Assembly (NCBI RefSeq): GCF_026626665.1
Contig: NZ_JAPNKE010000002.1
Coordinates: 4,937,168-5,001,167 of the forward strand
Length of the DNA stretch: 64,000 nt
DNA from: Nannocystis pusilla
GTDB lineage: Bacteria > Myxococcota_A > Polyangia > Nannocystales > Nannocystaceae
Reading direction: 5' to 3'
Shown piece by piece: positions 1 through 64,000 of the stretch. The notes below the pieces were generated by a model, which saw only the letters and a program-made list of their open reading frames with translations, searched no databases and was not told the DNA's origin. The position numbers and the translations under genes are program-made. Position 1 is the stretch's first letter. Every line of letters begins with the position of its first letter.

Positions 1-1499
1 TGGTGGCCGCGCTGTTGCTCGCCAAACGCGGCCTGAAGGTGCGGGTGCTCGAGGAGAAGGACGTCGTCGGCGGCGCCGTCCGCACCGAGAAGCCGTTCGC
101 GCGCGCCCCGACCTGGCGATCTCGACCGGCGCCTACCTGCTCGGGCTCATGCAGCCCGAGCTGCTGCAGATCACCGGCGTCGACCTGCCGCTGCGGCGCC
201 GCGACCCGCACTACTTCCTGCCCACCACCGACGGCCGCTACTTGCTGCTCGGCAGCGACGCCGAGGAGACCCGGCGCCAGTACGCCGCCTTCTCGTCGGA
301 GGCCGACTGGCACGCCGACCAGGCCATGCAGGCCGAGCTCGCCCAGCTGCGCGACGACCTCGCGCCGTCGTGGTTCCACGAGCCGCTGTCGCTCGAGGAC
401 ACCGCCGAGCGCTACGTCCGCAGCTCGCTGCGCCAGGTCTTCGTCGACCTGTGCAAAAAGCCCGTCGGCGAGTACATCGACCGCTTCCCGTTCAAGAGCG
501 ACCTCATCCGGGCGATGTACGCCTCGACCGACGGCTTCACCGGCGTCTACGGCACCTGGGACACGCCCGGGACCGGCATGAACTTCCTCGTCCACAACAT
601 GTGCCGCCTGCCCGGCGCCGGCGGCACGTGGATGCTGGTCGAGGGCGGCATGGGCACCGTCTCGCAGAAGTTCGCCGCCGCCGCGCGGGCCGCCGGCGCG
701 GTCATCGACACCAGCAACGGGGTCAAGCAGATCCTGGTCGAGAACGGCACCGCCGTCGGCGTCCTCACCCACAAGGGCGAGGAGCTGCGCGCGCGTCGTC
801 CTCGTCGGCGCCGACCCGTTCCGCATGCGCGACATGGCCGGCCGCGACAACTTCCCGGCCGACTACAACACCCGCCTCGACTCGATGCGCCGCGACGGCA
901 CCTCGCTCAAGGTCAACCTCGCGCTCAAGGGCCTGCCGCAGTTCACCTGCCTGCCGGTCGACCGCGGCCAGTACGGCCCGACGATCCACCTCCTGCCCGA
1001 CGAGGAGGTCGTGATCCGCAGCTTCGGCGAGGCCTTCCGCGCGGTCCAGGCCGGCCAGCTGCCCGACCTCCCGGTCATCGACTGGTACATCCACACCACC
1101 GTCGACCCGACCATGCGCGACAAGGACGGCCACCACAACTCGGCCCTGTTCGTGTCGTGGGTGCCCTACGAGCTGGCCGGCACCACCTGGGAGCAGGAGG
1201 AGAGCCGCTACGTCAAGCACCTGCTGTCGATCTGCGACCGCTTCGCCCCCGGCACCAGCGACCTGGTGGTCGACACCTTCGTCCTCCACCCCAAGAAGAT
1301 CGAGCAGCACTTCGGCATCACCCGCGGCCACATCCTCCACGTCGACAACACCTACGGCTTCGACCAGCGCGTGCCCTACCGCCAGCCGATCGCCGGCCTC
1401 TACGCCGCGTCCGCCGGCACCCACCCGGGCGGCGGCGTGATCGGCTGCGGCGGCCACAACGCCGCCATGGCCGCGCTCAAGGACCTCGGCCTCGGCTGA
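1..1499 (+). CDS. PYROXD2-like FAD-dependent oxidoreductase, 5' truncated, two frameshifts
   Basis: The encoded protein resembles the phytoene-desaturase/PYROXD2 branch of FAD amine-oxidase-fold flavoproteins. The window edge removes the start and the Gly-rich FAD motif. What remains begins with the end of the Rossmann region (KRGLKVRVLEEKDVVGGAVRTE) in one frame. It continues from about position 110 in a second frame (MQPELLQITGVDLPL) and from about 800 in a third, ending with the C-terminal FAD motif AASAGTHPGGGVIGCGGHNA. The breaks at about 107 and 795 lie in a C run and a GC-dinucleotide run, so sequencing error is the simplest explanation; a true pseudogene cannot be excluded. The substrate is unknown. 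The stop is at 1497-1499, just before a cluster of palindromic repeats. Confidence 0.75.
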
Positions 1500-1502
1500 G
1501 GC

Positions 1503-1558
1503 GCCTGTCCTCACGGGCATGCCCGAGAGGTCATGTGCGAAGAGGCATGTCCACCAGG
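1503..1558. repeat. Palindromic repeat cluster, left half of intron-split copy
   Basis: Three variants of the dispersed GACATGTCC-type palindrome lie directly after the oxidoreductase stop: CCTGTCCTCACGGGCATGCC, a GGTCATGTGCGA segment and GAGGCATGTCCACCAGG. The last is only half of an inverted repeat. Its other arm begins at 3528, on the far side of the group II intron. With the intron removed, GGCATGTCC-ACCA-GGACATGCC is restored perfectly. Confidence 0.85.
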
Positions 1559-1645
1559 GTCGGGTAGAGAGGGCCGCGAGGTTCACCGAGTCTTGCCGAG
1601 CGCTCTGGTCGCTCGGATAGGTCTCCTCGCGGTCCTCCCCCCACG

Positions 1646-1678
1646 GATCCGGACGTGCAGATTTCCCGCATCCGGCTC
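1646..1678 (-). ncRNA. Group II intron domain V
   Basis: The minus strand reads GAGCCGGATGCGG, then GAAATCT, then GCACGTCCGGATC. This is a hairpin of domain V length (about 34 nt) with the catalytic AGC triad in GAGC and an internal bulge. It lies 7 nt downstream of the RT stop codon, as expected in bacterial group II introns. Confidence 0.85.
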
Positions 1679-1684
1679 TTCTTG

Positions 1685-3021
1685 TCAGAGGTTCGCTGAG
1701 CGGTACACGGAGTGCACGACGCGTGGCAGTGGGAGTGGGAACCTGGCCAGGATGGTCTTGGAGAAGCGCGCCGCGGAGAGTCTCCGTTGCGAGCGTCGCC
1801 TCAGACTCTTCCACCAGGCGAGCTCGACCCAGTATCGCAGCCTGCGAAGAGCACGGAAGTTGCCCGTGATCCCGTAGTACTGGTCGTGTCCGCGGAGCTT
1901 CGCCGCGAGTATCTTCGCCTGATAGGCCACGGGTGCGTGGAGATGCTGGCGACACCAGTCGGTGATCGCTCGCACCGCCCGCGTGAAGCGCGACCGCATC
2001 GTACTGCGCAGCACGGCCCACCCGCCTCTTAGCGTCTTCGCCCACGTGTGGGTGAAGCCCAAGAAGTCGAACGAGCGCGACTGACCCGGTCCGCTTCTCG
2101 GCGCTTCGTCGCCGCGAGGGCGCTCGAATCGCAGCAAGCGAGTCTTCTCCGGATGCAGGCGCAGGTTGTACTGCTCGAATCGCTTCGGCAGCACGGCCTG
2201 CACTCTCCTCGCGTCGTCCTCGTGCTCGAAGCAGATGACGAAGTCATCGGCGTAGCGGATGAGGAACGCCTCGCCACGCATGCGCGGCAGCACGTCTTCG
2301 ACCCACCATCGGTCGAGCACTTCATGCAGGTAGATGTTCGCCAGCAGCGGCGAGATCACGCCCCCTTGCGGCGTGCCCGCCTCGGACCGTCTCACGACGC
2401 CGCCCTCGAGCACACCCGCGTTCAGCCACTTGCCGACGAGGCGTACGATCACCCCGTCGCTCACCCTCTTGCTCAGCAAGTCCCGGCAGACCTGATGATC
2501 GAGCGTGTCGAAGAAGCTCTGGACGTCGACGTCCAGCACCCAACCGATCCGCTTGTTCATCAGGCCCCGCCACAACGCCTCCAACGCTTGATGCGCGGAG
2601 CGCCCGGACGGAAGCCGTACGAGAAGTCGTAGAACTCCGTCTCGTAGAGCGGCTCCAGCACCATCGCCACCGCGCGCTGCAGGACCTTGTCCTCGTGCGT
2701 CGGGATCCCGAGCGGCCGCGTCTTGCCGTCGCCCTTCGGGATCTCCACGCGCCGCACCGGCGGGGCCCTGTACAGCCCCGTCTTCGCGGACCCGAGCAGG
2801 CGCTCGAGGTTTCCCTCGAGGTCGCGCTCGTACGCCTCCGCGGTCACGCCGTCGACCCCGGGTGCCGCATCCTTGCGCGTCATCCGATGGGCCTCCGTCA
2901 GCCACTCGATGTCGATGTGGTGCGCCAGCGTCCTCAGCGCCGTCCCGGGCATCTGCTGCGCAAGCTTCGCTATCCGATCTTGTTTCGTTGAGATGTTGGT
3001 GGGTTTCGGTGTTCCCGACAT
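1685..3021 (-). pseudogene. ltrA: Group II intron reverse transcriptase/maturase, one frameshift
   Basis: The RT-maturase would splice the intron and reverse-transcribe it. The start ATG at 3021 follows the strong ribosome-binding site GAGGGAAAG. The first frame carries RT0-2 signatures ([47 protein letters not shown]). At about 2603 the frame breaks in a GGGCGC run. The second frame continues with [44 protein letters not shown] and the catalytic RYADDFVICFE. It ends with the thumb and a group II maturase-like tail finishing HSVYRSANL, with no HNH endonuclease domain. One missing base would rejoin the frames, so this is either a recently inactivated RT or an assembly error. Domain V next to the stop rules out a retron or DGR reverse transcriptase. 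Confidence 0.88.
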
Positions 3022-3527
3022 CTTTCCCTCCTCGGTTCTCTGACAAGGCGCCCCCTTCCCTCCGCCGGGTCCTCGCGGGTCGAGTTCCCCGGCCTCCTCG
3101 GTACTACGAGGCGCTCCGACTCCCTGCTGCCCTTCCACGCGCGCTTCGGTTCGCCCTCGCGTCGCATGTACCACCTGTCCGTGGAGACAGCAGGGCCTCC
3201 CAAGTTCCTGGGTGACCCCCTTGCACACGTGCCGTGTTCCACGACCCCGGAGGAGTCCTCGGGAACGACCGAGCCTTCAGCCCGAGGATGTTGCCTTCCG
3301 CCGCATGTAGAGCGTCGGCCTCCTCGACTTTCAGAACCTTTCGAGGCTGATTCCACGGCCCACGTGCTCCCTGTGTACGCTTCGCGTTTCCGTCTCCGGA
3401 TCCCGCGCAACACTCGGTTCCGGCCGGGACTCGGCCTTGCCGGACGAGGGCAGGTCCCCTCGCACAGGGTCACTCTCAAAGGTTTCTGCTTCCTTGCTTC
3501 CTCCTTCGCCAGGCTTCCTTGGCGCAC

Positions 3528-3553
3528 ACATGCCCCTTCGTGCATATGTGAGC
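3528..3553. repeat. Palindromic repeat, right half of intron-split copy
   Basis: ACATGCCCCTTCGTGCATAT is the continuation of the repeat interrupted at 1558. With the left half it forms GCGAAGAGGCATGTCC-ACCA-GGACATGCCCCTTCGTGC, a long imperfect hairpin with a perfect 9-bp core. Confidence 0.85.
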
Positions 3554-3609
3554 CCGCCTCGCGGCGCCCGCCCGGCCCGGGCGCTCCCCGGGCCGCTCTG
3601 CCTGCGCGG

Positions 3610-4016
3610 TCAGCCGAGCTCGGCGATCCCTCCGGGCAAGCCCAGGGCCTTGAACAGGTCGGCCAGCTTCTTCGCCGGGATGCGCTTGGCGGCCGCCGCC
3701 TCGACGCGCGTCATGGCGAACGCGAACGCGTCGAGGTCGTCGAAGCCGCGCCGCGGGTCGAACCGACCCTCCTCGTGCTCGTAGCCGAGGACGCGGCCGG
3801 TGGTCGTGTCGAGCAGGTGCATGTTGCCGGAGCCGTCGGCGGACAGGCCGACGTAGCGCTCGTCGCTCGCGCCGGCCAGCGCGTTGCGGACGCAGTCGAA
3901 GCCGTACGTGCCCGACACGTCGAAGCGCAGGCCGAGCCACGGGAAAGCTCGGAGTCACCGGCGTAGGTGGCCGAGGCGGGGACGTCCGCGGGACGTGGCG
4001 GAGTCGCGGTGGTCAT
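3610..4016 (-). CDS. Small hypothetical protein, weakly SUKH/SMI1-like, one frameshift
   Basis: An intact 102-residue segment ends at 3610 and contains GLSADGSGNMHLLDTTTGRV, EHEEGRFDPRRGFDDLDAF and a helical tail. The 'residue-of-interest, D-x-x-T-G-x-V, H-E, FDDLDAFA' layout recalls the C-terminal half of SMI1/KNR4 (SUKH) proteins, which are often immunity proteins. This is only a resemblance. The likely N-terminus MTTATPPRPADVP starts at 4016 in another frame and joins through a one-base shift near 3945, where FPWLGLRFDVSGTY begins. No toxin gene is visible alongside, so an immunity role is not supported by context. Confidence 0.5.
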
Positions 4017-4437
4017 GGCCGGCGCCATTACCACGCTCGCGTCAGCACGGCGACGTGCTGCGCCGCGTCGACGGCGCTCCGCTCGAGTCCGTGGAGTCGT
4101 GGCCCGCCGTCCTGCAGGCCCTGCCGCAGCGGGATCGCATCTCGCCCGACCGCGAACGCGGCCGCCGACCCTGACGATCACGGTGACTCGAGCGCGCCGA
4201 GGTACCTGTCCGCAGGGACATGTCACCGGCACCGCTGGCCGCCCGGGCAGCGACCGCGGACCGCCCTGCGGCTCTCACCGCAGGTCTCACCCGATCTCGG
4301 CTGGCCGCAGCCCGGCGCGACCGCGCGACAGCCCCGCATCCGTCCGCGCGACCGCCCCCGCGGCCATCCCGCGCCGCGCCGTGGGCGCGCCGCATTTTTC
4401 GTGACACACTTCGCCTCGCAGCCTGCACCCCCGCGAC
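4017..4437. other. Intergenic stretch without a convincing gene
   Basis: This 421-bp region lies between the divergent small protein and the sigma factor. The only clear structure is a copy of the dispersed palindrome at 4203-4224 (CCTGTCCGCAGGGACATG). Open frames here are G/C-biased shadows without recognisable domains. It should hold the promoter of the sigma factor, but no confident -35/-10 pair was identified. Confidence 0.5.
4203..4224. repeat. Dispersed palindrome copy
   Basis: ACCTGTCC-GCA-GGGACATGT forms a hairpin of the dispersed family, with TGTCC pairing GGACA. It is intergenic, about 210 bp upstream of the sigma factor start. Confidence 0.7.
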
Positions 4438-5076
4438 ATGCCCACCTCCCGGCCTGCCCCGCCCGTCGAGACGCTGCTCGCGTTGATGCAGAGCGGCGAC
4501 CTGCGCGCGCTCGACCACCTCGCGCGGGCCTACGGCGAGCGCCTGCTCGCGGTCGCGCGGCGGCGCTGCGACCTGCCCGAGGACGCCGAGGACGCCGTGC
4601 AGCAGGCCCTGCTCGCGGCCGGCGCGGCGATGACCGGCTATCGCGGCGAGGGCTCGCCGCTGGCGTGGCTGTCGACCCTGGTGACCCGCACCTGCTGGCG
4701 CCTCAACCGCAAGGCCACGCGGACCGCCGACGTCGCCGACGTCCCCTGCACCTGCGACGACCCGGCCGAGGTCGCAGAGCGGCGCGAGCTCGGCGCGACC
4801 CTCGGCGACGCGCTCATGACCCTGTCGCGCACCGATCGCCTGGCCTTCCTGCTCGCCGCCGAGGGCTGCAGCAGCGTCGAGATCGCCGAGCGCTTCTCGC
4901 TCACGCACGACGCCGTCCGCAGCCGCCTCAAGCGCGCCCGCAAGGTCCTGCGCGCCGCCCTCGAAGCGCGTGACACACTCCCCGCCCCGCGGCGCACTGC
5001 ATCGGCGAGTCCCACGAAAGGAACGCTCCCCGATGACGACCTCGCCCAGTTCTTCGCGCCCGCGCCGCACCGATGA
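4438..5076 (+). CDS. ECF-type RNA polymerase sigma factor
   Basis: This 212-residue protein has the ECF two-domain layout. Region 2 spans about residues 10-95 and includes FRGEG-like GYRGEGSPLAWLSTLVTRTCWRLNRK, here split as GYRGEGSPLAWL and STLVTRTCWRLNRK. A region 4 helix-turn-helix at about 130-180 contains SSVEIAERFSLTHDAVRSR followed by LKRARKVLRAAL. It would direct RNA polymerase to a small promoter set. A CTCDD segment lies between the domains, but no separate anti-sigma gene is seen. The 3' end overlaps the thioredoxin gene by 44 bp, implying coupled expression and suggesting a redox-linked regulon (inference). The C-terminal tail, about 30 residues, is low complexity. Confidence 0.85.
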   Translation: MPTSRPAPPVETLLALMQSGDLRALDHLARAYGERLLAVARRRCDLPEDAEDAVQQALLAAGAAMTGYRGEGSPLAWLSTLVTRTCWRLNRKATRTADVADVPCTCDDPAEVAERRELGATLGDALMTLSRTDRLAFLLAAEGCSSVEIAERFSLTHDAVRSRLKRARKVLRAALEARDTLPAPRRTASASPTKGTLPDDDLAQFFAPAPHR

Positions 5077-5362
5077 CGCCTCGTTCGCCGCCGACCTCGC
5101 GGCCTCGCCCCTCGTCCTCGTCAAGTTCTCCGGCGCCTGGTGCCCGCCCTGCCGCGCCCTCCAGCCGACCCTCGACGCCATCGCCCGCGACCGCAGCGAC
5201 CTGTCGGTGTTCGACGTCGACGTCGACGCCAGCCACGCCCTCGCCGAGCAGTTCGGCGTGCGCAGCATCCCGACCCTGGTCGCCTTCCGCGACGGCAAGC
5301 CGATCGGCCAGCTCGTCGGCAACCAGCCGCGCGCGCGCATCGAGGCGCTCCTGCGCCCCTGA
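5033..5362 (+). CDS. Thioredoxin-like protein
   Basis: This 109-residue thioredoxin-fold protein reduces disulfides in the cytoplasm; no signal peptide is seen. The active-site motif WCPPC lies in SGAWCPPCRALQPTLDAIA, followed by the conserved cis-proline segment VRSIPTLVAFRDGKPI. WCPPC rather than WCGPC suggests a somewhat altered redox potential. The start at 5033 was chosen because AAAGGAA lies upstream and the longer frame adds only unconserved residues. The gene overlaps the end of the sigma factor gene by 44 bp in a different frame, so the two are probably co-transcribed. Confidence 0.88.
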   Translation: MTTSPSSSRPRRTDDASFAADLAASPLVLVKFSGAWCPPCRALQPTLDAIARDRSDLSVFDVDVDASHALAEQFGVRSIPTLVAFRDGKPIGQLVGNQPRARIEALLRP

Positions 5363-5415
5363 GTCCGGCCCGCCCGCCGCCGCTCGCAGGTCGAGCGGCG
5401 CCGTGATCGCTTGCC

Positions 5416-5472
5416 TATGAGACATGCCCCCATGAACATGTTTTCATGGACATGTACGTTGGAGCATGTCGC
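5416..5472. repeat. Palindromic repeat cluster overlapping the Rrf2 gene end
   Basis: The cluster contains GAGACATGCCCCCATG, GAACATGTTTTCATGGACATG and GGAGCATGTC, which are degenerate copies of the dispersed family. The last half-site lies inside the Rrf2 reading frame and supplies its final codons (SDMLQRTCP), so the repeat appears to have extended or replaced the native C-terminus. Confidence 0.75.
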
Positions 5473-6046
5473 TAACGCCATCAGGCGCCCGTCGAGCTGT
5501 CTTCGAGGCCGAGCACCGCGGTCGCGAGCGCCGAAGCGTCGCGCGCTCCCGGCTCACGCCCGGCGCGCGCGCGGCCGCCTTGGCCTTCGCGCCCTTCTTC
5601 TTGTGGTGCGAGCACGGCCCGCCGCGCCGCTCGAGCTCGTCGAGCTCGCCGGCCAGGGTGCGCCCCGCCAGCACCTTCAGCGTCGCCGCCTCGAGCTCGT
5701 GCGACAGCTCCTCGAACATCACCTCCATGTTGGAGGTGACCACGCAGCGGTGCGGGAGGTCGGAGCGGCCGGCGAACAGGCCGCGCTCGCCGAGCACCGC
5801 GAGGTAGACGTCGCGCAGGGTGATCTCGCGGGCCGGGCGTTGCAGGCGCGAGCCGCCCTTGACCCCCATGGTCGTGACGATGAGGCCCGCCGCCGCCAGC
5901 GAGGCGAGCAGCTTGCGGATCAGCGACGGGTTGGTGACGAGCCCGCCGGCCAGCTCCGACGACGACAGCAACCCCGCGCCCTCGCGCTCGGCGAGCGCCA
6001 GCATCAGCATCAGCTGCAGCGCGGAGGCGAACCGCACGTCCACCAT
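5444..6046 (-). CDS. Rrf2-family transcriptional regulator
   Basis: The first 140 residues match Rrf2 proteins: a winged helix-turn-helix with SSSELAGGLVTNPSLIRKLL, then the wing GLIVTTMGVKGGSRLQRPA and a dimerisation helix. The Cys triplet that binds the [2Fe-2S] cluster in IscR/NsrR is absent; only scattered Cys occur (PHRCVV, GPCSHH), so this is probably a cluster-free, DUF24/YwnA-like member. The final ~45 residues are basic and low complexity and run into a palindromic repeat, so the native protein may have been shorter. It follows the Old Yellow Enzyme gene by 25 bp on the same strand and likely regulates this redox cluster (inference). Confidence 0.85.
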   Translation of the reverse strand: MVDVRFASALQLMLMLALAEREGAGLLSSSELAGGLVTNPSLIRKLLASLAAAGLIVTTMGVKGGSRLQRPAREITLRDVYLAVLGERGLFAGRSDLPHRCVVTSNMEVMFEELSHELEAATLKVLAGRTLAGELDELERRGGPCSHHKKKGAKAKAAARAPGVSRERATLRRSRPRCSASKTARRAPDGVSDMLQRTCP

Positions 6047-6071
6047 GCCGCGAGGTGTACCACGCGGACCC

Positions 6072-7117
6072 TCAGCCCGGTAGGCGCGGATAGTCGGTGA
6101 AGCCGGCCGCGCCCGGCGTGTAGAACGTCGCCCGATCGGGAGGGTTCAGCGCCGCACGCGCGGCGAAGCGGGCCGGCAGATCGGGGTTGGCGATGAACAG
6201 CCGCCCGAACACCGCGCCGTCGATCTGCCCCTCCTTCAGCAGCACCTCCGCCTCGGCCTGCGTCAGGTCGCCGGCGCCGAGCAGCGTGCCGCGGTAGTGC
6301 GGGCGCAGCTCGCGAACGACAGCCCCGGACCGCTGCCGCGCCCGCGGTCGTCGGCGGTCGTGCGCGTCACGTGGACGTAGGCCAGCTCGCGCGCCGACAG
6401 CTCGCGCAAGATCGCCGGGAACTCGTCGCGCGCCGCCGGATCGGGCGCCCCGTCGACCATCGCGCTCGGCGACAGCTTGAGCCCCACCCGCCCCGCGCCG
6501 ACCACCGCCTGCAGCCGATCGAGCAGCTCCTGCAGCAGCCGCAGCCGGCCCGCGAGCGACCCGCCGTATTCGTCGGTGCGGGCGTTGGTGGCCGAGCGGA
6601 GGAAGCGGTCGAACAGGTTGCCGCTGCTCGCGTGCATCTCGATCATGTCGAAGCCCGCGTCGTTCACCACCCGCGCGGCCCGCTCGAACGCCGCGATCGT
6701 CGCCGCGATGTCGGCGGGCGCCAGCATCGCCGGCCGCACCTCGTCGGTGACCCCCCACCACGGCGGCGCGTCGGGCCGCTCGGGGCGCGGCAGCCCGACG
6801 TCCCACAGCTGCGCGGCGATCCGCCCGCCCGCCGCGTGAACCCGCCGGACCACCCGGGCCCACCCGGCCTGCTGCGCCGGCGAGAAGATCGCCGTGATGT
6901 CGGGGAAGCCGGCCCCGTACGGCCGCACCGCGATCGCCTCGGAGATGATGAGCCCGGCTCCTGCCCGCTGCTCGTAGTACTCGGCCACCAGCTCGGTCGG
7001 CGCCAGCCCGGCGTCGGCGCGCAGCCGGGTCATCGGCGCCATGACGACCCGGTTCGGCAGCGTCAGGGCGCCGAGCCGCAGGGGAGAGAGCAGCACGGAA
7101 TCGACGTGTTCGTCCAT
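6072..7117 (-). CDS. Old Yellow Enzyme family NADH:flavin oxidoreductase, one frameshift
   Basis: An FMN-dependent ene-reductase-like TIM barrel of about 345 residues. Family signatures are present: LGALTLPNRVVMAPMTRLRA at the start, RPYGAGFPD, AQLWDVGLPRPE, FLRSATNARTDEYGGSLAGR, and after the break RELRPHYRGTLLGAGDLT and GAVFGRLFIANPDLPARF. The usual substrate-binding H-x-x-N/H pair reads HASS here, losing the second residue, and the common W-H-V-G reads WDVG, so substrate range may be unusual. The frame shifts near 6322 in a run of C/G. It is transcribed with the downstream Rrf2 gene and divergently from the F420-reductase-like gene. Confidence 0.85.
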
Positions 7118-7297
7118 ATGTATTCCTGACTAGTTCAGTTCACCTTTAAGTGCAAGCATCATAAGAACACTTCTCATTGCGCGCGACCGCTCGCCCGCCC
7201 GCGGACCTCGCGTTGCGATCCACAGAAATAGTACTATAAGAGATACAGTTAACCGCCCGGCGCGCAGCGGCGCCGGCACGACCCTCAGGAGCCCAGC
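7118..7297. promoter_or_regulatory. Divergent AT-rich promoter region
   Basis: This 180-bp gap between divergent OYE and dehydrogenase genes is strikingly AT-rich for the window. It contains AGTTCAGTTCACCTTTAAGT on the OYE side and AGTACTATAAGAGATACAGT about 60 bp before the plus-strand start. TATAAG is a plausible -10 element for the rightward gene. The likely regulator is the Rrf2 protein, but no clear palindrome could be assigned to it. Confidence 0.55.
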
Positions 7298-8026
7298 ATG
7301 GACATCGGCATCATCGGTTCAGGACACATCGGCGGCACCCTCACCCGGCGGCTGTCCGCGCTCGGGCACCGCGTCACGGTCGCCAACTCGCGCGGCCCCG
7401 CCAGCCTGGCCGCGCTCGCGGCCGAGACCGGCGCCACCGCGGGCACCGTGCAGCAGGCCGCCCGCGCGCGCGACCTCGTGGTCGTCACCATCCCGCAGAA
7501 GGCGATCCCCAGCCTCCCGCGCGACCTGTTCGCCGCCACCCCGGCGAGCAACGTCGTGGTCGACACCGGCAACTACTACCCCGAGCTGCGCGACGGCCAG
7601 ATCGCCGAGCTCGACGCCGGGCTGAACGACAGCGAGTGGGTGGCGCGCCACCTCGGCCGGCCGGTGCTCAAGGCCTTCAACAACGTCGTGGCCCGCACCC
7701 TCGCGCGCGGCGGCCTGCCGGCGGGCGCGCCCGGGCGGATCGCGCTGTCGGTCGCCGGCGACGACGTCGCGGCCAAGCAGAAGGTCCTGCAACTGTTCGA
7801 CGCCCTCGGCTTCGACGGCGTCGACGCCGGCACCCTCGCCGACTCGTGGCGGCAGCAGGTCGGCGCCCCCGCCTACTGCCACGACCTCGACGCCGCCGCG
7901 CTGCGGGCCGCGCTCGCGGCCGCCGAGCGCGACAAGGTCGCCGACTACCGCCGCGAGGGCGAGGCGATGGTGATGCGCCTCATCGCCGAGGCCGGCGGCA
8001 ACCTCGACGCCCTCGCCGCGCCCTGA
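7298..8026 (+). CDS. NADPH-dependent F420 reductase-like oxidoreductase
   Basis: This 242-residue protein has an N-terminal dinucleotide-binding Rossmann fold (MDIGIIGSGHIGGTLTRRL) with ANSRGP following the second strand, typical of NADP-binding COG2085 proteins. LKAFNNVVARTLA and DDVAAKQKVLQLFDALGFD are also typical of that family. F420 use is not proven: many bacterial members act on other electron carriers. The C-terminal helices DKVADYRREGEAMVMRLIAE close the domain. It is divergent from the OYE gene, so the three redox genes likely form one regulon. The ATG follows a CAGGAG ribosome-binding site. Confidence 0.82.
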   Translation: MDIGIIGSGHIGGTLTRRLSALGHRVTVANSRGPASLAALAAETGATAGTVQQAARARDLVVVTIPQKAIPSLPRDLFAATPASNVVVDTGNYYPELRDGQIAELDAGLNDSEWVARHLGRPVLKAFNNVVARTLARGGLPAGAPGRIALSVAGDDVAAKQKVLQLFDALGFDGVDAGTLADSWRQQVGAPAYCHDLDAAALRAALAAAERDKVADYRREGEAMVMRLIAEAGGNLDALAAP

Positions 8027-8135
8027 CGCCGAGCCCCTCGCGTCGGGCCCACCGCGCGACGCGACGCTCGCTCTCGCCACCCGGGCGCCCCCGACAGCGA
8101 AGTCCAGCTCACGAACTCCGCCGCCACGCCGAGCG

Positions 8136-8184
8136 CTCTTGCCTTCGGGACATGCCCTCCAAAACATGCTCTAAAAGACATGCC
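8136..8184. repeat. Palindromic repeat cluster
   Basis: CTTGCCTTCGGGACATGCCC, AAAACATGCTCTAAAAGACATGCC: two or three degenerate copies of the dispersed palindrome in the gap after the dehydrogenase gene. No gene covers them. Confidence 0.75.
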
Positions 8185-8319
8185 ACGAAGCCCCTGCGAG
8201 CGCGGCGCGACGTCGCCCCCGCCAGGACAGACGCGTCATGACGCATCGCACCGGCGGCCGCGCCCGCGCGCCTCGCCCGGGACGCGGCGCGTGGCACGTG
8301 CCGTGCACGAGGCCCGGGC

Positions 8320-9552
8320 ATGACCTCGACCGACCGCTCCGCCACGCTCGCCCTCCTCGTCGCTGCTGCGCTGACCGCCTGCGGCCCTGCGTCCGGCGAC
8401 ACCGCCGGCGACACCGACACCGACGCCACCGCCGGCGACACCGACACCACGACCGTCGACATGCCGACGACCGCCGCGAGCGAGGGCCCGACGGGCGAGC
8501 CCGACGATACGGACACCGACACGACCGGCGAGGCGCCGCCCGAGCTCGTGTGCGCCGGCGCGTCGTGGGCCACGCCGGTCGAGCCGGGCGAGTTCCTCGG
8601 GGTCGCCGCCGATTCGCGCGGCCACGCCATCGGCTTCGGCACCAGCCAGACCAGCCTCACCTTCCCCGACGCATTGATCGTCGACGTCGGCCCCGACGGC
8701 GTGCCGGTTCACAGCATCGGCGCGGGCGCGCCGGGAGAGTACGACTCGGTCGGCGGCAGCGGCGTCGACGGCGACGACAACGTCTACGCCCTCGTCAACG
8801 AGGGCTTCACCACCGACGACGGGCTCGACGCTCGCTTCTGGCTGCGCAAGTTCGACACCGGCGGCGCCCTCGTCGGCGAGCTCGACCTCGGCACCGCGTC
8901 GCAGGGCGTGCGCCCCTATGACCTCGCCGTCGCGCCGGACGGCAGCGTCGTGATCACCAGCCTGGACCCGGTCGACCACGACGTCGTCACCCGCCGCGGC
9001 CCCGACTTCGCGGTCCTGTGGGAGGTCAACGCCCCGGCGCTGCACGTCCACGCCGTGAACGCCGCCAGCACCTCCGTCGCCCTCCGCAGCCGCGACGGCG
9101 TGGTCAAGCTCGGCGCCGACGGCCAGACCGAATGGGACATCGACTGGCCGCTGTGGAACCCCGGCGCGGCCGACCTCGACGACCTCGGCAACGTCGTCGT
9201 CGCCGGCACGGCGGAGGCCGGCGCTCCGCTCTCCGTCGCCCGCTTCGACCCCGACGGCACCCTGGCGTGGGAGACGAAGTTCACCCTCCGCAACCAGTTC
9301 GACGAGATCGCCGACGTCGCCGTCAACGCCGCCGGCACCGTCGCGGTCGCCGGCTACACCCAGACCGACGGCTGGAAGGCGTTCGCCCTGCGCCTCGACG
9401 CCGCCGGCGAGATCGTCGCGCAGCACCACTGCGACCAGCCCGAGAGCCGCGGCGAGGCGATCGCCATCGACGAGGCCGGCCGCATGTTCCTCGCCGGCAT
9501 CCTCTTCCAGGACGGCGCGGAGAACCTGGCCTACGTCGCCGCGTTCGACTGA
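8320..9552 (+). CDS. Secreted lipoprotein with beta-propeller-like repeats
   Basis: The 410-residue protein begins with a lipoprotein signal (LALLVAAALTAC, lipobox LTAC) and a Thr/Asp/Gly linker (SGDTAGDTDTDATAGDTDT) typical of myxobacterial surface proteins. The rest is built from repeats of about 40-45 residues with motifs such as GVAADSRGHAIGFG, DLAVAPDGSVVITS, DLDDLGNVVVAGTAE and DVAVNAAGTVAVAGYTQ. This resembles SBBP/NHL-type propeller blades. No catalytic motif is visible; a binding or structural role on the outer membrane is likely. It is convergent with the FHA gene across a palindrome at 9569-9588. Confidence 0.8.
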   Translation: MTSTDRSATLALLVAAALTACGPASGDTAGDTDTDATAGDTDTTTVDMPTTAASEGPTGEPDDTDTDTTGEAPPELVCAGASWATPVEPGEFLGVAADSRGHAIGFGTSQTSLTFPDALIVDVGPDGVPVHSIGAGAPGEYDSVGGSGVDGDDNVYALVNEGFTTDDGLDARFWLRKFDTGGALVGELDLGTASQGVRPYDLAVAPDGSVVITSLDPVDHDVVTRRGPDFAVLWEVNAPALHVHAVNAASTSVALRSRDGVVKLGADGQTEWDIDWPLWNPGAADLDDLGNVVVAGTAEAGAPLSVARFDPDGTLAWETKFTLRNQFDEIADVAVNAAGTVAVAGYTQTDGWKAFALRLDAAGEIVAQHHCDQPESRGEAIAIDEAGRMFLAGILFQDGAENLAYVAAFD

Positions 9553-9568
9553 GCGGCTGACCTTTTCG

Positions 9569-9588
9569 CCATGTCCTCGAGGACATCC
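9569..9588. repeat. Dispersed palindrome between convergent genes
   Basis: ATGTCCTCGAGGACAT is a perfect 16-nt palindrome of the dispersed family, midway between convergent genes. There is no U-tract on either side, so it is not a classical intrinsic terminator. Confidence 0.8.
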
Positions 9589-9615
9589 ACCGGCGGCGGC
9601 CACCGCCGCCGCGCC

Positions 9616-10359
9616 TCACAGCCGCGACGACGTCAGCTGGCGCTCGATCTCGTCGCCCGTCCGGGCGCCCGCGGGGAACAGCCGCGACGTCAAATAGACG
9701 ATGTCCTGCACGACCCGCCAGGTCGACTCCTCGACCCGCGTGGTCGTCTCGAGCAGCGTCACCGGCTCGGCGGTGCGCGACGGCAACAGCCGCAGGGTGA
9801 TGCCGTCGGGCGCCGCGTCGGCGCGCAGCAGCGGGAACGCGGCGGTGCTCCACACGTACGACTCGGTGCCGCGGGCGAGGCCGGAGCGGCCGGTGCTGTC
9901 GTCGCGCCAGAACACGGCTGCGCCCTTGGGACCGGCGAGCAGCACGCCGCGGACGTCGAACGGCAGGGCCTCGCGGTGGCGCACGTCGGCCGCCTGCGGG
10001 GAGACCTGCAGCGGGCCCGGGTCGACGGTGATGACGCGCAGGTCGTCGAGGTGCAGCTCGGTCAGCGGCGCCGGGCTCAGCGAGCAGCGGACGGTGATGT
10101 CCTCGGCGAGCGAGAACACGTCGCCGTCCTCGATGCGGTAGTTGGTGATCTTGCAGCCGCGCAGCTCGAGGCCGGTGGTCGAGTTCTGGTCGACCATGTA
10201 GAAGTTCTCGCCGCGCCGCACGATCTTGCAGTGCTTGCGCGACACGGAGCCGCTGCGGATCGGGAGGTCGTTGTCGCGGGTGCGGCCGATCGAGAACTCG
10301 TCGGTGCCGACGCCGATCCGCCGTCCGGCGCACGTCAGCACGAGCGGGATATTCGCCAT
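9616..10359 (-). CDS. FHA-domain protein
   Basis: The N-terminal ~95 residues form a forkhead-associated phosphothreonine-binding domain: FSIGRTRDNDLPI, then SGSVSRKHCKIV and DQNSTTGLELRGCKI. The essential Arg, Ser and Asn positions are present, with STTG in place of the usual NGTF/NGTY. The remaining ~150 residues (RVITVDPGPLQVSPQAADVR, ARGTESYVWSTAAFPLLR, IVYLTSRLFPAGARTGDEIE) are not recognised. It would bind phosphorylated partners of Ser/Thr kinases; a kinase-TPR protein lies at 24-28 kb, though a link is only inference. It is monocistronic, with ATG at 10359. Confidence 0.85.
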   Translation of the reverse strand: MANIPLVLTCAGRRIGVGTDEFSIGRTRDNDLPIRSGSVSRKHCKIVRRGENFYMVDQNSTTGLELRGCKITNYRIEDGDVFSLAEDITVRCSLSPAPLTELHLDDLRVITVDPGPLQVSPQAADVRHREALPFDVRGVLLAGPKGAAVFWRDDSTGRSGLARGTESYVWSTAAFPLLRADAAPDGITLRLLPSRTAEPVTLLETTTRVEESTWRVVQDIVYLTSRLFPAGARTGDEIERQLTSSRL

Positions 10360-10678
10360 TGCCCGGGATGCTATGCCAACCCGGGGCCTCGCGGGGCGCG
10401 CGGGGCTCGTGAACTAGCGCGTGGTCTCGCCCGGATCATGCGCGGCCACGAGCCACGAGTCCGCATCCTCGGGCGTGCGCCGGAGCGCGCAGTCACGCGC
10501 TGTCAAATTCGTCTCGCGGGCGGCGCCCGGCGGGTACGCGAGCGGCGCGACCTGCACAGTTATTCAGCCCGCGCGAGCCCGTGGGCGGCCTCGTAGGGCC
10601 CTGAATTCCCCGAGTTGTTGCCCCCGCGGCGCCCGATCTGATAGCGCCGCCCAGGTGCGCAGCAGCAAGAACCGCCGG

Positions 10679-12191
10679 ATGGCCACGGGCCGGCGCCGGA
10701 CCTCCAAGCGGACCGAGGGCCTGCGCGCGTGGCTCGGCCTGCAGACGTCCGGCCGCCCGGCGACGCGGATGACCCGCAACCGGCGGATGACCGAGGAGCA
10801 GCGGCAGAAGGCCGCCAAGGCCTACGTCGACCCGGTCGAGCGGAAGACCCGCAACCGCACCGTCGCGCTGCTGATGCTGCTCGCGGTCGTCAACCTCTAC
10901 GTGTTCGTGTGGCGCGAGGGCACCAGCGTGCTCGAGCTCGGGGCGCCGCGCGCCGCCGCCATCGTCGAGCACGACGACCGCGGCCACGGCCCGCTCGGCG
11001 CCTTCGCCGAGCCGCCGGAGACGGCCTGCAGCGGCGACCCGGTGCGGATCTTCGAGGGCCTGAACGACCAGATCCACCAGGCCACCGCGCTCGACAAGGG
11101 CCGCACGCTGCGCCTCGCGCTGCTCGAGCTCGGCGTCGCCGCGACGGAGATCGACGCGCTCGAGGCCGCCTTGCGCCCGACCATCGACCTCGGCCTGGTC
11201 GCCGGGACAGGTGCCCCGCTGCGCCTCGCCACCGACCGCCACGGCGCGATCCTCGCGGTGGAGATCGAGCAAGCCGAGGGTCGGCTGCTGCAGGCCTGCC
11301 GCGCCGGCGGACAGGCCGGCATCACGGTCCGCGCGATCCAGCACCCGCCGGTCAGCGACGTCGTCGCCGTCCACCTCGAGCTCGGGCCCGACGCCGACCT
11401 GCGCGCCGCCGTGGTCGAGGCCGGCGAGCGGCCTGAACTCGCGGACAGGATCGCCGCGGCGCTCGCGTTCGAGGTCGACCTCGTCGCCGACGCCCGCCCG
11501 CGCGACCGCATCGACCTCGTCATCGAGCGCCGCTTCCTCGGCAAGCAGTTCCACCGCTACGGCAGCCTGCTGGCGGTGCGCTTCCGCGGCGAGGCCGGCC
11601 GCTTCGCCGCGTTCCGCTTCCAGACCGGCGGCGGCCAGGCGGCCTACTTCGACGCCGAGGGCAAGCCGGTGCGCCGCACCCTGCTGCGCTCGCCGCTGGC
11701 CTTCCACGCGCTCCAGCCCGGCGCGCGCCATGATGCCGCCCTCGGTCGAGGTCGTGGCCGGCCGCGCCGGCGCGCTCTACCGCCGCCCCGAGGGCGCCCC
11801 CGTGGTCGCGCTCGGCGACGGCGTGGTCCGCTCCCTCGGCGAGCAAGGCGACGCCGGCCTGGTCCTCGAGCTCGCCTACGAGGACGGCGTGGTCGCCCGC
11901 TGCGCCCACCTCTCGCGCACGATCGGCGACCTCCGCCCCGGCCAGCCCGTGCGCCAGGGCCAGCTCGTCGGCCTCGCGGGCCACTCCGGCAAGACCGCGA
12001 CCGACCGCGTCCGCCTCGAGCTGTGGCGCGAGGAGCACGGCGAGGCGACCGCGCTCGACCCGCTGCTGCTGGCCGCCGGCGGCGACCGCCGCCCCGCCGT
12101 GGTCGGCGCCCCGCTCAAGGGCACCACGCTCGAGCGCTTCAAGCTCGAGATCGCCCCGTGGCAGAAGGCCCTGCGCGAGACGCCGGGCTGA
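10679..12191 (+). CDS. Degenerate M23-family (LytM/MepM-like) membrane-anchored protein, one frameshift
   Basis: A basic N-terminus is followed by a membrane anchor at about residues 61-77 (VALLMLLAVVNLYVFVW). A central region resembles the pre-catalytic domain of MepM-type endopeptidases (FLGKQFHRYGSLLAVRFRGE, AAYFDAEGKPVRRTLLRSPL). After a frameshift near 11730 comes a LytM-like beta fold: GAPVVALGDGVVRSLGEQG, ARCAHLSRTIGDLRPGQPVR, QGQLVGLAGHSGKTATDRVR. The zinc ligands are missing: the HxxxD region reads GALYRRPEG and the HxH position reads RVRLEL. It is therefore probably an EnvC-like non-catalytic regulator of cell-wall hydrolases. The 10679 start is one choice; 10769 is an alternative. 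Confidence 0.7.
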
Positions 12192-12258
12192 CCGTTCGGG
12201 CATGCCTCTCGGGACATGCTCTCGGGGCCATGCTCTTTACGACATGTCCTTGAGGCGT
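12190..12258. repeat. Palindromic repeat cluster starting at a stop codon
   Basis: GACCGTTCGGGCATGCCTCTCGGGACATGCTCTCGGGGCCATGCTCTTTACGACATGTCC region: about four tandem half-sites or copies of the dispersed palindrome. It begins within the TGA stop of the M23-like gene (TGACCGTTCGG), as does the cluster at 41614. No gene is supported in 12259-12528. Confidence 0.8.
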
Positions 12259-12528
12259 GCCTTGAACACCTCCCGGCGCCCCGGCCCGCGTGGACGCGGC
12301 GCGGCCGCGGCGACCCGCTCGCGAGAAGAGGTGCCGTCGTGCCGGCCGCTCCGAGGGCCCGCCGGAGGACCGCGCCTGCGGCGATGAGATGTCGTCGTCG
12401 ATCACGTGCACCCCGGCGCTGCACCGACGACGTGTGCGACGACAAGGACTCGGCCTGGCGCCCGATCGACGACCCCGAACGCCGCGTGCCCCCGAGCGCC
12501 CGTCCCTGCCCTCGCCGTGGCCGGCCGC
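12259..12528. other. Gap without recognisable gene
   Basis: Together with the repeat cluster before it, this makes a gap of about 335 bp between convergent genes. It is G/C-rich, and the reading frames across it are Arg/Ala/Pro-rich shadows lacking motifs. Nothing further is seen. Confidence 0.4.
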
Positions 12529-13842
12529 TCACAGCGCCGCGCGCCGGCTGCTCGGCTCGGCCCCGAAGGCGGGCCGCGAGTACGGGGCCTGCGGCACGAA
12601 CGCGACGTGCACGAGCACGTCGTAGTCGTGCTGCGGGACCACCGTGGACCAGCCCGGCCGGGCCTGGTCGAGCAGGCCCTCGGCGTAGGCGCGCGTCCAG
12701 TGCTCCTCGCGCAGGTAGCGGGCCAAGGAGCCCGGACCTGCGGCCGCCGCTCGCACGTCGAGCGCGTAGGCGCGACCCGGCCGGCGCAGCGCCGCCTCGA
12801 GCGTGCCCGGCGGCGCCCACATGCGCTGCCGCTGGGCCAGGTAGGTCGTGCTGTCGAAGGTCGTGTGGACCACCGCGTAATCCGCCCCGAAGCGCTCGCC
12901 GAGCCGCCGGCCCATGTCGGAGGATGACCCGCGCCGGGTGTCCTCGTTGTCGGCCAGCACGACGATGCGCGCGTCAGGCCGCTGCTCTGCCAGCCACGCC
13001 ACCGTGTCGGCCATGACCCTGCCGCGCTGCGCTCGCGGCGTGGCGCCGGTGTCGTCGTACGTGTCGACGCGGCGCTCGGCCAGCCACACCAGCTGCAGCG
13101 CGACCGCGTGCGTCGCCGCCCCGTGCGCGGCGACCTGCGCCTCGCGCTGCGCCAGCAGCCGCCCCCGCAGCTCGGCCAGGCCGGCCCGCGCCTCCGCCAC
13201 GTGCGCCGGCGTCCGCCGGCTCGCGCTCTTCAGCGCCCGCACCGGCGCCAGCAGGTTCGGCACGCTCGCAGCCAACTCGGGGTCGAGGTCGACGAAGTAC
13301 GCCGCCAGCGGATCGAGCCCGCCCGCGCCGAGGCAGCCGTCGACGCCCGCGATCTGGATCGCCCGCCCGGGCGCGGCGAACTGGTTGTGCTCGCGGATCC
13401 ACGCCAGCAGCGGCCGGTACGCCCCGGCCGCCTCGAAGCCCTGCGGGTCGAAGCGCTCCGGGTCGGACGGGTCCCAGTCGCCGCGGCCCCAGGCGTCGAG
13501 CTCGAGGCCGTCGACGAAGCAGACGTCGAGCGCGACCACCAGCGGCCTCGCGTCGGCGGCGGCGCGCTCGACCATCGCCTGCATGAAGCGGTGGAACAGC
13601 GCGAGCCCCTGGCCTGGCTCACCGACCCCCACCACGCGAGCGCCTCGCGTCATGGCCCACACCGGCCCGACGTCGAGCGCGCCGTCGCCGTCGACGATCG
13701 CCCGCGCCTGCGCCTCGAGCTCGCGGCTGATCGCGCGCTGCTCGGGCCCCCAGGCGTGGGCCTCGTCGCGCCACGGCGTACAGCCGACGACCGTGGCGCC
13801 CAACAGACAGACAGCAGCAACCGACCCGCGGAGCTTCGCCAT
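12529..13842 (-). CDS. Lipoprotein, erythromycin-esterase-like fold without catalytic His
   Basis: This 437-residue protein starts with a lipoprotein signal (MAKLRGSVAAVCLLGATVVG, Cys next). Blocks resemble the erythromycin esterase (EreA/succinoglycan) family: RGARVVGVGEPGQGLALFHR corresponds to the usual G-E-x-x-H-G motif, and QRGRVMADTVAWLAEQRPDA plus RIVVLADNEDTRRGSSSDMG to the R-D-x-x-M and H-N-x-H region. The catalytic histidines are replaced (GEPGQ, DNED), so hydrolase activity is doubtful. It could be a secreted binding protein derived from the enzyme. It is monocistronic, with a 323-bp gap before it. The family assignment is moderate and rests on motif order. Confidence 0.65.
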   Translation of the reverse strand: MAKLRGSVAAVCLLGATVVGCTPWRDEAHAWGPEQRAISRELEAQARAIVDGDGALDVGPVWAMTRGARVVGVGEPGQGLALFHRFMQAMVERAAADARPLVVALDVCFVDGLELDAWGRGDWDPSDPERFDPQGFEAAGAYRPLLAWIREHNQFAAPGRAIQIAGVDGCLGAGGLDPLAAYFVDLDPELAASVPNLLAPVRALKSASRRTPAHVAEARAGLAELRGRLLAQREAQVAAHGAATHAVALQLVWLAERRVDTYDDTGATPRAQRGRVMADTVAWLAEQRPDARIVVLADNEDTRRGSSSDMGRRLGERFGADYAVVHTTFDSTTYLAQRQRMWAPPGTLEAALRRPGRAYALDVRAAAAGPGSLARYLREEHWTRAYAEGLLDQARPGWSTVVPQHDYDVLVHVAFVPQAPYSRPAFGAEPSSRRAAL

Positions 13843-14137
13843 GACGTGGTGTCCTCGCGTCACCACGCTAGCACCGCGTCCGCGGCCGATCACCCCGCGT
13901 AACCTTACCGCCGGCGGTCGCCCACCGGCCGCGGACCTCGTCGTTCGCGGTCGCGAGGGCCGCGACCGCCGTTCAGGCGCACGCGGCGAGCGAGGACTGC
14001 GGCCCCCGCCGCCCGCTTTGCAGGGAACGGCGCAGCGCCCGGGCCCGGAGGTGCGCGGTCTGCCGTTCGACCGGCGAACCCGACCACGCCCCGCTCGCCG
14101 CCAGCGAGGCCGTCACAGGCCTCGCGCGCACGGGCTA
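13843..14137. other. Intergenic region between two lipoprotein genes
   Basis: There is no supported gene in this ~295 bp, which should contain the promoter of the esterase-like gene. It is uniformly G/C-rich; no promoter elements were confidently recognised. Confidence 0.4.
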
Positions 14138-14160
14138 GACATGCCCCTTCGGACATGTCC
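14138..14160. repeat. Dispersed palindrome just after the selenoprotein stop
   Basis: GACATGCCCCTTCGGACATGTCC: arms GACATG and CATGTC pair around a CCCCTTCGGA loop. It starts 6 nt beyond the stop codon of the minus-strand candidate selenoprotein gene. It lacks a T-run, so any terminator role would be atypical. Confidence 0.75.
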
Positions 14161-14166
14161 CAATCA

Positions 14167-14933
14167 TCACATCATCGCCACGTCGAGGAGCATCCCCTTG
14201 AGCGCCTCGTACTCGCCCATCATCGACAGGTCGTGCTCGGTCAGGTTGAACACGCCGACGGGCGCGCCGTCGCGGTCGAGGATGATGACGTCGCGGTAGA
14301 CCACCTCCCACTGCGTCCACGCGTCGACCTCGGCGACGTCTTGCAGCAGCGGGATGAAGCGGCCGCTCACCATCTGCGGGATCCCGGACTCGAAGCCGAT
14401 CCCGTTCACGCCCAGCAGCGCGATCCCCAGGTCCGGGAATTCGCCGCTCAGCTCCATCTGCAGGTCGTTCAGGTAGCCGAACTGGCTACGGCAATAGCCT
14501 CAAGTCGCGTGGGCGAAGTACCAGCCCGACACCTGGCCCGCGTAGTCGCTGCGGGCGCGCGTCTGCTCGTAGGTCGCCGAGTCGGGGTTCACGTCGACGA
14601 GCGCCCAGTCGGGCGCCGGACCGCCCGGCTCGCCGGTGGTCTCGGTGTCGGTGTCGCCGGTCGTCGAGGTCGAGGTCGAGGTCGTCGCCATCGGCCCGGT
14701 CGTCGGCTCGCCGCTGGTCGGCGCCTCGCCGGTGCTGGTCGTTTGGACAGGTCCGGAAGTACCTGTCCCCGTGGTCATGTCGGTGCTGCCCGCGGTCGGC
14801 CCGCCGGTCTCGCTCTCGGGGCCGCCGGAGGTCGAGCCGGTCTGGCCGCCCGAGCTGCCCGTCGAGTCCGAGCCGCCCCGGGGCAGCCTGCGAGCGCGAG
14901 CGCGCACAAGTAGAAGGATGGTCGTCGGTTCAC
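14167..14933 (-). CDS. Candidate selenoprotein: secreted redoxin-like lipoprotein with in-frame UGA (U-x-x-C)
   Basis: The reading frame runs through a UGA at 14502-14500. Before it: a Ser/Thr/Gly linker, then DWALVDVNPDSATYEQTRAR and VSGWYFAHAT. After it, in the same frame: GYCRSQFGYLNDLQ, FPDLGIALLGVNGIGFESG and VIILDRDGAPVGVFNLTEHD. The UGA occupies the first Cys position of a thioredoxin-type C-x-x-C (HAT-U-GYC), in the context (strand, W-Y-F, active site, helix) expected for a TlpA/AhpC-type redoxin. A hairpin beginning 10 nt after the UGA fits the bacterial SECIS pattern. The N-terminus is reconstructed: GTG at 14933 gives a lipoprotein signal (LCALALAGC), joined by a one-base shift near 14880 in CCCCGGGG. 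If UGA is read as stop, both halves are useless, which favours recoding. Selenocysteine machinery would lie elsewhere. Confidence 0.72.
14473..14502 (-). promoter_or_regulatory. UGA codon with putative bacterial SECIS hairpin
   Basis: On the minus strand the order is TGA, GGCTATTGCC, GTAGCC-AGTTC-GGCTAC. The last part is a perfect 6-bp stem with a 5-nt loop. The loop begins 16 nt after the UGA, its second base is G, and a U follows, all within published rules for bacterial SECIS elements (loop distance 16-37 nt, G among the first two loop bases). An alternative weaker hairpin, GGCTA-TTGCCG-TAGCC, starts immediately after the UGA. Confidence 0.65.
14744..14778. repeat. Dispersed palindrome inside the lipoprotein linker
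   Basis: TGGACAGGTCCGGAAGTACC followed by TGTCCCCG: GGACAGGT pairs with ACCTGTCC around CCGGAAGT (perfect 8-bp arms). It lies in the Ser/Thr-rich linker of the redoxin and is translated without breaking the frame. Confidence 0.6.
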
Positions 14934-14955
14934 GCCGCCAGGCTATCACCGTTCG

Positions 14956-15732
14956 TCAGGCGTGCGGCTCGGTCTTCCCGTGGTCACGCAGCGGCCTGCC
15001 CGCCATCACCTGCTCGTAGGCCGGCACCCAGTCGGCCCACTCGGTCCCGGCCAGCCGGTCCATGAAGGTCGAGCCGAACCCGAAGTGCCTCGTGAACCGC
15101 GCGTGGTGCAGCGCGTGGAAGGTGTACGGATGCGCGAACCACACCGTCGGCCTGCGCGTCAGCGCCGGCGGCCCGAGCTCGACGTTGGCGTGGCCGATGA
15201 TGTTGCCGAACACGTTGTAGAACAGATACACGGAGTAGCCGATCAGGCTGACCGGGGCGACATGTCCCAAGAGCCATGGTACGCCGACGTACCCGAGCGC
15301 CCACCCCAGCGCCTCGACCGTCGACACCGACTGCGCGCTCCACGGCGTCGTCACCCGCGACAGGTGGTGCAGCCGGTGGAACCGCATCAGCGGGCGCGTG
15401 TGCAGCAGCCGGTGCAGCCCGTAGAAGTAGACGTCGAACACCACGCTGCACAGAAAGAAGCTGGCGATCGCCCAGCCCAGAGTGTCGGGCCCCCACGCGA
15501 TCCACCGCCCCTGCAGCGCCAGCGCCAGCGCCGCGGGGACAAGCAAGCAGAAGCGGATGTTGGCCCGGATCTCCCGCGCCACCTGTCCTTCGGGCAAGCC
15601 GTCGCCCTGGATCTGCTTGCCCCCCGGCGCCCGCTCGGCCGCGCGACCGAGCGCCACGGTCAGCAGCGTGAGCCCCCCGTGCGCGAACACCAGCACCACG
15701 AACCAGTCGAGGAAGGTCCCGAGGTCGAACAC
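14956..15732 (-). CDS. Sterol desaturase/fatty acid hydroxylase superfamily membrane protein
   Basis: This 258-residue integral membrane di-iron enzyme carries the histidine-box series of the superfamily: HRLLHT, HRLHH and FHALHH, plus a further His in IIGHANVELG. About four hydrophobic segments surround them, the first at residues 8-28 (DWFVVLVFAHGGLTLLTVAL). It would hydroxylate or desaturate a lipid or sterol using O2; the substrate is not predictable. It is the last gene of a minus-strand run with the hypothetical genes at 15930 and 16568. A second, distinct member of the same superfamily lies at 20363-21040. Part of a palindrome (GACATGTCCCAAGAGCCATG) lies inside the gene. Confidence 0.85.
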   Translation of the reverse strand: MFDLGTFLDWFVVLVFAHGGLTLLTVALGRAAERAPGGKQIQGDGLPEGQVAREIRANIRFCLLVPAALALALQGRWIAWGPDTLGWAIASFFLCSVVFDVYFYGLHRLLHTRPLMRFHRLHHLSRVTTPWSAQSVSTVEALGWALGYVGVPWLLGHVAPVSLIGYSVYLFYNVFGNIIGHANVELGPPALTRRPTVWFAHPYTFHALHHARFTRHFGFGSTFMDRLAGTEWADWVPAYEQVMAGRPLRDHGKTEPHA

Positions 15733-15929
15733 CCGGCCATTGTCGCACCGACCGATCGCCCGGCGCCGCTGCGACCGCGTGACTCAACCTGCGCGCGCGG
15801 ACCTGCGCGAGCGGCCCGAACATCGGTCTGCGCCCTCTCGGCCAAAGTCATCGACGCCGCCGCTGGAGCGACGCGGCGCGTCGCCGGGTCGTCGCCGACG
15901 ATCGCGGCGCCCCGAATCGCCGGCGACGC

Positions 15930-16551
15930 TCAGTACCCCTCGGGGATCTTGCCATTTAAAATGGATCGTGTTGGGCTCGCGCCGGCGCGACCACAGCGCC
16001 TCGACCGGCGAGTCGGCTGTCCCTCGGGACAGCCCCTCCTCGGTCGACCACGTCGGCGCCTCGCCCGCGCGCAGGCTGTGCAGCCCGCTCTGCCACAGGC
16101 CGATGATGTACGTGTGCCCGGCCGCGCGCCCGCCGAAGAAGTCGGTGAAGCGGCGCGCGAACTCCTGCCCGCGCACCGCCCCGAACGCCTCGCAGGTGCG
16201 GAACCACCACAGGTGATCGGGCACCATCCGCTCGCGGATCGCCGCGAGCTTGCGGTGGAGCGGGTGCGTCGGCAGCAGCGCGTCCGCGGTCAGCCCCTTG
16301 CGGTCGACGAACAGCTCGCCCCAGTGCCCGTGCCCCCAGTACTGAATCTCGGCGATCTCGCGGTCCGGGTGGGTGGTCGCCAGCCACTCGAGCCCGTCCT
16401 CCCAGCAGGTCACCCCGAGCGACGCGTCGAAGCGCGACAGCCCGCGGTACAGGTGCGAGCCGGCCCACCACGCGTGCGACAGCCCCGGCCGCAGGCGCTT
16501 GCCGGTGCAGGTGCGGTCGAACAGCATCAGGCGCAGCGGTGCGGAGCGCAT
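15930..16551 (-). CDS. Conserved-looking hypothetical protein, frameshift near the end
   Basis: About 207 residues and compact. It includes LFDRTCTGKRLRPGLSHAWW, EIQYWGHGHWGELFVDRKGL, DHLWWFRTCEAFGAVRGQEF and AAGHTYIIGLWQSGLHSL. The rich aromatic/His/Gly pattern (YWGHGHWGEL) looks like a folded enzyme-like or binding domain, but I do not recognise the family. The open frame continues to 15784 as Arg-rich sequence. A one-base shift at the TTTAAA tract (about 15955) instead gives HFK then NGKIPEGY and a stop at 15930, a more plausible ending. It is 16 bp downstream of the membrane protein gene at 16568, so probably in one operon with it. Confidence 0.6.
16016..16036. repeat. Dispersed palindrome inside a coding region
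   Basis: GGCTGTCC-CTC-GGGACAGCC: near-perfect arms (GGCTGTCC/GGACAGCC) inside the hypothetical gene, encoding part of EEGLSRGTADSP without disrupting the frame. Confidence 0.65.
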
Positions 16552-16567
16552 CGCCGTCAGTGTAGCC

Positions 16568-17431
16568 TCAACGCGCGCCGAACCGACCGACCAGGCTCAG
16601 GCCGCCCGGCCCCGGCTGCACCTGCAGCGACAGCCGCCCGCGCTGCTGGCGGCCGAGGCGGAGGTCGCGGCCCCCGAGCGCCAGCAGGGGCACGCCCGCG
16701 ATCAGGCCCACCGCGGCCAGCACCGCGCCCGCGACCAGCATCTGGCTGCCCTGGACGTCGAGCGCGCGCAGCGGCGCCAGGTCGACCGGCAGCTCCGCCG
16801 CCAGCACCGGCGCGATCGCCTCGTCGAAGCGGCGCTTGTAGGCCGACCCGCCGAGCGCGAGCCCGCCGCCGAGCGCCGCCACGGCCATCATCGCGCCGCC
16901 CACGATCAGCTCGCGGCGGCCGCGGCGGATCTGGCGGTCCGCCGCGCGCAGGTCGGCGCGGACCCGCCGGATCTCCGCGCGCCGCTCCGCCACCGACAGC
17001 TGCAGCGACTCCGACTCCGCGTGGACCCGCGCGACCTCGTCCGCGTCGATCCGCGGCACCGGCGGCGCGTCGGCCAGCGCCACCGCCTCGCGGGCGTGGA
17101 ACGCCGCGCGGTCGAGCGTCGCGGCCGACGTCTGTACTTTGAGCCATGTCCTCGCGGCCATGATATGAATCCACGGATCTTGCGTGTCCCAGGCCTGGCC
17201 GCTGAGCCAGCGCGCGCAGTGCTCGACGCCCTGGATCGCCTCGAGCTCGCCGATCCTGGCGACCAGCGCGTCGCGCTCGGCCGCCGCGGCGCGCAGCGGA
17301 TCGTCCGCCTTGCCCGGCTGCTGCGGGGCCGCGGGCCGGCGCGCCTTGGGGGTGGCCGACGCGGGCAGCGGACCGAGGCACGACGCCACGCACACGAATG
17401 CGACCACGAAGCGGCGATACGCGACGGACAT
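16568..17431 (-). CDS. Exported protein with coiled coil and two membrane segments
   Basis: About 287 residues. The start ATG at 17431 has a GGAGG ribosome-binding site; the longer frame upstream adds unlikely residues. A signal peptide (RRFVVAFVCVASCLGPLPAS) is followed by a domain with paired Cys/Trp (GVEHCARWLSGQAWDTQDPW) and a likely coiled coil (ESESLQLSVAERRAEIRRVR, ADLRAADRQIRRGRREL). Two C-terminal hydrophobic segments follow (LIVGGAMMAVAALGGGLALG and LVAGAVLAAVGLIAGVPLLA). This layout is common in myxobacterial hypothetical membrane proteins paired with protein kinases; the function is unknown. First gene of a minus-strand cluster. Confidence 0.75.
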   Translation of the reverse strand: MSVAYRRFVVAFVCVASCLGPLPASATPKARRPAAPQQPGKADDPLRAAAAERDALVARIGELEAIQGVEHCARWLSGQAWDTQDPWIHIMAARTWLKVQTSAATLDRAAFHAREAVALADAPPVPRIDADEVARVHAESESLQLSVAERRAEIRRVRADLRAADRQIRRGRRELIVGGAMMAVAALGGGLALGGSAYKRRFDEAIAPVLAAELPVDLAPLRALDVQGSQMLVAGAVLAAVGLIAGVPLLALGGRDLRLGRQQRGRLSLQVQPGPGGLSLVGRFGAR

Positions 17432-17613
17432 GCGAACCTCCGGGACTGACCCATCGTTCAGGATGACCTGGCCGCATGCGCCGACAACCGGCCCTGCGCG
17501 CCCCCTGTGCGAGCCCCCACGAGCAGGACGGCTGCGGCACACCAGCCCACGCGGACGCACGATCGCGGTGGACAGCGAGCCGGACTCACCGCCATGCTGC
17601 CAGCATCGCCCGT

Positions 17614-20184
17614 ATGCCGACGCGCCGCGCCCTCCGAACCTCGCCGCTCCCGCTCCTCGCGCTCGCCGTCGCCTGCGGCGGCGCCCCGGCCGACGACGCC
17701 GGCGCCACCGACAGTGACACCGACTCGACCACCGGCGACAGCTCGGATTCGTCGACCGCGCCGACCACCAGCGGCACGACCGCCTGGGAGGAAGAGACCG
17801 AAAGCGAGCCCGAGCAGCCCGTCACGGTCGAGTGGTCCGAGCTCGAGCTCCGCCTCGTGCGCGGCGGCGACGTCCTCCTGCGCTTCCCCGCCGACGGCTT
17901 CCAGCTCGGCGTGGTCGCGGCGCTCGACGACGGCTCCTCCTACGACCCGTTCTTCCTCGCGCCCGACCAGTGGCTCACGGTCACCGCCGCCGAGGACCTC
18001 GGGGGCAGCGCCGCGGTCGACGTGCGCCTGTCCTTCGGGACAGACGTGCGCGCGCGCCTCACGGTCACCGAGGCCGCGCCCGGCCGCTTCGCCGCCAGCC
18101 TCGTCCCCGAGCCCGGCGGACCGGTCCTCGCGTACATGCGCCTGCGCCCGGTCGTCGACGCGGGCGAGGGCTTCTACGGCCTCGGCGAGTACTTCGACGC
18201 CGCCGAGCACCGCGGCCGCGTGCGGGCGATGCAGCTCGAGTACGACCCGCAGATCGAGAGCCAGTACAACGAGGCCCACGTGCCGGTCCCGTTCATCACC
18301 GGCACGCGCGGCTGGGGCCTGTTCGTCGCGGACCCGCACGCCGCGGTGTTCGACGTCGCCGCGGCCGCGGACGACCGCGTCGAGGCGACCTTCGGCACCG
18401 GCCCCGACACCGCCGCCGGCCTCGCCTTCCACCTCTACGCCGCCAATCACCCGCTCGACGTCACGAAGCACTACTACGCCACCACCGGCGCGCCCAAGCT
18501 GCCGGCCCCGTGGGCGCTGGGCCCGTGGATCTGGCGCGACGAGAACGACGACCAGGCCCAGGTCGAGGACGACATCGCGACGATCCGCGCGCTCGACCTG
18601 GCGACCTCCGCGATCTGGATCGATCGCCCCTACCAGAGCGCCGTCGGGGTGTTCGACTGGAACCCGACCCAGTTCCCCGACGCGCAGGCCATGATCGCCA
18701 AGATCCACGACCTCGGCCTGCGCCTGGCCCTGTGGCACGTGCCCTACGTCGACGACGACCCGGCCGCCGCGGCCATGCGCGACGAGGCCGAGGCCAATGA
18801 CTTCTTCCCGCCCGAGGTCGGCCTCGTCACCTCGAACTGGGGCGAGCCGCTCGACCTCACCAACCCCGCCGCGTTCGAATGGTGGCAGGACCACATCCGC
18901 GAATACACCGACCACGGCGTCGACGGCTTCAAGCTCGACTACGCCGAGGACATCACGGTCGGCCTCGGCGGCGCGCGCACCGTGTGGCAGTTCGCCGACG
19001 GCAGCAGCGAGCGGACGATGCACAAGCTCTATCAATTGCTGTACCACCGCGCCTACGCCGAGCTGCTGCCCGAGTCCGGCGGCTTCCTGCTGTGCCGCGC
19101 CGGCACCTACGGCGACCAGCAGAACGTCAGCGTGATCTGGCCCGGCGACCTCGACGCCAACATGGCCGCGCACCGCGAGAAGGTCGACGACGACGGCGAG
19201 TCGTACGTGGCCGTCGGCGGGCTCCCGGCCGCGCTCACCGCCTCGCTCAGCCTCGGCCCCAGCGGCTTCCCCTTCTTCGCCTCCGACACCGGCGGCTACC
19301 GCCACGCCCCGCCCGACCGCGAGACCTTCGTCCGCTGGTTCGAGTACACCGCGCTCACCCCGGTGATGCAGGTCGGCACCGGCTCGTCGGACGTCCCGTG
19401 GGAGTTCACCCCCGACAACGGCCTCGACGACGAGAGCCTGGCCTGGTACCGCCAATACGCGCGGCTGCACCTGCGCCTGTTCCCGTACGTGTGGACCTTC
19501 GCGCAGTCGCTCGCCACCGGCGGCCGCCCGCTCCAGCGCCCGCTCGGCCTCGCCTACCCCGAGCTCGGCGCGCACCCCTCGGACGCCTACTTGCTCGGCA
19601 ACAACCTGCTGGTCGCGCCCGTGGTCGCCCGCGGGGCCACCACGCGCAAGCTGTCCCTACCGCCCGGTGCCTGGCTCGACTGGTGGACCGGCGAGGTCCT
19701 GCAGGGCGACACGGACGTCACCGTCGACGCGCCGCTGGGCACCCTGCCGCTGTTCCTGCGGGTCGGCGGCATCGTCCCCATGCTGCGCCCGAGCATCGAC
19801 ACCCTCGCCGAGACCACCGCGGCCGACGTCGACTCGTTCGTCGGCGACCCCGGCGTCCTGTTCGCCCGCGTCGCCCCCGGCCCGCTCGCCAGCAAGTTCG
19901 ACCTGTACGATGGGACAGCCCTGAAGCAGCGCCTCGGCAAGGCGGCCTTGCACCTCGAGGTCGCCCCCGGCGCGGTGTTCACGAGCGGCGTCGACGTCGA
20001 GGTCCACGCCCTCGCCCCGATCGCCGGGGTCACGGTCGACGACGTCGCGCTGGGCAAGCGCGACAGCGCCACCGCCCTCGACGCCGCCGCCGACGGCTGG
20101 ATCTACACCGACGACCTCGGCGGCACCCTGCGCGTCAAGCTCGGTCCCGGCGCGCACAGCGTGCTCGCCACGCTCGCCGAGTGA
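17614..20184 (+). CDS. Glycoside hydrolase family 31 lipoprotein
   Basis: This 856-residue secreted GH31 enzyme hydrolyses or transfers alpha-linked glycosyl residues. The start at 17614 gives a lipoprotein signal (LPLLALAVAC, then GG) and an acidic Ser/Thr linker. The upstream frame to 17476 is not needed. The galactose-mutarotase-like N-domain includes EGFYGLGEYFDAAEHRGRVR. The TIM barrel carries LGPWIWRDENDD and the nucleophile region GVDGFKLDYAED (Asp about 442); the acid/base region is VIWPGDLDANM (Asp about 512). A distal domain (LPPGAWLDWWTGEVLQGDTD) follows. Specificity could be alpha-glucosidase, alpha-xylosidase or alpha-sulfoquinovosidase; TASLSLGPSGFPFFASDTGG is compatible with several. 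It contains the palindrome TGTCCTTCGGGACA at about 18028. Confidence 0.9.
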   Translation: MPTRRALRTSPLPLLALAVACGGAPADDAGATDSDTDSTTGDSSDSSTAPTTSGTTAWEEETESEPEQPVTVEWSELELRLVRGGDVLLRFPADGFQLGVVAALDDGSSYDPFFLAPDQWLTVTAAEDLGGSAAVDVRLSFGTDVRARLTVTEAAPGRFAASLVPEPGGPVLAYMRLRPVVDAGEGFYGLGEYFDAAEHRGRVRAMQLEYDPQIESQYNEAHVPVPFITGTRGWGLFVADPHAAVFDVAAAADDRVEATFGTGPDTAAGLAFHLYAANHPLDVTKHYYATTGAPKLPAPWALGPWIWRDENDDQAQVEDDIATIRALDLATSAIWIDRPYQSAVGVFDWNPTQFPDAQAMIAKIHDLGLRLALWHVPYVDDDPAAAAMRDEAEANDFFPPEVGLVTSNWGEPLDLTNPAAFEWWQDHIREYTDHGVDGFKLDYAEDITVGLGGARTVWQFADGSSERTMHKLYQLLYHRAYAELLPESGGFLLCRAGTYGDQQNVSVIWPGDLDANMAAHREKVDDDGESYVAVGGLPAALTASLSLGPSGFPFFASDTGGYRHAPPDRETFVRWFEYTALTPVMQVGTGSSDVPWEFTPDNGLDDESLAWYRQYARLHLRLFPYVWTFAQSLATGGRPLQRPLGLAYPELGAHPSDAYLLGNNLLVAPVVARGATTRKLSLPPGAWLDWWTGEVLQGDTDVTVDAPLGTLPLFLRVGGIVPMLRPSIDTLAETTAADVDSFVGDPGVLFARVAPGPLASKFDLYDGTALKQRLGKAALHLEVAPGAVFTSGVDVEVHALAPIAGVTVDDVALGKRDSATALDAAADGWIYTDDLGGTLRVKLGPGAHSVLATLAE
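18025..18048. repeat. Dispersed palindrome inside the GH31 gene
   Basis: CCTGTCC-TTCG-GGACAGACG: perfect TGTCC/GGACA arms closing a UUCG tetraloop, encoding LSFGTD in frame. Confidence 0.7.
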
Positions 20185-20362
20185 TCTGCCACCGGCCTCC
20201 CGTCGAGCCCGCCGGCCCGAGACGGCCTCCCGAAGAACACCCGTCGTACCGGCCTCGGCCATGTGCCGTCGGCGGACTCGGCCGTGACGTCGCGGAAGGC
20301 GATCGCCCGCGCGCGACCGGGCCCGTCGCGTCCGCGAGGCCAGCGAGCCGAGCCTTCGCGCA

Positions 20363-21040
20363 TCACCGCGCCAGCGTCCCTCGCAAGCGATCCCACAGCC
20401 TGCTGGTGACCCCGAGGTTCTCGCGCTGCATCCGTCGCGGGTCGTGGTGCAGCGCGTGATGCCGCGCCAGCCGCTCGACGCCCGGCAGCCGGCGCAGCGG
20501 GTGCGACGGTCGCAGGTGATAGGTGAGGTGCATCGCCTCGTACACCATCACGTAGAGCACGCCGGTGGCCATCAGCAGCCGCCCGACATCGCCGCCGCAC
20601 ACGAGCCCCAGGAGCAGCGCCGGCGGGCCCAGCGCCGCAGCCAGGGCAGGCAGCGCCCACCACGGAAACAGGATCGCTCGGAAGTCGCGCGCCGAGGCGA
20701 TCTGCATCGCCCCGTCGACGTAGAGCGAGTGGTGTGAGACCGTGTGCTTGTCGTAGAGCAACTGCAGCGGCGGCACCCGCCGGTGGAGCAAGTCGCGGTG
20801 AAACCGCCACTCGACCGCGATCGAGGCGATCCACATGGCTGGCACGACGGCCATGTCCGATAGGGCAGGTCCTTCGAGACAGGCGATGCAGCCCGCGATC
20901 ACCGCCGCCCCGCACGCGAAGGGAGCCGCCAGATGCAGCCAGGGCCGGTACGTGCGCGGCAATCCGGCGTGGTAGCGCGCCCGCGCGGCGGCCACGTGGG
21001 GCGGCACCTCGCTAGCCTCCGGCGCGTCCGCCTGGTCCAT
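20363..21040 (-). CDS. Fatty acid hydroxylase/sterol desaturase-like membrane protein
   Basis: This 225-residue membrane protein has the tri-partite His pattern of di-iron lipid oxidases: FHRDLLHRR, HTVSHH, MHLTYHLRPSHPL and ARHHALHHDPRRM. Hydrophobic segments occur at about 38-56 (AAPFACGAAVIAGCIACLEG), 63-75, 122-145 and 152-168. It is shorter than typical C-4 sterol or fatty acid 2-hydroxylases. The substrate is unknown. It is transcribed toward the GH31 gene (convergent). The gene contains GGCCATGTCCGATAGGGCAG and GGTCCTTCGAGACAGG, which are palindrome-family segments, in frame. Confidence 0.8.
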   Translation of the reverse strand: MDQADAPEASEVPPHVAAARARYHAGLPRTYRPWLHLAAPFACGAAVIAGCIACLEGPALSDMAVVPAMWIASIAVEWRFHRDLLHRRVPPLQLLYDKHTVSHHSLYVDGAMQIASARDFRAILFPWWALPALAAALGPPALLLGLVCGGDVGRLLMATGVLYVMVYEAMHLTYHLRPSHPLRRLPGVERLARHHALHHDPRRMQRENLGVTSRLWDRLRGTLAR

Positions 21041-21326
21041 CGCACCGGACGCTAGCGGTGGACCGACCTGCTGCCAAGGGCCCCCGGGCCGCGTCCGGGT
21101 TTTGCGCAGCCCATCAATAAACCGTTAGGGCCCGCTACCCCGCCCCAGAGCCTCGCACACCCGCTTTCGCGCGCTCCAAACCTCGCGTGCCGGCGATCAC
21201 CCGCGCAGAGAGACGCGCCGTCCCTGCGGAACGCCGGTGCTCCCCGTCCGCGACGATCGCAAGGCGACTCGCCGACGGTGACGCGCTCAAGTTGCACGGC
21301 CCCGGGACCAGGTCCATTACCGGGGC

Positions 21327-22058
21327 GTGCTACCGATCCTCCACATCCATGCAGGTGACTGCGCCGCCGGGTTCGCTCGCGAGATCGACCTGGAGGGCGA
21401 GGTGCTCGGTTGGCGCGACAGCGCCGCGGTCGGACCCTGCTCGCGCGAGCGCGGGCGGCACGTGTTCCTCCGCATGGCGTTCTGGCAGACCGACCTGGCG
21501 GAGATCCAGCGCGCCGAGGAGCTGCCGACCGACTGCGAGCGGGTGCTCTGGTTCGGCCCCGATCCGTGGGAGCAGCTGCAGCTCGTCGAGCTGCTCGCGT
21601 ACATGTCCGATGGGCCATGCTCGATCGTGCCGCTGTCGCGGGCCGTGACCGACCTGACCCCGTGCGAGCTGCACGCCGCGTTCGCCGCCCGCCGCAACGC
21701 CGAGTCGCTGCGCTTCTTCGCGGCGGCGCTGTGGTTCGACTTCTGCGACAACGACCCGGCCGGCATCGCCCTGCGCCTGCGTCGCGCCGCCAACGACCAG
21801 CGCCTGCCGCACCTCGGCGCCGCGATCCGCCGCGTCCTGCAGGACCGCAACGAGCACCGCACCGAGCGCGAGATCGAGAACCTGGTCCGCTCGGGCGTCT
21901 ACGAGCTGCCGGCCCTGCTCGAGGCCCTGCGCGCGCGCGAGCTCCCGGCCCACGGCGCGTGGTACGGCGACGTCGTGGTCGGCCGCCTGCGCGACGCCTG
22001 CACCATGCGCATGCAGGCGGCCAACGACATGCTCAGCGCAGCCTCATCCCCGCCTTGA
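21327..22058 (+). CDS. DUF1835-family protein
   Basis: This 243-residue cytoplasmic protein begins (GTG) with LPILHIHAGDCAAGFAREID and EGEVLGWRDSAAVGPCSRER. This matches the start of DUF1835 proteins (LHIxxGDxAxxxL and xxxxWRDxLxxGP). WFGPDPWEQLQLVELLAYMS and SIVPLSRAVTDLTPCELHAA fit the rest of that family. The biochemical role is not established. Its last 26 bp overlap the 3' end of the convergent lipoprotein gene. It is solitary, with a 287-bp gap upstream lacking a recognised promoter. It contains the palindrome CATGTCCGATGGGCCATG at about 21604. Confidence 0.75.
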   Translation: MLPILHIHAGDCAAGFAREIDLEGEVLGWRDSAAVGPCSRERGRHVFLRMAFWQTDLAEIQRAEELPTDCERVLWFGPDPWEQLQLVELLAYMSDGPCSIVPLSRAVTDLTPCELHAAFAARRNAESLRFFAAALWFDFCDNDPAGIALRLRRAANDQRLPHLGAAIRRVLQDRNEHRTEREIENLVRSGVYELPALLEALRARELPAHGAWYGDVVVGRLRDACTMRMQAANDMLSAASSPP

Positions 22059-23748
22059 ACACCAGCCCGCGGTCCTCGGCGTACATCTCGTAGCCCGAGG
22101 GCCCGAACACCTTGTAGATGTCGAACACCGCGGCGACCTCGGGCTGGCCGGCCATGCCCCCGAGCACCGGCTGGAGCTGGTCCATGATCCTGGCCAGGTC
22201 GTAGGCGAACAGCCCGAGCGGCGGATCTTTGACCTCCGGCGCCGCCAGCAGCTTGCCGACCGTGCCCTCCGAGCCCGGCCCGATCGCCACCACCGCGCCC
22301 GTCCCGGCCTTCGCCCCGTAGGCGATGCCGTTGACGAACGGCACCGTGCCGTCGGGCAGCGTCTTGACCGAGCCGTCGTCGCTGAACTCGTACGCCGCGA
22401 TCGCCGGCGTCTCGGCCTTGATCGCCTCGTAGATCGCCCGCGGATCGGCCGCCGACAGCACCGCGTAGGCCGTGATCGACGACGGCAAGAAGCCCGACAT
22501 CTTGATGTCGGTGAGCACCAGGCTGCCGCCGCGCAGCCCCGGCACCCACTTGGGGATCGACGAGGTGTCCTGCCCGATCTTCGCCGCGAACTGGTTGAGC
22601 TCCGCCAGCTCCGGGCACTGATACGGCGACTTCGTCACCTCCGCGCCCTTGCGCAGCGCCCACTCGATCGCCTTGCCGAAGTCGAAGCCGCCGCCGAGGG
22701 CGAAGATCGCCTCGCCGCGCACTTCCTTCGACAGGCCCGGCACCGACGCGCGCAGCGACTTCAGGTCCTGCGCCACGTCGGAGCGCAGCGCGACGCCGAA
22801 GACCCCCTCGAAGCCGTTCTCGTCCATCGCCTCGGTGCCGAACACCAGCATCGGCGCGATCGCAGCGAGGCCGCGGGCCTCGTCCTTGCACACCTGCGTC
22901 AGCTTCGGCCACTGATCGGTCAACTTCGGGACCAGCGCCGCCAGCACTTCCTTGTTCAGCGGGTCGCCCTCGCCGAGGAACGCCTCGACGACCACCCGCG
23001 TGTCGACGTAGCCGACGTTGTGCTTGCCGAGGTTCCAGCTCGTCAGCAGGTCGCGCAGCTTCGGCGAGTCGGCCAGCGACCGCTCCGGCGCCGTCTTGCC
23101 GAACAGCAGCTCGAACACTTTGTCGGCCATCGACGCCGGCGCGGCGCCGAGGATCAGCTCCCCGCTGACGATCGCCGCCGCGACCTTGACCTCGCTGTTG
23201 CCGCCGCACCAGTACTCGGCCTCGCCGAGCTTGCACACCGGGATCGTGACGTTGCCGGCCGTCTGCACGCGGGCGAGCAGGTCGCGCAGCGCCTGCGGAT
23301 CTTTCAACGACCAGCGCACCGCCGGCATCATGCCGATGCCGTAGAACGCGGCGCGACCGTCGATGTCGATGCCGGTGCGATCGAGGCCGCCGTCCTTCAT
23401 GATCGCCCGGACCTCGGCGAGGATCGCCTTCGCCAGCGGGCCCCACTCGTTGTCCATCGGCATCTGCTCGATCGTCGGCCAGACGCGCTCCATCATCGGG
23501 CTCATGCTCTTGTAGATCTTCTCGATCATCGGCCGAGCGGAGCCGCCGAAGCTGATAAACGCGTAGGGCGTGTCCGCGGGGATCTTGCTCAGCAGCGCCT
23601 GCACGCCCGGATCTGCCAGCGCCGCGGCGGCCACCTGCTCGTTCGACTTGGAACAGCCCGCCACGCCCGCGACCGCCAATACCGTCGCCAACGCCGCCGC
23701 ACGCCCGCACCCGATCGGCCAACGCAACCACTGCTTCGCTCGCTGCAT
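22033..23748 (-). CDS. Large lipoprotein, DUF3352-like periplasmic protein
   Basis: This 571-residue lipoprotein (ALATVLAVAGVAGCSKSNEQ, lipobox VAGC) opens with a conserved element IPADTPYAFISFGGSARPMI, which recalls DUF3352 and related proteins built on 'P-x-D-T-x-x-Y'. It has alternating beta/alpha segments (ELILGAAPASMADKVFELLF; EAIFALGGGFDFGKAIEWAL) and four widely spaced Cys (PVCKLGEAEYWCGG, VCKDEARG, YQCPELAE) that could form disulfides. No enzyme motif is seen. A lipoprotein with the same opening logic lies at 45235-47352, so these may be distant paralogs. It overlaps the convergent DUF1835 gene by 26 bp at the stop. Confidence 0.7.
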   Translation of the reverse strand: MQRAKQWLRWPIGCGRAAALATVLAVAGVAGCSKSNEQVAAAALADPGVQALLSKIPADTPYAFISFGGSARPMIEKIYKSMSPMMERVWPTIEQMPMDNEWGPLAKAILAEVRAIMKDGGLDRTGIDIDGRAAFYGIGMMPAVRWSLKDPQALRDLLARVQTAGNVTIPVCKLGEAEYWCGGNSEVKVAAAIVSGELILGAAPASMADKVFELLFGKTAPERSLADSPKLRDLLTSWNLGKHNVGYVDTRVVVEAFLGEGDPLNKEVLAALVPKLTDQWPKLTQVCKDEARGLAAIAPMLVFGTEAMDENGFEGVFGVALRSDVAQDLKSLRASVPGLSKEVRGEAIFALGGGFDFGKAIEWALRKGAEVTKSPYQCPELAELNQFAAKIGQDTSSIPKWVPGLRGGSLVLTDIKMSGFLPSSITAYAVLSAADPRAIYEAIKAETPAIAAYEFSDDGSVKTLPDGTVPFVNGIAYGAKAGTGAVVAIGPGSEGTVGKLLAAPEVKDPPLGLFAYDLARIMDQLQPVLGGMAGQPEVAAVFDIYKVFGPSGYEMYAEDRGLVFKAGMRLR

Positions 23749-24027
23749 TGAGCGGTCGTATCACCCTTCGCCCGGGCCGGCAAGCGCGAGCCCGCGCCGC
23801 AAACCGCGAGAACGGCCGCAGAAGCGGGTTTGGCTGCAGGTGTGGCGCACCCGGGCAGGGGCCGGGCGCGTGATCATGCAACTTCGATGGACGGTTGGTT
23901 CGCTGCGCGATCGCGGGTTGTGCCCTGGCGCTCCGGAGCCATGGAGCCTCGCGCTCGCGGGCCGCATCCTCGTCGAGGATGGCCTCGCAGCCACCCTCGA
24001 CGTCGCGGACTCGCTGCGGTCACCGCG
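23749..24027. other. Intergenic gap, no gene seen
   Basis: There are 279 bp between the lipoprotein start and the kinase-TPR stop (same strand). It presumably holds the lipoprotein promoter; no clear hexamers or hairpin of the dispersed family were found. Confidence 0.35.
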
Positions 24028-27000
24028 TCACGCCACGTTGAGCCCGAGCCCGCGCCGCGCCTCGAAGTACTCCTCGCTGACGCTGTAGACCACCAGCTCG
24101 CGCAGCGCCTCCTTCGGCGCCAGGATCGCGCCGAACACCCGCTGCTCCTGGCCGATCGCGTGCGCCGCGGTGGCGAGGTCGTTGCAGAACAGGAACCCCG
24201 CGCGGTAGCTCGCCAGCTCGGCCGCCCGGGCCCAGCGCTTGACGTCGACCTCGCCGCCCTTGACCAGCCGCTGCAGCGCCGACGCGAGCCGCTCGAGCGC
24301 CGCCGGCGGCAGGTGCTTCGTCACCTCGCGCGCCAGCGCCTGCGCCCCCGAGGACAGCTCCGGCGCGCCGACCTTGCACACGTGCATGCTCGCCATCAGC
24401 ACGTCCTTCAGGTTCTCGGGCGAGCGGTCGATGATCATGAACGCGTAGTGCGGCGGGTACAGGTCGAGCGCGTGGCGGCCGAGCGTGAACGCCAGGTTGT
24501 TCTCCGCCTTCTCGGCCAGCGCCCCGCCGAGCGCGATGATCGTCGGGCGCACGCTGCCGCCGCGCTCGACGTTCAGCACCGCCACGTCGCCCGGCTCGTC
24601 TGGCCGGAAGTACAGGTCGGGCTGCGGGTGGCCGTACACCTGCGTCACGTAGACGAACATCTTGCTGACCAGCGAGCCGTCGTCCTCGGGGTCGACGCGG
24701 TCGGACGGGCGCAGCGGGTACGGCAGCATCTTCGGCCGCCAGCCGGCCAGCACCGGCGCGAGCAGGCCGAGCACCGCCCCGACGCCCGCGTCCTCGTCGG
24801 CGTGGAACACACAGCGGCACAGCAGATCCTCGCCCAGCCGCTGCTTGATCCGGCGGAACTCCGGCTGCGGATAGCGGTTGTAGAACGTGGTCTCCTGCGC
24901 GTTCGCCTGCTTCACGAACACCAGCGTGCGGGCGACGCAGAACGCCTTGTCGAGCTCGCGGCGGGCCACGTAGATCTCGAACAGCCGGTGGTAGCTGGCG
25001 TAGCGGTGCGGCTCGATGCGCAGCAGCGTGAAGTGGGCGCGGATCAGCGGCTCGGAGAACTCGCGCGCGTTGTTGTTGCGGACCAGCGCCTCGTACAGCT
25101 CGACCAGAATCTGCCAGCGGTCGGCGTTGCCCGGGTCGAGCGCCGCCGCGACCTCGAACGCCTTGGCCGCGGCCCGGAAGTCGCCCAGGCGGGTGCGGTA
25201 GATCTCGGCCAGGTTCGACCACAGCATCGTCCGCAGCGGCGTCTCGCCGTCGGGCGGCAGGCGATTGATCATCTTGCGGTACGCGCGGTCGAGGCCCTTC
25301 CACTCCTTGCGCTGCGTCAGCAGCTTGTCGATCGCCTGGAACGCCTTGAGCTGGCTCGGGTCCTCGTCGAGCACGCGGTCGAACCGCGCCAGCGCGCCGT
25401 CGACCTGGGCCAGGTTGTCGCGCAGCAGCACCGCCGCCGTGTAGTGGAAGCGGGCCCGACGGACCGGGTCGGGCTCGACGTCGACGATCCGGTCGAGCAC
25501 GCCGACGGCCTCCTGCCACATCTTGCGCTCGGTGAAGGTGTCGAGCAAAAGGTGCAGCACCACCAGGTCGCGCGGCCGCAGCTCGACCGCCCGCTGGAAC
25601 GCGATCACGGCCTTCTGCGGGTCGCGCAGGCGATCGCGGAACAGCTTGCCGCTGGCGACGAACAGCTCGAACTTGACGTTGTCGTCGCCGGACGCGTTGA
25701 TCATCGCCCGGCGGGTGTTGAGCGCGCCCTGCCAGTCCTCGGCGGCCAGCTGGTGCTCGAGCGTCGCCTCGAGCGCCTGCCAGTTGTTGGCGTCGAGCTC
25801 GAGCGCCTTGCGCAGGTAGCCCGGCGCCTTCTGGGTCTGGCCCCGCCGCTTGCACACCTCCGCCAGGCGCACGTGGATCGCCGCCGACACCTTCTCGGTC
25901 TTCTCCTTGGCGGACGCGGCCAGCAATTGCTCGTAGTAGGTGAACGCGGCCTCCCACTCGCCTGCCTCGAAGGTCAGGTCGGCGCGGCCGAGCATCGCCG
26001 TCCAGTTGTTCGGCTCGAGGTCGAGCGCCTTCTTGAACAGCTTGAGCGCCCGCTGCGAGCGGCCGAGCAGGCGCTCGACCCGGGCGGCGCGCAGGCACAG
26101 CTCGACGTGGGCCTTGACGCTGATCGGCGCGCCCGGGGCCTTGCGCACCAGCATCTCGTAGATCGGCGCGGCGCCGACGTAGTTGCCGGCCTCGTAGTAG
26201 ATCTTCGACAGCACCGTGCCGACGCGCACGTTCTCCGGGTCGAGCTCGATCACGCGGGCGAAGATCTCGGTCGCCTTGGCGATGTCGCCGAGCTGGCGGT
26301 AGTGGATGAAGCCGGCCTCGATGCCGAACTCGACCCGCTCGTAGTAGCTCGTCGCGTGGGTCAGGAGCGCCTCGCACACCGCCGCCAGCTCGCGCCAGTC
26401 CTTGCGCCCGCGGTACATGTCGGCCAGCAGCGTCAGCGCCGGCACGTGCCCGGGCGTGTGCTCGAGCGCGCCGCGCAGGTAGGCCTCGGCGCGCTCCGAG
26501 GCCACCAGCTTCTCGTGCAGCAGCTTGCCGACGTGCGTCAATTCCTCGGTGCGCAGGGCCGGGTCGGCGCACAGCGACAGGAAGTGGTCGAGCGTCTGCA
26601 CCGCCGCGTCCCACTGCTGCCCGCGCTCGTACAGCCGCGCCAGCGCCAGCACCGCGTCCTGCGACGTCGGGTCGAGCTGGATCATCTTGCGGTAGGCCGC
26701 GATCGCCCCGGGGATGTCGCCGAGCGACTTGTCGAGCACGTAGCCCATCGCCCCGTACAGCCCGGTCTTCATCGTCCGGTCGCCCGTGAGCTCGGCGTGC
26801 TCGCGGTACGTCTGCACCAGCTCCTGCCACTGCTCGGCGCCGAGGTGCTGCGCCGCCAGGTTGTAGTAGGCGTAGTCGAGGCCCTGCGCGATCCACTGCT
26901 GCCAGGCCTGCCCCTCCTTGCCGCCCGCGCCGCCGGCCAGCTGCGTCAGCGCCTTCTCCATCTTGCGCAGGATGTCGATCTGCGCCTGCGGGTCCTGCGT

Positions 27001-27981
27001 CTGGCCCAGCGCGGTCTGCAGCGCCTCGAGCGAGTAGAACATCGCGCTGTCGGTGGTCGGCTGCTGCTTGCGCGCGGCCGCCTTGGCCTTGCCCCCGCCC
27101 GCCTGCGCGCCCTCCTCGTCGATCTGCTGCAGCGCGGCCACCAGCGCGCCCATGTCCTGGTAGCGATCCTCGCGGCGCTTCGACATCGCCTTGAGCACCA
27201 GCGCTTCCACCAAAGGCGGGATCTCGGCCTCCGGCGCCACGCTGCCGAGCGCCGCCGCGGCCGCGAACTTGTGCTGCATCGTCACCTGCGTCGGCCGGCC
27301 GAAGAACGGCACGCGGCCCGAGAGCAGCGTGTACATCAGCACCCCGAGCGAATAGATGTCGCTGCGCTGGTCGACCGCCTCGCCGAGCGCCTGCTCGGGG
27401 GCGATGAAGTGGACCGCGTCGCCGAGCACCACGGTGCCGGCCTCGCGGTCCTGCGTCACCGCCTCGACCGCGACCATGCCGAAGTCGGCGACCTTGACCA
27501 GGTCGTCCGCGCCGAGCAGCACGTTGCCCGGCTTGATCGCGCGGTGGATCACCCCGGCCTCGTGCGCCGCCTGCAGCCCCTCCGCCACCTGCAGGGCGAT
27601 CGCTCGCACGCGCGGCCACGGCAGGCGGCCGGTGCGGCGCAGCAGCAGGCCGAGGTCCTCGCCCTCGAACGCCTCGGTCACCACGTACACGTCGCCCTCG
27701 GGCGCGATGTCGGCGTCGAGCACCTCGAGCACGCTCGCGTGCAGCACCGCCGCGGCGGCCCGCGCCTCGCGCAGCAGGCGCTCGGCCTGCGCGCGGTCCT
27801 GCGAGAACTCCGCGCGGCAGATCTTGATCCACACCTGCGTCGGTGGGTCGATGAACTCGGCGAGGAACGTGTCGGCCACGTCGCCGCGCGAGAGGTGCTG
27901 GAGGATCTTGAACTCGTCGGCGAAGACGTTCCCGATCCTCGCCTTCGGGCTGCGGTCGACGACAGACTGCGCTTCACTCAT
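24028..27981 (-). CDS. Kinase-like protein (HRA instead of HRD) fused to a long TPR array
   Basis: 1317 residues. The N-terminal ~280 form a Hanks-type kinase domain: VAIK-like Lys in VWIKICRAEF, catalytic loop GVIHRAIKPGNVLL, VADFGMV, APEQALGEAVDQRSDIYSLG and the terminal Arg in SKRREDRYQDM. The Asp of HRD is Ala, and the glycine-rich loop is degenerate (LSRGDVADTF), while DFG and APE persist. This pattern predicts a pseudokinase or very weak kinase. The remaining ~1000 residues are helical repeats of TPR type (for example ALARLYERGQQWDAAVQTLD, NWTAMLGRADLTFEAGEWEA, KAFEVAAALDPGNADRWQIL). The last ~250 residues are less repetitive (LACHARDLYPPHYAFM-like region, HALDLYPPHYAFMIID) and look like a separate domain. 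No membrane segment. It is probably a scaffold in signalling. Confidence 0.88.
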   Translation of the reverse strand: MSEAQSVVDRSPKARIGNVFADEFKILQHLSRGDVADTFLAEFIDPPTQVWIKICRAEFSQDRAQAERLLREARAAAAVLHASVLEVLDADIAPEGDVYVVTEAFEGEDLGLLLRRTGRLPWPRVRAIALQVAEGLQAAHEAGVIHRAIKPGNVLLGADDLVKVADFGMVAVEAVTQDREAGTVVLGDAVHFIAPEQALGEAVDQRSDIYSLGVLMYTLLSGRVPFFGRPTQVTMQHKFAAAAALGSVAPEAEIPPLVEALVLKAMSKRREDRYQDMGALVAALQQIDEEGAQAGGGKAKAAARKQQPTTDSAMFYSLEALQTALGQTQDPQAQIDILRKMEKALTQLAGGAGGKEGQAWQQWIAQGLDYAYYNLAAQHLGAEQWQELVQTYREHAELTGDRTMKTGLYGAMGYVLDKSLGDIPGAIAAYRKMIQLDPTSQDAVLALARLYERGQQWDAAVQTLDHFLSLCADPALRTEELTHVGKLLHEKLVASERAEAYLRGALEHTPGHVPALTLLADMYRGRKDWRELAAVCEALLTHATSYYERVEFGIEAGFIHYRQLGDIAKATEIFARVIELDPENVRVGTVLSKIYYEAGNYVGAAPIYEMLVRKAPGAPISVKAHVELCLRAARVERLLGRSQRALKLFKKALDLEPNNWTAMLGRADLTFEAGEWEAAFTYYEQLLAASAKEKTEKVSAAIHVRLAEVCKRRGQTQKAPGYLRKALELDANNWQALEATLEHQLAAEDWQGALNTRRAMINASGDDNVKFELFVASGKLFRDRLRDPQKAVIAFQRAVELRPRDLVVLHLLLDTFTERKMWQEAVGVLDRIVDVEPDPVRRARFHYTAAVLLRDNLAQVDGALARFDRVLDEDPSQLKAFQAIDKLLTQRKEWKGLDRAYRKMINRLPPDGETPLRTMLWSNLAEIYRTRLGDFRAAAKAFEVAAALDPGNADRWQILVELYEALVRNNNAREFSEPLIRAHFTLLRIEPHRYASYHRLFEIYVARRELDKAFCVARTLVFVKQANAQETTFYNRYPQPEFRRIKQRLGEDLLCRCVFHADEDAGVGAVLGLLAPVLAGWRPKMLPYPLRPSDRVDPEDDGSLVSKMFVYVTQVYGHPQPDLYFRPDEPGDVAVLNVERGGSVRPTIIALGGALAEKAENNLAFTLGRHALDLYPPHYAFMIIDRSPENLKDVLMASMHVCKVGAPELSSGAQALAREVTKHLPPAALERLASALQRLVKGGEVDVKRWARAAELASYRAGFLFCNDLATAAHAIGQEQRVFGAILAPKEALRELVVYSVSEEYFEARRGLGLNVA

Positions 27982-28188
27982 GGCGGGCTACCGAGGCCCA
28001 CTCTACTCGATCTCCTGGACCTCCCCACAGCCGCACGAAACCGCCTTTTCGCCCCAAATCGCCAGCGGATCGGCTTTTAGCGCGAGTTCGAGCGCCGCGC
28101 TTGTACATGCAGGCCCCGGGCTCGCGGCGCGATCGCAGGTGCGGCGTCGGCGTCACGACCGCAGGTCCTCGCACGAGGCGGGCGCGGG

Positions 28189-28368
28189 GGCGCCGGCGAT
28201 CACGACGGCGGGTCATCGCCGCGCCACGGAACCGGCGCCGCAGAGCGCGACGGCAGGTCATCGCCACGCGGCTGAGCCGGCGCCGCAGAGCGCGACGGCA
28301 GGTCGTCGCCACGCGACTGCCTCGGCGCCGCAGATCACGACGGCAGGTCGTCGCCGCGCGACGCAGGT
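28189..28368. repeat. Tandem repeat, four 45-bp units
   Basis: Units begin at 28189, 28234, 28279 and 28324, each starting GGCGCCG and containing ACGGCAGGTCATCGCC with small variations (ACGGCGGGTCATCGCC in the first unit). The 45-bp period is 15 codons. The rightmost unit overlaps the 3' end of the small minus-strand gene at 28335, so the array may have grown from that gene's tail. Confidence 0.85.
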
Positions 28369-28562
28369 CGCGGGACGCCGCGCGACGGATCGTCGGCCTC
28401 GATCTTCTGCAGCGCCGCCGCCACCGCGTCGCGCAGGCCCGCCGCCGCCGCAGGCCGCATGCGCACCGTCACCGAACCGACGCTCACGTGCAGCATCCCA
28501 CAACTGCACTGCAGCACGGTGCATTGTTCGTTTTGCGCGACTGTTCGGGTGCGGTGCTCCAT
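28335..28562 (-). CDS. Small Cys-containing protein (75 aa)
   Basis: The ATG at 28562 begins MEHRTRTVAQNEQCTVLQCS followed by CGMLHVSVGSVTVRMRPAAA, a helix and a short basic tail. C-x(5)-C-x-C with H nearby could bind zinc or form disulfides. A strand pair followed by an amphipathic helix (LRDAVAAALQKI) resembles small myxobacterial proteins of unknown function with a CGxxHLxxGxVTxRL core. The stop falls in a 45-bp tandem repeat, so the C-terminal ~12 residues may be recent additions. A start at 28619 is possible but adds unconserved residues. Confidence 0.55.
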   Translation of the reverse strand: MEHRTRTVAQNEQCTVLQCSCGMLHVSVGSVTVRMRPAAAAGLRDAVAAALQKIEADDPSRGVPRPASRGDDLPS

Positions 28563-29008
28563 AGCTACGTATCCTGCCACAGGCGGCCGCTCCCTGCACG
28601 CGCTTCCAGTTCGCTGCACCGCGAAAACTCTCCCGCCGACGCCCCGGTCTCACTTGACGTCGATGTTGACCGGTCCTTTGGGACCTGTCCTTCGCGCCAG
28701 ATTAATACCGCCACCGACCGCCGCACGACCCTGAGCTCGCGGCGCGCCACCGACCCCCGGCGCGCCCGCGGCCACGACCTCCCAGCCCCGTAACTTCGCC
28801 CTTCGGGCCCCATCCACCGCTATCCGAGTCACGGCGCTGCGGGCCGTGCCTCGCCCGGGCGGCCGCGCAAGACGGGCGGCCGCGCGGCCCCCGTCCGTCC
28901 GCCTCTGCCGGGCCGTCGTCGGCCCGCCTTCACCCCCCGACTACCCGATCGATCGCGCCGCGCGAGCCTCCGCCGCCGGAGCCCGCGCGTCGCCACGGAG
29001 ACCGCGTC
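28563..29008. other. Gap with one palindrome copy and no supported gene
   Basis: This 446-bp gap contains one clear hairpin of the dispersed family at 28669-28690 (ACCGGTCCTTTGGGACCTGT), where GGTCC and GGACC pair around TTTG. The reading frames across the gap have no recognisable motifs. The promoter of the small lipoprotein at 29009 should lie near the right end. Confidence 0.4.
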
Positions 29009-29296
29009 ATGTCCAAGATCTTCACAGCCCTCCTCATCGCCCTCTCCCTCACCGCCGCCGTCGCCTGCGACGAGCCCGACGACAAGAACATCGAGCGCAC
29101 CGACACCGGCGACGAGTCGACCGGCGGCGAGGACGACAGCACCTCGACCGGCGACGACACCGCGGAGGTCCAGACCACCACCGCCGCGACCACCGAGGAC
29201 GACGGCGAGAAGCCCGGCTGTTTCAACGGCAACGGCAGCGTGCTCGAGCTCCCGCCCACCGGCGGCCCGAACGGCACCCTCGGCGACGACTGCTGA
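29009..29296 (+). CDS. Small Thr/Asp-rich lipoprotein
   Basis: 95 residues: signal peptide FTALLIALSLTAAVACDEPD with lipobox AVAC, then an acidic Thr/Ser/Asp stretch (DDSTSTGDDTAEVQTTTAAT) and a short C-terminus with two Cys (GCFNGNGSV, GTLGDDC) likely to form a disulfide. It resembles just the anchor and linker of the larger lipoproteins in this window without a folded domain. It may be a surface-exposed spacer or a decayed remnant of a larger gene. A GGAGACC motif precedes the ATG. Confidence 0.7.
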   Translation: MSKIFTALLIALSLTAAVACDEPDDKNIERTDTGDESTGGEDDSTSTGDDTAEVQTTTAATTEDDGEKPGCFNGNGSVLELPPTGGPNGTLGDDC

Positions 29297-29297
29297 T

Positions 29298-29342
29298 CGT
29301 CACATGACCGCAGAGACATGACCAAACAGACATGTCTCTTCA
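29298..29342. repeat. Palindromic repeat cluster
   Basis: CACATGACCGCAGAGACATG, ACCAAACAGACATGTCTC: degenerate copies of the dispersed palindrome beginning 2 nt after the lipoprotein stop codon. Confidence 0.7.
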
Positions 29343-29439
29343 AACCCACGATCCGTCCGTGGCCCTTCCCGCGGGCGCTGCCCTTTGCCGGCGAGCTCGG
29401 CTAGAGTCGTACGCATGACCGAGCTCGCGACGCGACTGG

Positions 29440-30615
29440 ATGATCTCGCTGGCGGCAGGCATGGGCGGCGCGCTCGCTGGCTGCGCTCCGCGATCCGCGA
29501 CGGCGGCCCCGCCCGTGCGTCCCGCGCCACCGCCGGGTGGGCCGCCCGGCGGCCTCGACCAGCTCCTGGCGGCCTGCCGCGGCGCGCTGGTCACCGGCGC
29601 CCGCATCTCCGACGGCGCGGAGCTCGTGCGCATCGGTCAATGGTGCCAGCAGCACCACGCGGTCGCCGATCGCTACGGCGCGGGCGACCTCGTCGAGGCG
29701 CTCGAGCAGAAGATCGCCGCGCTGCTCGGCTTCGAGGCGGCGTGCTTCATGCCGACCGGCACGATGGGTCAGCTCTGTCTCCTGCGGCTGTACGCGGATC
29801 GCAGCCGCGGTCGCGCGCTCGGCGTGCACCCGTCGTCGCACCACCTGCTCCACGAGAACGCCGCGGTCGAGGTGCTGCACGGGATGCACGAGGTGGTCCT
29901 GTCGCCGTGGGGTCGACCGCTGCTCGGCGACGACGTCCGCCGCGCGCAGGAGTCGCTGGCCGTGGTGTCGGTCGAACTGCCGATCCGCTGGACGGGGCAG
30001 ATGCAGACGTGGGCCGAGCTCGAGGACCTGAAGGCAGCGTGCCGCGAGCGAGGCGTGCCGCTGCACGTCGACGGCGCGCGCCTGTGGGAGGCGGCGCCGG
30101 CGTTCGGACGTCCTCTCGCCGAGGTCTGCCGGGGCTGCTCGTCGGTGTACGTCTCGCTGTACAAGACGATCGGCGCGCTGGGAGGCGCGGTCGTGGCCGG
30201 CTCGAAGGAGTTGATCGACGGGGCGCGGCTGTGGCGGCACCGGCATGGCGGCAACGTCGCGGCGTATTTTCCCTACGCGGCTTCGGCCGCGATGCGCATC
30301 GACGACGTGCTGGCGCGGATCCCCAGGTGGGTGACGCGCGCGCAGCAGCTGGCGGCCCGGCTCGCCAAGGACGCGCGGGTCATCGTGGCGCCGGAGGTCC
30401 CGCCCACGAACCTGTTCCACGTCTACGCGCGCATCGACGCGGCGGAGTTCCCGAAGCGGCTGGAGCAGGTCGCCCGCGACCACAAGATCTGGGTGGCGCA
30501 CGGAGCGGGGCGAGCTCGCGTCCCGGGCTTCCTCGACATCGAACTACAGCCCGGCGCGGACGCCGAGACGATCACCGACGACGAGGCGGTCGCGGCGATC
30601 CAGGCGTTGCTCTGA
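29440..30615 (+). CDS. PLP-dependent threonine aldolase/beta-eliminating lyase family protein
   Basis: This 391-residue protein is of the PF01212 family, which cleaves threonine-type beta-hydroxy amino acids or aromatic amino acids. Signatures: ACFMPTGTMGQLCLLRLYAD, HPSSHHLLHENAAVEVLHGM, PLHVDGARLWEAAPAFGRPL with the PLP-contacting Asp, and the Schiff-base Lys in SVYVSLYKTIGALGGAVVAG. The first ~40 residues are unusual: MISLAAGMGGALAGCAPRSA looks like a lipoprotein signal. An upstream ATG at 29415 in another frame (MTELATR) could supply a Tat-like R-R-D-W start after a small frame correction. An exported or anchored copy of a normally cytoplasmic enzyme would be odd. A Pro-rich linker follows. 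Confidence 0.8.
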   Translation: MISLAAGMGGALAGCAPRSATAAPPVRPAPPPGGPPGGLDQLLAACRGALVTGARISDGAELVRIGQWCQQHHAVADRYGAGDLVEALEQKIAALLGFEAACFMPTGTMGQLCLLRLYADRSRGRALGVHPSSHHLLHENAAVEVLHGMHEVVLSPWGRPLLGDDVRRAQESLAVVSVELPIRWTGQMQTWAELEDLKAACRERGVPLHVDGARLWEAAPAFGRPLAEVCRGCSSVYVSLYKTIGALGGAVVAGSKELIDGARLWRHRHGGNVAAYFPYAASAAMRIDDVLARIPRWVTRAQQLAARLAKDARVIVAPEVPPTNLFHVYARIDAAEFPKRLEQVARDHKIWVAHGAGRARVPGFLDIELQPGADAETITDDEAVAAIQALL

Positions 30616-30726
30616 GCCGGCGAGGAGCTCACCGAGCGGAGCGCCCCCTTGACGGGAGCGCTCCTCGACGAGCTCCGCGCGCGCGCTGGACCGGCAAACC
30701 GCCCGTTCATGGCCTTGCCTCGCACG

Positions 30727-30791
30727 AGGCATATGCCCGTGAAACATGTCCGAATCACCATGCCCCATCGGACATGTCATTCGAGACATGA
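30727..30791. repeat. Palindromic repeat cluster between convergent genes
   Basis: GGCATATGCCCGTGAAACATGTCC, CACCATGCCCCATCGGACATG, TCATTCGAGACATGATC: about four copies or half-copies of the dispersed family ending at the stop codon of the membrane fusion protein gene. Confidence 0.8.
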
Positions 30792-31928
30792 TCACCCCAC
30801 GGTCGGCACCACCTCGACCGCCTGCCCGCTCTCGAGCGTGTCGGGCGGCTGCAGCACCACCTCGTCGCCCGCGGCCACCCCTTCGAGCACCTCGATCTCC
30901 TTGCCGAGGTCGCGGCCGAGCTTCACCGGCACCAGCGTCACGGCCCCCTCGCTCACCTTCGCCACCAGCGTCCCCTCCTTGCGCACCACCAGCGCGCTCG
31001 CCGGGATCATCGGCACCGGGCGGGCGCGGGGCACCTGCAGGCGCGCGTACACGAACGAGCCCGGCAGCACCGACTCGTCGCCCGGGACCTCGATCTCCAC
31101 GCGGAGCGTGCGGGTCCGCGTCTCGAGCACCCCGCTCGTGCGCGTCACCACTCCTTCACCGTGCGCGACGGGTCGCGCGGCGAGTACAGCTCGGCCGCGT
31201 TGCCGACCCTCACGTCGGCCGCGTGGCTGTCGGGCACGTCGACCAGCACGCGCAGCTTCGACACGTCGGCCAGCTCGTACAGCGGCGCCCCGCCGGCCGC
31301 GGCCGGGCCGACCAGCGCGCCCGAGTCGACCAGGCGGCGCGTCACCACCCCGTCGAACGGCGCCACGATCTGCTGGTAGCCGCGCAGCGCCTGCAGCCGC
31401 TTGAGGTCGGCCTTGCGCGTCGCCACCAGCGCGTCGGCCGAGTTGGCCAGCGCCAGCGCGTCGTCGGCCTCCTGCCGCGACACCGCGCCGCTGCCCGCCA
31501 GAGTGCGCGTGCGATCCGACGTCGTCTGGTGGATCCCCACGTTCGCGCGCGCCTCGGCCAGGCGCGCGCGCCAGCCGGATCTCCTCGTCCGTCTCCGGCG
31601 CCTCGATCTCCGCCAGCACCTGGCCCGCCTTCACCGGGTCGCCGAGCTCCACCAGGTAGCGGCGCACGAACCCGGTCGACTTGCTGTACAGCGTCGACTG
31701 CCGGATCGGCGTCGAGCTGGCCGGCAGCGTCAGCTCGTGCGCCTCTTCGCCGGCGCGGACCGCCGCCGTGCGCACGCGCTTCGGCCCGGTCGCCTGCGCC
31801 AGCGTCCGCGCCCGCGCGTCGCGCTGCTCGAGCCGCGGGCCGACGCCGAGCACCACCGCCCCGGCGAGCACCGCCGCGATCATCGCCATCACCGGCCAAC
31901 CTGCCCTCTTGGACTGCATCGTCGTCAT
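30792..31928 (-). CDS. RND efflux membrane fusion protein (HlyD/AcrA-like), two frameshifts
   Basis: The periplasmic adaptor links the RND pump to an outer-membrane channel. N-terminal anchor: AGWPVMAMIAAVLAGAVVLG. Biotinyl-lipoyl half: STGFVRRYLVELGDPVKAGQ, VLAEIEAPETDEEIRLA. After a break near 31570: SRQEADDALALANSADALVA and QQIVAPFDGVVTRRLVDSGA with LVGPA. After a second break near 31145: GVLETRTRTLRVEIEVPGDE, PMIPASALVVRKEGTLVAKV and EVLEGVAAGDEVVLQPPDTL. All segments are in the expected order, so the frameshifts look like sequence errors in G/C runs. Its ATG overlaps the stop of the RND gene (ATGA), so the two are translationally coupled. No TolC-type gene follows. Confidence 0.85.
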   Translation of the reverse strand: MTTMQSKRAGWPVMAMIAAVLAGAVVLGVGPRLEQRDARARTLAQATGPKRVRTAAVRAGEEAHELTLPASSTPIRQSTLYSKSTGFVRRYLVELGDPVKAGQVLAEIEAPETDEEIRLARAPGRGARERGDPPDDVGSHAHSGGQRRGVAAGGRRRAGAGQLGRRAGGDAQGRPQAAAGAARLPADRGAVRRGGDAPPGRLGRAGRPGRGRRGAAVRAGRRVEAARAGRRARQPRGRREGRQRGRAVLAARPVAHGEGVVTRTSGVLETRTRTLRVEIEVPGDESVLPGSFVYARLQVPRARPVPMIPASALVVRKEGTLVAKVSEGAVTLVPVKLGRDLGKEIEVLEGVAAGDEVVLQPPDTLESGQAVEVVPTVG

Positions 31929-34900
31929 GTGCTCTCCCTCGCGTCAAAGTCACCGGGATCGGCGAGATCGGGGTCGATCGCGGGCGCGCGCCAGCGCTGC
32001 GCCAGCACGCTGTAGACCACCGGCACGAAGCCCAGCGTCGCCAGCGTCGCCCCGGCCAGGCCGCCCATCACTGCGCGGCCGAGCGCCGCGTTCTGTTCGC
32101 CGCCTTCGCCGAGGCCGAGCGACATCGGCAGCATGCCGATGAACATCGCCGTCGCCGTCATCAACACCGGGCGCAGGCGCACGCTGCCGGCCGTCAGCGC
32201 CGCCTCGGCGGCGGACATGCCCTGCGGTCGCAGCTCGTTGGCGAACGACACCACCAGGATCGAGTTGGCCGTCGCCACGCCGATGCTCATCACCGCGCCC
32301 ATCAGCGACGGGATGCTGAAGGTCGTCCCGGTCGCGAACAGCGTGAACACGATGCCCACCGCTGCGCCGGGCAGCGCCATCAGGATGATGAACGGCAGCT
32401 TCCACGACTGGAAGTTGATCACCATCAACGCGTAGACGAGCAGCGCCGCGAACCCGAGCCCCACCCCGAGCCTGGCGAAGCCGACCTGCATGCTCTCCGC
32501 CTGCCCGCGCACCGCGATCGTCGCCCCCGGCGGCAGCGCCTCGCGGTGCTTTTGCACGATCGCCTCGATCTGCGCCACCGCCGACCCGAGGTCCGAGTCC
32601 TGCACGTCCGCGCGCACGTTGTAGGTCGGCTGCACGTTCATGTGGCTGACGAACACCGGCGTCGTCGCGCGGCGGAAGTCGGCCACGTCGACCAGCAGCT
32701 TCTGCTCGTCCGTCGCCGTCGGCAGCGACAGCCCCTGCAGCGCCGCCAGCGAGTCGACGCGGTGCTCGGGCACCTGGATCGCCACCGGGTAGGCGAAGTT
32801 CGACTTCGGGTCGGTCCAGAACGTCGGGCTCACCTGCGTCGACGACGAAACCATCAGCAGCAGGTTCGCCGCCACGTCGCGCTCGCTCAGGCCGGCCTCG
32901 TGCGCGCGCTGGCGGTCGACCTCCACGTGCAGCCGCGGCGCCGCCACGATCTGATGCAGGTGCACGTCGACCACCCCGGGCACCGCGCGCAGCTCGGCCT
33001 CGAGCGAGCGGGCCGCCTTGAGCGTCGCGTCGCGCTGCGCCCCCGACACCTGCACGTCGATCGGCGACGGCAGGCCGAAGTTCAGGATCTGCGTCACGAT
33101 GTCGGCCGGCTGGAAGTAGAACGACAGCTCGGGGAACTCGCGCGGCAGCACCTCGCGCAGCTCGCGGACGATGTCGGCGGTGGCGAGCGTGCGCGCGTGG
33201 GCCAGCGTCAGCAGGATCTCCCCGTCGGACGAGCCGACGTTGCTGCTGTCGGTGATCGCCAGCGTGTAGCCGCTCGGCATGCCGATGAAGTCGAGGATGC
33301 TCTCGCGCTGGTCGGCCGGCACGATCTCGCGGATCCGGTCCTCCACCCGCGAGAACCACCGCTCGGTCTCCTCGATGCGCGTGCCGGGCGGCGCGGTCAC
33401 GTGCAGGCGCACCTGCCCGGCGTCGACCTGCGGGAAGAAGTCGCGGCCGACGAACGGCGCCAGGGCCACCGTCGCCGCCACCACCGCCGCGAACAGCGTC
33501 GCCACCGTGCGCGGGCGGCCGAGCGCCCACGCCAGCAGGCCCACGTAGCGCGCGCGCAGGCGCTCGAAGCTCGCCTCGAAGCCGTGGTGGATCCGCGCGA
33601 ACACCCCGCGCTTCGGCGCGTGGTCCTCGTGCTCTGCCAGCAGGTACTGCGCCAGCGTCGGCACCAGGGTGCGCGACAGCAGGTACGACGCCATCACCGC
33701 GAACGCCACCGCCATGCCCATCGGCAGGAAGATGAAGCGAGCCGGGCCCTCGAGGAACACCACCGACACGAACACGATGCTGATGCACAGCGACGCCACG
33801 AACGCCGGCACCGCGATCTGCTGCGCCCCGTCGAGGATCGCCCGCGTCAAGCGCTTGCCCATCGCCAGGTTGCGGTGGATGTTCTCGATCTCCACCGTCG
33901 CGTCGTCGACCAGGATGCCGACCGCCAGCGCCAGGCCGCCGAGCGTCATCACGTTGATCGTCGCCCCCAGGGCGCGCAGGCACAAGAGCGCGATGATCAC
34001 CGCCAGCGGGATGTTGATCGCCACCAGCACCGTCGCGCGCACGCTGCCGAGGAACAGCAGGATCATCGCCGCCGTGAGCACCATCGCGATCACGCCCTCC
34101 ACCAGGAGGCCGTCGATCGCCCGGGTCACGAACGTCGACTGGTCGGACAGCAGCTCGACCTCGAGGCCCTCGGGCGCCGCCGCGCGGATCACCGGCACCA
34201 GCGCCTTGACCCGCTCGGCCACCTCCGTCGTCGACGCGTCGCCGGTCTTCATCACGCTGAGGACCACCGAGCGGCGGCCGTCGCGACGGGCGATGTTGGT
34301 CTGGATCGCGTAGCCGTCATGGACATGGGCAACGTCGCGGACGAACAGCTGGCGCCCGGCCGCGCCGGTGATCGGGATCTCGTTGAGCGCCGCGATCGCC
34401 TCCGGGCTGCTGTTGAGGCTGATGCGGTACTCGCGTTCGGCGATCTTCGCCGCGCCTGTCGGAAGGGTCAGGTTCTGCGCCGCGATCGTCTGGCTGACCT
34501 CCGCCGGCGAGACCCCGTGCGCGCGCAGGGCCGCCGGGTCGAGGTCGACGGTGATCTGGCGCTGCTTGCCGCCTGCGGGCAGCGGGAAGCGGGTCCCGCG
34601 GACCACGCTCAGCATCGTCCTCACGCGCTGATTGACGTGATCGTAGACCTCGGCCTCCGACAGCGTGTCGCTCGAGAACGCCAGCTGTGGATCGGCACGC
34701 TCGACGCCGTGTAGCGGAGGATGATCGGTGGCACGATGCCGGGCGGCATGCGGCGCACGATCGTCTGTGACACCGCGGTCGCCTGCGCCATCGCCGAGGC
34801 CACGTCGGCGTCGGGCTGCAGGAACAGCCGGATCACCGACACCCCGTCGAAGCTGTCGCTCTGGATGCTCTGGATGTCGGCCACGTTGCCCGCCAGCGAC

Positions 34901-35105
34901 TGCTCGCTGAACAGCGTGACCTGTTGCTCGATCTGCTGCGCCGGCAGGCCGTGTATGTCCACACCACGCTGATCACCGGGATGTCGACATCCGGCAGCAC
35001 GTCGGTGGGCGTCTGCCGGACCACCCAGATGCCCGACAGCAGCAGCATCAGGGCCATCACCACGAACGTGTACGGGCGGCGCAGCGCGAGTCGGACGATC
35101 CACAT
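31925..35105 (-). CDS. RND-family efflux permease, two frameshifts near the N-terminus
   Basis: About 1060 residues in total, normal for an AcrB/CzcA-superfamily inner-membrane pump. Start: MWIVRLALRRPYTFVVMALM, then TPTDVLPDVDIPVISV. Breaks near 34955 and 34693 separate LPAQQIEQQVTLFSEQSLAG and RRMPPGIVPPIILRYTASSV from the long remainder. TM4 carries the proton-relay-type acidic pattern LAVGILVDDATVEIENIHRN; other landmarks are AVIIALLCLRALGATINVMT and VAFAVMASYLLSRTLVPTLA. The second porter half ends with MSIGVATANSILVVSFANEL. The sequence is closer to HAE1/hydrophobe-type than to metal pumps by TM4, but the substrate is unknown. Operon order is permease then fusion protein, behind a TetR gene. 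Confidence 0.87.
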
Positions 35106-35150
35106 GGGCGGTTACCGGGGCGGAGCGAGGTCGAAGGAGAGCGTGGTAGA

Positions 35151-35164
35151 TGACTGTTTAGTCA
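35151..35164. promoter_or_regulatory. Putative TetR operator in the efflux promoter
   Basis: TGACT-GTTT-AGTCA is a perfect 5-bp-arm inverted repeat in AT-rich sequence 46 bp upstream of the RND start. Read on the minus strand it contains TTGACT, a -35-like hexamer, so repressor binding would block transcription. The sequence resembles known AcrR/TetR-family operators of the type TnACTnnnnAGTnA. The most likely ligand is the TetR protein encoded just upstream at 35210. Confidence 0.7.
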
Positions 35165-35209
35165 AGTTCGAGGGCGCAAAAACGCGCAGCAGGGCCGGCT
35201 CCGAGCGGC

Positions 35210-35821
35210 TCACGTGCTGCGCTGCGGCGGCCCGGCCATGCCCAGCGCCAGCCAGGCGGTCTGGGGCAGCTGGCGCAGCAATTCGAGGTCGTCGTGGACG
35301 CGGGCCTGGGTCAGCGCCCCGGTCACGAACGCGAACAGGCTCTTGGCGGCCGCCACCGGGTCGCCCGGGGGCAGCGCGCCCTCGGCCTGGGCGTCGCGCA
35401 GCGCCGTCTCGAGGTAGCGGCGCAGCGCCAGGCTCAGCTCCTGCGCCTTGGCGGCCACCGCGGTCGGCTTCTGCACGCACTCGCTGCCGACGGCGTGGTG
35501 GAAGCAGCCCAGCACCCGCCCGTACTGCTCGCGGACCTCGCCCTGGCGCTCGCTGATGTGGGCGAAGTACCGCTGCAGCCGCTGCAAGGGCGGGCGCGAG
35601 GCCGAGAAGATCTCGTCGAGCACGGGCCGGCGGGTGCCCCAGTGCGTGTCGAGGGCCGTCACCACCAGATCGTCCTTGCTGGCGAAGAAGTGGTAGAAGC
35701 TGCCCTTGCGCACCTGGGCGCGCTCGCAGATGGCGTCGACGCTGACCGCCCCGTAGCTGGAGGTCCAGATCAGGTCGATGGCCGCCTGGACCAGACGGTC
35801 GCGTGCGTCGCCTCGGCTCAC
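35210..35821 (-). CDS. TetR-family transcriptional repressor
   Basis: A typical TetR protein of about 203 residues. N-terminal helix-turn-helix: GDARDRLVQAAIDLIWTSSY, VSVDAICERAQVRKGSFYHF, FASKDDLV. The ligand domain follows (FAHISERQGEVREQYGRVLG, CFHHAVGSECVQ; YLETALRDAQAEGALPPGDP). This C-terminal pattern resembles TetR_C_16/AcrR-like regulators that induce efflux on binding a drug. The GTG at 35821 is preferred because it sits just before the conserved helix; a TTG at 35857 is an alternative. The gene is followed after 104 bp by the RND-MFP pair on the same strand, with the operator in between. Confidence 0.88.
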   Translation of the reverse strand: MSRGDARDRLVQAAIDLIWTSSYGAVSVDAICERAQVRKGSFYHFFASKDDLVVTALDTHWGTRRPVLDEIFSASRPPLQRLQRYFAHISERQGEVREQYGRVLGCFHHAVGSECVQKPTAVAAKAQELSLALRRYLETALRDAQAEGALPPGDPVAAAKSLFAFVTGALTQARVHDDLELLRQLPQTAWLALGMAGPPQRST

Positions 35822-35857
35822 GGGCTCGTTTCTACTTGACCGATCGTCTCGGCGCAA

Positions 35858-36230
35858 CAGCGCGCTTCACGCAACAAGACCCGCCCGCTGCATGCTGGGA
35901 GGTCTGCTCGCGAACCCGCACCGCTCCGCCGCGCATCCACACAGCGACCCGGACGGCGTCCGCTCGCGACGGGTCTGCTGCAGCGACGAATCGCTGGCGC
36001 GCACCGACGCGTCCCGCCCGGCATCCCCGTCGCGGCGGCTCTACTTCATCGACGAAACATCGCCGCCGCGCACCGACGTCCCCCTCGCCGCCTCGCTTCG
36101 TCATCAGCGAGCTCGACAGCGTCCCGCTCGCTGCGAGCCGTCCTCGCTCGCGAACCCGCGAGCGCGCGTCGCAGTGTCCCGCTCGCTGCATCGCCTGGAC
36201 TGTTTCGCGCGAGCTCGCCGGCCGCGCTCG
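35858..36230. other. Intergenic region upstream of GH44 gene
   Basis: There are about 370 bp between the divergent TetR and GH44 genes. TTGACCGATCGTC lies close to the TetR start and could be part of its promoter. The rest is G/C-rich with CTCGCGAACCCGC occurring twice (about 35909 and 36149). No gene is supported; long frames through here lack motifs. Confidence 0.4.
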
Positions 36231-36251
36231 CCGACATGTCCCTCAGGACAG
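36231..36251. repeat. Dispersed palindrome upstream of GH44
   Basis: CGACATGTCC-CTCA-GGACAGC: TGTCC/GGACA arms, family member, about 35 bp upstream of the GH44 start. Confidence 0.7.
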
Positions 36252-36286
36252 CATCACCCTCCCCGCGCTCGGCTACCCTGGCGGCC

Positions 36287-38103
36287 ATGCAACTTCGTTT
36301 AAAATGGCCGCCCCGCTCGCCCTCCTCCTCGCTGCTTGCCCCGACAGCGGCGAGACCACCACCGCCTCGACGCAGGCCACTGGCGACCCGACCGAGGGCA
36401 CCGGCGCCGGCCCTGGCGGCGATCCGACCGGAGCGGGCCCGACCGGCAGCGCGACCGACGGCCCGACCGGTGCCGGCCCTGGCGGCGACCCGACCACTGT
36501 CGATCCGACCGACGGCCCGACCACCAGCGATCCGACCACCGACGGCCCCGACCCCGGCCCGATCGTCGAGCCCGGCGATCCCGGCAGCGGCGACGTCACC
36601 TTTACGATCCGCGCCGACACCGATCGTCACCCGATCTCGCCGTGGATCTACGGCACCAATCAATACGACGACCTCGCCACCACCAACCGCGGCCTCGGCC
36701 TCGTGCGGCAGGGCGGCAATCGCATGACCGCGTACAACTGGGAGAACAACGCCAGCAACGCCGGCGCCGATTATCAGCACCAGAACGACGACTACCTCGC
36801 CTCGCAGCTCGGCGTCGACGGCGACATCCCCGGCGAGGTCGTGCGGGCCGCCACCGCCGAGGCCCTCGACGCCGGCGCCGACATGCTGGTCACCGTCCCG
36901 ATCTGCGGCTACGTCGCGGCCGACAAGGACGGCGGCGGCGACGTCAACCAGACCCCCATTACCTCGAGACGCGCTTCCACCCGACCGTCGCCCGCAAGGA
37001 CGGCCCGTTCGACGGCGACCCCGATCCGAACGACGACGCCGTCTACCAGGACGAGTTCGTCGCCTGGCTGCAATCCAATCCCCGACGCCTTCTACCCCGA
37101 GCGCGCCCGCGTCCTGTTCTCGCTCGACAACGAGCCCGACCTCTGGTCGCACACGCACGAGCGGATCCACCCCGACCCGGTCGGCTACGCCGAGCTCGTC
37201 GACAAGAACGCCGAGTTCGCCGCCGCGATCAAGGACGTCGCCGCCAACGCGATCGTCGCCGGCTTCGTCTCCTACGGCTACGGCGGCTACACCACCCTGC
37301 AGGACGCGCCCGACGCCCAGGGTGAATTCATCTCTTATTATTTGCAGGCGATGGCCGAGGCCGAGGCGCAGGAGGGCCATCGCATCGTCGACGTCCTCGA
37401 TCTTCACTGGTACACCGAGGTCTACGCCAACGGCCAGCGGATCACCGGCGACGACAACTCGCCCGAGTCGGTCGAGGCTCGGGTGCAGGCCCCGCGCTCG
37501 CTGTGGGACGACTCTTTTCACGAGGACAGCTGGATCGCCAACGACGTCCTCCAGGGCCCCGTGCGCCTGATCCCCTGGCTCAAGGAGCGCATCGACGCGC
37601 ACTACCCCGGCACCGGCCTCGGCTTCACGGAGTACAACTACGGCGGCGGCGGCCACATCTCCGGCGCGATCGCCCAGGCCGACGTCCTCGGCATCTTCGG
37701 CCGCGAGGGCGTGACCATGGCGGCCTACTGGGCCCTGACCGATCAGACCTCCATGATCTGGGCCGCCTTCCGCGCCTTTACCAGCTACGACGGCCAGGGC
37801 AGCAAGTTCGGCGACACCTCGATCAGCGCAGTGACCTCCGACGTCGCCGCCACCAGCGTCTACGCCAGCACCGACGTCGCCGACCCGGCGCGCACGGTGA
37901 TCGTCGCCATCAACAAGACCGCCGGCCCGCTGACCGCCGCGGTCACCCTCGCCGCCTACGCCGACTATCCGAGCGTCGCAGTGTGGCAACTGACCGGCCC
38001 CCAGCCCGAGCTGACCGCCGGGCCAGCCGTTTCGCCGACCGCCACCAACGCGTTCCTCTACGAGATGCCGGCCTACAGCGTCAGCGTGCTCGTGCCGCAG
38101 TGA
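36287..38103 (+). CDS. Glycoside hydrolase family 44 lipoprotein (endoglucanase/xyloglucanase-like), frameshifts
   Basis: GH44 enzymes cleave beta-1,4-glucans such as cellulose or xyloglucan. Signal: MAAPLALLLAACPDSGETTT (lipobox LAAC), perhaps preceded by MQLR in another frame joined at TTTAAAA. A Gly/Pro/Thr linker follows (PTGAGPGGDPTTVDPTDGPT). Catalytic domain: IRADTDRHPISPWIYGTNQY, LGLVRQGGNRMTAYNWENNA and SNAGADYQHQNDDYL are classic GH44. The acid/base Glu is in LFSLDNEPDLWSHTHERIHP and the nucleophile Glu in GLGFTEYNYGGGGHISGAIA. Two breaks between about 36955 and 37080 are bridged by YLETRFHPTVARKDGPFDGD in another frame. The C-terminal beta domain is complete. Together with GH45 and GH31 it suggests polysaccharide feeding. 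Confidence 0.85.
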
Positions 38104-38188
38104 GCGCCCGGCCGAATCGTGCTCCTCACGGAGCACGTGGCTCCGCCACGAGGTCCGGTTGGCGTGCCGGCATTCGCGTACGATGCTT

Positions 38189-39287
38189 CTAATCGTTCGC
38201 GGCAGCGAGCGCCGCGGCGAGGTCCTGGTCCTGGGGACCGAGCACGCGCACCAGTCGTCCCGCGGCGTCGAGCACCGCGACCGCGGGGATCTCCCGCACG
38301 CCGAAGGCACGAAAGACCGCCCCCGAGGTATCGAGCGCGAGCGGGAGGCGGGTCCCGGTGGTCGTCCTGTACTCGTTCAACTCGTGCTCCGACGTCCACA
38401 GATTGCTGGAGACTCCCAGCCAATGAACATCGCTCTTCGCCGCGAGAGACTCGACCTGCTCACGCACGCGGCGGCAGGCGGTGGCGGTGACGGGCCGGCT
38501 TTCGGCGAGATACGACTCGCACCACGGCGCGAAGAACACCAGGGCGCTCGGCTTGCCCACGCCGCCCAGGGACACGGTCTCGCCGCCGGTCGTGAGCGAG
38601 AGATCGCGGACGAGGTCCCCGGGCGCGAGCGGGCGCGCCTCCGGACGCGTCGCGGCGAGGCTCGCGGCGGGGGCCTGACCGTCGTCGGCGAGCGCCGCGC
38701 GCAGCGCCTCGTCCAGGCGCGCGTCGGCGAGGTGACCGACGTGGGCGATGCGTCCGTCGCGGCCGATCAGCACGTGCTGCGGCGTCACGCGCAGGTTGAA
38801 CGCCTCGGCGAGCCTGCCGTCGTCGATGACGATCGGCATCTGCAAGCCGAGCTCCTGACGAAAGGCGCGTACGGACGCCTCGTCGTCGGTGAAGCCGGTG
38901 TTGACCGCGATGACCTCGATCCGGTCCGCCATCTTCGCGTGGATCTCCGCGAAGCCCGGCATCTGCGCGCGACAGGGCACGCACCAGGTCGCCCAGAACT
39001 TGAGGTAGACGGGCTTCCTCCCGACGAGCCGCGCCAGGTCGATCGCCTGGCCGTCGATCGTCGTGAGCGTGATCGCCGGCGCGGGTCGGCCGATCAGCCC
39101 GGCGCCTGCGGCCACCGCCCGCTGCTCGCCGTCGTCGTCCTGCGCCGTCTCGACTGCCGGCCGAACCTCGGAGAGCGTCCCCGGGGCCGGAGTCCTGAGC
39201 CCGGCAGGCGCCCATGGTGGAGAGCACTGCGAGGCCCAGTGCGCGGATTCGCGCCGCCGATGTTCGTGAATTCATCCGTGCGTTCAT
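38189..39287 (-). CDS. Lipoprotein with two tandem redoxin (TlpA-like) domains, one frameshift
   Basis: Signal peptide IRALGLAVLSTMGACRAQDS (lipobox MGAC) starts at ATG 39287. A one-base shift near 39190 joins to EVRPAVETAQDDDGEQRAVA. Domain 1 (GRPAPAITLTTIDGQAIDLA) has the TlpA active site YLKFWATWCVPCRAQMPGFA. Domain 2 (GDLVRDLSLTTGGETVSLGG) reads LVFFAPWCESYLAESRP, keeping only the first active-site Cys (C-x-x-Y), so it may act as a one-Cys peroxidatic or structural domain. Both have conserved cis-Pro loops (LRVTPQHVLIGRDGRIAHVG; VREIPAVAVLDAAGRLVRVL). It likely provides reducing equivalents at the cell surface. Convergent with GH44. Confidence 0.8.
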
Positions 39288-39482
39288 CGTCGTTTCCCTC
39301 GCTGCCGAGGACAAGCGGGCGCGCGCCCGTGTGACACGGGGCGGCGATTATTTCATGAATCGTAGCTGGTCAAGGCGCGGAAAGCGGCCCAGCTCAGGGC
39401 GCTCGGATCGGCCAGGGCCCCATAAGCGGCCAGGCCCGAGCCAGACTTGCACACTGACGCCGGCGCCCGCCCCGCTCTCGCG
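39288..39482. other. Short gap between redoxin and GH45 genes
   Basis: 195 bp, locally AT-richer around 39350-39365 (GATTATTTCATGAATCGTAG), which may belong to the promoter of the redoxin gene on the minus strand. No gene. Confidence 0.35.
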
Positions 39483-40746
39483 TCACCGCCCGCAGCAGGC
39501 CGTCCAGCAGCACGAGCCGTCGTCTTGTCCGCAGTTTTGCCCGCCGTTCGTCCAGCCGCAGTCGCAGGCGTCCATCTCTTCCTGCGAGCAGCTGCCGCCG
39601 CCCCCCTTGCAGGCCTGGATGTCGTTCAGGGATCCGCGGTCGATCCCGGAGATGGCCACCAATTGCGGCGGGCAGGCCACCTCTTGATAATGCAGGTTCG
39701 GGTTGTCGGCCGCCTCGTACCATTCCACGTACCACTCGCAGCCGGCGGCCAGCTCGGCCAGGCCCGGCTCGTCGAACACCGCGGCGCAGCGGCCGAGCAC
39801 GCACTGCTTGATCTGCTCGTGGTTACCGCCCTGCTGCTGGCAGTACGTCATGAACCCGCCGTAGGTCGCCCCGAGCTCCGATGTATTGACATTCCATTGA
39901 TACGAGCAGGCGTCGAACAGGCCGACCCCGCCGCCGGGCGTCAGGATGTCGAACTGTCCGCCGGCGACGTCGTGGCCGATGTTCGTCGCCTGCACGATCA
40001 TCGTCTTGCTCCCCAGCGCCACCGACCCCGGGTCCTGCGCGTTGTAGTGGCCCGTCCCGTCGAAGTCGAGCTGGTAGCAGCGCCCGCAGATGTCGCCCTG
40101 GGCCGGCACCGCCGCGAAGCCGTAGGCCAGCGAGTCCGACACCGCCCACGGCGCGCCGCTGTAGCAGGTGAATGCGCTGTTCTGCGCCGGCGACTGGCAC
40201 GAGCTCACCACGTCGTACGCCGAGCCCAGGTTGTTGTCGTTCTTGTCGCAGCTCTGCAGCGGCTCGGTCGCCGCATTGACGTTGCCCTGCCAGCCGCAGT
40301 GGGCCTTGCAGCAGTCCCAGTAGCGCGTCGCGTAGCCCTGGCACGCGGTCCCGTCGAGCGGCGGCGGATCGACCGCCCCCGTCGTCGAATCGCTGGTGTT
40401 CGGGTCGGTCGTCGCAGTCGTGCCGGTGGTGTCCGCCTCGGTCGTCGTCCCCGGGTTCGTCGTCCCCGGGTTCGTCGTCTCGGGGTTCGTCGTCCCGGGG
40501 TTCGTCGTCCCGGGGTTCGTCGTCCCCGGGTTCGTCGTCCCCGGGCCCGTCGTTCCGTTGCTCGTCGCGGCGCTGCTCCCCGTCGTCGGCGCCTCCGTGC
40601 CCGCGGTGCTGCCGACGCCGCTGGCCTCGCTCGCGCTGCCGGGGTTGTCGCCTGTCGTCGCCGCAGTGCCGCTGCTCGCCGCCGCCAGGGCACGCGATCA
40701 GCCAGCCCGAGAGCAGCACCCACGCATGGTTCGTCCGGATCGACAC
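39483..40746 (-). CDS. Glycoside hydrolase family 45 endoglucanase lipoprotein, one frameshift
   Basis: GH45 signature TRYWDCCKAHCGW contains the catalytic Asp. Further family blocks are YGFAAVPAQGDICGRCYQLD, MIVQATNIGHDVAGGQFDIL and GGGVGLFDACSYQW. The start GTG at 40746 gives SIRTNHAWVLLSGWLIACPG, a lipoprotein signal, in another frame; a shift near 40692 joins it to a linker rich in TTNPG repeats (about seven copies of NPGTT). The C-terminus after the barrel is Cys-rich (CKGGGGSCSQEEMDACDCGW; CGQDDGSCCWTACCGR), with about ten Cys in 45 residues that are probably disulfide-bonded and perhaps a binding module. Secreted cellulases of this fungal-like family are uncommon in bacteria. Confidence 0.85.
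40440..40560 (-). repeat. Tandem 15-bp coding repeats (NPGTT) in the GH45 linker
   Basis: Repeated GTTCGTCGTCCCCGG / GTTCGTCGTCCCGGG units on the plus strand encode TTNPG on the minus strand; one unit carries an E in place of G. This is a low-complexity linker expansion, prone to copy-number change. Confidence 0.8.
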
Positions 40747-40987
40747 GCGCGTGATTGTCGGCCAAGCCGCCCGCGAAATCACCGTCGGGGACACCCGCTC
40801 CGCAGTTCGGTGAATGCCCCCAGCGCGGCGCCCCCAAGGCGATCCCCCAGCGACGCCGCCGCTCCGTCGCAAGTCCGGCGTCATTCGCCTCCCGGACGCT
40901 GATTCGCCCGCTTTCGGCCGCTCGCGACGCTTGATCGACGTCGCGCCGCGCGTACTTTCGCGCGGCCATGGGCGATACCCTGTCCGC

Positions 40988-41617
40988 GTGAAGATACCTC
41001 CGTGGATGTTTCTCGCCCTCCTCTGTTTGTCTGCGTGCGCCGGTCGGCTCGACCAGTCGGTGCGGACGCGAGCCGCCGCAGATCTCTCATGCAGCGCCGA
41101 TTCGCTGAAGATCGACAGGGTCGAAGATCGCGGCTTCAACGAGGGCCTCTATCGCGCCCAGGGTTGCGAGCGTAGCCAGGACTACAGCGCCAAATGTACG
41201 CTGTTCGGCTGCCGCAGCCATACCCCCGAGGAGATCGCCGCGCGCGAGGCCGAGGAAGAGGCCCGCTACCAGGCTTATCGCCAGCAGCAGGCCGAACGCC
41301 AGGCCGCCGGCGGCGCAAGCTCCGGCAGCGGCAGCAGCAGCGGCGGCGCTCCGACATCGACGTTCGTGTCGACGCGGCTCCACAACGAGTGCCCGCGGAA
41401 AGTGCTGCTGTTCCACGGCCGCCACCCTCGGCACAGCGGCGGGCGCACCGACTCGATCGGCTCCAACACGACGATGAGCGTCCAGGGCAACGAGGGCGAC
41501 ACGCTGTGGATCGTCGACGACAAGGGCGAGGGCGTCAGCAACTTCACGTACAGCAAGTCGGTCTCGCAGGTCTTCATCACCAAGTCGTGCAGCGGCTTCA
41601 GCACCAGCCGGTCCTGA
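40988..41617 (+). CDS. Lipoprotein with Gln/Ala-rich coiled linker
   Basis: About 209 residues. GTG at 40988 gives VKIPPWMFLALLCLSACAGR (lipobox LSAC); ATG 41006 is an alternative. Three disulfide-candidate Cys follow (LSCSADSLK, QGCERSQDYSAKCTLFGC), then an acidic-basic helix EEIAAREAEEEARYQAYRQQ and a Gly/Ser linker. The last ~90 residues form a beta-rich domain (RLHNECPRKVLLFHGRHPRH, DSIGSNTTMSVQGNEGDTLW, IVDDKGEGVSNFTYSKSVSQ) resembling a small beta-sandwich, ending with a Cys. The family is not recognised; a surface role is likely. It ends in TCCTGA, where a palindrome cluster begins. Confidence 0.7.
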   Translation: MKIPPWMFLALLCLSACAGRLDQSVRTRAAADLSCSADSLKIDRVEDRGFNEGLYRAQGCERSQDYSAKCTLFGCRSHTPEEIAAREAEEEARYQAYRQQQAERQAAGGASSGSGSSSGGAPTSTFVSTRLHNECPRKVLLFHGRHPRHSGGRTDSIGSNTTMSVQGNEGDTLWIVDDKGEGVSNFTYSKSVSQVFITKSCSGFSTSRS

Positions 41618-41676
41618 CCGTTCGGACATCTCGGCGCGAGCCTCGCCAGTCACATGACCGTTCGGACATGTCCCGG
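41614..41676. repeat. Palindromic repeat cluster starting at a stop codon
   Basis: TGACCGTTCGGACATC and CACATGACCGTTCGGACATG, then TCCCGG: the cluster begins within the stop codon of the lipoprotein gene. The TGACCGTTCGG beginning is identical to the cluster at 12190. Confidence 0.75.
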
Positions 41677-41776
41677 AGGCGACCTCGAGTCGGCCGGCTC
41701 CCCGGGCTCTCGCTCGGCCGCGCCGGCTCGATGACGCAGGTTGGCAGGCGGCGCCCGGCTTGCTAGCGTGCGGGCG

Positions 41777-42407
41777 ATGTCCACCTCGCCTGGTCGGGTC
41801 CTCGTCGTCGGCGGCACTGGCCGCACGGGTCGTCACGTCGTCTCGCTCCTGCGCCAGGCCGGCGTCCCGCTGCGGCTGCTCGTCCGCGACCGCGCGGGCC
41901 GAGGCCGAGCTCGGCCCCGGCCTCGACCTCGTCGTCGGCGACGCCCTCGACCTCGACCTCGGCCCCGCGTTCGCCGGCGTCGAGCGCGTCGTCAGCACTC
42001 TGGGCAGCCGCGACGTCCACGGCGGCGGCCTGCGCACGGTCGACCTCCCGGCCACCGCCCGTCTGGTGTCCGCCGCGCGCGAGGCCGGCGCCGCCCGCTT
42101 CGTGCTGTGCTCGACGATCGGCGCCGTGCCCACGCCCGGCGTCCCCGCGCACATGCTCGAGTGGTTCGCGCCCAAGGGCGAGGCCGAGGCCGTCCTGCGC
42201 GCCAGCGGCGTCCCCTTCGCCATCCTCCGCCCCGGCGGCCTGCACGACGGCCCCACCGACGATCCGCGCATGATCGACTGCAACCACGTCGCCCGCGCCC
42301 TCGTCGCCGCCCTCACCCGCGACGACGCTCTCGGCGCCACCTTCGAGCTCAGCAACGCCCGCCTGCAGCGGCCCGACGCCGACCCGCTGCTCGGCGTCCG
42401 CGTGTGA
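41777..42407 (+). CDS. Atypical SDR / NAD(P)-binding (NmrA-like) protein, one frameshift
   Basis: The N-terminus SPGRVLVVGGTGRTGRHVVS has the GGTGxxGxxV dinucleotide motif of extended/atypical SDRs. After a shift near 41900 (GCG/GGCC runs) the second frame continues with GPGLDLVVGDALDLDLGPAF, GVERVVSTLGSRDVHGGG, GAARFVLCSTIGAVPTPG, then SGVPFAILRPGGLHDGPTDD and a C-terminal NHVARALVAALTRDDALGAT. It probably binds NADPH; no catalytic Tyr-Lys pair is obvious, so it may be a sensor or a promiscuous reductase. It is 16 bp upstream of the next gene. Confidence 0.75.
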
Positions 42408-42423
42408 GCTCGGCCGGGGCAAA

Positions 42424-43331
42424 GTGACCGGCGTGCGCTCGCAGCTCGTCACGCTCATGGCACCCGAGGACGAAGCCGCCTTCCTGAGCTTCGTGTTCGA
42501 GCGACCGACCGTCTCGCTGATCACCGACGAGCGGAGCCCGACCCCCGAGTTCCCCCACACGCGCGCGGTCGGTGCGATCGACAGCCTGCAATGCATGCTG
42601 TGGGACGCGGCCATCCTCCCGCGACCGCGGGTCGAGCACATCGCTTCCTGCGACGATTACTATCTGCGCTCCGAGGAGTCGCTCATCCAGTTCCTGCGCT
42701 CTCCGGTCAAGAACACCTCGATCGGGGTGGGCCGCATCGCGCTCGCCACGGGCTGGAAAGGGGCGCCGGCGACGAACCCGAAGACCGCGCGCGCGATGAC
42801 CGAATGGTTCAACGCGCTCGGCCGCTGGATCAAGGCGAACTTCGAGAACTCGTTCGTGTACGCGTCGGACTTCAAGCCCGACGTCGGCAGCCGGGAGCGG
42901 ACGGTCTGGGCCGGGCCTCGCGCCATCGCGCTCTCGCGGCAGGGCTGGAGGCTCAAGCACCACGGGCCCCCGAGTACTCCCTGCACTACTTCGCTCCCGC
43001 CGAAGAGGCCGACGTGCTGGCGCGCTACCGGGCCCCGAGGAACCTCCTCTGCGTCGGGCGCGTCGTCGACGTCGGCGCGGTCGAATCGGAGACGCTGCAG
43101 AAGCAAACCTTCCGCGTCGCGCTGGCCCAGGACGCCCCCTTCGCGGAGTTCGAGGGCCCCTTCTCGTGCGCGAGGCCGACGCCGAAGCTCGGCGACGAGA
43201 TGGCCTGCGTGTTCAACGAGAACATCCTCGGCAGGCGCCCCGAGCCCTGGGAGCCGCGCGAGATCAGGAAGCTGACGCCCGCCAACCGGGACCGCGTCCT
43301 CGACGCGCTCCGGAAGACCTGGCGCGTGTGA
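42424..43331 (+). CDS. Hypothetical protein, one frameshift
   Basis: About 302 residues starting at GTG 42424. First part: LMAPEDEAAFLSFVFERPTV, AVGAIDSLQCMLWDAAILPR, LIQFLRSPVKNTSIGVGRIA and WFNALGRWIKANFENSFVYA. After a shift near 42970 (run of C) the second frame continues with SLHYFAPAEEADVLARYRAP, FRVALAQDAPFAEFEGPFSC, GDEMACVFNENILGRRPEPW, ending RVLDALRKTWRV. There is no recognised domain, signal or membrane segment, so it should be a cytoplasmic globular protein. Whether the second segment belongs to this gene rests on frame continuity and codon usage only. It is likely co-transcribed with the NAD(P)-binding protein. Confidence 0.55.
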
Positions 43332-43398
43332 CGACCCAACCTCCGCGGCGCTCGTGCTGTCGGCGTTGAAGTCGTCCTGGTAGGCCGGGTGGCTCGCC

Positions 43399-43468
43399 AG
43401 CATGTCGCCGAGGACATGCTTTAAAGCATGTCTACGAGTACATGCTCTTCGGGACATTGCCCGAAGGC
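43399..43468. repeat. Palindromic repeat cluster
   Basis: AGCATGTCGCCGAGGACATG, CTTTAAAGCATGTCTACGAG, TACATGCTCTTCGGGACATT, GCCCGAAGG: four to five copies or half-copies. GACATGCTTTAAAGCATGTC is itself a 20-nt palindrome (GACATGCTTT/AAAGCATGTC). Confidence 0.85.
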
Positions 43469-43574
43469 CATTCGCCACGCCGCCGCGACTCCGCGGACCG
43501 CCGCGACGTCGCGCCTCGCCCGCAAGCCGGCGCAGGGCCGGCCGCGGGCGCACGAGCGGCGCGGGCTCTACCCG

Positions 43575-43984
43575 CTAGCGCTTGAGCGACGCGTGGTCGC
43601 GACCGGGCAGCGTCGTCGTCGTCGACGGCCCGCCGCCGGCGACCCAGCCGCCGTCGCCGTTGCCGCCGCTCCAGCCGCCGACCTGGTCGAGCAGGCGGGA
43701 GTAGCCGAGGCCTTCCAGCACGGCCGCGGCGCGAGCCGAGCGCCCGCCCGCCTTGCACGACACCAGGATCTCCTGGTCCTTTTAAAGTGGGCCTGGACCT
43801 CGGCCGCGAACTCGGGGTTCGGCACCATCCCGCCGGCCCCCATGTGCATCAGCGGGATGTTGTAGGCGTTCGGCGCGTGGCCGGCCTCGAACTCCGGGAC
43901 GCTGCGGACATCGATATGGACGAGGTCGCCCTCGGACGAGACCTTGGCGATCGCTTCGGGCGTGCTGAGGCGCTGGATCGGCAT
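43575..43984 (-). CDS. Single-domain rhodanese, one frameshift
   Basis: This ~136-residue sulfurtransferase is cytoplasmic (no signal). It has the rhodanese start IQRLSTPEAIAKV, then GDLVHIDVRSVPEFEAGHAP and NAYNIPLMHMG, with the catalytic Cys in the second frame in SCKAGGRSARAAAVLEGLGY followed by LLDQVGGWSGG. The frame shifts at the TTTTAAA tract (about 43775): AHFK then QEILV; HFKKDQEILVSC would be the natural reading. The tail GGGPSTTTTLPGRDHASLKR is unusual for rhodaneses. Stop at 43575. It lies head-to-tail with the downstream lipoprotein gene on the same strand. Confidence 0.82.
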
Positions 43985-44017
43985 GCCCGACCTTCGTAGC
44001 CCGGGCCGGCCCGGGCT

Positions 44018-45147
44018 TCAACCCCGGCCCCGCCGCTCTTCGTCTTCGCCCCGCTCTCCGCCTTCGCGTCGCCCTCCGCCTTCGCGCCCGCCTTCGCGTC
44101 GCCGGCCGCGTCGCTCGCGGCCGGGGTCGCTTCCGCGGCGGTGCGCTCGTTCATCGCCGGCGCCTCCGGGAACGGCTTGCCGTCGGTGCGCATCGCCACC
44201 TCCTTGCCGTCGGGTCCGGGCACCAGCTTGGCGAACTGATACGCCAGCGTCGTGTGCGTCACGTACTTGGCGGCCTTGTCGGTCGCGGTCGTGAACTCCT
44301 CGCGCAGCAGGTGCGGCTCGCCGGCGTCGACGAAGAACAGCAGCGTCCCGCGGACCACGCCCTCGAGCGCCGTCTTCGCGCCGGGCGCCGTGTACTCGCC
44401 GATGTACGACAGCTCTGCGCGCAGCCCCGTGTCCGGGTCGCGCTCCAGCTTCTTCAGCTCCCACAGCACGTCGCGGGTGTCGATCACCCCGCCCGAGCGC
44501 ATCTGGCACTTCGAGCGCCACTTGGCGCCGACGCCGATCGCCTGCTCCGGGAAGCGGATGCACAAGAACCGGTTGGCGTCGGCCAGCGCCAGGCCGGGCT
44601 TGCCTTCGGCCTGCTCCTTGGGGCCGGTGACCGTCGTCGTCCCCGAGCGCTCGCCGGTGGCCAGCAGGCGGTGGCTCGTCACCAGCTGGTTGACGACCTT
44701 CTCGTCGCTGTCGAGGAACTTGCCGTTCGGCGGCTCGGCCTCGAAGTTGACGTAGCGGTGCTCGAGCGTGCACGCGCGGGCGTAGCCCTCGCCTGCGCAG
44801 TCCTTGAGGCTCAGCCGCTCCTCGCGGGCGAACCCTGTCGGCTGGACCAGCGAGCCGAAGCGGATGTTGCCGATGGTCGTGACGCGGTAGTTCGTACCTT
44901 CCCGAAGGGCCAGGCGGATCTCCGCCAGCTCGGACGGCGGCGGCGGGCTCGACGGTTGTGAAGGATCGGCCTTGCTCGGCGAATCCGCGGGCGTCGCGGG
45001 GCTTTGGCCCCCCACGGGCGCCTGCACCTCCGGCGTGGCCGTCTTCGGCGCCGCGTCGGCGTCCCGCTGTTGCAGGCGCGAGGGCCCCGGATCGCCGCAG
45101 GCGGCTACAAAAGCCAGGAGAAAGCCGGTCGTGTATGGGCGAAGCAC
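44018..45147 (-). CDS. Lipoprotein of unknown function with Lys/Ala-rich tail
   Basis: About 376 residues. GTG 45147 gives LRPYTTGFLLAFVAACGDPG (lipobox VAAC), then a Pro/Ser linker (SPSKADPSQPSSPPPPSELA). The folded part includes REGTNYRVTTIGNIRFGSLV, CAGEGYARACTLEHRYVNFE, RFLCIRFPEQAIGVGAKWRS and GTLLFFVDAGEPHLLREEFT, a beta-rich pattern seen in uncharacterised myxobacterial lipoproteins. The Ala/Lys/Glu-rich end (DAKAGAKAEGDAKAESGAKT) runs open through the rhodanese gene; a one-base shift in the GGGG near 44030 gives a stop at 44018, which I prefer. It is divergent from the next lipoprotein over an 87-bp promoter gap. Confidence 0.7.
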
Positions 45148-45234
45148 GCGCGGAGCATCGCACGCCGACTGGCGGGTCTGCCATGCGCGGTATCGCTCGC
45201 CACATGTCACACACCCACCCCGGTTTTCGCTACC
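45148..45234. promoter_or_regulatory. Divergent promoter gap between two lipoprotein genes
   Basis: 87 bp separate the divergent starts. It contains no copy of the dispersed palindrome and no clear hexamers, but must drive both lipoprotein genes unless each has a promoter inside the other gene's 5' end. Confidence 0.4.
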
Positions 45235-47352
45235 ATGCGCCGCATGTCGAACCCCCGCCTGTCCCTCCCTCTGAGCACGCTGGTGCTGCTCGTTGCGTGC
45301 AATCAAGCTTCCTCCGGAGGCGAAGAGAAGGCCGCCGACACCAAGGCCGTGGCGCCCGCCGACAGCAAGGCGCCGCCCGCCCCGGCGGTGGCCGCGCCCG
45401 CCCCGACCGGGCCGGCGTCCGTCGACGAGCTGCTCGGCCTCGTCCATGACGGAGCCTCCTCGTACGTCGTCTTCAAGGCTCCGGACGCGCTCCTGTCGCT
45501 CGCCGAGACCGCCGCGAGCACCTTCGAGCAGCCGCTCACCACCCTCGTCGGCGCCACCTCGCCCGACCAGCTCTCGCGGCTCACCGAGAGCTTCGCCCTG
45601 TTCAAGCACGGCGTCGCCGACGCCAAGGACGCCCTGGCCAAGTCCGGCACCGACCTCGCGCGCGGCATCGTCGTCACCAGCACCTCGCTGTCCGGCGACG
45701 ACACCGTGATCACCTTCTCGGCCAGCAGCGCCGACGCGGCCAAGGGCCTGCTCGCGGCGCTGAAGATCCCCGACGCCGCCACCACCGAGTGTCAGGCCAC
45801 CGCCGGCCGGCCCGGCTACGTCACCTGCGCCAAGGACCAGCCGACCCTCGCCGCCTACAAGCCGGGCGACGGCAAGGCCGCGCGCACCCGCCTCAACACC
45901 GCCCTCCCGGCGGTGGCGATCGACGACCTGGCGCTGTTCGGCTACGTCACCGACGGCGACGTCCACTTCGGGCTCGACAAGCCGGCCGGCGGCGCGACGC
46001 TCCACGTCAGCGCCCCGCCGGACGCCAAGGACATGGTCACCACCCTCGCCCCGGGCCAGGCCGACCTCCTGAAGTTCGCCCCGGCCGGCACCGGCTTCCT
46101 GTGGATGAAGCTCGACCTCGACGAGCTCAAGAAGAAGGGCCTGAACGAGGTCCCCCCGCCGTTCAGCGCCACCGTCGGCGCCTTCACCGGCGAGGTCCTG
46201 TTCGGCGGCAGCGCCGATCCGGCGGCCCTGCAGGCCCGCTTCGGCTTCAGCGACACCAGCTCGCTGGCCCCGCTGGCCGACCTCGCGGTCGCGTTCGGCG
46301 GCCCGATGATCCACAACAAGCCGATCCCCGACGTCCCGGGCAGCAAGGTCTCCTTCAAGGCCGAGAACGTGTCCTTCGGGACAGACAAGGTCAAGGCGCT
46401 GCACCTCGGCGCCAGCGGCGTGCCGCAGGCCAAGGCCCTGGCCGATCAGCTCGGCCTGTCGCTCGACGCCTGGGTGTTCCCGGCCGAGGGCACCCTCGCC
46501 GCGGTCGTCGGCGCCGACGCCACCAAGGTCGGCCTCGTCAAGGCCGCGGCCGACAGCGAGGCCACGATCGCCGCCCTGCCGCCGGCCCTGGCCGCCTCGC
46601 TGCGCGCCGGCGAAGTCGGCTTCGTCACGCACGTCCCGCTCGACGGCCTGCAGAGCCCCGCCCTGCTCAAGCTCCTCGACGGCGCGCTCGCCAGCCTGCC
46701 CGGCTACTCGTCGAGCACCGCCCGCTCGGCCCTCAACGTGCTCGCCCCGCTGTCGAGCACGACGATGTGGATCAGCGAGCACCAGAACGCCGGCGTGATT
46801 CACTTCGCCGTCCAGGCCATCGGCAACACCACCGACGAGGAGGGCAAGGCGGCGCTCGCCGCGGCCGCCAGCCCCGACCCGGCCAAGGCCTTCACCGACC
46901 TCGCCGCCAAGTACCCCAGCTCGCCGCGGATCACCGCCTACCAGACCCGCGCGGGCCAGGGCGGCGCGGGCGCGCTGGTCGGCGGCTCGGCTCCGGCGCT
47001 GCTGCTCGCCGCCGGTGGCATGGCCGCCTTCCTCCGCCCGGTGATCGACGCCGGCCCGCCGGTCGTGGCCGAGCCGCCGGTCGTGGCCGAGCCGCCCGCC
47101 GAGGAGAAGAAGGTCGAGGAGAAGAAGGTCGAGGAGAAGAAGACCGAGACCCCGAAGACCGAGGCTCCGAAGACCGAGACTCCGAAGACCGAGACTCCGA
47201 AGACCGAGACTCCGAAGACCGAGACGCCCAAGACCGAGACCCCGAAGACCGACGAGACCCCGAAGACCGAGACCCCGAAGACCGGCGGTCTCAAGATCGA
47301 CTCGTCGAAGGTGGAGCGGGTCCCGCCGAAGCGCGTCGGCCGCTCGGAGTGA
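45235..47352 (+). CDS. Large lipoprotein with Lys/Glu/Thr-Pro repeat tail
   Basis: About 705 residues. The start MRRMSNPRLSLPLSTLVLLV leads into ACNQASS, with lipobox LVAC (ATG 45235 or 45244). After an Ala/Pro linker comes VDELLGLVHDGASSYVVFKA followed by PDALLSLAETAA, the same logic as the start of the lipoprotein at 22033. Several beta/alpha repeats follow (FSATVGAFTGEVLFGGSADP; LSLDAWVFPAEGTLAAVVGA), and two Cys pairs are possible (ECQATAGRPGYVTCAK). The end has a hydrophobic patch (GSAPALLLAAGGMAAFLRPV), then EEKKV and ETPKT tandem repeats, suggesting a cell-wall-spanning or TonB-like spacer. No enzyme motif. Function unknown. Confidence 0.72.
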   Translation: MRRMSNPRLSLPLSTLVLLVACNQASSGGEEKAADTKAVAPADSKAPPAPAVAAPAPTGPASVDELLGLVHDGASSYVVFKAPDALLSLAETAASTFEQPLTTLVGATSPDQLSRLTESFALFKHGVADAKDALAKSGTDLARGIVVTSTSLSGDDTVITFSASSADAAKGLLAALKIPDAATTECQATAGRPGYVTCAKDQPTLAAYKPGDGKAARTRLNTALPAVAIDDLALFGYVTDGDVHFGLDKPAGGATLHVSAPPDAKDMVTTLAPGQADLLKFAPAGTGFLWMKLDLDELKKKGLNEVPPPFSATVGAFTGEVLFGGSADPAALQARFGFSDTSSLAPLADLAVAFGGPMIHNKPIPDVPGSKVSFKAENVSFGTDKVKALHLGASGVPQAKALADQLGLSLDAWVFPAEGTLAAVVGADATKVGLVKAAADSEATIAALPPALAASLRAGEVGFVTHVPLDGLQSPALLKLLDGALASLPGYSSSTARSALNVLAPLSSTTMWISEHQNAGVIHFAVQAIGNTTDEEGKAALAAAASPDPAKAFTDLAAKYPSSPRITAYQTRAGQGGAGALVGGSAPALLLAAGGMAAFLRPVIDAGPPVVAEPPVVAEPPAEEKKVEEKKVEEKKTETPKTEAPKTETPKTETPKTETPKTETPKTETPKTDETPKTETPKTGGLKIDSSKVERVPPKRVGRSE
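47101..47284 (+). repeat. 15-bp tandem coding repeats (EEKKV / ETPKT)
   Basis: Three GAGGAGAAGAAGGTC-type units are followed by about nine GAGACTCCGAAGACC-type units at the 3' end of the lipoprotein gene. The period is five codons, and one unit has an insert (TDETPKT). Confidence 0.88.
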
Positions 47353-47535
47353 CGGCGGAGCGCGCGCGAGTCCGCGCTGAACTTTTCCGGACTCATACTC
47401 GCACGTAAGCTTGAGCCCTGAGACCTCGGGCGATCGCGGACCGGCCCCGGCCATTCCGCGGTCGCCCTTGGCCTTTTTAATCGCGTTTCCTCGCAGGGAA
47501 CGGCGGTTGACAGCGAAGCGCGCGCGTGTCAGTTT

Positions 47536-47571
47536 TTGACCACCGCCTCAACTCTTACGTGTACGTAAGAG
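47536..47571 (+). promoter_or_regulatory. MerR-type promoter and operator of the isc operon
   Basis: TTGACC at 47536 is followed after 20 bp by TACGTA, giving the long spacer typical of MerR-activated promoters. Overlapping it is the perfect inverted repeat CTCTTACG-TGTA-CGTAAGAG (47552-47571), 35 bp before the merR start. A similar half-site (ACGTAAG) occurs at about 47402. It is the best candidate binding site for the encoded MerR protein. Confidence 0.7.
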
Positions 47572-47605
47572 ATACTTTCCTCCCGACGGACAGGTTGAGG
47601 GCCTC

Positions 47606-48355
47606 ATGAGCATCAGCGAAGCCAAGTCCACGCTCGCACCCCCGAACGGGGTGACGCGGCCCGGCCGGATCAAGATCGGCGAGCTCGCGCGCAAGACCGG
47701 AAAGACCCCGCGCGCGCTGCACCTTTACGAGGAGATGGGCCTGCTCGTCCCGAGCGCGCGGACCGAGGGCGGCTTCCGCCTGTACGGCCCCGACGAGGTC
47801 GCGCGGGTCTACTGGATCACCAAGCTGCAGGACATCGGCTTCAGCTTGCCGCAGATCCAGAGCCTCCTCGGCACCGTGGCCGCCTCGCAGACCGCCCCCG
47901 AGGCGATGAACAGCGTGCGCGAGCTGTTCCGGGGCAAGCTCGACGACACGCGGGCGCAGGTCACCCGGCTCTTGCAGCTCGAGCGCGACCTGTCCGAATC
48001 TCTCGCCTACCTCGAGGGTTGCCGCCTCTGCCAGGAGCCTGCCAAGCCGGACGCCTGCACCAACTGCATCAGCGAGCGCCGCAGCGACGAGCCCACGCCG
48101 TCGCTGGTGGTCGGCATCCACCGCAAGCCCGGCGCCGAGCCGGTCGCCCGCGCGTGCGCGATCGAGACCGCGGCCTCCGGCGGCCGCCTCGCCGACCTGC
48201 CCCCCAGGACATCCGACCTGTCCCCGAGGACATCTGCTCCCGACCTGTCCGCGCGGACATCCGGCCCCGAGCTGGCCCCGCGCGCCGGCGAGTTCGCCGC
48301 CCGCCCCGCCGAGCGAGCCGCCGCCCCCACCGAGCCCGAGGGGACCTTCCCATGA
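47606..48355 (+). CDS. MerR-family regulator heading the iron-sulfur operon
   Basis: 249 residues. The N-terminal winged [43 protein letters not shown] and the coiled-coil dimer helix are typical MerR. A Cys cluster ([20 protein letters not shown]) follows the coiled coil, in the position where metal- or cluster-binding MerR proteins (SoxR, CueR) have ligands, suggesting it senses Fe-S or metal status. The last ~60 residues are a low-complexity tail in which three dispersed palindromes are translated as the repeated DL-x-PRTS motif (LPPRTS, LSPRTS, LSARTS). The ATG of iscS overlaps the stop (ATGA). It replaces IscR as the local regulator; no IscR homolog is in the operon. Confidence 0.87.
48194..48262. 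repeat. Three dispersed palindromes translated in the merR tail
   Basis: GACCTGCCCCCCAGGACATC, GACCTGTCCCCGAGGACATC and GACCTGTCCGCGCGGACATC, spaced about 21-27 bp apart. Arms CCTGTCC and GGACATC pair around CCGA, GCGC or CCCA. All keep the reading frame and encode near-identical DL-x-x-RTS blocks. Confidence 0.85.
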
Positions 48356-49578
48356 CCGACACCAAGCGCCCGATCTACCTCGACTACGCCGCGACCTGCC
48401 CCGTGGACACGCGTGTCCTCGAGGCCATGTTGCCGTACTTCACCGACCGCTACGGCAACGCCGCCAGCCGCACCCACGTGTTCGGGTGGCAGGCCGAGGA
48501 GGCCGTCGAGGCCGCGCGCCGCGAGATCGCCACCTCGCTCAACGCCGACCCGAAGGAGATCACCTTCACGAGCGGCGCCACCGAGTCGAACAACCTCGCG
48601 ATCAAGGGCGTCGTCGAGTACCTGGCCGAGGCCGGCAAGAAGCACATCGTCACCGCGGTCACCGAGCACAAGGCCGTCCTCGACACCTGCAAGCACCTCG
48701 AGCGCCACGGCTGCGAGGTCACCTACTTGCCGGTCGCGGTCGACGGCCGCGTCACGCCCGAGCAGGTCGCCGCGGCGCTGCGCCCCGACACCGCCATCGT
48801 CTCGCTGATGTTCGCCAACAACGAGACCGGCGTGCTCCACCCGATCACCGAGATCGGCGCCGCCTGCCGGGCCGCCGGGGTCCTGTTCCACACCGACGCC
48901 GTGCAGGCGTTCGGCAAGATCCCGGTCGACGTCGAGGCGATGAACATCGACCTCGCCAGCCTCAGCGCCCACAAGCTCTACGGGCCCAAGGGCGTCGGCG
49001 CGCTCTACATCCGCCGCCGCAAGCCGCGCGTCCGGATCGCCCCGCAGATCCACGGCGGCGGCCACGAGCGCGGCACCCGCTCCGGCACCCTCAACGTCCC
49101 GGGCATCGTCGGCTTCGGCTACGCGGCCAAGGTGGCGCGCGAGGAGCTCGCCAGCGAGTCGGCCCGCGTGTTCGAGCTGCGCGAGCACCTGCGCCGGCGC
49201 CTGGTCACGGAGATCCCGCACGCGATCGTCAACGGTTCGCTCGAGCATCGCCTGCCCGGAACCCTCAACATCAGCTTCGCCTACGTCGAGGGCGAGAGCC
49301 TGCTCATGGGACTCAAGGACATCGCCGTCTCCTCGGGCTCGGCCTGCACCTCGGCCAGCCTGGAGCCCAGCTACGTCCTGCGGGCCATGGGCCTCGACGA
49401 CGAGCTGGCGCACTCCAGCCTGCGCATCACGATCGGTCGGTTCACCACCCGCGAGGAACTCGACTTCGTGGCCGACCTCATCGGGCGCGAGGTCGCTCGC
49501 CTGCGCGACATGTCCCCGCTGTGGGAGATGGTGCAGGAGGGCATCGACCTGCGCACCATCGAGTGGACCCCGCACTGA
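48352..49578 (+). CDS. iscS: Cysteine desulfurase IscS
   Basis: A 408-residue PLP enzyme that mobilises sulfur from cysteine to IscU. Start [19 protein letters not shown]. Conserved motifs: [73 protein letters not shown]-binding Lys in [40 protein letters not shown], and the mobile-loop catalytic Cys in [20 protein letters not shown], of the long-loop class I (IscS/NifS) type. The tail [20 protein letters not shown] matches IscS. Its ATG overlaps the merR stop, so the operon is translationally coupled at this junction. Length is normal. Confidence 0.95.
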
Positions 49579-49645
49579 TTGACTTCTCGGGCCTCCGGGC
49601 CCAAATCCCTACCCGGCTCTCACCGGGCCCGCGAAGAGAACCGCC

Positions 49646-50053
49646 ATGGCGTACAGCAACAAAGTCATCGACCACTACGAGCACCCGCGCAACGTCGGCA
49701 GCCTCGACAAGGGCGACGCGAGCGTCGGCACCGGCATCGTCGGCGCGCCCGCCTGCGGCGACGTCATGAAGCTCCAGATCAAGGTCGAGAACGGCGTCAT
49801 CACCGACGCCAAGTTCAAGACCTACGGCTGCGGCTCGGCCATCGCCAGCTCGAGCCTCGTCACCGAGTGGGTCAAGGGCATGAGCGTCGACCAGGCCATG
49901 CAGATCAAGAACAGTCAGATCGCCGAGGAGCTGTCGCTGCCGCCGGTGAAGATCCACTGCTCCGTCCTCGCCGAGGACGCGATCAAGGCCGCGATCCGCG
50001 ACTTCCAGCAGAAGCAAGGCGCCCCCGGCTCCGAGGGCGAGTCCAAGCACTGA
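49646..50053 (+). CDS. iscU: Iron-sulfur cluster scaffold IscU
   Basis: A 135-residue scaffold on which [2Fe-2S] clusters are assembled using IscS-derived sulfur. It begins MAYSNKVIDHYEHPRNVGSL. The three conserved Cys are in GIVGAPACGDVMKLQIKV, FKTYGCGSAIASSS and LPPVKIHCSVLAEDAI, with the essential Asp following the first (CGD). The HscA-recognition motif LPPVK is intact. The short C-terminal extension KQGAPGSEGESKH is variable. There is a 67-bp gap after iscS and 5 bp before iscA. Confidence 0.95.
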   Translation: MAYSNKVIDHYEHPRNVGSLDKGDASVGTGIVGAPACGDVMKLQIKVENGVITDAKFKTYGCGSAIASSSLVTEWVKGMSVDQAMQIKNSQIAEELSLPPVKIHCSVLAEDAIKAAIRDFQQKQGAPGSEGESKH

Positions 50054-50058
50054 CCGTC

Positions 50059-50391
50059 ATGCCCAGCGTCACCGTCACCTCGCGCGCCGCCAAGGTCATG
50101 CGCGACCAGCTCGCCCGCCGCGGCACCCCGCAGGCGTCGATCCGCCTCGGCATCCGCGGCGGCGGCTGCACCGGCTACTCCTACCTGTTCGAGTTCGAGG
50201 ACAAGCCGCCCCGCGCCAACGACCTCGTCGTCGAGCAGGACGGCGTGCGCGTCGTCGTCGACCCCAAGAGCCTGTTCTACCTCGACGGCACCGAGGTCGA
50301 CTTCGAGACCGGCATGCGCGGCCACGGCTTCAAGTTCAAGAACCCGAACACCAAGGACGCGTGCGGCTGCGGCGAGTCGATCTCCTTCTAG
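50059..50391 (+). CDS. iscA: A-type iron-sulfur carrier IscA
   Basis: A 110-residue HesB/IscA carrier: VTVTSRAAKVMRDQLARRG, SIRLGIRGGGCTGYSYLFEF, VVVDPKSLFYLDGTEVDFET and FKFKNPNTKDACGCGESISF. The three ligand Cys (GGGC and CGCG) are present. ATG at 50059, 5 bp after the iscU stop. It transfers assembled clusters to apoproteins. Confidence 0.94.
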   Translation: MPSVTVTSRAAKVMRDQLARRGTPQASIRLGIRGGGCTGYSYLFEFEDKPPRANDLVVEQDGVRVVVDPKSLFYLDGTEVDFETGMRGHGFKFKNPNTKDACGCGESISF

Positions 50392-50412
50392 CCCGCCGCC
50401 CCGCGCGCCGCT

Positions 50413-50514
50413 CACCTGCCCGTTCGGGCCTGTTCCTTCGGCCCTGTCCAAACGGCCCTGTCTGAACGGGCCTGTTCTTTCGGACCTGCTCTCTCCGACC
50501 CTTCGGCCATGTCC
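50413..50514. repeat. Largest palindromic repeat cluster, within the isc operon
   Basis: Between iscA and hscB: CTGCCCGTTCGGGCCTGTTC, CTTCGGCCCTGTCC, AAACGGCCCTGTCTGAACGG, GCCTGTTCTTTCGGACCTGC and so on. At least four overlapping hairpins with UUCG-type loops occur (CCCGTTCGGG; GGCC...GGCC). It ends inside the hscB start (CCATGTCCG). It could pair into an extended intercistronic RNA structure tuning hscB-hscA-fdx expression. Confidence 0.85.
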
Positions 50515-51021
50515 GTCGACACCGACCCCTTCGCCCTGTTCGACCTGCCGCGCCGGCACGCCGCCTCGCGCGACGCGATCGAGCAGCGTTACCTCGAGCT
50601 GTCGCGGGCGGCCCACCCCGACAACGTCGTCGGCGAGGGCACCGCCGCCCGCCGCGCCGCGGTCGAGCGCGCCAGCGCCGTCAACGCCGCCTACCGGGTC
50701 TTGAGAGATCCGGTCCTGCGCGCCGAGGCCCTGGTGAAGCTCGGCGGCATCGACCTCGACAGCACCGACCCCGAGCGCGGCGCTCCGCACCCCACGCAGG
50801 CCTTCCTGCTCGAGATGATCGACCTGCGCGAGCGCCTCGACGACGGCGGCCCCGACGGCGTCGCCGCCCTGCGCGACGACGTCGAGGCCCGCTGCGACGC
50901 CGCCCTCGACGCCGCGGTCGACGCCCTCGACGCCGGCGAGTTCCGCCGCGCCGCCGAGCACCTGGTGGCCCGCCGCTACTTCCAGCGCTTCCTCGACGAG
51001 ACGGACAGCAGCGCCCCATGA
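50509..51021 (+). CDS. hscB: Co-chaperone HscB (J-domain)
   Basis: A 170-residue J-domain co-chaperone for Hsc[41 protein letters not shown] carries the HPD motif, and [20 protein letters not shown] follows. The C-terminal three-helix domain binds IscU ([35 protein letters not shown]). The start ATG lies in the last palindrome of the intercistronic cluster. It overlaps hscA by 4 bp (ATGA). Confidence 0.9.
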
Positions 51022-53021
51022 CCAGCGTCCCCATCCACGACACCGGCGCGCTGTTCCAGATCGCCGAACCGACCGACCAGCGCCGCGCCCAGCGCCGCCC
51101 CGGCCGCGGCATCGGCATCGACCTCGGCACCACCAACAGCCTCGTCGCCCTCGCCCCCCACGGCGCCGCGCCGCGTGTCCTTCGGGACAGCTCGGGCAGC
51201 GGCCTCGTCCCCTCGGTGGTCGCCTACACGGTCGACCCGCCGCTGGTCGGCCGCGCCGCGCAGGCGCTGCAGGCCGAGCACCCGTCGCAGGTGCTGAGCA
51301 GCGTCAAGCGGCTGATGGGCCGCGGCCTCGCCGACATCAATTTCGCCCACCCGTATCACCTGTCCGAAGAGACACCCGGCCTCCTCCGCATCGACGTGGG
51401 CTCGCAGGTCGGCTCGCCTCTCGGCTCGCCCGGCGCGTCGCGGCGGGTGACCCCGACGGAGGTCTCGGCGGCGATCTTGCGCGAGCTCAAGCTGCGTGCC
51501 GAGGCCGAGCTGGGCGAGCCGTGCGACGGCGCCGTCATCACGGTCCCCGCCTACTTCGACGACGCCCAGCGCCAAGCCACCCGCGACGCCGGGCGGATCG
51601 CCGGCCTCCAGGTCTACCGCCTGCTCGCCGAGCCGACCGCAGCCGCCCTCGCCTACGGCCTCGACCGCGGCGGCGAGGGTCTGTTCGCCGTCTACGACCT
51701 CGGCGGCGGCACCTTCGACGTCTCGCTCCTCCGCCTTCACAAGGGCGTGTTCCAGGTGCTCGCTACCGGGGGCGACAGCGCCCTCGGCGGCGACGACTTC
51801 GACCGCGCCCTCGCGGCCCGGCTGCTCGAGCGGGCAGGCGTCGGCGAGCCCACGCGCAACCAGCTCGACGCCGCCCGCCTGGCCGCCCGCGCGGCCAAGG
51901 AGCGCCTGACCGAAGAGACAGCCACGCGTGTCGCCCTGCCCGGCCTGCCCGAGCTCGAGGTCACGCGCGCCGAGTTCGAGGCGCTGATCGAGCCGCTCGC
52001 CCAGCGGACCCTCCGCGCCTGCCGCCAGGCGCTCAAGGACGCCGGCCTGCGGGCGCCCGAGCTCGACGGCGTGGTGCTCGTCGGCGGCTCGACGCGGGTG
52101 CCGAAGATCCGCGAGCTCGTGGCCGAGACCTTCAAGCGCCCGCCGCTCTCCGACATCGACCCCGACGAGGTCGTCGCCTGGGGCGCGGCGATCCAGGCCG
52201 ACATCCTCAGCGGCTCCGCGCGCGAGGGCGTGACCCTGCTCGACGTCGTCCCGCTCTCGCTCGGCCTCGAGACGATGGGCGGCATCGTCGAGAAGATCAT
52301 CCCGCGCAACGCGACGATCCCGATCGCCGCGCGCCAGGTGTTCACCAACTACGCCGAGCACCAGACCGGCATGGTCATCCACGTGGTCCAGGGCGAGCGC
52401 GAGCTGGCCCGCGACTGCCGCAGCCTGGCCCGCTTCGACCTCAAGGGCATCCCGCGGCTGCCGCCGTCGATGGCCCGCGTCGAGGTCACCTTCCAGCTCG
52501 ACGCCGACGCCCTCCTCACCGTGTCGGCGCGCGAGCTGATGACCGGCGTGCGCCAGTCGGTCGAGGTCAAGCCGACCTACGGCCTGTCCGAAGAGGAAGT
52601 CGACCGCCTGGTGATGGACAGCCTCGACCACGCCGGCGACGACTACGCCCGCCGCAACGCCGCCGAGGCGCGCGTCGAGCTCGGCCGGGTCGTCCTGGCC
52701 CTGCGGACAGCCGTGGCCGAGGTCGGCCACCTGCGCGAGCTGCTGCCCGACGACGAGCGCGCCCGCCTCGAGGCCGCGCTGGCCGACGCCGACGCCGTGA
52801 TGGCCGACGCCGACGCCGTCGCCGACCCGCTGAACCGCGCCCGCACGGCGCTCGAGAAGGTCAGCGAGCCGTTCGCCCGCCGGCGCATGGAGCGGGCCCT
52901 CAACGCCGGCATGGCCGGCAAGAGCCTCCACGACATCGAGCGGGCGCTGGCCGACGAAGACGCGCTGCAAGAGAAGCGCGCCGGCCACACCCCCGAGCTG
53001 CTCGAACCCGAAGAGCCCTGA
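51018..53021 (+). CDS. hscA: Hsp70-type chaperone HscA
   Basis: A 667-residue Hsp70 dedicated to Fe-S transfer from IscU. Phosphate-1 motif [98 protein letters not shown]. It differs from DnaK by starting with the short insert-rich N-terminus and by its gene order. The substrate-binding domain includes [20 protein letters not shown] and [20 protein letters not shown]. Two or more palindromes (TGTCCTTCGGGACA at about 51175; CTGTCCGAAGAGACA at about 51361) are translated inside it ([18 protein letters not shown]). Length is slightly above the usual ~620 residues. Confidence 0.92.
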
Positions 53022-53027
53022 GAACGC

Positions 53028-53372
53028 ATGCCGAACGTCACCTTCATCGGCCCCCATGGCACCACGGTCGTCGAGGCCGCGCCCGGCGAGACCCTGCTCG
53101 ACGTCGCCGAGCGCCACGACATCATGATGGGCTCCGCCTGCGGAGGCGTGTGCGCCTGCTCGTCGTGCCACTGCTACGTCCGCCAGGGCCTCCAGACCCT
53201 GCCCGAGATGTCCGACGCCGAGAGCGACCGCCTCGACATGGGCTTCGACGTCCGCCCCTACAGCCGCCTCGGCTGCCAGGTCAAGGTCGGCACCACCGAC
53301 CTCGTCGTCGAGCTCACCCAGGAGTCGATCCGCACCTGGTACGACGAGCACCCGCAGGCCCGCAAACCCTGA
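53028..53372 (+). CDS. fdx: [2Fe-2S] ferredoxin of the ISC system
   Basis: A 114-residue adrenodoxin/ISC-type ferredoxin: VTFIGPHGTTVVEAAPGETL, then GSACGGVCACSSCHCYVRQG supplying three ligands in the C-x(5)-C-x(2)-C pattern, DAESDRLDMGFDVRPYSRLG, CQ with the fourth ligand, and the usual ELTQ tail. It donates electrons to cluster assembly. It starts 6 bp after hscA and ends the operon. No iscX was found downstream. Confidence 0.93.
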   Translation: MPNVTFIGPHGTTVVEAAPGETLLDVAERHDIMMGSACGGVCACSSCHCYVRQGLQTLPEMSDAESDRLDMGFDVRPYSRLGCQVKVGTTDLVVELTQESIRTWYDEHPQARKP

Positions 53373-53419
53373 GCCGCCTGCGCCCGCGAGCGAGTCGAGC
53401 TATCCTGTAGCCGACCCGC

Positions 53420-54580
53420 ATGCTCGCTCGCCTCCACGTCCAGAACTTCAAGTGCCTGCGCGACGTCGACATCGCGTTCGGCCCGTTCACGGTCCTCATC
53501 GGCCCGAACGACAGCGGCAAGTCCAGCATCCTCGACGCGCTGCGGATCCTCGGCCGCACGATGCGCGAGCCGCTCGCCGACATCTTCCGCGGCGATGACG
53601 AGTGGCGCCACCTGGCGTGGAAGGGGACCAACGTTTCCTCGTTCGCGCTTGAAGTGGGGTACAAAAATGGACCGCAGGAACGAACATACAAGCTCGTCCT
53701 TTCCGCTCTGAATGTCTTCGAGGAGCACATATCGGAAGACAACGCTGGGCCTGTGCATGTTTTCAAAGTGCCTCGTAGGGCCGGAACTCGCCTTCGTGAT
53801 CACGCCGGAGGTGCATTTGTCCCTTCTATAAAAGGTTCGAACATCGCTGCTGATCATTCGCTTAGATCATTCTACGGCTCGCATAAGTCGGACCTGCACG
53901 CTCTTGTTGAGATACCTCGATACCACCTGAATCCCGAACACCTTAGAAGTACTGCTCCGACCTTACGCGACGCCGTACTCGCGCCCACGGGAGACAATCT
54001 CGTCGCCGTGCTCGATCGGCTCATCTCCGGCCCGGACCGCAGCGTGATCGTTCGTCTTGAGAAGGCCCTACACGAAGCGATTCCGACAATTCGCGGAATT
54101 TCTCTCCCCGCAGTCGCCGGGCAAGCAGGCACCAAAACCCTCGAGTTCGTCCTCGACAACGCTCAGAACGGTCCCCCTGTTACGATCCCCTGCGCCCACG
54201 CCTCAGACGGCGCCATGCTTCTCACCGCCTTCCTCGCGCTCGCCTTCAGCGACGAGCCTGGAATGATCCTCGTCGAAGAGCCCGAGAACGGCCTCCACCC
54301 GTCGCGCCTCCGCGAGGTCGTCGAGATGCTGCGCAAGATCAGCACCGGCGCCGTGGGCAACACGCCGAGGCAAGTCATCGTCACCACCCACAGCCCGCTC
54401 CTCCTCAACTACACACAGCCCGAGGAGGTCCGGATCGTCCAGCGAGACCGCGAGCGCGGCACCATCGTCACGCCGATGAGCGACGTGCCGGACGTCCACG
54501 AGCTCCTCGACGAGTTCGGCACCGGCGAGCTGTGGTATCTGCTCGGCGAGCAGGCCCTCGTGGAGGGCAAAAAGCCGTGA
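53420..54580 (+). CDS. OLD/RecF-like AAA ATPase, possibly a defence protein
   Basis: 386 residues. Walker A GPNDSGKSSILDAL (Lys about 34) follows RLHVQNFKCLRDVDIAFGPF. ABC-type signature region: PCAHASDGAMLLTAFLAL. Walker B GMILVEEPENGLHPSRLREV, and the H-loop VIVTTHSPLLLNYTQPEEVR. This is the AAA_15/AAA_21 architecture found in OLD nucleases and AriA-like proteins. Roughly positions 53640-54160 have visibly lower G+C than the surroundings, indicating transfer. The start is 48 bp after fdx and appears separate from the isc operon. The stop overlaps the start of the next gene (GTGA), so the two proteins likely act together. Confidence 0.8.
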   Translation: MLARLHVQNFKCLRDVDIAFGPFTVLIGPNDSGKSSILDALRILGRTMREPLADIFRGDDEWRHLAWKGTNVSSFALEVGYKNGPQERTYKLVLSALNVFEEHISEDNAGPVHVFKVPRRAGTRLRDHAGGAFVPSIKGSNIAADHSLRSFYGSHKSDLHALVEIPRYHLNPEHLRSTAPTLRDAVLAPTGDNLVAVLDRLISGPDRSVIVRLEKALHEAIPTIRGISLPAVAGQAGTKTLEFVLDNAQNGPPVTIPCAHASDGAMLLTAFLALAFSDEPGMILVEEPENGLHPSRLREVVEMLRKISTGAVGNTPRQVIVTTHSPLLLNYTQPEEVRIVQRDRERGTIVTPMSDVPDVHELLDEFGTGELWYLLGEQALVEGKKP

Positions 54581-55293
54581 AGCGGGTCCTGTTCGTCGGC
54601 GACGGCAAGCACGACATCGGCGTCCCCGACTGGCCGACCGACGAGCCTTTCCCCGCTCGCGGCGTCGTTCCCCACCTGGCCGAGCGAGTCGCTGCGGTGG
54701 ATCGCGCCCATTCGTTGGCCATGCCCTGGTCGCATCCGCGGCTCTCCCGTTTCCAGCCCAAGAATCGCGCCCAGCGTACGCGCGGCTACGAAGCGAAGGT
54801 CCGCGCCGCCATGCTGCAGATCGAGCGCGGCGTCCTCCGCGTCGACGGCCTCGTGTGCGTGGTCGACGAGGACAACGATCCCGAGCGCCGCAACCTGCCC
54901 GACGTCCTTCACGTCCACGCCAGCGAGCGCTGCCCGATCGCAGCCGGCGTCGCAGTCCGCTCGATCGAGGCGTGGACCCTCGGAGCTCGCACGGCCCTCG
55001 CCCAGGCGCTCCGCACCAAGGTGGACATGGTTGAAAAGACATGTCCATCGAGCTCTGTCGAGGAGCTCTACGAGGGCGCCGGGGATCGTTCGCGCCGGCC
55101 CAAACACATCCTGCAGCGCCTCGCCGACGAACTCGCCCGGATGAAGGACAGCCTGGAGCTCCGCGAGGAGATCGCCTCGCTGACGGACCCGGACGAGCTG
55201 TGCAAGGCCTGCCCCATCGGCTTCGCCCCGTTCGCCGTCGCCGTGCGCGCCGCCTTCGGCCCACCCCCTGTCGTCGTCGGCTCCACGCCCTAG
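54577..55293 (+). CDS. Toprim/DUF4276-like partner of the ATPase
   Basis: 238 residues starting at GTG (VKRVLFVGDGKHDIGVPDWP). The N-terminal V-G-D-G-K-x-D stands where Toprim proteins have an E-G-x-x-D. A second acidic motif GLVCVVDEDNDPERRNLPDV matches the D-x-D strand end, and VAVRSIEAWTLGARTALAQA fits the DUF4276/OLD-nuclease-like layout. It would be a metal-dependent nuclease paired with the upstream ATPase, as in OLD, Gabija or PARIS-type anti-phage modules; assignment to one of these is not possible by eye. A palindrome (GACATGGTTGAAAAGACATG) is translated as DMVEKTCPSS. Confidence 0.65.
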   Translation: MKRVLFVGDGKHDIGVPDWPTDEPFPARGVVPHLAERVAAVDRAHSLAMPWSHPRLSRFQPKNRAQRTRGYEAKVRAAMLQIERGVLRVDGLVCVVDEDNDPERRNLPDVLHVHASERCPIAAGVAVRSIEAWTLGARTALAQALRTKVDMVEKTCPSSSVEELYEGAGDRSRRPKHILQRLADELARMKDSLELREEIASLTDPDELCKACPIGFAPFAVAVRAAFGPPPVVVGSTP

Positions 55294-55720
55294 CCGCTCC
55301 ATCGGCCTGCGCCACGCAGGCCAGCGTCGGTCATCCACTGGCGCCCCCTCGGGCCGCAGCGACCGCCGCCTCGCTGCAGCGGCGACGCACAAGAGTCGGG
55401 CGCTCCGGGTACGGGATTTACGTCTCTATGCACCTCGTTCATCGGCTCCGAACACGATCCCGGACGTGCCCAGCAACGCCGGCGCGCCGGGCTCGCCGCG
55501 CCTCTCGAACAAAGTAACCTCGCGGGCGCTGCGGGCGAGGAGCCGCCATCTGTCGCTTCCGCTGGGGGCGCGGAGATCGGGCCCCGACTTTCGAGGACAA
55601 GAGCGGTGTTGTCGGCCGCGGCGCCCGCGAGGTCTGGCGATCGTAGATTGCGTGCGTGATCTGAAGAAGACCACCGCGTGACGGCGCACGCGCCTGCGGG
55701 TCGGGGGCTATAGTCGACGC
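55294..55720. other. Gap without recognisable gene
   Basis: 427 bp lie after the ATPase-Toprim pair. The frames here contain no motif. AT-richer spots occur near 55415-55445 and 55630-55675, the latter probably including the promoter of the M24 peptidase gene. No terminator-like hairpin with a T-run is seen. Confidence 0.4.
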
Positions 55721-56968
55721 GTGCATCGTCGCGCGTTCGTCACCGGCACGCTCGCCGCTCTGTCTCTTGGGTCATGTCGTTCCCCGCGGCCCGCGACCGC
55801 TCCGGCCGACGAGCGCTTCGCCGCGCTGGCGGGTTTCTGCGACGGCGCCCTCCCGATCGGCGACGACGAGCGGGCGCGCCGGCGCGAGCGGGCCCAGGAG
55901 CTCATGCAAGAGCATGGCTTTTCGGCCATGCTCTTCGAGCCAGGTGACTCTCGACTTACTTCGCCGGCATCCGCTGGGGGCGGAGCGAGCGGCCGATGCT
56001 GTACCTGTTGCCGGCGCGCGGACCTGCGGCCTTGATCGCGCCCGCGTTCGAGACCCGGACCTTGCGCGAGCGGGCCGGCGACGCGCTCGCGCAGCACCTC
56101 TGGCACGAGCACGAATCGCCGTACGCGAAGCTGGCCGAGGCGCTGCGGGCCGCGGGGATCGATCACGGCAAGCTCGGCGTCGATCCGTGGACGCGCGCTT
56201 TCATCGTCGACGGCGCGCGCGGCCTGCGAGGTCGAGATCGCTCCGGCCACGCCGGTGCTCCGCGCCTGTCGCATGGTCAAGAGCGCGAGCGAACTCGCGC
56301 TTCTCCGCCGCGCCAACGAGGCCACCAAGGCCGCGCTGAGGGCCGTTTCCGCGCATGTCTCCGAGGGCATGTCCGAAGGTGAACTCGCCGGGCTCGTGCA
56401 CGCCGCCCAGACCGCAGCTGGCCTGACGGACACCTGGGCGCTGGCGCTGTTCGGCGCCAACGCCTCCTACCCCCACGGTACCCAGGGCGAGAAGCGGCTC
56501 GTCCGCGGCGAGCTCGTGCTCGTCGACGCCGGCGGGGCGCTCCACGGCTATCAGTCGGACGTCACCCGCACATGGCCCTTCGGACCTGTCTCTTCGGCGC
56601 AATCGCGCGCGTGGCAGGCGGTCCATCGCGCTCAGACGGCGGCGCTCGCCGAGCTGCGACCGGGTCGCACGTGCGAGGCCGCCGACGCCGCCGCGCGCGC
56701 GGCGGTCGCCGCGGCCGGCTACGCCGCCGACTACGGCAACTTCACGCATCGACTCGGCCACGGCATCGGCCTGCAGACCCACGAGGACCCCTACCTCGTG
56801 CGCGGCAATCAGGACCTGCTGCGACCCGGCATGACCATGTCCGACGAGCCAGGTGTCTACTTGATTGGTGAGCTCGGCGTCCGCCTCGAGGACATCGTCG
56901 CCATCACCGAGGGCGAGCCCGAGATATTCGGCCCGCGGGCCGGTTCGATCGACGCGCCGTTCGGGTGA
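55721..56968 (+). CDS. M24-family metallopeptidase (Xaa-Pro aminopeptidase-like), exported, two frameshifts
   Basis: GTG start HRRAFVTGTLAALSLGSCRS looks like a twin-Arg/lipoprotein-type signal. N-domain: RERAQELMQEHGFSAMLFEP, then after a break near 55945 GRSERPMLYLLPARGPAALI-type sequence, and after a break near 56225 CRMVKSASELALLRRANEAT. The metal site is complete: LVLVDAGGALHGYQSDVTRT (two Asp), THRLGHGIGLQTHEDPYLV (His), TMSDEPGVYLIGELGVRLED (Glu, Glu). It cleaves X-Pro peptides. Both breaks may be assembly errors. At least three dispersed palindromes occur inside the gene. Confidence 0.85.
55907..55943. repeat. Palindrome inside the M24 peptidase gene
   Basis: AGAGCATGG-CTTTTCGG-CCATGCTCT has 9-bp perfect arms and is translated as QEHGFSAMLFE. 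It ends next to the first frameshift of this gene. Confidence 0.75.
56340..56385. repeat. Second palindrome inside the M24 gene
   Basis: GCGCATGTCTCCGAGGGCATG and TCCGAAGG: a degenerate family copy coding for SAHVSEGMSEGEL in frame. A third copy (ACATGGCCCTTCGGACCTGT) is at about 56570. Confidence 0.6.
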
Positions 56969-57053
56969 TGAGCCTCGCTGCCGTATGCGCGACCTTGATC
57001 TCCAAGAGCGTTAGCCAGGGTGGTATAGGCCCTGACACACCGGAGAGAGGAAA

Positions 57054-57254
57054 TTGCCGCAGCTCATCCTTGAAGACTTGAACCTCGAGACCGCGGAGCG
57101 GCGCCTGTGCTCCGAGGCGCTCAACACCGCCGGCAACATCGTCGGCGCTGCGGACCTGCTGGGCATCACCCGTCACGCCTTGAAGCGGCGGATCATCAAG
57201 CTCGGCATCGAGTGGCCGCCCGCCCGCGGCAGCCGTCCCGAGCCCAGCACCTAG
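57054..57254 (+). CDS. Small Fis-type helix-turn-helix protein
   Basis: 66 residues. The TTG start follows GAGAGAGGAAA, a strong ribosome-binding site; no ATG fits. Nearly the whole protein matches the Fis / NtrC C-terminal DNA-binding domain: CSEALNTAGNIVGAADLLGI, TRHALKRRIIKLGIEWPP. It would bind DNA as a dimer, perhaps with NtrC-type activators (there is one at 60157). Proteins of this size are common stand-alone Fis-like regulators in myxobacteria. It lies alone between the peptidase and enoyl-CoA hydratase genes. Confidence 0.8.
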   Translation: MPQLILEDLNLETAERRLCSEALNTAGNIVGAADLLGITRHALKRRIIKLGIEWPPARGSRPEPST

Positions 57255-57384
57255 GTCATGGACGGCGGAACGGCGGCGCTTGCGACATGGCTCTTGGGCC
57301 AGGTGAGCACGAGCGCCGACGCTCCGCGAACGACGAGCGCGCGGACGCGGGCGCCCGCGCGCGCGGACCGGTCCAGCGACCGGT

Positions 57385-58176
57385 TCAGCGTCCGGTGAAG
57401 TTCGCCGTCCGCTTCTCGACGTACGCCGCCAGGCCCTCGAGCGCGTCGTTGCTCTGGAACAGTCGCTGCTGCAGCTCGCGCTCGAGCGCCAGCCCGTCGA
57501 GCAGGCTGAGCTCGCCGCCCGTCTGACAGGCGCGCTTGAGCAGGCCGACCGCCAGCGACGCCTTCGCCGGCGGCACGAAGCGCTTGGCGTACTCGCGGAC
57601 CTGACCGACGAAGTCGGCGGCGCTCGGGGCGTCGAACACCTTGTTGACGACGCCGAGCTTCTGCGCCTCGTCGAAGTCCATCGTCCGGCCCTCCGCCATC
57701 AGCTCGATCGCCGCCGACTTGCCGATGAGCCGCGTCAATCGCTGCGTGCCGCCCGTCCCCGGCAGCACGCCGAGCGCCACCTCGGGCAGGCCGCACTGAC
57801 CGGCGCCGCGGCGGGCGATGCGGATGTCGGCGGCCAGCGCGATCTCGAGGCCGCCGCCGACGCAGTGGCCGTTGAGCGCCGCGATGACCAGCTTCGGCGT
57901 CTGCTCGAGCCGCGCGATCGTCTCGTTGGCGTGCAGGCAGAAGTTGTACTTGAACGTCGGGTCGGCGCCCTTGAGCATGCGGATGTCGGCGCCGGCGCAG
58001 AAGAACTTCTCGCCCGCGCCGACGACCACGATCACGTGCGCCTCGGCGTCGAAGCGGGCCCGCAGGATCGCCGCGTCGAGGTCCTGCATCATCGCGTACG
58101 AGTAGCAGTTGGCGGGCGGGACGTTGATCGTGAGCTGGGCGACGCCGCCCTCGGCGTGGTATTCGACGTGAGGCAT
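57385..58176 (-). CDS. Enoyl-CoA hydratase/isomerase family protein
   Basis: A 263-residue crotonase-fold protein acting on acyl-CoA double bonds. It starts MPHVEYHAEGGVAQLTINVP. Oxyanion-hole and active-site regions: KFFCAGADIRMLKGADPTFK, ALNGHCVGGGLEIALAADIR, LPEVALGVLPGTGGTQRLTR (catalytic Glu position), KLGVVNKVFDAPSAADFVGQ. It is close to the canonical enoyl-CoA hydratase length. The ATG at 58176 overlaps the start of the divergent thioesterase gene (sequence GCATGC), so the promoters must lie inside the opposing genes. Confidence 0.87.
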   Translation of the reverse strand: MPHVEYHAEGGVAQLTINVPPANCYSYAMMQDLDAAILRARFDAEAHVIVVVGAGEKFFCAGADIRMLKGADPTFKYNFCLHANETIARLEQTPKLVIAALNGHCVGGGLEIALAADIRIARRGAGQCGLPEVALGVLPGTGGTQRLTRLIGKSAAIELMAEGRTMDFDEAQKLGVVNKVFDAPSAADFVGQVREYAKRFVPPAKASLAVGLLKRACQTGGELSLLDGLALERELQQRLFQSNDALEGLAAYVEKRTANFTGR

Positions 58177-58636
58177 GCCCGGGCTTATACCCGATCCTGT
58201 GCACGTCCACCGCGTCCGCGTCGGCTTCGGCGACTGCGATCCCGCCGGCATCGTCTACTTCCCGCGCTTCTTCCACTTCTTCCACGAGGCGATGGAGACG
58301 TGGTTCGACGAGGTGCTGGGCCTCCCCTACGCCGAGATGATCCGCGGCCGCGGCCTCGGCTTCCCCGCCGTCCACACCGAGGCCGACTTCGCCATCCCCT
58401 GCGCCTTCGGCGACGAGATCGCGGTCGAACAGCGCGTCGTCGGCCTCGGCCGCACGTCGATCCGCTTCGCCTACCGCGTGCGCACCCACGGCGAGCCCGA
58501 CTCGCCGACCCGCCTCACCGGCGCCACGGTGTCGGTCGTCATGGACCTCGACCCACGCCGCCCGACCTTCCGCCGCCCCGTCGAGCTGCCCGCCGACCTG
58601 CGCGCCCGCATCGAGCCGCTGGTCGTCGCGCCGTGA
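58175..58636 (+). CDS. 4-hydroxybenzoyl-CoA thioesterase-like hotdog protein
   Basis: A 153-residue single-hotdog acyl-CoA thioesterase: HVHRVRVGFGDCDPAGIVYF with the catalytic Asp motif, PRFFHFFHEAMETWFDEVLG, LPYAEMIRGRGLGFPAVHTE, DFAIPCAFGDEIAVEQRVVG. It hydrolyses acyl- or aroyl-CoA. ATG 58175 would share the palindromic CATG with the hydratase start; GTG at 58199 is a plausible alternative that would ease the overlap. With the hydratase it may belong to fatty-acid or aromatic-CoA metabolism. Confidence 0.85.
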   Translation: MPGLIPDPVHVHRVRVGFGDCDPAGIVYFPRFFHFFHEAMETWFDEVLGLPYAEMIRGRGLGFPAVHTEADFAIPCAFGDEIAVEQRVVGLGRTSIRFAYRVRTHGEPDSPTRLTGATVSVVMDLDPRRPTFRRPVELPADLRARIEPLVVAP

Positions 58637-58795
58637 GGACGTGCCGCGACCGCGGCGCTTCCTCGCACGATCATCCTGCTCGCCGCGTGAGCCGCATCGT
58701 CGATGTGCTCGCTCCTCGCGCCCGTCGAGGCCCCGCCTGCGACCGCGTCACGAGCGACGCGGCGCCAGGCATCGACGCTTGCGAGCCCGTCGCAG
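58637..58795. other. Short gap, no gene seen
   Basis: 159 bp between the convergent thioesterase and sensor kinase genes. It contains GACGCTTGCGAGCCCGTC-type G/C-rich sequence only; no palindrome of the dispersed family. Confidence 0.35.
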
Positions 58796-60156
58796 CTACG
58801 CCGACTGTGACAGCGGCCGCACCGCGCTCGCGCCGATCGTGACGCACGCCTCGCAGCCGCGGCGGCCGTCGCTGCGAGGGGTCAGAGCCAGCGCGCCGCC
58901 GTGGGCCTCGGCGATCTGGCGCGCCAGCACCAGGCCGATGCCGCTGCCGTCCGGCTTGGTGGTGAAGAAGGGGACGAACAGGTTGGCGGTCTCGGCCAGA
59001 CCGTGGCCGTCGTCGACGACCACCAGCGCGAGCTGACCGGCGTCGACCCGCCAGCGCACCCGCACCTCGCCCGCGCCGGCCTGCAGCACCGCGTCGGCGG
59101 CGTTGCGCACCAGGTTGATGAGCAGCTGATCGAGCTGATCGCCGTCGGCCTGCAGCGCCGCGTCGGGCCCGGGCTCGACGATCACCCGCACGCGTCGCTC
59201 GAGCGCCGCGACCCGGCCGGCCCACGCCGCCACCTCGACCGTGGCGAACGTCGGCGGCGGCAGCCGGGCCAGGCGCGCGTACGCGGCGAGGAACCGGGTC
59301 AGGCTGGCCGAGCGGCGGGCGATGACCTCGAGCCCGCCCGTCAGGTCGTCCTCGAGGTCGCTCGCTCGCTCGCCGGGCGGCCGCGCCAGCTGCTCCCGCA
59401 GGTGCTCGGCGATCGAGCGGATCGGCGCCAGCGAGTTGTTGATCTCGTGGCCCAGCACCCGCACCAGCCGCTGCCACGCCAGCCGCTCCTCCTCGCGCAG
59501 CGCCCGGCGCAGGTCGGTCAGCACCACCAGCGTGTGCGGCAGCCCGCGCTGGCGGAACTGACTGCGCCGCAGCTCCCACGGCTCGGCGCCGCCGGGGAAC
59601 ACGGTCATCAGGGTGCGAGGAACCTGTCCTTCGAGACATGCCGCGAGCCCGAGCGCCCCCGCCGCGCGCCCGAGCAGCCCACCTCTCCCCGAGAGCAGGC
59701 GCTCCGCCGAGCGGTTGGCCAGCCGCACCGTGCCCTGCGCGTCGAAGGCCAGCACCGCGACGTCGATCTCCGTCATCACGGTGCGCAGCAGCGCGTCGGC
59801 CTCGAACGCGCCGAGCCGTTGCTCGCGCAGCGTGTCGGCGAGCCCGTTGATCTCGCGCATCACCCCGGTCAGCGCGTCGTCGCCCCCGTCGTCGCGCGGC
59901 ACTCGTCCGCGCAGCGAGAAGTCCTCCTCGCGCAGCGCGGCCAGCAGCGCCGACACCAGGTGCAGCGAGCGCGTCACCCTGGCGTACAGCGCCGCGGCGC
60001 CGCCCAGCCACGCCGCCAGCGACAGCGACGCCAGAGTCCAGCGCACCTTCGGCGAGTGCTCGTCGAGCGTCAGCAGCGTCAGCGCCACCACCAGCGCGGG
60101 GGCACCCGCCGCGAGCACGAGCAGCACGACGCGCACCTCGTGCCGCTGCGTCCAGC

Positions 60157-60160
<4 letters not shown>
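58796..60160 (-). CDS. NtrY/NtrB-type sensor histidine kinase
   Basis: About 454 residues. Two hydrophobic segments near the N-terminus (VVLLVLAAGAPALVVALTLL; LASLSLAAWLGGAAALYARV), a HAMP-like linker, then a PAS-like region VMTEIDVAVLAFDAQGTVRL and ANRSAERLL. The H-box is RVLGHEINNSLAPIRSIAEH, the NtrY-like form. The ATPase has QLLINLVRNAADAVLQAGAG (N box), VVVDDGHGLAETANLFVPFF (G1/F) and GSGIGLVLARQIAEAHGG (G2). The GTG start overlaps the stop of the NtrC-type gene (GTGA). It contains the palindrome CCTGTCCTTCGAGACATG at about 59622, translated in frame as CLEGQV. Confidence 0.9.
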
Positions 60161-61524
<1,364 letters not shown>

Positions 61525-61531
61525 CGGCGGC

Positions 61532-63954
<2,423 letters not shown>

Positions 63955-63971
<17 letters not shown>

Positions 63972-64000
63972 GCACGTCTTCCTCGACCACGCGGCCGTCG
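63955..64000 (-). CDS. C-terminus of ABC transporter ATP-binding protein (edge)
   Basis: The last 14 codons of a gene entering from the right edge: [14 protein letters not shown], then TAG at 63955. The D-G-R-V-V-E ending is typical of MacB/LolD-type ATPases, and the ORF overlaps the permease start by 17 bp, as ABC pairs often do. Too short to confirm. Confidence 0.5.

Follow-up and report, generated by a model that had tools for sequence, protein, structure and literature searches.

A TUGYCR-motif thioredoxin-fold gene with a probable UGA selenocysteine codon in Nannocystis pusilla

The window, meaning the whole stretch of 64,000 nucleotides that was analysed, comes from the soil myxobacterium Nannocystis pusilla (contig NZ_JAPNKE010000002.1, positions 4,937,168 to 5,001,167 of the forward strand) and sits in a 12-Mb, two-contig genome with a completeness of 80%. 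The features of the gene under study are collected in the table. An in-frame TGA interrupts the thioredoxin-fold domain and encodes the putative U of a T-U-G-Y-C-R motif. A sequence-only reading of this DNA had described a frame that continues across the TGA, with the TGA in the place of the first Cys of a redoxin C-x-x-C, and both points are confirmed. The frame is open and homologous to its relatives on both sides (VSGWYFAHAT-(UGA)-GYCRSQFGYL) and runs to a final stop at 14169-14167. The nearest relatives found are Nannocystis species, with a protein identity of 95-97% to the closest three; the DNA of Nannocystis sp. RBIL2 is 96% identical across 3.5 kb.

Features of the TUGYCR-motif gene, in window coordinates
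Feature	Position	Strand	Details
TUGYCR-motif thioredoxin-fold (seleno)protein gene	14167..14933	-	GTG start, TGA stop
Signal peptide and lipobox, (M)NRRPSFYLCALALAGC	14883..14933	-	lipobox Cys codon 14885-14883
Missing-base site	14876..14879	-	GGGG here; GGAGG/GGGGG in N. exedens / Nannocystis sp. RBIL2
Ser/Thr/Gly-rich low-complexity linker	14614..14875 (limits approximate)	-	translation
Thioredoxin-fold domain, NCBIfam NF053656	14170..14613	-	profile match
In-frame TGA, probable Sec codon, first position of U-x-x-C	14500..14502	-	homolog alignment
TGC codon, partner Cys of U-x-x-C	14491..14493	-	invariant in protein alignment
Predicted bacterial SECIS hairpin	14473..14489	-	stem 14489-14484 / 14478-14473, loop AGUUC 14483-14479

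The domain matches the NCBIfam profile NF053656 with 201.9 bits (193.6 bits in the whole-genome search) against a cut-off of 100, and covers positions 2-145 of the 146 in the profile. All 30 alignment members tested also match this profile. Residues that are invariant in the domain include U/C45, C48, Q51, N77, Q98, W109, R114-D115 and N130, a partial list numbered on a 155-residue construct.

The hairpin GUAGCC-AGUUC-GGCUAC begins 10 nt past the UGA and has a perfect 6-bp stem. Its loop of 5 nt has G as the second base and lies 16 nt from the UGA, exactly the geometry that the sequence-only reading had given. The minimum-energy structure of a 46-nt stretch includes the hairpin (-13.8 kcal/mol, RNAfold). 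Published limits for a bSECIS are a loop of 3-9 nt, a stem of 4-16 bp, a G in loop positions 1-2, a distance of 16-37 nt from the UGA and an MFE <= -7.5 kcal/mol (PMC13188914); the hairpin lies within all of them. The folding z-score of the hairpin region is only -1.85, and an Rfam scan of the region returned no SECIS-type match. Since a comparable hairpin follows 49 of the 1036 TGA triplets in the window (about 5%, counting both strands and any frame), the hairpin alone is weak evidence, and its geometry was dropped as a proof of SECIS by itself.

Homologs were taken from 6 Nannocystis loci in GTDB genomes and from further loci in 379 sampled Myxococcota genomes. At the aligned Sec position, 59 of the 74 Myxococcota homologs have TGA, 14 have a Cys codon (TGC/TGT) and 1 has GCC, so homologs with Cys or TGA at this site, which had been proposed as a check of the selenoprotein reading, do exist. 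TAA and TAG are absent from the site among these homologs.

The hairpin follows the TGA. A full six-pair stem, with G-U allowed, is found in 54/59 TGA genes versus 0/14 Cys genes. When synonymous codons were shuffled 2000 times with the protein sequences held fixed, the TGA genes had a mean of 5.76 paired positions compared with 3.55 +/- 0.15 in the shuffles (0/2000 as high), while the Cys genes did not differ from theirs (2.57 versus 2.32 +/- 0.18). Among 46 distinct TGA sequences, double-sided changes occur in five of the six base pairs and fill 25 cells against 5.6 after shuffling. Neither the paired fraction nor the covariation score was reached in any of 500 shuffles, and sliding the partner by 1-3 columns removes the covariation signal. 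The loop of the TGA genes always starts with AG. The Arg, Ser or Gly codon before the loop is CGT, AGT or GGT in these genes, despite the dominance of CGC in the Arg usage of the domain, and it switches to CGC or CGA exactly where the 3' arm changes: CGU..UAC becomes CGC..CGC in three loci (L055, L076 and L077) and CGA..UUC in L044. Such tracking of the other arm by synonymous Arg codons is what a SECIS element would predict, unlike protein conservation alone. Three TGA homologs (L086, L087 and L088, from genomes G236, G160 and G327) are without the exact standard 6-bp stem. This subgroup has the motif ATUT[YF]CATQVVHL and retains a G-containing loop; the geometry of its SECIS may be another one.

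The genes for selenocysteine use, which the sequence-only reading had expected elsewhere in the genome, were all found. The selB match has 258 bits, above the cut-off, and those of selA and selD have 413.7 and 312.5 bits; the three genes lie inside 7 kb. The tRNA-Sec scores 70.8 bits (gathering 47) and has the anticodon TCA (UCA). The selD gene (contig C2, 5640073-5640924, outside the window) appears to have an in-frame TGA of its own where Sec or Cys usually stands (FARGGG-TGA-AAKLRLGDL), which makes SelD itself a probable selenoprotein. Myxococcota are regarded as largely aerobic, and Sec use is spread widely in the phylum, with selA in 240 of the 379 sampled genomes. Among the genomes with a TGA-form redoxin the share rises to 48/51 (Fisher p = 9e-8), and the three TGA-form genomes without selA are only 78-83% complete.

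Because of the TGA/Cys conservation, the hairpin covariation and the Sec machinery, the selenoprotein reading is well supported, and the UGA in the domain is almost certainly a Sec codon. Very probably the locus carries an NF053656 selenoprotein gene with SelB-dependent Sec insertion, whose product would be an exported redox lipoprotein in the relatives. Sequence conservation, SECIS covariation, the machinery, family membership and the lipoprotein signal of relatives are directly supported; Sec insertion, export, redox activity and the choice of substrate are predictions from them. SelB carrying Sec-tRNA(UCA) would bind the hairpin 16 nt past the UGA, so that Sec would come first in the redox motif U-G-Y-C. 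In the relatives, where the protein is intact, a Ser/Thr-rich linker joins the lipoprotein signal peptide to the thioredoxin-fold domain. This anatomy suggests export and a lipid anchor in the cell envelope, where the linker could hold the domain off the membrane. Sec would then be the nucleophile that attacks an oxidised substrate (disulfide or peroxide), and the Cys three positions further along would be the partner that resolves it as a selenylsulfide. We infer a putative extracytoplasmic thiol/selenol oxidoreductase function.

The type of enzyme is less clear than the recoding. In a reading that is compatible with the one preferred here, the Sec protein would be a peroxidase of the Prx/GPx type rather than a TlpA/thioredoxin-like thiol-disulfide enzyme; this has a reasonable though lesser chance of being right. 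The weak Pfam matches point toward peroxidases. The domain scores 17.9 bits with AhpC-TSA (PF00578), below the cut-off of 26, and 12.2 bits with Redoxin (PF08534; E = 0.16), below the cut-off of 26.6, and among 30 family members such weak matches number 15 for AhpC-TSA and 5 for Redoxin. The conserved segment Y/W-R-D-V-x-x-x-D also has what we take to be a resemblance to the conserved Arg strand of peroxiredoxins. Against a peroxidase, the best credible matches in a PDB sequence search are thiol:disulfide interchange proteins of the TlpA/DsbE-like kind, all of them marginal (2lrn, E = 0.065; 3gl3, E = 0.17). The top match of that search, 6xi1 (E = 4e-5), consisted of several weak repeats, none of which passed singly, and was discarded. 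An AlphaFold2 model built with seven near-identical sequences has a pLDDT of 44.8 and is too poor for a fold search or for a choice between TlpA-like and peroxidase-like chemistry. The Sec-containing Prx are tabulated with a TxxU motif (PMC13188914), whereas Sec here comes first in a U-x-x-C with an invariant second Cys.

The N-terminal end of the gene bears on whether the selenoprotein is functional in this strain. The GTG start at 14933 and the lipobox (MNRRPSFYLCALALAGC; FYLCALALAGC) lie in a frame shifted by one base from that of the linker and the domain. Relative to five Nannocystis homologs in the alignment, one base is missing near 14879-14876: the window reads CCGG-GGCGG, against CCGGAGGCGG in N. 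exedens and CCGGGGGCGG in strain RBIL2. In those homologs (L021-L025) and in a second N. exedens copy (L026), the signal peptide, linker and domain form a single frame, and by a crude pattern a lipobox signal is in frame with the domain at 23 of 35 loci overall. The lipoprotein with a Thr/Ser linker that the sequence-only reading had described is thus found in the relatives, but in this assembly its start and lipobox are out of frame.

Other frames in the assembly also look broken. A second TUGYCR redoxin copy (contig C2, 11667257-11667574, outside the window) retains its TGA and SECIS hairpin, and one lost base breaks its frame right after the TGA. The selD gene appears to change frame mid-gene. 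Within the window, an M23 peptidase gene on the + strand (10421-12253 and 11211-12191) has an apparent frame change near 11660, which appears to reflect either assembly indel errors or a broken gene. It is possible to read the redoxin gene as a pseudogene in this strain, with the TGA and the hairpin left over from a selenoprotein that is functional in its relatives, and the deletion at the lipobox and the similar frameshift of the paralog would fit. This is unlikely, as the domain keeps an identity of 95-97% with its nearest Nannocystis orthologs and has no other lesion, and the apparent frameshifts in selD and the M23 peptidase gene, together with a completeness of 80% in two contigs, point to assembly indels. 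Since the relatives are in frame, the paralog, selD and the M23 gene look broken, and the assembly is 80% complete, an assembly indel is the likelier explanation of the signal-peptide frameshift than a dead gene.

Another reading takes the TGA as a true stop, with one protein of the linker and half of the domain and a second, ATG-started C-terminal piece (14457-14167). This follows the standard code and is what ORF finders give (14949-14500 and 14457-14167). It is very improbable, because in 59 homologs the stop would split the active site of a conserved thioredoxin-fold domain, and the retention of TGA with no TAA or TAG, the strict covariation of the hairpin and the single continuous Cys forms all oppose it. 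An ordinary Cys redoxin whose TGC or TGT was misread as TGA can practically be dismissed: the assembly does appear to contain indel errors, but 59 homologs overall have the TGA, it is present in each of the six Nannocystis loci that were retrieved independently, and its coupling to the hairpin cannot come from error.

With Sec as the preferred reading of the UGA, the gene would be a clear case of UGA recoding in a predatory aerobe, for a protein that relatives would export as a lipoprotein. Selenoproteins are rarely retained by aerobic bacteria (PMC13188914), and the counts here contrast with this view, given selA in 240 of 379 Myxococcota genomes and the TGA form of NF053656 in 51. With its matched Sec and Cys homologs, hairpin-bearing and hairpin-free, the family would make a good system for asking why Sec persists outside the cytoplasm. 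A more tentative suggestion, for which the odds are fairly balanced but somewhat against, is that these genes represent a phylum-wide set of envelope-anchored, selenium-dependent redox lipoproteins in mostly aerobic myxobacteria, with repeated exchange of Sec and Cys and accompanying gain or loss of the SECIS. If true, such a family would show that aerobes retain Sec in an oxygen-exposed exported protein. A literature search found no paper describing a phylum-wide family of this kind, and none on the TUGYCR motif, Nannocystis selenoproteins or Myxococcota selenocysteine. In a 2026 review of prokaryotic selenoproteomes, Nannocystis and Myxococcota are absent by name (PMC13188914).

The closest known system is NF053656 itself (redoxin_TUGYCR, "TUGYCR motif thioredoxin fold (seleno)protein"), which has the same domain and the same TUGYCR motif. 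The sequence-only reading had proposed a new selenoprotein, and this does not hold, as the NCBI entry already names the motif and calls the protein a (seleno)protein. The locus is a well-supported further member and not a new family; its domain is no different, and the Nannocystis copy differs by the frameshifted signal peptide in the assembly. The TlpA/ResA/DsbE-like thiol:disulfide interchange proteins have the CxxC motif and the approximate domain layout in common with it and are likewise extracytoplasmic redoxins, but the sequence match to them is only marginal and Sec probably takes the place of the first Cys here. Other UxxC selenoproteins include the "Redoxin family protein" (PF08534), SaoT (NF040730) and the HUIPC motif protein (NF047660) (PMC13188914). 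They share the thioredoxin-like fold, a bacterial SECIS and a U-x-x-C motif that begins with Sec, but they are NCBIfam or Pfam entries separate from NF053656, and the match of the present domain to PF08534 is weak.
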